From Amblyornis subalaris (lineage: Eukaryota > Chordata > Aves > Passeriformes > Ptilonorhynchidae): a stretch of DNA of 64,000 bases. Within the stretch, counting starts at the first letter, position 1. Each line of letters opens with the position of its first letter. This document shows, one piece after another, positions 1 through 64,000 of the stretch. The stretch is from positions 14,812,816 through 14,876,815 of the forward strand of contig JACAXG010000008.1 in NCBI GenBank assembly GCA_018881555.1. The letters run 5' to 3'. The position numbers were made by a program, and so were the translations under genes. The notes beneath the pieces are model-generated. The model had not been told where the DNA came from. It did not search any database and saw only the letters and a list, made by a program, of their open reading frames with translations.

Positions 1-2473
1 GGAAGATCTGCGCCTTCCGGTTCACCGTTTTGAACACTCGGTAGGTGTGATCCTTCTTCTTCTCATCTATCTTTTTCTCAAAGAACTGATCATACTGGAA
101 GGTGGATACAGCTGAAAGGAGACAGAGACTTAAGCACACAGGAAATAATCACAACAGACCAGGCCTGTGGGGGTTTCTGCCAGACGTACTTACATTTTGG
201 CAAGTTATCCTGAAGCAGATGAGAGACACTTTCCGGTCTTTGCTTCAGCATAATATCCTTAAACTTCTTGAGCAGGCCACTCTGCTCTTCTCCCTCAGTC
301 TCAATCTTTCTCACTGTGGAAGTAGTTGGTATTTTGGCAAATTCTGTACCTACAGACATTGCAATAAATTCCAGTGAGTTTGTTTGGTTTAAAACAAAAT
401 GAAGCAAGTTGAATTCAGCAAAGCAAACATTTTAAGTAAACCAAACACTTCTATCTTCAGGAAGTACATGCCCAAATCCCCATGTTGATCCTGCTAGGAT
501 CAACTATTATATTTGCTTACAAATTTGCATTGGACGAGACAGAAGGATTAGCCTTGCTAATCAATCACAATACAACAAGCAATTTCCTTACAACATATTT
601 GGTTCATCATGACTCAGAGAGCCTCACTATATAGCTACAGCATTTATCTGAAAGGATTGGTACATACCTATCTGAAGGCAGAGTTCTAGTCATCTGCTAT
701 CTTTTTCTTCTGTTAGCACAGGTTTATTTTTTTAAAAAATATGCCACAGAAAGCAAACAGAAAAGCAATATAAGCCTCTTGAGACAGGCAGCAAGGCTGA
801 AAAGTTCCTTCCTTCGAAGGACAGCCCTTCCACGCTACCACTGTGAGCCAGCCAACACCCTTTAGTTCCATAAACACAAAAAACCCACCCCAAAACCACT
901 TGCCTGCTTCCCAGCTTGGATTTGTGCTGGTACCTGCCTTACGTCTCAACACTTTCCTCCATCTTTGGATATAAAAACTTTGTCTACACCAGCACCCTGG
1001 CAAAGCTCTCTTCAGATCTAAGCATCTGCTTTGGGTGCAAGCATAACAGCTTGACTCACACATCTAGAGCCAGCCAGCACATCAAAATGCAGCACACGGT
1101 ATTCCCACATCAAAATCACCCAGGGAAACCCTGCACCACGTCACAGGTATGCCATTAACACCTACATTCTCCAGCAGCTTTCCCCTGCAGTCTTCCGTAA
1201 TCTCACCTGCATCATTCCAGTGGTGCCTGTTAGACCTGGCACGCTCCAGAGCCCAGTCAGGCACCAGAAGCTCCCAGGAGGAATCACTGCTTCAGTGCAC
1301 AGAGTACGTACCTTTCCTGTCTGCCTGCATTTCCTGCACATCCTCCTGGAGTTCCAGGCTGGCTTTGCAGAAAACGTTGCTGTTTTTGTGATTCATCTGA
1401 GCTGCCAGGAATGGGCATTTGGTAGCCGTGCTCTGGCCAGCGCTGGCAGGTGGGTGGCCTGCAGGAGGCTGGGTTCCATCTGCATTCTGCTGGGCCACCT
1501 CTTTGACATTTTTGGCCTCTGAGGTGGGGACAGAGAAAGGAAAACACTTCAGCATCATCATTTTAATACACTGACTTAAGCTTTTCGATGCATTACTTAT
1601 GGAATTAATTTGGCAGGACCCATTCAGAACTCTTTAATTGAGCAGATACATTTTATTTACACAAGTACAGAATCCCAGTAACACCCAAGGGACATCTGAT
1701 TTAAGATGTTCGATCTAGCACTGTACCCCTTGAGGCAAAAAATATCCCTCTTTCACTCCCAATAGGAAGATTTAAGGAAAGACTAGATGTGGCATTTAAT
1801 GACATGGTCTAGTTTACACGGTGGTGTTCAGTCACAGGTTGGACTTGATCTCGGAGGTCTCTTCTAACCTAATTGTGATTCTGTGATTGCTTTTAGAGGA
1901 ATTCAGAGATTTCCCAGCCATGCAGTTTCCTCTGCTGCAAGCCTCAGCTCCTTCCCTTAAACGCCTGGGAAATAATTCCCCAGGGAATGTTCCCGGGTGG
2001 CATGAAGCGCCACCGTACCATGAGAAACACCGCTCCGAGACCCAGGATCTCGGATCCCCACCCGGGGCTCGCCACAGGACGCCCCAACAGGCCGGTCCCT
2101 GATTCATGCCACGGACACAAATTTCGTTACCGCGGACATTTCAATGATTAAGCAACCCCTGCTCCAGCGCTGCCTATTCCAGAAGTTTCCTCCCGTGACA
2201 TCCGACGTCTGTTACTTTTTTCCCCTTCATGGGGCCCGTGCCTGACCCGCGGCTCGCTCCCCGGCCGTACTCACCGCGGCGGCCCGCGGGGGTCTCCTCT
2301 TCCGCCTGCTGCCCGCGGGCGGCGGACGTGGCGAGGGCGCGGGCGGCCGGCGGGGCCGCCTCCATCATGCGCGGGCAGTGCTGGGCGTACAGCAGCAGCG
2401 ACGGCCCGGCCTTCTGCAGGAACGCCTGCGACACTCGGGCCAGGAACGGGCAGCGCCGCACCACCGCTTCCAT
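1..2473 (-). CDS. ALAS1: 5-aminolevulinate synthase 1, 5' portion (first four coding exons)
   Basis: This gene encodes the housekeeping enzyme that condenses glycine with succinyl-CoA to give 5-aminolevulinate, the first and rate-limiting step of haem synthesis, in the mitochondrial matrix with pyridoxal phosphate. Coding exons on the minus strand are 2473-2275, 1518-1312, 349-194 and 111-1 (cut by the window edge); all internal boundaries are GT-AG and the frame stays open. The product starts [14 protein letters not shown], as in chicken ALAS1. The presequence carries three Cys-Pro haem-regulatory motifs at residues 8-9 (RCPF), 33-34 (HCPR) and 101-102 (KCPF); in this family they let haem block mitochondrial import. 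Exon 4 opens the catalytic region ([20 protein letters not shown]). About 224 of roughly 635 residues are present, so the PLP lysine lies outside. The start codon at 2473 follows a TATA box by about 90 bp, so no upstream non-coding exon is required. Confidence 0.97.
1760..1889 (+). mobile_element. CR1-like LINE 3' tail in ALAS1 intron 1
   Basis: A stretch inside the first ALAS1 intron has the avian CR1 3'-end wording: a 'ggttggacttgatct' phrase, then 'ggtctcttctaacct', ending in the short repeat 'attctgtgatt'. It is diverged and 5'-truncated, like most CR1 copies, and lies antisense to ALAS1. The left edge is uncertain; 1670-1760 may be part of the same element. Confidence 0.7.
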
Positions 2474-2562
2474 TCTCGCTGCCGGACGGGACACCGGAGG
2501 TGACGGCAAAGTGACACCGGCGACGGGGAGGCGACACCGGGATGTGCTCCCGCACTGCCGCC

Positions 2563-2568
2563 TTTATA
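2563..2568 (-). promoter_or_regulatory. ALAS1: TATA box of ALAS1
   Basis: On the minus strand the sequence reads CTATAAAGG here. It lies about 90 bp upstream of the ALAS1 start codon, which implies a transcription start near 2535 and a 5' leader of about 60 nt. A TATA box is consistent with the strongly inducible hepatic expression known for this gene. The exact start site is inferred. Confidence 0.8.
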
Positions 2569-2582
2569 GAGCCGGGGGCGCG

Positions 2583-2612
2583 GCGCAGGCGCGATGGGGC
2601 TGCGCAGGCGCG
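2583..2612. promoter_or_regulatory. Two tandem NRF-1-like sites upstream of ALAS1
   Basis: Two GCGCAGGCGCG-type motifs lie at 2583-2594 and 2601-2612, spaced by about 18 bp and just upstream of the TATA box. They fit the palindromic NRF-1 consensus (YGCGCAYGCGCR) with one mismatch at the centre. Mammalian ALAS1 promoters are known to depend on paired NRF-1 sites, which tie haem synthesis to mitochondrial biogenesis. Function here is inferred from position and motif. Confidence 0.65.
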
Positions 2613-2654
2613 GGGCGGGACCGGGGGCGGCTCACGGCGGCTCGGGGCGGTTGT

Positions 2655-3000
2655 GGGGTGCTGTGAGGGGCTGGAGGCTTCCCGAGGACGGGGGGAACCG
2701 ATGGGCATCGTGACGGGCTGGAGACGTCGCCAGGACGTGGAGGGGCCCCCAGGGGTCAATGAGGGGCTGGAGGCGACCTGAGCACAAAGAGAGATCCCCG
2801 GGCGCCGTGAGGGGCTGGTGGCTTCCCGAGGATGTGAAGGGGCCCCGGGGGTCGTGAGGGGCTGGAGTGGGTCTGGGCGCCGTGAGGGAATAGAGGCGCT
2901 GGGAGGGTGTGGGGGAGGCTGAGCCGCTCCCGTGACGCTGTGAGGGCACTGAGGGGCTTGAGTAGCTGCCGGGGGGCTGTGAGGGGCTAGGGGCAGCCGG
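2655..3000. repeat. Degenerate minisatellite, about 48-bp period
   Basis: The phrase GTGAGGGGCTGG, with variations, recurs at 2663, 2710, 2759, 2807, 2854, 2882, 2940 and 2979. The first five starts are 47-49 bp apart and later units are irregular. Several units continue with GAGGCTTCCCGAGGA. It lies directly upstream of the ALAS1 promoter. Confidence 0.7.
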
Positions 3001-3099
3001 CCCTGAGCGGGGGCTGTTTGGCACGGTCCGTACGGGAAGGGCTGCTCTGGGTTTCCCCTCAGCCCCAGGCTGTGCAATGCTTGTTTCCCAGAAGTTTTG

Positions 3100-6000
3100 G
3101 AGTCCTTTGCGCCCCAGGACAGGAGATTGAGGGTCCCCTAGCGTGTCTCTTCGTGGGAAAACAAGAACTCTGAGTCAGCTGCGTGGGGAAATCCAGCGCT
3201 GCTCAGACGCGTCTGTGTTTTCTTCCCAAATGCACCTCTGACTCCCTGCAGAGTCCATTCTCGGGAGCTCAGGTGGTGGTGGTGGGATCCCGAACCTCTC
3301 TCACTTTGCGTGCATCTGGTATGAATCTAACAGTTTCTCTGTCGGTGGTGCTCTGACTTCCACCACTGCATTTTTGCCAGGTTTTGAAGAGAGAAATGGC
3401 AGCAACATTAAAATTAAACGCTTTATCCTGTGGTTTGCAATGGACATTAAAGTTTATTTGCTTAAAAGTGTATTTAGAGGTGGGTAATGGTAAAAGGAGT
3501 TGTCCTTATGTGTCTGACCATTCAAATCACAGTAGTGCTACTTCCTGTAAGCACTGACTGCTGAAGTGTGGAAAAAAGAGAGAAGGAAAAATGACGACGC
3601 CTTTTTTCCCCCCATCTTGTGAGACAGTTTCACAGAAGACAGGATTTGGGTAGGGAGCTGTCTCGGGCACTTTGAGGCAAGAGTTGGTTTTGTAACAGGT
3701 GTGGAATTTGGAGGAGAGCTTTCTTAAAGGTCACTCTTACTTGACTCTTTGCTTGCATGAAGTCACATTGTGTAGTTACTAGAAGGTGCTCATATAGAGG
3801 GATTAGAGAAATACAAAGCCTGTGTAGGACTCTGGCTGCTGAACACAAGTTTGGCTATAAAAGGCACTTCTGAAAGTGTTGGTTAGTATTTACATGTTGC
3901 AAATTAATCTTTACGCAACTCTGTCCGAGCGCAGGGGGATGACCAGCAGGGTATTTGCCTGACCCTCCTTTATTCACCACTGACTTGCTTCGAGGATGCT
4001 GGCTGCAGTATGTAAACTTTGGGATCTGAGTAAGTTGGTCAGGAGGAAAAACCTCGTAGTCAAATGTTAGACTCGCTGTCAGCTCCAGCATGTTACTAAG
4101 CTCTCAGGCAGGAAATGGGACAGAGTTCTGCCCTCATGTACTACTTACAAAGCCCTGAAAAAAGCAGCTGGTACTTTACAAGGCAGGGTGTGGGATTTGG
4201 GTTTTAGTAGGGCTTTAGTAGGTGTGTTTTAAGCACAATTTCTTTCTTGCTTACTAGAAATTTAAGACAGCATTATTTAAGAAGTCTTGATGCTCAGATC
4301 TTAACTCATTATTTGTCAGAGTAATGCAGAAACAGCCTTCCATCAGCGGGCATCGTTAAAACAGATATGTGCTGGTTTTAATTTGTTCTGTAGATATATG
4401 ATTAAAGTAGGGCAGTGGTATTTGACCCCAGCCTCTATAGCAGTTATGATAGCAGGAGTCCTGATCATTTGGTAATACCTAGATAGTGTTTCAAATTATT
4501 AGTTCAGTTGCTCTTGAAGAGTTTGTTAGGTTGTTTTTTCCCTCACAACTGGCTTTTGGCTAGTGTTACATGCCTCAAGTATTTTGCAAAATAATAGTTA
4601 ATTAGCACTTGAAGTTTAAAGGCACCTGATCTGTGTTTCAGATTACTGGTGTCCCTGTTCCCTGGAACATCAACATTTGACTCTCTACCCTGAACCTTTA
4701 TATCACATCAGTTACTTTAAAAATTGAGGAAACATCACAGCATTCTAACATAGGTACCCGACAAGTGTCCGTAGAACACAGAGATGTGTCTGGACCTGAG
4801 GGATCACTGCTGTGCTCCTGGGGTTAATTGCAGTTTTAGCAACAGAAATCAAGTCCCATATGCTTGATTTACAGTATGTTTCTTTTTCCTCCTATTTTTC
4901 CCTTATTAATTGTCCATGATACTTAGAGGGAATGTGTGTTTGGTTGTAAGAGACACCAGAGAAAGGTGTTGTGCAAATGTGCACAAATCTGCTGCAAGAG
5001 GCTGCAGAGCTCGTCTGCCAGGACACCTGCCACAGCAGCTTCGATCCCTCAGAAGTCTGGTAATCCTTCTTTATCCTGGTAATCTTAAAAGCAGCATCTT
5101 GCCATTTTGTAGGGCTGAGGGATGAAGTACATTAGTCTGCTTGGTTGCTGGAATTCAGAGGCTTGTGGGTTTGCATTCAGAAGTGCATGTGAAGCCTGAA
5201 GAGCATCTGCTCTTTACACAAACATCATTCAAGGCTGGCAGCTGAGACACAGTGACCTTGGCTACGATATGGAGATCTCCAAATGCAGCAGAACTCTCGG
5301 CTTTCCTGTCAGACTCCCCTCCAATCTGTGTTGTTAATCAAACACTGCAATAACACTTCTTTTAGAGCTTGATTTTGGTGAATTTATTTAACCTTGTACA
5401 CGACAGGAATTGCGCAGAGGAACGGAATGACATTAACTTGACCCTCATCTTGGAGGGCTGCTGAAGGAACGTGTCCTTGTCAGCGCACAGAGCTGGCTGG
5501 GAGCTCTGGGAGCAACAGAGCAGGGAAAAGTTGGGAAGAAGGTGTCTTGTCAACTGCTCTGCCAGTGTCCTCCCTTTGGAAATACTGCCAGAGCTTACAT
5601 GTTGAAGGTGAAGTAAATACTAATAAAGCTGCCGTTAATTAAAATTTCTTAGGGCTTCAGTGGATTAATTAAACGGTGTTTGAGGACGTTAATTGTGGTG
5701 AACGATGTATTACCGCTGTCCTACAGGGCTGAGGAGAAACTGGCATGAGGTGCCACACAAATGCTGCTTGCCACACCTCAGGAGGAGGACAGCCTGCAAC
5801 AGGGCCGGTGGCAGCCCAGGAAGGAACAGGGGGCCCATCCTGAGAGAGAAAAAGCAGCCTCCTGTCTGGAGAGAGGCAGCAGGTACAGCGGGCAGGGGAG
5901 AAGGAATGGCTGCTTGGGAATATGGAAGGGGCAGAGTAACACGTAATAGAGGAAAATGGTTGAAGTGGAGGGGGTACCACTGGTGGGAGAACAAATTTAT

Positions 6001-8490
6001 TCAGCTGGCCATGACGAAATTTAGGTCAGAAGGTGGGTAGTTCATTGCCGTACCTGTGTTTTGGAGAAGCCTTTGGAGCTGGTCCCTGAGACCAGATGGA
6101 GTCAACAGAGGAAGCTCAGTCTGCCTGAAAGGCCCATGTGCTGCAGGGGCAGGGGAAGGGAAGGAAGGCTCTCAGCCATCCTGGGAGCTGCTGCTGATTC
6201 TGGTTTTCTAAAGCCCCTTTTGTTCTGGTGATTTCCCCATTTCTTTGCCCAATAAAGGTTAAGGGAAAAAAGGTTTAATTCCAGCAGTTTGTGAGGTGGG
6301 TGAGAAGCCATAGAAAGTTCTTTCTGTATAGAAATTGAAATGGGGAAAATAATCTCCTGCCACAAGATCAAGTTGATTTCTGCAGATGTCTATGGAGAGT
6401 TGCTGGTGAAGATGGTCTCTTTCTGTGTTACTGGTTTACCATGTAGGCTCAGGTGTAAGTTACCTTGAATACTTCCCTCCCATCCCTCTTCTCTCAAGCA
6501 TGTTTGGCCCAATATTCCTGGAAAGAGAACTTGATTCACGGGTTTGTAGCATTCATCTGCCCTTGCATTTGTCTGCAGGTAGTGCCTTTCATAGAAGTTT
6601 CATTAATTGTATGCTTTGAAGAGAGCATTTAGATACTTCAGCAGAAAAGCAAGGGTCAGAGCCCTTCTGCATTCAGCCTGTCCAAATGAAAGCCTATAAC
6701 TGCACCATAATTAGCAACATCTAATCCCTTTTGCCCACTTCTGAAGTCAGAGCTGTGCATATTCCTAATTTTTTCCCATCCAGTCAGTGTCAGAGAGGGC
6801 GAGACAGAAAAACAATCAATTCGCCCTCCCCNTGCACAAACCCCTGTCTATATTGAGATCTGAATTTTCCAAGGGAGTGGGTGTGATCCTGACATCTGGA
6901 TTTAATCCAGACTCAAATTCCAGGCTTAGATCTGAGAACTTCCACCTCCGGTCCTGAGACCAGCAGTTCTTAGAGAGGACTTGGTTTATTTACCTTTTAA
7001 GGCAAAATTGGAGGGTTGTGATAGCAGCTGCATAGTGACAGTTCTTCCCGTGCTGAGTTTCTTTAACACGTTTTCCTGATTTGGAGCCAGTGTCTTCTTT
7101 ACATGACAGAACAGGAAGTCTCATTTCTTTCTAGGACCCTCTAACCAGCAGAGAATTTGACCAAGCTGGAGGAGCTGCTGAGTGCTGAGGCTTGTGGTGC
7201 AGAGTGGCTGAGCTGCACTCCTGTTTCACAGACATGGGCCAGGCAAGATTTGTACTCCATCTTGTACAAAACAAGTGTGAGTGATTTTGTTCCCCAGTCT
7301 TTTAAAATTCATAGATTGCTGGTGGGTCCTCACAAGACTGTTGGGTCAGGACACTTCTCCCATCTGCCAGGCCCCAGAAGCTGCCCATTGATGCAGAGGA
7401 GTTTGGTTTCCTGGCAAAGTCCCATCACAGGAGCATGACTCAGGCTCAGTCTGAACTGTGGAAGCTGTTGCCACCCTCAGACAAGGTACCCTGCTGTCCC
7501 ACTGAAGGGCATCACCCCACACTGCTGCTGTAGTCTGCAGCCCAGCTGATTAACACATCCACCAGTGGCTTATCTTAAGTCCAGAACACCTCCCTGCTGT
7601 CTCTCCAGTTGCTTCAAATGTGGAAAATCAGACAATGGTCTTTTTTTTCATCTTGCTTTGTGCAGCACATGGCAGGAAATGATACACTAATCCTTCCAGC
7701 TACTGTGAGCTTTGCTGCACTTGTCATGACTTGCCTCCACACCCTCATTTCCTCCTCTCTCACACAGTTTTCCTCCTTCTTTTAGAAAGAACCAGTAGAC
7801 CCCAACTGGTATGTTTTTAGTTATGGTTATTGAAGGTATTCAGTCTGTCATTTTTCTTGCATATCTCAGCCCTCATTTCTCCTCATTAGGTACTCAGGCA
7901 GAGACAGCACCTATATTCAGTTTTGGATCTTGAAGTTTACACAGTCAGCAGAGAGCGGAAATACCTTAGAAAATGTGAATCTGAGTGCTTCCTGTTGAAG
8001 GTGTGAGAGGGTGGAGAAGTGACTTGGCTCTTTAGTCAGAGCTCTCTATGGCTATCTGGAACTGGGGGTTCCAAAAAGGGTTTTAATAGATAGGTAGATA
8101 GTCTGCTCCTCTCTATATAGGAAGGACAGCTGACAGAGGAGAGAAGTATATGTCTCTTTGTCTCAATTTAAATGCTTTAGGCCCAGTGAGACACTCAAGT
8201 CATGCTTATGTAGTAAAGCATCTTTGCTACCAGGTGTCTGTAGCGAGAGCCCCTAGTGCTGCTCATACCTGTGCTACTGTGGGCATTGGCAGGAAGGTGG
8301 AAGTCAAAGCAGAGGCAGGATTGTTCAAGTCTTTGAAAACAAGAAATCACTCACAGCAGTGAAAATCACTCACAGACAGCCTATGGGCTGTCTCCCTTAA
8401 AGCCATGTCAATGTTAGGAGTTTTCTGTCGAGCAGAAGATTGCTAGAAATCAAGGGCATGCCTTGTTCTCTCCCTCCCATCCTCAAAAAA
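3100..8490. other. Intergenic sequence, no gene recognised
   Basis: This is AT-rich to mixed sequence between the ALAS1 promoter and the solo LTR. Open frames are short, show no family resemblance and lack plausible splice chains. It includes an 8-bp-arm hairpin (AGACAGCC, loop TATG, GGCTGTCT) at 8374-8393, just after a direct repeat of AATCACTCACAG at 8345 and 8363. Unrecognised non-coding transcripts or enhancers could be present. Confidence 0.6.
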
Positions 8491-9047
8491 TGTGCTGGTT
8501 TTGGCTGGGATGGAGTTAGTTTTCTTCACAGTGGCTTGTATAGACTGTGCTTTGGATTTCTGATGAAAACAGTGATGATAACAGAGGGATGTGTTAGTCA
8601 TTGCTGAACAATGCTTGTGCAGTGTCAAGGCCTCTTCTGTTTCTCACACTGTCCTGGCAGCAAGTTGGGTGGGGGTGCACAAGAAGTTGGGACAGGGCAA
8701 CCCCAACTGAGCAAAAGGATATTCCACACCATATGACATCAAATCCAGCAGTAAAACTGGGAGGGTGGAGGTTGGCTGAGGCTGCCGTAGCTCAGAGGCT
8801 GGCAGGACATCAGTTAGTTGGTGGTAAGCAATTGTTTTCTTTTGCATCACTTGTTTTCTTGGGTTTGGTGTGGTTTTTTTCCTCTCTGTTGTTTTTGTCC
8901 TCTTTTTTAGTTATTAAACTGTCTTTATCTCAACCCGCAAGTTTTTACTCTTTCACCCTTCTGATTATCTCCCCCATCTGACAGGGAGGGGGGACTGAGT
9001 AGGGGCTGTGTGAGGATTTGGTGCCTACTGGAGTTAAATCCCAACCA
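8491..9047 (+). mobile_element. Solo LTR of an avian ERVL-like endogenous retrovirus
   Basis: The 557-bp element begins TGTGCTGGTTTTGGCTGGGA and ends GTTAAATCCCAACCA, so it has TG...CA termini. Internal landmarks match a common bird LTR type: a 'ggatattccacaccatatgac' stretch, an ATTAAACTGTCTTTATCTC segment that contains the ATTAAA polyadenylation signal, and a C-rich 'tctcccccatctgacaggg' near the end. No internal retroviral genes flank it, so this is the product of LTR-LTR recombination. The flanks are A-rich on both sides, so a target duplication of 4-5 A residues is possible but cannot be proved. Open frames within it are not genes. Confidence 0.85.
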
Positions 9048-12000
9048 AAAATCATCTCTCTGCCTTATCTACCTGTCCCATGGGCCCATCATGGACACCT
9101 GAGAAGGCAGTAGCATATTCAAAGTGCCCTCACTCCTCCCCAGTCACTGCAGAATCAGTCTGACACAGTAAGTTCAATCTTTTGTATAAATTGATGTAGT
9201 TTTGGTTGTCAAAATGAAGGTTCTTTGACTAGGTGGTTTTTAATCAGTGCTATTTTCTGCAGCTGTACATGCTGCCTTTCTGTTCCCAGGTGCAGCAATA
9301 CAAGTAAGGTTGCCTTTTCACCCTGAGAATAGGGATAAAGGCATTCAGTGAAGTCCTAATAGTCTCTGACCTCTTTTAGGTGGATGAAATGATGGAATTA
9401 AAATGCCTTTTGTAGGCCGAGTACACCTACTAGTAAGGCTCGTTGTGGTTTGCTTCAGCAAAGGCTTCTGCTTTTATGCGTCTGGTAATGTAATTTATTC
9501 TGTGAGGATCAATAATTCAGTGAAGTAAGGAGTAGCATTTCAGAATGAAATACCTGCTGATGATGTGAGAAAGTGGGGGAAAATCCCGCTGGGCGTTCCC
9601 GTGTAGGTGTTATCCCATGAATGAGTACCCAGTGAGGCAACAGAACTCTGTTACCTGGGTGGCTTTTCTCCTTATCCAGCTATTCCATAGCATTAGATAC
9701 TGCTGGTTGTGAGACAGTTTTAAGAATTGTCTTGGAGAAAGCAAGCAATAAACAGAGGAAAGTGTAAAGCAGCTTTGATCTTTTGTTGTTCCCATCAATG
9801 GTCAGTGAAACTTTATCGTTTTAGAATTTGTTGGTATAGTTAATAGTAGATTCCATAGTCGTACAGTCAGAATTAGCTCCTTGAAAGAAATAATCCAAAG
9901 GGTTGAGATGAAGTGGCCAAGCAGTAGAGCAGAATGATGCCTCACATTTAAGTAGAGACGTTCCAGACATGAAAATATCATGAAGTGTGTGGTAGCAGGG
10001 GATATAAAACCTCCCAGAGCCAAACCCTCTCCCATGAGTGGAAGAGTCTGTGTAACACCATAACCTGTGGGCACAGCAGAAAGCTGGAAGGATGAACTTA
10101 CAGCCTTTTTGGGGTCCAACTCCAAATGCTTCCCCTCTCAGTGTGCATTCTGCTCATGGGGTTTGCTGTGCTGTTTTGCAATAGCTCTTGTTGCTTAACC
10201 TGTGAAGTGCAAGACACACTATTCCTCCTTGTGAACTGAAGATTACAGATAAAGTTAGAGGGTGGTGATAAGGTATTAAAATGAGAAGAGTGTCAGCAAT
10301 AGGGAAGAAGGGGCCTTGTGCTGAAATATTAAGGGAGGAAATTACCACATCGTATCTCCAAATCTGAAATTGGGAGCTGCAGATCAGAGAAACTCTGTGA
10401 CATTGAGATTATTGGAGTATACAAGGCTTCCATTCCTTGTTTGCTTTTGTGGTGAACTCTTCCAAAAGCTGGCAAGTGCTCTGTGTGCACTATCTTACAA
10501 AGAGCCTCAGTCATGCAAAGCTCTAGGCTCTACTTCCAAGGCTCCTGGGCCGCTCTGCCTGCCAGGCAGCACAGGCAGTACCAGGAGGAGTGCGAGGGAG
10601 GATGCCAGGACAGCTGGACTGGCAGGTTTCTTGGGGTACTGTGACCCTGCTGGCAGCCTTGTCTGCGTGTGGTTTATTTGACCTGATGCTTCTGCAGCTG
10701 CTTTGAGCATTCTGGCTGAGATCTATGGGGCTAAAGGACTCAAAGGAGGGAGCTGTCTCTGGCTTGGTGTGCTGAGCAAACCTAGTTGTGTCATGTTGGC
10801 TTGTGGTGGCCGTAATGGCGGGAAAATGTGTTGCTCTTGTATCTCCAGGAGATGTGGTAAAGAACCCAGAGCCTCTAAGGTCTTCTTTTCAGGAATCCCT
10901 CTGCTTAATCAGGGGAGATGCACATGCTTTTTCTTGGAAAATCATATTGTCCCAGCCCTGGGCAAAGAAGATCAAAACTGATTCTAGGGAATGTCCTAGA
11001 AAGAGATGGAAGTGCAAACATTGGATAACAAAAAGTCGAAAGGGATCAGCTGAGAAATAAGACTGAAATGGCAAAAATACAAACCTGAGGTTAAGTCATT
11101 CTCTTTACTTGCACTTAGGATTAAGGAGGAAGAGAGGAGGCTGGTGCTTGGCACAGCAAACAGCTATGCTGTTCTTTGATGGGTGAGTGGTGGGGGCTAG
11201 CTCTGAGTTCACTGGTGAGCCTTTGAGACCATGGATTGCTCTGTGCTGCCTGTGCTCTCTGTACTTCTGTCTTGGAAAGGTGCTAATCTTTCCTGTGTTT
11301 ACTTCAGCTTTATTCCTAAAACTGCCTGTCTCCTCCACAGCAAAAACCCTGTCAGGATTATTTACCATGAAGAACAATGAGATTTTGAGCTCAAGTAATT
11401 GAGATTTAAAGCTCCAATTACAAGAGCAAATAAACTAGAGGTGCTTCCTAAGCTTGTGTTTTAATTAGAAGAAGTGATTTCAGTACATCCTTCCTAAAGT
11501 CCTGGCACTGTCTCTCGGGTTTGATAGCCAGTGACCCAGTTTTCATGGAGTGATCTCACAGTAGTGCAGTCCCTCACCCAGCTGCACTTGGATGAGGGAG
11601 AACAGTGCATATCTACGGTGATGGTGCATATACTGTGAATTTGATTGCTCTGCTATTCACAGTTTCCTTGGGTAAAAATACTGTTTTATGTTTACTTGGC
11701 AGCTTTTCTCCTTTCTACTTGTCCTGGTTTAATTGTGTCTGTTCCCTGGTGTGCTGTCAGTTGTGTATGTTTGGGAATACAGTGCCTTTGGGGGTGGTAG
11801 TGATCACAAGTGACACCTTAAAAAGCAGAGACATGGCTTTAGTACTAAACTGCCCCCATCTCCCAACAGTTGTCAGTTTGGGACTTATTAGTCACCCATC
11901 CCTCCTTTGAAACAACTATTTTTAATGCTCCTGCTCCGTGCTGAGTCTTCAGAAGCCCTGTTAAGTTTTGCTGTCTTTGCTGATGGTGGCTGCTTTTTAA

Positions 12001-15000
12001 TTGCTCAGGTAGCAGAATTAGGGCTTGAAAACTCAGTCAGCATTATCTCAACTTATCTCCTTGTCACCAGTGGATTTAAGCAGATCATGACATTCATATA
12101 GAGCATGTGTAGAAGCAAAACACAGCCAGCTGCAGTGGCCAGGACAGATGACACGTACTGTACCTAGACTGCTCTCCCAGGTGTCAGCCATCCGTGCCCT
12201 TGCCCTCAGTCACTTTCTGCCTCCCTGCTGGCAGATGGGCTCTCCACTGTCATGGTCAGGGCCAGGTCTTTCTGCAAAGTGAACAACCTGGTTTTGCCAG
12301 CATGTGACCTCTCCTGACGTCAGCTGCAGTGTTCAGGCCCTTTTCTCCGCTGGCCTTGATGCCCCTTTGCAGCACCCAGGGCTGTGACTGCCTCTGTGCA
12401 AGCTGAGAAGTTGGTATCTCTTAGCTTCTCCCAGAGGAGTTGGGGGAAGAAGTGACTTTGGATAGCACACCCCACCCAGCACAGGGAGGTGTGGGGGAGA
12501 AGAGCAGGGTTGCAGGTGAAGCACAATGCAGGAGCCAGGGTTCAGCTGTCCATCAGGATTTGGTACAGCTCCTCTGCTGGAGCCTCATGTCTGCCTGCCC
12601 TGGTCTGTTTTCAATCTCATCTCTCTCCTGGGTCATGGGTTATTTCAGTGTGGTTTGGGCATGGGCTTGTGAACAGGCTCTGGGCTGCTGTCGCTTCCTC
12701 AGGGGAGATGGGGAGAGCCTGGTGTGTCTGCTGGCTAAAAGCTTGGCAGAGAGCAGGCTGGGCAAAGCAGCTGCTGCTTAGCTGGAGTCTGGCATTACCC
12801 CTGGCCTGTTTCTGTGCTTAATGAGCCACCTTATCTGCCATGTTCCCCATGGCAGATGGGGTCTCTTCAGGATTAATTAAGGATCATAACTGTGACCTAG
12901 TTACCAGACTTGCACTATTGTCATTGGAGCTCTCTGAGCCATCAGGCTGTTCGAGAGGGTTTCTTACCCTTGCCTGCTCTGGTTACTCGCTCTGTATATC
13001 CTTCAGGGACTGACTGAGCCCCAGGCAGGATCACATTACTTTAATTTCTCTAATAGATGCCTGCTTTATGCGTGGGTAGGTAACTTGCTGCTTCCTGCTT
13101 GCAGAGCCACAGTCGGTGTGGGGATTAGATACGCTGGCATACACCTTTCACAGGGTTGTCTCCTGCTTGGGAGGATCCACTGCCAGATTAGGGAGGATGG
13201 TGCTGGAGACAACATCCTGAGATAGTCCAGTTCCATGCTGCCATGCCTTAAACAATAGATACTGAGAAGTTACCCTAGGTCTCTCTTCTCTTGGCTACTC
13301 AAATCTCTCTCGTTTCTAGTTTGTGCTTTATTGTAGCAAGCCGTTAGGGATGCTGCCCATAAAGAAGCAGCAATGATGACTAGAGCTTGCTAAGTAAATT
13401 GAGCTCAAGCTCTTCTAACCCTGCTTCTTGCCTGCCAGATTTTCAGGTAGAGCACTATTCCAGCTGGGAATGTCTCAGTCCTGTATGCCTGTGGTTTGCA
13501 GACCTGCTACAACCCAATCCTTCCTTCAGCTGGGGAGAGATTTGCACCCCAGGGATCACAGTGGGGGCTTGTCCCCTTACATCTTCTTGCTCTCTCCTTC
13601 CCTGCCTTTGCTGCTCATTTGGTGGGAGCTTGCCTTGCCCACTGGATTGAGTCCCACACAGCCAGGCCACTGCATGAGCTCCCAGCCTCGTGCACAGGGA
13701 CTGCACATGGCGTTTACTGTTCACGTGAGGAAGGTTTGTGTTCCTGAAGCTCCTCTCAGTCCCCTATGGAGCTTTAACCAGCCTGATGTTCTGCTCAGGG
13801 TCTGACCATATCCTCAGTGGGATCCCAGCAGCTCCTGCTGTTTTCGGACAGAGGAGCATGGAGGAGGCTGTTGAGTGGGACCCCTGGGAAGCAGCTCTTC
13901 ACTTTGTCCTCAGAAGCCCGTGTGGAGGGGGAGCTGCCTGGCTTTTTTCTTCTGCCTTGAAAAACATCTCTCGTGTTCCAGTGACCTGCTTATTATGTAG
14001 GTCAGCATCAACTGGAAAAGAAAAACAATTTCAAAAGTAGGAGAAATCTAGCAGGGATCCTCCAATGAGCAGTTCTTTCCGGAAAAGCAAGGGAAGATTT
14101 TCTGGGGGAGGTGGCTGGCAGCATGGCCTGCTCCCTGGGCAGAGCAGTTGAGAGGGGAAGCTCTGCAGCTGTAGAGATGTGTGATACTCTGAAAGCAAGC
14201 ACAGTGTGCTCTGTGATGGGGGAACAGTGCATTAAGGTAGGCGATAGGAGCTTGACTTGAGTGGTCAGGGGTGGTTTGCCCTTTATTGACTTTCTTGGGC
14301 TTGGTTTTGGTAAAGAGGAGGTGGTTTTTGCTGGTCTTTACCTTGGTTATGTGTCTGCCCAGCAGAGACCGGTGCCATGTTGCTGGAGGAGCAGTCCCTG
14401 CTGGGAGACAGCTGTCCCAGTAGGGTGAAAAGGGGACACAGAACAAGCAAATGCCTTTGGATGCCAAAAGTAAAACTGGGACCTGAACCAAAATTCATCT
14501 CAATGTTGTGCCAGTGCCATTACCCTGGGGCTGCTCCACTCTGCTTGTAGCAGAGCTGACACCTTGTGATACCCAATGAGAAAGCCCTTAGCATAAACTC
14601 CTGACTGTAACCTAAGCAAGGGACAAGTTTCTCTGTGCACAAGCGGTTTGGTGAAGTCCGGCTTCACTTGTACTTGCCTCTGATGCAGTAACTCTTAATG
14701 TCCCTCGCTATCCTCACTTCTCTCCCAAATCTCCTAATAAATACCAGCTCGGTGAGAGACACCCTGTGCCCTGGCTGCTTCTCACTTGAGAGTGTGTGTG
14801 TGCTTGCTGGCCAGCCAGCAGGCAGGTAGAGTGCTGCAACTCTTCCTTGGCAGGAGCAGGAATGTAGCTCCCCTCTCTACCTGCTCACTGAGGGATTTCT
14901 CTTTCCCTTCAAAACGTGTAGAAACACCATGTCTTTGAGACAGCCAGGCTTGAGAGGAGAAGCTAAAATCACTCAAAGGCTTCACTAGTAATCAAGGTGA

Positions 15001-18000
15001 GGCAACACAATCTCGTAATTGTAAAATGAGATTTCAGTATGCTGCATTTTCAATGATGAAAAGGTGTATGGGGAAGTGGGTTGTGCAGTGAGCAGAGGGC
15101 CCAGCCTGCCTCTGCCTTGCTGTTTGCTGGATCCCCCTCCACATTCACCTTGGCTAAAGCTGAGTGTTTGAAGCCTTTCCAGTTGCAGGAGGCTCCTGGC
15201 ACAGACTCTTGTGCTTGAAGGTGCACTGACCTTTTCCCAGATCACAGGTTCTTGCAGAGCTGCTCACTCTGTTTCAGATGCAGCCTCCTGCAGCGTTTGC
15301 TCCTCACTTTATACCAGCATCTGCTGTGCTGGCTTGATAAAGCATGTCTGTCTGTGACTGGACTGTCCTTCCTCTTCAATGTCTTGATCTTGGTGGTTTC
15401 TGTTTAATATCTGAAGAGCTCTCTGCAGATCTCAGTTCTGCCACCGTCTAACCCAAGGGTAGTCAGTCCTTGTCTCATCACACCAGAGTAGTGTCGAGAA
15501 GTCAATGCAGGAAGCAATACAGCAATGAAATTTTGAACAGAATGACGTTTTTTCACCTACAGTAAAAGGACATCTCCCATGCTTTGTGCACTCACATGGA
15601 GCAGAGCATTAAAGAAGCAGTCAGCAGGCATGTGTCTTAGCTGGAGGCACTGCCATCCGATCTGCCAGTGTACTGCACACAGCTTGGAAGTCTTAGTCAA
15701 GATGTAGGATTAGGGTACATTCCTAGGACAAGATTTTCTGAATTAGCAGGGGATGGGTGCCCTGAGGCTGGGATTGTCACACTGGCTTGGTGGGTCCTTG
15801 CACAATGAGGCTGCTGGAGACAGCAGAGTGCTGGAGCTGTCATGTACTTGTGGTGAGAGTGTTGAGGATGGCTTGTTATCTGTGCTTGCAGGAAGAGATT
15901 GATTAGAAACTGTCTCACAAATGTGTGGTTATTGAATGAGTTGCTCCTTCAGTATGCATGAGCCATCTCCACATACGTGACAAGTGCATCTGTCCTGGGC
16001 AGGCAGCTGCTCTAAAGGAAAGTAGATGAGCTTTCCTCATCACAAGCTTTTCCTCATCAAGCCTTTTCTAAATTGCTCCCTGCATGGAGCAATTCTACAA
16101 CAATATGAAACACAGCAGCAGGGGTGAGTCAAGCAGATCTTGTCAAAGCTGCCCTATTTTTTCTCTTTTTGGTTTTATTATAAATTGAATCCACTGTGTC
16201 ACAGGGAACAGCACTGTTCTCAGCACGATTGATGGCAACAAATAGCTACCCAGGAATAATATGTATTGTGTGGTAGCTGTGGAGAACCTCCTGTTGCCAA
16301 CATTTCCGGCCTATCTAGGGCTTGTTGCCATGAAATTGTGGAACTTAACTAAAGGATGATTGGGCTGTGAGAAAATCCTTTTAGCCACTGGTTAACTGAG
16401 TTTATTTATGTGTCTCATTGTCTTCAGAAGTTGGTGAGGCCATAAATTTAACACAATGGAGTGTCCAACTCAGGCTCTTAAATGGGAATCAAGGTGTTGT
16501 AATGAACAGTGATGCTTTCCTGAGGGAATGATGGGTATTACTGTCCAGACATAAACCAGTCCTGGGGTGTTGGAAGCCAGGTTATGACCTATGCAGGCAG
16601 GGGTTCTTACACCTCTTTGGGAAGTGTCTGGTGTTGATGTGGGTAAGAGATGAGGTTAGCTGGCCCTTGGACTTGACCCCTTGACATGGAGACATTGGCA
16701 GCACTCTGCCTTGCCTGGGGCTCTGCACAGCTTTCTGTTGCGAGAGCACATCTCCCGTTTGCTCAACTTTGCTTAGCTCATATCAAGATAAGTCTTGATA
16801 TTGTTCAATGGAGGTTTTTGCCCAAACCATGGACAACAGTTTAACGGCTACTGTAGCCTCAGATGTTGCCAAACTTGCAGGCAGTGGGTGAGCTGTACTG
16901 GAACATGGAGCATCTTTAAAGTAAACACCAGCCTGAGTCTTGAATAATGATTTGGGCTGCTAGCAAGTAGTTGCCCCACCAGTTACTTGTCTTGCAAGTT
17001 TCAATTGTCCTGTGAATGAAACAACTTTTAATTTGAATTAATGTCAAAGTAAAGGGTGCTTGAAGAAATAAGCTGCCTTGATTGTTTGTGTTGCAGGGAG
17101 CTCTCTGCAACCTGGGATTGCTCTTTCCTGCATACACCCCACCCTGCCAGTGCTCAGGTCTTTGCTTCCACCTCTGGGGTGGTGCAGTGGCCCCAGCCCA
17201 GTCCTGGGCTGCCCGGGGCTGGAGTGAGGAGCACAGCTGGGCCTGCTGGGCAAGAGAGGAAGGACGTGGAGATGACTGTGCACCTCTGGATGCAGGTTGA
17301 GGGAGATGAGGAGGCAGTATGAGGTTGCTGGAACCTCAATTTGATGGTCTTAGCATGTCTCTGCTCTTTCTGCAGCCTGCAAAGCAGACCCTTGCAGTCT
17401 CTGTCCCTGCATGGCCACCTTGCCCAGACAAGTGACACAGAACTTGTGGGGGGCAGGACACCTTCCCTAGGAGGTGACTTCATTACAACCAGACAAAGCC
17501 TTAAGGATCACAGGCTCCAAGTAAGCCTCTGACGTTTCTGGTTACTCAGCCCAGTGGAGTGGGACCGTACAGGGAACTGATTTCACAGCTCTCTTGTGCT
17601 GGGTAAGATTGTGCTGAGGGGACAAGAAAATAGCCCAGTGTCCCAGCATGAATTAGCCATCCATGTATGTACAGCTACAGCTTCCCCAGCGGTACCAGGC
17701 AGTCCTGCACGGTGATGGGCTGCAAGGATAAAGGACTGACTCTCCTCTTGTGACAGGAGGGTTTATGCCAGGCACTTGTGGCTGGCTACTGTTGGTGATA
17801 GAAGATTTGGACTGAAGAGCTTTCCTACCCTCTAGGTGTTCAGGGCTGAAGATCCAGTCACTAGATCATGACTGTTCAAGTGCTTTGTTTTGGAGGTTCA
17901 GGCTATATCTCTAGGAATTGAGGAGACAAGCCTACAAACAAGAATTTTCTGATTTGGTGCCTTTTCAGATTTGGTTTTGCAATCCTCTTGGGTTCTAAAG

Positions 18001-20040
18001 GACTTTTACTAGGCTATGATATGATTTGCTATTGGCTTCCTTTTCCATTTCTTTCAAGCTGAACTCCATGATGGCACACAGTTGTGCTGTGGTTGTGCTG
18101 ACTGCCTGCCAGCAGCTTTGAACGTGCGGGCTGTGCTTCAGTTCAGTGAAAAGCTCTAAGAACAGTAAAGCTTTTAAAGGTTCCTAAGAGATCTCTGAAA
18201 CCACAAAGCCAGGGGATAGAGACCTTGCAATCCACTGACCAAGAAAGAGGCTGTAGCAGACTTGAACCATAGCAGCCAGGAGGAAAAAAAAACAAACCAG
18301 AAACTAATTATCCAAGTACTAAATCCATGAGGGACCTGGTTTCCTTAGATCTGCTGCTGATGGAGCTCTTGGCATGGCAGAGGAAACAAAGTTGCTCACA
18401 AAGTAGAAACTAAATGAGTAGAAAAAAATTTATGGATTGCCTGCAGCTATTTGTCAGTAGTGTAGTGCAGGAAAAGGTGAAACATTAATTTCTATCTATC
18501 TCTTCTATACTTTTTCTCACTTGCCCAGTGCTAATTCAGCGTAGCAGTGTGGAGAGTGGGATGGCAAACGCAGTGCTGGGGGAAGAGGTGCTTTTTGGTG
18601 AGGATATAGTGTGAATGTCCACCTTTGGGGATGTCCTGCCAGGCCAGGGCTGCTGCTGCCGGTTAGGCCAAATGTCACTGAGCTGTCGGAGCAAGGGTTT
18701 GGCCTTGGCAGCCAAGGTTGCTGCCTCTGTGGAGTTACCCTGCTGCAGCCAGCCCCATTCTGTACTGTGTGTCTGCACAGAAGAGAAGGCGATGACTTAG
18801 CCTGTGCTGTAACCTCTGCCCTGGGTTTCTCCAAGCCTGTCACTTGTGAGTCACTATTTGTTTATTTACAAAGTGCACGCAAGTGATATCAATACAGAGT
18901 CAGGCTGTTACAGACACTGCTGTTTGGACATTGGGCTGTGTTTGCAGAGCAGAGGTAGAGTAGTTGCACAATCTGTGTAAGTAGTCACCCACTCCTAAGA
19001 AAACCACTCAAATATCTCAGGTTGTCTACCTGACCAATTGCTGGAGCCCAATCACCTCACTCCGCTTGCTTTTACTATGTAGGGGGTTTGATTTTCCTGC
19101 TGCAAAGGTGTTTTACCATGTGTAGGCTTTGTATCATCTTTCCACCTGCCCTACTGTATAAAAGCATTAGGTCCAAAACTGTAAGAGCATCACATCCATA
19201 CAGCTGCATTTCACTTGGGAAGGGCAGGGCTTGCATAAAAGATATGTTTAACCTAAACCAATTTAATGTGGTTTCTCGTGATTATATTTTTAATGTTAAA
19301 GCTTCCTCTCCACAGTCTAAGTCCAGAACCCCATTGTGAGCTGGTGTCACCAGCACAACAGCAGCCATGGCTCAGCTCAGGAGAGTGTTTGCTGCTGTAC
19401 CACACTGAACAAGGACTAAGAGCTTATGGTGGGATTGGCACCAGGAACCTTTACCTTATAATTATGACATCTGGAGGTGAGGTGAAGGTACGTCTTTATA
19501 GCAGCAAGGCAAGAAACATATATACAGCAGTTACAGTAAAATGATGTTTTGCTGTTTGGTTGAGGTTGTAAGATCACCGCAGCCCACTCCAGCAGAAAAT
19601 CTGCTCTGGCACAGTCCTTATCTAAGATAACAGGCCACAGGTAGATGCTGGTTGTTGGGCCTAGCTTAAGAGTGCTGCGAATCTCTGTTTATAATTAGTG
19701 TAAATAAGCTGTGATGGAACATTCATCCGCCTCTTCTTTGGGTCATTTTTATCCATGACACCAGTGATTGCAACATCAGTGTAATTAATCCCATGCATGA
19801 GATTTATCTAAGACGTCTTTTCATGCAAGGCTAGACCATTTGCTTGCACAGTGTTGTAATACTTTACAAACACGAAGCACAGCAGCCCTGTGTGGAGGTA
19901 TCTGCCCTCTTTGGGGATGGTGGGCTGTCTTTTCAGGCTCACAAGAGACAGAAGAAGGAACCAAATGCATGAGACACTTTGAGAAACAAGCCTGTAAAAT
20001 CCCACACTGCCAAGCGAGGCTTTGTTTTGCACAAACAACA
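9048..20040. other. Intergenic sequence, no gene recognised
   Basis: About 11 kb without a recognisable coding exon or well-defined transposable element. Visible details are a 10-bp-arm hairpin at 12833-12857 and a full cAMP-response motif TGACGTCA at 12315-12322, about 9.8 kb upstream of ALAS1. The many 60-150 codon open frames, on both strands, are of the size expected by chance in GC-moderate DNA and match no family I know. Confidence 0.6.
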
Positions 20041-20249
20041 TTGAGCCTTGAATACTTCAGTCTTGGCTGACTGCATGCGACAAGTGAGTCAGAGCAAATG
20101 TCCATCCAGCTAGCAGCACACTCTAAGGGAAGATGCTGGTGTGCACTGTGCTCCTGGCAATGTTCTGAGCCAGAGGACATAGCCCAGGAATAAAAAAAAG
20201 TGTTAAGCATTAAAAGAATAAAAGTTCTGGTGAACCCGTTCTGCCTCGA

Positions 20250-20265
20250 TGAACTTTTATGAACT
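20250..20265 (-). promoter_or_regulatory. Perfect DR4 nuclear-receptor element (candidate ALAS1 drug-response site)
   Basis: The plus strand reads TGAACTTTTATGAACT, which on the minus strand (the ALAS1 strand) is AGTTCA, four bases, AGTTCA. This is the DR4 arrangement bound by PXR/CAR and the chicken xenobiotic receptor with RXR. It lies about 17.7 kb upstream of the inferred ALAS1 start. A further half-site-like TGAACC is at 20231-20236, and an AP-1/NF-E2-type TGAGTCA is at 20085-20091. Enhancer function is inferred. Confidence 0.5.
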
Positions 20266-20269
20266 TGCT

Positions 20270-23165
20270 TAGTTTAGATCCGGAACTTGGAAATGAGTTA
20301 AACAGTTCTGTTTAACTTGGAAACTAACTTCCTTAAAGGAAAATATATATTTGTGTTCAATGTCAGCTGCATTTTCCTGCCCTCTGAACTCTAGGATAGC
20401 AGATCTCACTGTCATAAAATTTGCTGGTTTTTAAACTCACAGTTTGAAAGCCATACGGTTTCACTTTGGCTAAGTATCCTGTAATGTCAACAGCTTGCAT
20501 TTCTGACATCTTTTGTCATGGTGTAAGTATTTATGGCAACCATGTTGTGCTAGAGGGATTTTTCCCTGAAGGTCAGGACAGTTGCAGATGAAATAGCTGA
20601 TCCCTTCCTCTGCCGGTCCTTTACTGTACCTCTGCAATTTCTAATAAATATTTGCTGCTTAGAATAATTACTCTTGGAGTAATTTGACAGCACTAAATAC
20701 TGCCAACCCTAATTGTTCAAGACTTTGATTTAGCAAGTGAGGTCCTTACCTTTTGCCTTACAGTTGGGAGCCTTTTTGTGCACCTAAGTTTGCAAGGAGG
20801 ACCACTCTGCTTAACTAGGAAAACAAAATTGAATGTTCTTAGCATGAAATTCTCCTACACCCTGAAACTGAACACCATCTCTCTTCAGGTTAATACAAAA
20901 TACTGAAAGATATGGGGTAAAAATAACAGGAGTTGGAAACAACTGGCCTGGCATCTCAACTCTAATTATAACAGTGTTCAGCCAGTGCCTCCACTTGGCT
21001 TCTGTGACCAAATCAGCCAGATTGAACCAGTGCTTGGCCATTCTCCAGGTTTAGTGTGGCTCTTCTCTGGGCAAGCAGCGCCTTTCTCTTGCTGGTTCTA
21101 TGGGGAAGTCCCTCACGCAGAACAAGTTTCAGTGGATCACTTCCTCATTTTGCTTTTCTGCTTCTACTTGGCACAGGCTAAAAGTTACCAGGAGCTTGAC
21201 AACGGAGCAGTAGCTATACAGCCCTTGAACTGGAGTCAGCATGAATGCAGCTATGGCAGAGGCTGGGGGGCCTGCTCACATCAGCCGGGGGTCTGGTCCT
21301 TCCATGCAGTAGTGGTTATTCAAGGGACCAAGCAACCCCTGAGGAGCAGCTGAGTGTGATATTCCCCGTTCTCCTGGCTGCTTGGAGCATTCTGAAGCCC
21401 AGCAGGTATTTTCCATTCAGCTGTGGTAGCAGGCTGTAATAGATAAATATCTACATATTCAGCAGACTGAGCAGGAGGGTTTGTGTGTGTCTCTGTTTAG
21501 GCTGGTCTGGACTTTGTCATGTTTTGCCTCCCTTTCCAGATGCTTCCTTCTGCACTTAATAAAGTAGGGTATGGCGTCACTTTTGGTTTTGTCTTTGGAA
21601 GAATAAACAAAACAGAAGGCCAAAAGCCAGCTACTTAAAACATATTCCTCTGCTGTGACTGGGGAAAAATCTCTCCTTCAGATACAGGCATCCACTGTTT
21701 GCATTGCTCATCCTCCTGGCAGGGGTTATGGGCTTTGTCTGCCTCACTTGGTTCAAGCCTAACCTTTCTGATCTTTCTATTTTTGAAATGCCTGAAATGC
21801 TTCCTCCCACGGATCCTGGGTTCCAGCTGCTTCCCACATCTCCAGGAGATGATAAAAAAAGAACTCATCAATGGGTCAAGGTATGGTGCTGGACAAGAAT
21901 GTGCTTGGTCTTGACAGAGCTTGGTTTATCTACCAGGCACATTGTGGGCCTGGCACTGAGCTGAAAGGTAGAGGCAGAGGAATGCGTCTGCTCTCCAAGA
22001 GGAAGTAAACCTGACCAAGAAATGCAAGGCTGGGTGACTTGCACTGGGAAAGAAATTCCTCTGAGGCGGCCTGAGGTGTTGCAGGAGACTCCTAAACTTA
22101 CAGGCTTCTGATATACCTCAGAATAACTCAAAGCAGCACGTCTCAAACTTGCTGCAGTTGTAGCATCTCCCTTTTTTCTGACTTGTTGATCTACCTGCAC
22201 CTTTCTTCCCCTTTCTGCTTTCACAGGAAAAAACAAGTCACTTCCTGAAGGCTGAGCTGGGAGAGGTGGCTGTGATCACTGGGTCCTGGCTCTTCACTCC
22301 CAGAGGGTTTGCCCTGCTGCCAACAACGGCATGTTGCTGTTCCTTGTCTTCTTGGTGACTTGAATGCTTGGTGAGCTTCACCCTTGGAGTAAGCCTAAAT
22401 TGCTGAGGATTTTCTGGAGATAAAGCTTAAGCCAAAAACTGAATATGGACACTTTTTAAGGGTCAGAACGTGTTAGGAACTGGCTTATTGAATCTGTGTT
22501 TTGAGTTGAGGATTCACATCCATTTGCAAAAGACAGTGAAATATGCTCTGCTCCTCCCATTTCCCAGCACTTAATACAGTATTAAAGCTCTGTTGCAGCA
22601 GTTTGAAGGACCCACACGTAGATATAAACCATTCTATAGAGGAAATATAGTCGTGTTTATACTGCTCCCTTGTGCTGCTGGTGACTCTCCCTCTGTCGAC
22701 AAGCTCTTCATTCATTGGCATGACTGTGACAAGCCTGCTTTTAGCACTGTTTCCAAACTTAGCCAGTGCTTAGAACAGATTGTTAGAGAACAGCAACCTG
22801 GTAGTGCTAACAAGGTGAGCTCAGGGGTTGTTCTGGGCTCTCAGCCGTCTGCTGGGTCTCTTTCACCTCAGAAATAGCCTCCCCTGTTAGACCACAAAAT
22901 GCTGCAGCCAAACTGCCTCACACTGGACTGCAAGAGAGACAAGCAGCAGCTCAGAACTGGGTACCATCACGGGTTGTTTGCATTGATCCTGCTGGCATGA
23001 AGAGTGTTTACTGACACAAAGACTTGCTGCAATGTGTTTCAACAAGGGAAACACTTTCCCTTTGCTTGGCAGAACTATTCATAGCCAACTGAAAGGCTAA
23101 TTTGTTACCAGGGAGCTTGTAAGGTGTTTCTCCAGTGAATCACAAAATGGGCCAAGACTGTAAAG
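20270..23165. other. Intergenic sequence upstream of the HSF-like pair
   Basis: No gene, RNA or transposable element is recognised. An AGGTCA half-site lies near 20570. The stretch has no counterpart upstream of HSF-like copy 2, so the duplicated unit begins after it. Confidence 0.55.
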
Positions 23166-23202
23166 GTATTTCTGCAGGTGTCAGAGAGGCCCAGCTGGAG
23201 AG

Positions 23203-23518
23203 CTTCCCAAACAGGGCCCTGGGATGCCTGAGGCTGCAGCTGTCCCCACTCCTCCCTGGGGACCCACTCCTGGGTGCAGCCGGACACGGCCCAGGCCTCT
23301 CCTGGCCCACAGCCATTCAGCACAGCTCTGTGGCCACTGCTGGGCTCTGGGGTCCCACCACCAGTGGCTCTGGGAGGGAGAAGCAACAAGTGCCCTTCAG
23401 CAGTTTCTCCTCAGGCTGCTCCCCCTGCCAGGGCACCTCTGCCAGCCATCACTGAGATGTCACCTGCAATGTCCCCACTCGGCATCATGGACACCACAGT
23501 GACATGCCAGAACATTCC
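23203..23518 (+). repeat. 316-bp near-identical upstream block, copy 1
   Basis: The block is identical to 29346-29661 except for one C/T difference within 'ccggaca[c/t]ggccc'. Both copies keep the same open frames, and a MPEAAAVPTPPWGP frame in register with the downstream DNA-binding-domain frame ends at a stop (23502 here). It may be a 5' untranslated or alternative coding exon, since 'tatttctgcag' at its left could act as a splice acceptor. Its role is unknown. Confidence 0.9.
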
Positions 23519-23704
23519 CTTGGAACCTACAGTCAGTCATGGCCAGTTGGCCTTTGCCCACTCACTGGGAGAACGAGGTATGGCTGTGCAGGGGGATGGC
23601 CAATGAGGAAAGCTTCAGTCCACCTGTGATAATAGAAAACCGAGCTGATTTCTACAGAAACACCATCCCTTTCTGCTCCAGATGCACTGGGGCAGTGGGC
23701 TGAC

Positions 23705-25042
23705 ATGGCTTCTCCTGGCCTGCCAGGACAGGGGGAAACTGTGCCCTGTGACACTGCCATACAAGCGATGGAGGAGATGGGGGATGCCTGGCCTGGCAGT
23801 GACAGACACAAGACCAAACAAGGTCCTCCTGTTTCCAGTGAGAGCATGAGCAAAGACAATCGATTCTTGCCCCTCTGCTTTCCACAGAAGCTTTGGAAAA
23901 TGCTGGAAAGTGACCAGTTTCGGTCCATTTGGTGGAGTGAGGGTGGAAAATGTGTGGCCATTAATGAAGATCTCTTCAAAGTGGAGGTGCTGGGCAGGGG
24001 AGTTCGTCAGCGGGTTTTTAACACGCAGCACATCGAGAGTGTAATTCGCCAGCTGAACCTCTATGGATTCATCAAAATGCAGCGGGATTTCCAAAGATCT
24101 GCCTCCCTGCCTGAATTTCTATCAGAGGAAGCAGCAGCTTCTGCTCACAGCCAGGTACAGCAGCTGCTTTACACAGCAACCAATGCTTGTGATAGCCTTG
24201 GGGGGGAGAGGGGCTTTCACAGCAAATAAGGCCTCACCATAGAGGAGGTGGGGATGGGAGCAAGAGGTCAGGTCTTCATTTCTTCTTCAGGCCGTGCTCA
24301 GGCAGGTTTCAGTGAGTCTTTCTGACTAGTAGAAATGCAGGTAAGATACATTTTGGTGAGATCTGCTGAGTTGGAACCCATTAAAGGGACAGACTCAGTG
24401 TAATCTAATTTCTTTTAATGTCTTTGCTCTGTGTCTTGCTGTACCAAATCTGAAACGTTCCTGTGGCACCTGCCCAATGCCAAGGAGATGCATCCAAGAA
24501 CCACAGGATTATCTGCCTGCTCATAACCACACTGAAGCTTCTGAGAAATAGTGGTATTTGGCTTTTGAAAGCAGTTGTTCTGCTTTGCCCCCAGAGGGCA
24601 AAACCTTAGGGGTGNTTATGGCTGAACACAATGGTCCACATAATGCTTTAGCCTGAGCTTTAGGTTCCATATGGCCCTCAGAGTCCTTTTCCTTAACCAT
24701 GCTCCTCTTTTGCAATTCAGAGTCTTAGTTCTTGTAGTTTGGGGTTTTCCAGTCTTGGAATGGTGGCAACTAACTCTTCTCCTTTGCCTCTTTTAGATCC
24801 TCTACTACTATAACCCCAGCTTCAACAGAGCGCATCCCTGGCTGCTGGGAATGTGCAAAAGGAGAGCTGCCCTCAAGCAGAGAGGCCTGAGTGCAGCGGG
24901 GTTGGATGAAAGGCTCCTCCAGAAGCCTAGATGGTCAGTCTGGAGGGACATGCAGGTGTCTACTGAAGCCCATCCATCTCCTCTGGCAGCTGCTCCCATG
25001 CTTCCAGAGCCTGCTGGAGCACAGTATAGATTTAAAGTTTAA
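23705..25042 (+). CDS. Heat-shock-factor-like protein, HSFY/HSFX type, copy 1
   Basis: Two exons, 23705-24154 and 24797-25042, joined in phase 0 (donor CCAG|GTACAG, acceptor CTTTTAG|ATC), give 231 residues. Residues 59-130 form an HSF DNA-binding domain: FPQKLWKMLESDQF, then WWSEGGKCVAIN, then the recognition-helix signature ESVIRQLNLYGFIKM. The text before it (NRFLPLCFPQKLWK) and the FQRSASLPEFLSEE stretch after it most resemble HSFY rather than HSF1-4. Exon 2 starts ILYYYNPSFNRAHPWLL, again like HSFY. No HR-A/B trimerisation coiled coil is visible, and the protein is shorter than the roughly 400 residues of human HSFY. The start is the first ATG of the open frame; an in-frame ATG at codon 48 (MSKDNRF) or a splice onto an upstream exon is possible. 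A sequence-specific DNA-binding role, perhaps in germ cells, is inferred from the family. A polyadenylation signal lies 25 bp after the stop. Confidence 0.82.
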
Positions 25043-25066
25043 TAGACACAGCCTAATAGAGTTGAT

Positions 25067-25072
25067 AATAAA
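25067..25072 (+). terminator. Polyadenylation signal of HSF-like copy 1
   Basis: AATAAA lies 25 bp downstream of the stop codon. The matching site in copy 2 is at 31329-31334. Its presence in both copies supports real transcription units with short 3' UTRs. Confidence 0.6.
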
Positions 25073-25105
25073 CTGTTTGAACAGTAAATCTTTTCCAGTT
25101 GTCCT

Positions 25106-28100
25106 GATGTCCCCCTGCCCACTCTGCTCCCAGCATGGCTGAGTGTTCATCCTTTTAGCTTTTCCCATGTAGCACTTTGCGTGGAGACTTGATACCTTCA
25201 GCAGGGGCTGACTGATACCTCCTCTAATCTGCAGAGTGGGGACCCAGACTTAGGATATTCTGGGACAAAGACTTTTCCATAAGATTATAGGCTTAAAAGT
25301 CAAGGCCAAATGTGATCCAGCTCGGTGACCAATGTTGATTGGAAAGCAGCCTTATGGGGAGAGATGAATAATGGGAGCGTGCTCCCCTGGCACTGGTAAT
25401 ACCCACCTGCTTTGTAGGTGAGTGGTGCTGGACCATGCAGCATTACCTGCCCTGGCCAGGCCTGGCCCAGCACCAGGGTCTATGGCCCTGCCCCTGCTGG
25501 ATGTGGGCACTGGACATGTGCCCCACGGGTGAGGAATTCTGTGTTCCAAAGGTCTCAGCTGCACTCCTGTGAACTCAGCTAGTATTTTCCTAGCACCAGT
25601 TCCTGTGCACTTTGGGCTCTGGGTTGATGCAATTGTGAGTTCAGCAAAGCCTGAACTCCACTCACCCCTGCAGGCACCAGGAGAGAAAGTTCAGGGACTG
25701 AAAGCAGCCACCTGCCCTTGCTCAGCAAGATCAGCACAGCTGAGCCACCTGTGCTGGAGACATTTTAAAGGCAGTTTTGATCTACATTCCTGTAACAGAT
25801 TTTAAGATCTTATAGTGGCTTAAGACACTAGAACCAATGCAAGTAGTCAGACACAACTTTGTAGATGCCGAGAAAGCTGCTGATGCTATTCTGGCTGGAT
25901 CCAGCTTGCCAGGTTTTCTCACTCCTGAATCCTTCTCCTCCCTTAGGATAGTTCTGGAAACTGTAGGCATGTATGTGCTCCCTTTACTACCACTCTCTTG
26001 GATAGCTGAAGAACTTGATAGCTTCACAGAGGGAGTAGCAGTGCATTCCTCTGGTGCTGCAGCATATGTCCCCTTGTCACCATTCCCGTCAGCACTTCAG
26101 CTGTATGGATGAGCAGTGAAAGTAGTACAAATCCACTGCAAAGACAAGACAGCAAATAAAATAAGGCATTGCAAATAACAGGCTCTGCCTAGCAGATGCT
26201 TCAGATCTGAAGCAGAAATATTTTCTCTTGGTGTCCCAGGCAGCTCCAGAGCCCAGGCTTTGCAGCCCCTTGGCTTTACAACAGCAAGGACCCTCTGCAT
26301 GCTGAGGAGGGGTGAGGGCTCCCCCAGCCCTGTCAGCAGTTTCTTCTTGTTGCTATAATCAGCTCGTGTCACTTTCCTCCCTCTTTTCAAGGCTCTGATA
26401 ACAAGCACCTGGGGCAGCCAGGTGACCTTTGGCTGAGCTTCCTCTTTAAACTCCCATGGCGTTTGCTTCATTGCCTGGTTGTTACGCAGCAGTAAAGATC
26501 TGTTCTGATAGCAGCAGAGGCTGCTCTCTTTCCCTTCTTATGCAGCATCAAAGCTCTCTGAATTTGCTTGAACAAATTTGCATTCAGGTCAGGACTTACT
26601 TAAGAAAAAGTGGGTTTTTTTCTCATGTCTTTTTCTTAACTCCGTAAGGAAGGGTAATAAGCACAAAAGCAGGTGGGAGAAAAAAATTGTGGGCTATAAA
26701 TAAATAGATTTGGCACACAGGGGAGGACAAAGTCATTAGTAACAGGAAAAATAACGGATGTGGCAGCAAGCTACATCTTCAGCTGGTATCAAGCAGCCTC
26801 TACCCATGGAAGAAATGGGGCCATGTCACTGTCATCAGCTGTGCTGCTTGGTGGACCTGGTCCCTTCTCCAGTGCCTAACTTTGTCTGCAGCTGCCTTCT
26901 TCCACAGCAGCAGCAAGGGAGGTTGGACAACAACTCTCTGGGCTACCAATCTTCATCTGCATTTTTTGGCTCCTTGTAGCCATGTGCTTAGGCTGCCTGT
27001 GCTCTCTGGATGCAAAATGCCAATAACAGGGTGGCTGTCACATCCCAGATGGTCATTTTGACATAAGCCAAAGCATTGCAGTGTCGGTGGCCTGCCTCCA
27101 TCTCTAGGGTGTATTGGGATGGGACACAAACAGCTGTGGAAGAGCCATGCTGGGATAATGGTGATCATGGAGACAGGATGACGTTGTTCGGAGAACGCTG
27201 CTAGCAACTGGGAGACCTGGGTGTAGTTGCTGGTTCCATCTTAGCTTGTGTGCATTGCCTACACCAACTCCAAGTCTCTGGGAGGTTCCTCTGTAGAGGG
27301 CAAATACTTCTTCCCACCACTGGTCTTGTTGAGAACATCAGCTTTTCCAGAAAAAGCCTTGTGGTGGCTTTCTGAAGCCTTGTATGCTGTCCCTCAGTTG
27401 GAATATTCTTAGAACTGCAAAGGTATGTGTAGAGACTGGTGTGCTCAGGACACGTGAGAACTGGGGTTTGCAATATAGAACTGGTAAACATTAAGTTTAG
27501 TTGCTAAACTTAGACCCACTCACTCTAGAGAGAAATTCAGGGCTTTATGAATTGGGCTTGAAGTCAAAGGTTAACTGTAATTTCATGCAAGAGCAACTCA
27601 CCTGAATTCTGATGCTCTGCAATAGCTTTTGCTGCTTTGCAGCATGCAGGGATCACAGCCTTGGCAGGGCTGGCAATGCAAGGCTCTGTCGATGTGACAC
27701 AGGTGGCAGATCCTGGGGCTTCTGGTCTCTGCCTGATTCACAGTGATACAAATAAGCCCAGGGAAGGACTTGCTGAGAATTACTAGATAATATCTAGGTT
27801 GCAAGCTGGGAAGTGGCATTTGAAAGAGGCGAGCTCAGCGCTTTTCTCACCCAGAGTTATGGTATTCTTCACAAAGAAGCTGCCTAGATTGGCCTGAATT
27901 ATCTCTAAGGAAGCTGTATTGTATATTATCCCGTTTTCCTGCCCCTTTTTCCCTCCTGAGCCAAGGGAGGCTGTTTGAGGCCCCAGCCTGCCACCCTGTG
28001 GCCATCTGAAGGACGGCAGGAGTCCCTCCAGCCGCGGTGACAGCGGGGTGACAGGACATGGCCTGAGGTCCGCTTCCCCGGCTGAGCGTCAGGAAGGGGC

Positions 28101-29310
28101 TGGCTCCCAGGGCCACCGTTTCTGAGGGATTGGAAAAATCCCATCCTGCCCCAACCGAGGGCAGGTAACTTCACAAAGGTGTTTAAATGGCTGAACTGGG
28201 CTATTCAAGACTCTGTCACCTCCACTACTGGACCCAATTTTTTTTCCCCCTTGACATGAATATTATTTAATTCTTTTCCTTTTGACATTTGTTCTGGACT
28301 CCCACAGGTGAGAGTGTCTCACCAATGAGCTGCTGTCACCTCTGGCTGTTGGTGTTGTGCAGTGGCACCCCAGGGTAGAGGACTTGGTAAGCAAAGGTAA
28401 AAAAAAAATCCATGGCCACCATAGATGCTGCTAGTTAATATCTAAAGGCAAGTTGGGCTGGTTTTTTGGGTTGTGGAATCCTTCAATTAAAACAAATGTT
28501 CCCATTTCCTGCTTTTATAAGTGGGAGTGCAATCACAACGTGTTTCTGGTTTTGTATTTCTCTAAAATGGATTGTACAAGATTCTTCCAGGCCTCGGGCA
28601 TATTTAGCATCATGTATATCTTCTTTTTTATTTCTGTGCAGAAAAAAAAAAGCCAATACTCAAATGCCAAAGAATTTAATGAGAAACAGGTCAGGCCATG
28701 CTGGAAATTGCTTCAGATTTCCAGATCTAAAATCCACAGCTATGTGGGCAGAAAGGCCACATGTGAGGGAGGAATGCATCTCTTCAGACTCAGCAACTCA
28801 AAGGGCAGGGAGGAATGCAGAGCTTTTCAGGCACACAAACACCCTTGAACCAGCAGACTGTCTACTGTGGGATGGCAGTGCAGCAGGGAGAAGGCTGGAT
28901 AGCTTCCCTGAGAAGACCAGTTCATGGGATTGTGTTCACGGCTCTGCATTTATGAACAAAGATGGAGTGCTTCAGATAAAGTGAACCAGCACATCTCCTG
29001 ACCAGATGGCTTGAGTAAGGCCTTGGGCTTTGCTCCCCCAGCCCCCGATTGCTGGGCCATTCATGTGTGGAGAGAAAGCCACTGCTTTTGGGTCTCCTGC
29101 CAGAAATGAAGTGTGTCCCCTGGTCCATCTCTCCCAGCTGGTTTGAAACCCACTAGTTAAAAATAGAAAAGTGCAATCCTGTTCAAGCAGTTTGCAAGGA
29201 CAATGGGTTGACATCAAGGAATCCCTGCTGCTTTGGGGCAGGGGATATCAGGAAGAGGACTCTCTATACTGGAGCTGCTGCTTCTGCATTGCAGTGCTCC
29301 AGGGAGCCAC
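25106..29310. other. Spacer between the two HSF-like units
   Basis: About 4.2 kb separates the units and shows no remnant of a third HSF-like copy. It contains an inverted AGTTCA pair with an 8-bp spacer (25638-25657). The longest open frame here (28466-28984, 172 codons) has a low-complexity composition, no recognisable domain and no conserved neighbour, so it is not called as a gene. Confidence 0.6.
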
Positions 29311-29345
29311 GTTTCTGCAGGTATCAGATGAGCCCAGCTGGAAAC

Positions 29346-29661
29346 CTTCCCAAACAGGGCCCTGGGATGCCTGAGGCTGCAGCTGTCCCCACTCCTCCCT
29401 GGGGACCCACTCCTGGGTGCAGCCGGACATGGCCCAGGCCTCTCCTGGCCCACAGCCATTCAGCACAGCTCTGTGGCCACTGCTGGGCTCTGGGGTCCCA
29501 CCACCAGTGGCTCTGGGAGGGAGAAGCAACAAGTGCCCTTCAGCAGTTTCTCCTCAGGCTGCTCCCCCTGCCAGGGCACCTCTGCCAGCCATCACTGAGA
29601 TGTCACCTGCAATGTCCCCACTCGGCATCATGGACACCACAGTGACATGCCAGAACATTCC
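29346..29661 (+). repeat. 316-bp near-identical upstream block, copy 2
   Basis: It matches 23203-23518 at 315 of 316 positions. Identity drops abruptly at the right edge: the next 75 bp before the start codon are only moderately alike. The in-frame stop for the MPEAAAVP frame falls at 29643-29645, as in copy 1. Confidence 0.9.
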
Positions 29662-29738
29662 ATTGGAACCTGCAGTCTGTTGGTGCCAGTTGGCCTTTGC
29701 CTGCCGGCTGGTAGGACACAGCCAAGCTGTCCAGGGCG

Positions 29739-31222
29739 ATGGCCATGGAGGGAGAGTTCTCGTTCCTGCTCTTTCCACAAAAGCTTTGGAAAATGCTGGA
29801 AAGCAGCAAGTTTCGGTCAATTTGGTGGAGTGAGGGTGGAAAATGTGTGGCCATCAACAAAGATCTCTTTGAAGTGGAGGTGCTGGGCAGGAAAGGACAG
29901 CAGGTCTTTCACACACAGAAAATGAAAAGTTTCATGCGACAGCTGAATGCATATGGATTCACCAAAATGCAGCGGGATTTCCAAAGATCTGCCTCCCTGC
30001 CCGAATTCCTGGCAGAGGAAGTAGCAGCTGCTGCTCACAGCCAGGTACAGCAGCTGCTCTGCACAGTAACTAATGCTTGTGATAGTCTTAGGGGAGAGAG
30101 GGACCTTCATGGCAAATAAGGCCTCGTCATAGAGGGCCATTTGTGGGTGGAGAAGCAGCTACTTTTTGTAGGAGGGCTTATAAAATGGAGAGAGGGGGAC
30201 TTTTTATACAGGGAGAGAGTGACAGGACAAGGGACAATAGTTGTATAGTGAAATAGGGCAGATTAGTTTAGATTGTATGTTAGGAAGGTTACTGTGAAGA
30301 CAGTGAGACACTGGCACAGGTTGCCCAAAGAGTGGATGCCCCGTCCCTGGAAGCATTCAAGGCCAGGCTGGATGGGGCTCTGAGAATCTTGATCTAGTGA
30401 GTGGCATCGCTGCCCAAGGCAGGGGTTTTGGAACTAGATGATCTTTAAGATCCCTTCCAACCCAAACCATTCTGTGATAGAGAAGATGGGGATGGGAGCG
30501 AGAGGTCTGGTTTTCATTTCCTTCTCAGGCTGTGCTCAGGCAGGTTTCAGTGAGTCTTTCTGACTAGTAGAAATGCAGGTAAGATACATTTTGGTGAGAT
30601 CTGCTGAGTTGGAACCCATTAAAGGGGCAGACAGACTCAGCATAACCTGATTTCTCTGAATGTCTGCTCTGTGTCTTGCTGTACCAAATCTGAAATCCTC
30701 CTGTGGCACCTGTCCAACGGCAAGCAGATGCATCCAAGAACCACAAGATTATCTGCCTGCTCATATCTGCATTGAATGTGCTGAGAAATAGTTTTGGTTT
30801 TTGAAAGCAGTTGTTCTTTTGAAAATCCTACACTGCTCTGCTCTCAGAAGGCAAAACCCCAGGGGTGGCGATGACTGAACACAACCACCACATAATGCTT
30901 TAGCCTGAGCTTTAGGTTCTATACAGCCCTCTGGGTCCATGATCCTCTTTTGCAATTCGGAGTAACTTGTTTTCCGGTCTTAGGATGCTGGCATCTAACT
31001 CTTCTCCTTTGCCTGTTTTAGATCCTCTACTACTATAACCCCAGCTTCAACAGAGCACATCCCTGGCTGCTGGAAGCGTGCAAGAGGAGAGGTGTCCTCA
31101 AACATAGAGGCCCAGATGGAGAAAAGATGGATGAAAGGCCCCTCAGAAGCCCAGACAGTCAAACTGAGCTTCATGGGCAAACAGGCCTGGGCTTCACACA
31201 GGCACCTGATAGAGAGAGCTGA
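29739..31222 (+). CDS. Heat-shock-factor-like protein, HSFY/HSFX type, copy 2
   Basis: Exons 29739-30044 and 31022-31222 join in phase 0 at the same sites as copy 1 (CCAG|GTACAG, TGTTTTAG|ATC) and give 168 residues. The DNA-binding domain is complete: FPQKLWKMLESSKF at residues 12-25, WWSEGGKCVAIN at 29-40, recognition helix KSFMRQLNAYGFTKM at 63-77. Its helix (SFMRQLN) is closer to the general HSF consensus (SFVRQLN) than copy 1's. The N-terminus is short because about 170 bp present in copy 1 is missing; the start MAMEGEFSFL is therefore new. A one-base difference after MDERPL shifts the tail frame relative to copy 1, ending PDRES. No trimerisation domain is seen. Expression is unproven, but both splice sites, the open frame and the polyadenylation signal are intact. 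The stop lies about 650 bp upstream of the POC1A start codon on the same strand. Confidence 0.78.
30135..30478 (+). mobile_element. CR1 LINE 3' fragment in the intron of HSF-like copy 2
   Basis: The sequence has the standard CR1 tail: 'gcactggcacaggttgccc', 'ggaagcattcaaggcc', 'ggctggatggggct', 'gaactagatgatct', 'cccttccaacccaaacc', ending 'attctgtgat'. It is flanked by ATAGAG at 30129-30134 and 30477-30482, while copy 1 has a single ATAGAG at 24239-24244. The paralogue therefore shows the empty site, and the insertion followed the duplication. Confidence 0.88.
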
Positions 31223-31328
31223 GTTGATGGCCAGTCCACAGTGTCTAATTAATAGTGCTGTTTGTAGATCGAGCTGAGTAGAGTTGGAAGAAATAGATCT
31301 TAGTTGCGTTGGTATTAAATCGTTGAAG

Positions 31329-31334
31329 AATAAA
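31329..31334 (+). terminator. Polyadenylation signal of HSF-like copy 2
   Basis: AATAAA lies about 107 bp after the stop codon, within sequence homologous to the copy 1 signal, and is followed by the shared TCAGTTGTCCTG stretch. Confidence 0.55.
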
Positions 31335-31872
31335 CCTTTCTCAGTTGTCCTGTGCTCCTTGCACAAACCCAGGGTGAGTTCCTATTTTGAACACCCGGAG
31401 GCCAAGCAGAAACAACTGATCTGCCACCAGCTGAAGGGCAGATGGGATCAGCCTGGGTTGTTAGCCCTACAGAGCACGAGCTCATGGTGCCCACTGGCTG
31501 AGACAAGGGGATCGCCTCCATCAGGCCCTGGAGCCATCCAGCCCCACGATCAGGAGTAAGGCAAAGGCAAAGGAGTCGGGTGGTTGAGCACTGAACAGGC
31601 TCCTCAGGGAGCGGCCGCAAGCCTGCCGGAGTAACTGAAATAACAGCGCGGGAAGCAGCTTTCCCTAACGCCCTGAGCCCCCTGACGGGGCCGGCCGTGC
31701 TCAGAGGAACCGGCTTCCACGGCACGGGATCGGTCCAGAGCCCTGAGGAGCGGCCCCGCAGCGGCCATGGCGGCCCCGCGGCGCCTCTGAGGCCGGGCCC
31801 GCCCCTCGCAGGGCGGGGCCGTTGCTACGGGGCGCGCGCGGCGCGGGAACCGAACGGCGGCCGCGGGGCGTC

Positions 31873-61683
<29,811 letters not shown>

Positions 61684-64000
61684 GTATGGTTTGCTCTTTA
61701 ATTTGGTAATGACAAAGGTACCTCTGACTGGAAGAATTGGGAATGTTTTGCAATAGTTTCATAGAATAATAGTTTGGCTGGTTCAAACCCTCTGCTTTTT
61801 AGTAGTGTTTTGGTAAGTCTTTCATCACCTGCTCCTCAGCTTATCTCTGTCAGTTCTCTGAGATTGACTTCCAGCTCAGGCCCTGCTCTTCCCCAGTTCC
61901 TTTATGCTGCGGTGTAGTAGATGCTACTGGAGCCAGCTCTGATAGACTGTGCTGTTAGCCAGGGTTTATCTAAGGTGATGCCTAAAGGAGTGGTTGACAG
62001 AACAACTCTGTTTTGGTGAATAATCTCTGTCTCTCTTCCCTCCCCCATTATACCACAGCCTACAGGTAAACTCTGTTCAGATCCTGTTCCTTTCCCCCAC
62101 CCAGCATTCACCTACACAGTCCAATTTCTGCAGTATCCTCCTCCCATCAACAAGTCTGGGCCCTTCTGTGCCTTGTTGCTGGAACATGCTTTTCACCCAC
62201 AGCTACAAACAGCTAATCCCTTGCTAAAACATTAACAAACAGTTCTTTCTTGGAATCACTAAGCAATGCTTGAACAGAACCAGCCATGAATGGTGATCAT
62301 CACAGAATGTGTTTACTTAATAAGAATTTGGGGATAGAGCTGTTTTTTGATTAACTAAATAACTGCTCATCATTCCTGTGAAGAAATACTGTTCCTGATG
62401 ATTGTCTGGCCCTTATTGTGTTTTTTGAGGTATGTGAGAAGCAGGGAGAAAGCATGGGGTAGTAAACATTGGAGATCTCCTGGAGCTGAGACCATGGTGG
62501 TAGGATGGAAAAAATCTGTTGGNAGTGTTTTTCTGTGAGTTTAAATGTTGTTTCTGAGGAAGAACAAGCAGATCTTCAACACTTGGTATTGAACATACCG
62601 ATTACTTGTCTGAGTTAGCTCTCTGCTCTTGAGAGAGTTAACTTGTCAAAGTACTTGTCAAAGAGTGTAAAATGATGGGTTGGAGAACCCATCAGGAGAT
62701 TGAAGGCTGATTTAGGGAGTAAAAAACATGCCACAACTACAGGCAATCTAAAATAGTGTAGGATGAAACCCAAAAGGTATTTAAGTTCACTTGGCAGAAA
62801 TGCAAAAAAGCACTTTTCCTGTGATCTTTAAAACACTGAACACTGGAGGAGGGGAGGGAAATCTTGTGTGACACTGGGCCCTCATACTTGTGAGTAAAAA
62901 GCAACCCAGTGTATACACAAAATATTTTAATACTGTTTTTACGTCTCCCTAGTAAGTTTGGAATGTGATTGTTATCTTTCATTACATAAGTCACATCCAC
63001 ATTTCTGATGATGGATGTGTAATGGCTCCTTTTCAACTTCATAGGTGTTTAGGGGAGGCAAATATTGCAGTAAACAGAATGTGTGGGATTTAACCTAAAT
63101 ATAAGCAATGCAAATATCTCTGTTGAAGATATTGTGTAACCGTAGAAAATTCTAAATGTTGTTTTAAACCTAGCAGAAAGAGAAATTGAGATCAGTGGGG
63201 GAGGAATAAATTAGTAAGTTATAGGATAAAATTGGAAATAGCCCTGAAATAGTAAAAAACCAAAAAGCTGCCTTGAGTAACGCTGTGTTCTGCAACCTTT
63301 TACCTTTTTTGTAGCTTTTTTACGATCTCTGAAGTAGTTTCCCATCGGTTGTACTCTGTGTGTGTTGAATTTTGTATTAATGCCACTTTAATGTATTTGT
63401 GCAGGTAGATGTCCCTGACACTGATTTAATTCCAGCATTTTGATATTTAGCAGCAACACAAACCAACCCGAAACAAACTTAAGCAAATGAGCCTGGAAGA
63501 AGTCCTCATTCCTGGACTGAGGGAGAAGGCTCCTCAAAGAGGAGAGATGTGGGCAGGTAGCAAGGCAGATCTGGAGGGCCTCGCTTGCATGTCTAAACTT
63601 TGGCTTTTCCAGTGCTGATGGCTGGTAGGAGAAGGGAATGCAGCTCCGGCAGAACCGCTGTTACTCCTTTTTCGTGCAATTAGATGTGTGGTAGGAGCTG
63701 TGGTGTGCAGAGATCCAAGTGAAATGGAAACAGCACCTGGTGATGTGGGGTTGATTGTCTTTCCAAGGCATTTCTGCCAAAGCACAAATGGGTGCTGCTC
63801 CCTGCATGCAGCAGACTCAAACCACCGTGTGTGTTTCAGCTTTGGGCCTGCTGACTTTTCTTTGTGAAAGGAGGACACCACTACTTCTTCAAAAACAACA
63901 GAAAGTTTTCATAAGTAACACATAACAGGTATCAGTATTTTCCCTTCTTGGAAAAGGACTGAAGATGCTCCTAGTGCTCTGTTAAAATCATAATTCCTGA
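61684..64000 (+). other. POC1A intron 10, continues past the window
   Basis: After the donor CTCAG|GTATGG no sequence encoding the expected POC1 coiled-coil end is found up to 64000, so the last exon lies beyond the edge. A fragment near 61755-61795 ('catagaataatagtttggc') may be a worn CR1 tail on the minus strand but is too short to call. Confidence 0.75.

Follow-up and report, generated by a model that had tools for sequence, protein, structure and literature searches.

Most knowledge of HSFY concerns the Y chromosomes of mammals and the production of sperm, and HSF1-HSF4 have heptad-repeat trimerisation domains. In cattle, HSFY is described as a two-exon gene with testis-specific expression (PMC3049798), and HSFY is reported to have retained the testis-specific pattern of its state before the sex chromosomes, as inferred from the autosomal genes corresponding to it in Anolis, platypus and chicken (PMC7674692). 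The mammalian X and Y copies are described as having separated within the therian ancestor (PMC3477149), a germ-cell role has been reported for HSF5 (PMC11059408), and the HR domains of HSFs are named in PMC12366260.

The locus studied here lies in a stretch of 64,000 nucleotides from the bowerbird Amblyornis subalaris (hereafter the window). Its two genes, A and B, are like known HSFY in the DNA-binding domain (DBD), in the QRSASLxEFL-type wing stretch, in tree placement and in the two-exon layout reported for the bovine gene, but differ from it in having presumably autosomal neighbours, in forming a tandem pair of 231 and 168-170 residues, in lacking the CPxCxC tail, and in a recognition half that differs between the two copies. 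HSF5 shares the DBD fold with A and B, yet it represents a different family without the HSFY wing stretch, which is absent from the aligned HSF5 row, and in the same genome it is found at a separate locus (C304) with a one-exon DBD. HSF1-HSF4 share the fold and the recognition-helix core, but carry a heptad-repeat domain for which A and B have little room. In searches of one open-access library, no publication on this HSFY pair was found.

Gene models and neighbourhood

Genes A and B are arranged head-to-tail on the plus strand, each with two exons and intact frames, and the full DBD, splice signals and polyadenylation signals given in the preliminary description were found in both. Gene A (23705-25042, 231 residues) starts with ATG 23705, and its first coding exon (23705-24154) encodes the N-terminus and most of the DBD up to the donor CAG/GTACAG. 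The GT-AG intron of 642 bp (24155-24796, phase 0, acceptor CTCTTTTAG/ATC) interrupts the domain before its last strand, while exon 2 (24797-25042) holds the end of the DBD and a short tail terminated by TAA, with AATAAA at 25067. Gene B (29739/29745-31222) consists of coding exon 1 (29739-30044, donor CAG/GTACAG), a GT-AG intron of 977 bp (30045-31021, acceptor CTGTTTTAG/ATC) and exon 2 (31022-31222), which ends with TGA and is followed by ATTAAA at 31314 and AATAAA at 31329. The previously given lengths of 231 and 168 residues are right, the latter being counted from ATG 29745, and an in-frame upstream ATG at 29739 brings B to 170 residues. The intron of B is about 0.3 kb longer than that of A and contains, at roughly 30146-30476, an insertion which we take to resemble a bird CR1 end. 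As open 92-codon frames start at 3324 of the 127448 window positions, the openness of frames is weak evidence for genes, and it is the protein matches that provide the evidence.

In agreement with the position first assigned to it, the pair sits between the 5′ end of ALAS1 on the minus strand and POC1A on the plus strand, which we presume to be autosomal neighbours in birds. The ALAS1 5′ exons (1298-2470, minus strand) are recognised by Pfam Preseq_ALAS (PF09029) in the presequence segments 2372-2470 and 1298-1504 (E 1.3e-14 and 6.3e-21), and the head of this gene faces the HSF pair, the window holding its 5′ exons only. An ALAS1 catalytic-domain sequence gave no match in the window, NCBIfam gave none on the 5′ exons, and it is the gene order that points to ALAS1 and not ALAS2. 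On the other side, the exon region at 33774-33995 (plus strand) matches Pfam WD40 and has a POC1 homologue among its 595 PDB matches, which fits POC1A, a name resting partly on gene order. No structured RNA matched Rfam at the gathering threshold within 22000-33000. A third HSFY copy of the exon-2 type, sought in the window through a first exon known from crow, jay and manakin models, gave an unconvincing best E of 0.36.

Family membership and protein content

Both proteins cover profile positions 1-100 of 100 of Pfam HSF_DNA-bind (PF00447; E 9.8e-21 for A and 1.8e-23 for B), keep the recognition-helix core RQLN.YGF and comprise hardly anything besides the DNA-binding domain. After the Pfam match only 58 residues are left in A and 43 in B, which, given the sizes of HSF1-type heptad-repeat and activation domains, is little room for the two together, in line with the earlier remark that no trimerisation region is visible. 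An HSF fold is seen in the AlphaFold models of a parrotbill A and of a B protein from a bowerbird, the latter being identical to our B at 114 of 116 residues and its model matching complexes of HSF5, HSF1, HSF2 and HSF4.

Homologue lists consist almost wholly of vertebrate proteins named HSFY or HSFX (97 proteins, the best 120 of 121 and the best 120 of 380), and together with the trees they support A and B as members of the HSFY family in the form of shortened copies. All homologues are automatic predictions from databases that favour intact ones. A QRSASLxEFL-type wing stretch is present in A, B and 228 of the 267 fetched proteins, with 39 misses, according to a single regular expression for a marker of our own choice. 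A, B and the gene at locus C780 of the same genome also share the intron position inside the DBD before the last strand. A 37-row tree (188 columns) followed species order and recovered mammals (support 97/92), sauropsids (99/97), birds (98/94) and A with B (96/93). The kinship proposed in the preliminary description holds for the HSFY family as a whole, since the separation of the mammalian X and Y copies is placed in the therian ancestor (PMC3477149).

Members of the HSFY family are present in rays, coelacanth, amphibians, turtles, crocodilians, squamates, tuatara, ratites, ducks, Neoaves and mammals. A gene of this kind is thus no gain of a single lineage, as had been suggested for this locus, while the locus itself may have been gained in some bird lineage. 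In the proteins sampled, it is the A/B duplication and the truncation that are restricted, the former to passerines. In a 92-row tree, built on 64 columns and with unsettled bootstrap, B forms a clade of 25 rows (96/92), nine of them suboscines, A forms a less well supported clade of 24 rows (90/74) with 12 suboscines and Acanthisitta, and the joint A+B clade is weak (82/58). Three of the B rows from suboscines are placed between rows of oscines. As both clades hold suboscines and oscines, the duplication is older than the split between these two groups.

The CPxCxC C-terminal tail is conserved from ray to emu and occurs in 54 of the 267 proteins, while it is missing in A, in B and in all 17 listed passerine proteins. 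Apart from the stretch that exon 2 of A contains, no remnant of it was detected in the window. Three placental proteins (P0064, P0069 and P0239) are also devoid of the tail, which is thus not required for the name HSFY. The nearest relatives outside passerines are HSFY-like proteins of other birds (such as Mycteria P0006 and Aquila P0010). Their N-terminal region is retained in gene A from residue 16 onward (57% identity), as is some of the proline-rich stretch near the C-terminus; the non-passerine bird proteins examined keep the tail, whereas A ends soon after a PLPEPAGA-like stretch and B even earlier.

Divergence between the copies and its possible explanations

Divergence between A and B, compared on the DNA level in one genome, is patchy. 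Most of it falls in the N-terminal half, which reads DNA, and the copies resemble each other far more closely in the flanks, the intron and the wing half. The block before gene A (23169-23536, plus strand) has its copy before gene B (29312-29679, plus strand), with 358 of 368 positions identical (97%) and 299 of 300 within 23214-23513; it occurs in just two places in the genome, which rules out a dispersed repeat. Synonymous divergence is 0.477 up to the YGF motif, 0.161 after it, and 0.133 is the value in the intron (Fisher p 0.037 and 1.7e-4 for the contrast of regions). The overall dN/dS is 0.37, with dN at least equal to dS in one of 500 bootstraps, and it is 0.28 in the recognition half, whereas values of 0.5 after YGF and 0.62 in exon 2 indicate weak constraint there. 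Across species, just two sites, A residues 109 and 113, separate all A from all B rows, and each of them lies in the region of the recognition helix. The contrast between N and C parts in such separating sites was reached in 14 of 10000 permutations, and is partly circular as the A/B labels were themselves taken from a tree built on that half. The two copies seem to be kept different mainly in their DNA-reading part, a pattern from which we infer that the recognition half is held distinct while gene conversion acts on its surroundings.

Such a pattern could also be an accident of where conversion tracts happen to end, with no selection for different DNA targets, and we hold this to be a real possibility, if short of probable. 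Conversion tracts are patchy by nature, the DNA comes from just one genome, and a conversion test on exon 1 only was mixed, the A-B distance within a species being below the A-A mean in six of nine pairs (one tie) and below the B-B mean in all nine. On the other hand, in the N part this distance exceeded the B-B mean in all eight pairs, and in nine of nine in a repeated comparison, across long-diverged families, and both complete A/B differences lie in the helix region.

Decay has to be considered as well. The pair could be an unexpressed remnant which lost its tail in passerines and whose copies persist through short time or refreshment by conversion. Besides the tail loss and the weakly constrained exon 2, this would agree with the frameshifted ancestral N-terminus of A, where a start resembling the Calidris MSNEESF lies in another frame at about 23600, and with two further, more distant HSFY-like loci in the Amblyornis genome (C689 and C780), which show degeneration or lack the arginine of the recognition helix and count against a functional pair. 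However, frames are open and splice sites present in both copies, the recognition half is constrained, and predicted B-type proteins extend over their 25 rows from suboscines to oscines, which makes a remnant rather unlikely. A relationship to HSF5 or HSF1-HSF4 instead of HSFY was already disfavoured, and we regard it as highly improbable. The best match among solved structures is HSF5 (E 5.7e-11), but no solved HSFY structure is among the matches. In the free 92-row search, the HSF5 row was placed inside HSFY rows, beside coelacanth, with HSF1-5 sampled thinly by three short rows, yet a constraint that groups the 89 HSFY rows apart from HSF5, HSF2 and fly HSF raised the likelihood by 5.49 (p-AU 0.616), and HSF5 itself has its own locus.

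A possible history of the pair

With moderate confidence, we favour the reading of A and B as a functional autosomal HSFY-family pair, generated by an early passerine tandem duplication, reduced to a near-bare DBD and held distinct in the recognition half. Its ancestor would have been a long HSFY protein of about 350-450 residues, whose tandem duplication early in passerine evolution may have given rise to A and B, both of which were shortened until hardly anything but the HSF DBD was left. Gene conversion would then keep the two loci alike, while selection would keep their recognition halves apart, so that the proteins, presumably DNA-binding, could read somewhat different TTC/GAA-type sites. 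Expression in testis is plausible, and both may be made in male germ cells. As they are devoid of oligomerisation and tail regions, they could act as small site-occupying factors, competing with or modulating the larger HSF5, HSF2 and HSF1, and not as heat-inducible activators. In a bolder version, which we put forward tentatively, conversion would, over tens of millions of years, have homogenised the wing half, the intron and the flank with the promoter, with the recognition helix shielded by selection. The outcome would be two regulators of the germ line that are controlled alike but bind different DNA targets, and that form an autosomal parallel to the amplified HSFY arrays on the Y chromosomes of cattle and pigs.

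According to our results, HSFY belongs to a family that is old among jawed vertebrates and whose tail is strongly conserved, and passerines present an autosomal, tandem and cut-down version of it. If the recognition helices are indeed held apart against conversion, the pair would be a natural test of HSFY binding and of its role in germ cells, and such a test would avoid the repetitive Y chromosome, on which these questions have been hard to approach.

Structure of the pair and membership in the HSFY family

The HSFY-family pair is composed of two-exon genes arranged head-to-tail on the forward strand, with coding exons at 23705-24154 and 24797-25042 in gene A, and at 29739 (or 29745)-30044 and 31022-31222 in gene B. 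The two genes share the donor CAG/GTACAG and an acceptor ending in TTTTAG, both are followed by AATAAA (25067 and 31329, respectively) and preceded by in-frame stops 5′ of each start (23633 and 29712), and each matches the full Pfam HSF_DNA-bind profile. Coordinates, splice sites, AATAAA signals and the whole profile thus bear out the preliminary description of two such genes with a complete HSF DNA-binding domain (DBD). Pfam identifies ALAS presequence exons to the left of the pair, on the reverse strand, and to the right, on the forward strand, a WD40 exon with which POC1A-like coding begins. A satin bowerbird protein (P0098) is identical to the gene B product at 114 of 116 positions.

A protein search with A found 97 proteins, nearly all of them vertebrate and named HSFY or HSFX; one (P0097) is a spider protein. 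Such names and vertebrate sources also prevailed almost throughout the 120 matches listed out of 121 for B, and among the best 120 listed of 380 matches in the alignment search. The matches listed include rays, coelacanth, salamander, frogs, caecilian, turtles, crocodilian, squamates, tuatara, ratites and ducks, together with monotremes, marsupials and placentals. Species order is reproduced in a tree of 37 rows by 188 columns that has the ray as its root, with support of 97/92 for mammals, 99/97 for sauropsids and 98/94 for birds. Within birds, ratites branch first, followed by two further loci of the same genome, C689 and C780 (100/98; the C780 branch is long), and then by ducks and Neoaves (99/94), while A and B group at 96/93. 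When HSF5, HSF2 and fly HSF were included in a second tree, HSF5 came out next to coelacanth HSFY in the unconstrained search, but constraining the 89 HSFY rows as one group raised the likelihood by 5.49. Bird genes named HSFY-like are already known from databases; in a 2025 review, high-confidence HSFX and HSFY are still confined to mammals (PMC12366260). No publication on a passerine HSFY pair was found in the open-access literature searched (one library).

The genome searched comprises 1.084 Gb in 820 contigs, the window belonging to contig C648 (16.5 Mb). The C780 locus (G000:C780:3341112-3342653; L010:212-805 and about 1142-1753) is a two-exon HSFY-like gene with a CPTCTC tail, a canonical GTACGT donor, a CAG acceptor and the same intron position as A and B, and it lacks the recognition arginine (MRGFLLQLMFHGF); it adjoins a gene which we take to be SRSF4-like. 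The C689 locus (L011:9283-9867, minus strand) is a relic HSFY-like exon with in-frame stops 5′ of the domain and a ratite-like N-terminus, and within about 16 kb of it lies a first exon (L024:4551-5693) that is presumably ITPKB-like. HSF5 is represented by an intact-looking exon on contig C304 (L015) and by HSF5-like fragments on the 32 kb contig C710 (L013:9541-9828 and L014:892-1017), which perhaps derive from a second copy or a relic.

Age and patchy divergence of the two copies

In a tree of the N-terminal half of the DBD (64 columns), the B-type clade holds 25 rows, 9 of them suboscine (support 96/92). Of the 24 rows in the A-type clade (90/74), 12 come from suboscines and one from a New Zealand wren. 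The joint A+B clade is supported at only 82/58. Suboscines and oscines stand inside both clades, which places the duplication before the suboscine-oscine split; that it also predates the New Zealand wrens is only weakly supported. Predicted A and B proteins on equal-sized contigs suggest that the pair is also tandem in Formicarius, Pitta sordida and the vinous-throated parrotbill.

Divergence between A and B is patchy. Identity reaches 97.3% in the 5′ block (23169-23536, copied as 29312-29679; core 299/300); the intron is 87.8% identical, the exon-1 DBD 85.1% and exon 2 66.5%. Counted by codon, dS stands at 0.477 as far as YGF and drops to 0.161 beyond it, a part that takes in the first 30 codons of exon 2, compared to 0.133 in the intron. 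With rounded counts, Fisher tests gave p 0.037 for the recognition part against the wing part, 1.7e-4 for the recognition part against the intron, and 1.3e-12 for the 5′ core against the intron. The dN/dS ratio is 0.28 to YGF, 0.50 after it and 0.37 overall, dN reaching or exceeding dS in 1 of 500 bootstraps.

Cross-species protein distances echo this pattern. In the N part, all 8 pairs had an own A-B distance above the B-B mean, and 7 had one above the A-A mean. In the C part, 7 of the 8 pairs had a distance smaller than either mean, the exception being Lonchura, where the annotated B exon 2 runs into intron sequence. The pairs are not all independent, because 3 or 4 mix two genera or fall in the same family as another pair (crow family, woodcreepers, manakins with Manacus). 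Restricted to exon 1, the N-part excess appeared in 8/9 (one tie) against A-A and 9/9 against B-B, and the C-part deficit was weaker, with 6/9 (one tie) and 9/9, respectively.

Two sites, residues 113 and 109, both at the recognition helix, split all A rows from all B rows, in an analysis that is partly circular since the labels come from the tree of the same half. Residue 113 is V or I in A and F in B; F is also found in most other HSFY proteins aligned, so A is the derived copy there. At residue 109, the commonest states are H, S or R in A, and K, Q or N in B. A predicted protein of Coccothraustes coccothraustes (P0015) is A-type to QRVF and B-type from the recognition helix onward; either a conversion tract stops at the helix here, or the gene model includes a false intron.

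Lost tail and shifted N-terminus

The HSFY C-terminal tail with NPWFSMPMIAAASA and HCPNCNC is kept from rays to emu, and most of the longer Neoaves proteins aligned carry a degraded version, HCPTCTC. Of 267 fetched proteins, 54 carry the pattern CPxCxC, and none of the 17 listed from passerines does; many of the fetched records are partial and unable to show it. The gene A product ends after the PLAAAPMLPEPAGA stretch and the gene B product earlier; no tail remnant was found within the 64-kb window. Eight proteins (P0181, P0182, P0190, P0192, P0193, P0195, P0248, P0259) show striking conservation of the final ~90 residues, which read YPDL...LLPFCNPWFSMPMIAAASA...HCPNCNC..., all the way from rays to emu. 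To our knowledge, this module is undescribed.

At the other end, the stretch of gene A matching the N-terminus of other birds begins out of frame, and A therefore uses a downstream ATG. Five predicted proteins (P0005, P0008, P0009, P0026, P0096) have in common a first exon MDHPQ/EVLE/ALEGYKPRV... that resembles the duck HSFY exon-2 tail, which suggests that other passerines carry a third copy as a relic; a copy of this type was not found within this window.

Predicted fold and putative function

AlphaFold models of the bowerbird B and parrotbill A proteins (mean pLDDT 79.6 and 77.6, respectively) both show the winged-helix order, with exon 2 encoding the last strand. A structure search with the B model returned HSF5 as the top match (8zys_F, TM 0.94 when normalised to the target length, with an rmsd of 1.5), followed by HSF1, HSF2 and HSF4.

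A and B retain the RQLN.YGF core and, by homology, the DBD fold, while their recognition halves have diverged and the tail is absent. They are putative nuclear factors that would occupy TTC/GAA-type sites; human HSFY2 reportedly binds ungapped arrays (PMC11267843). HSFY is described as testis-specific in cattle (PMC3049798), and a reconstruction of its expression before the sex chromosomes arose gives the same pattern (PMC7674692), which makes male germ cells the likely place of action. With little room for an oligomerisation region and with the tail gone, A and B may compete with or modulate larger HSFs, a conjectural mechanism that we prefer.
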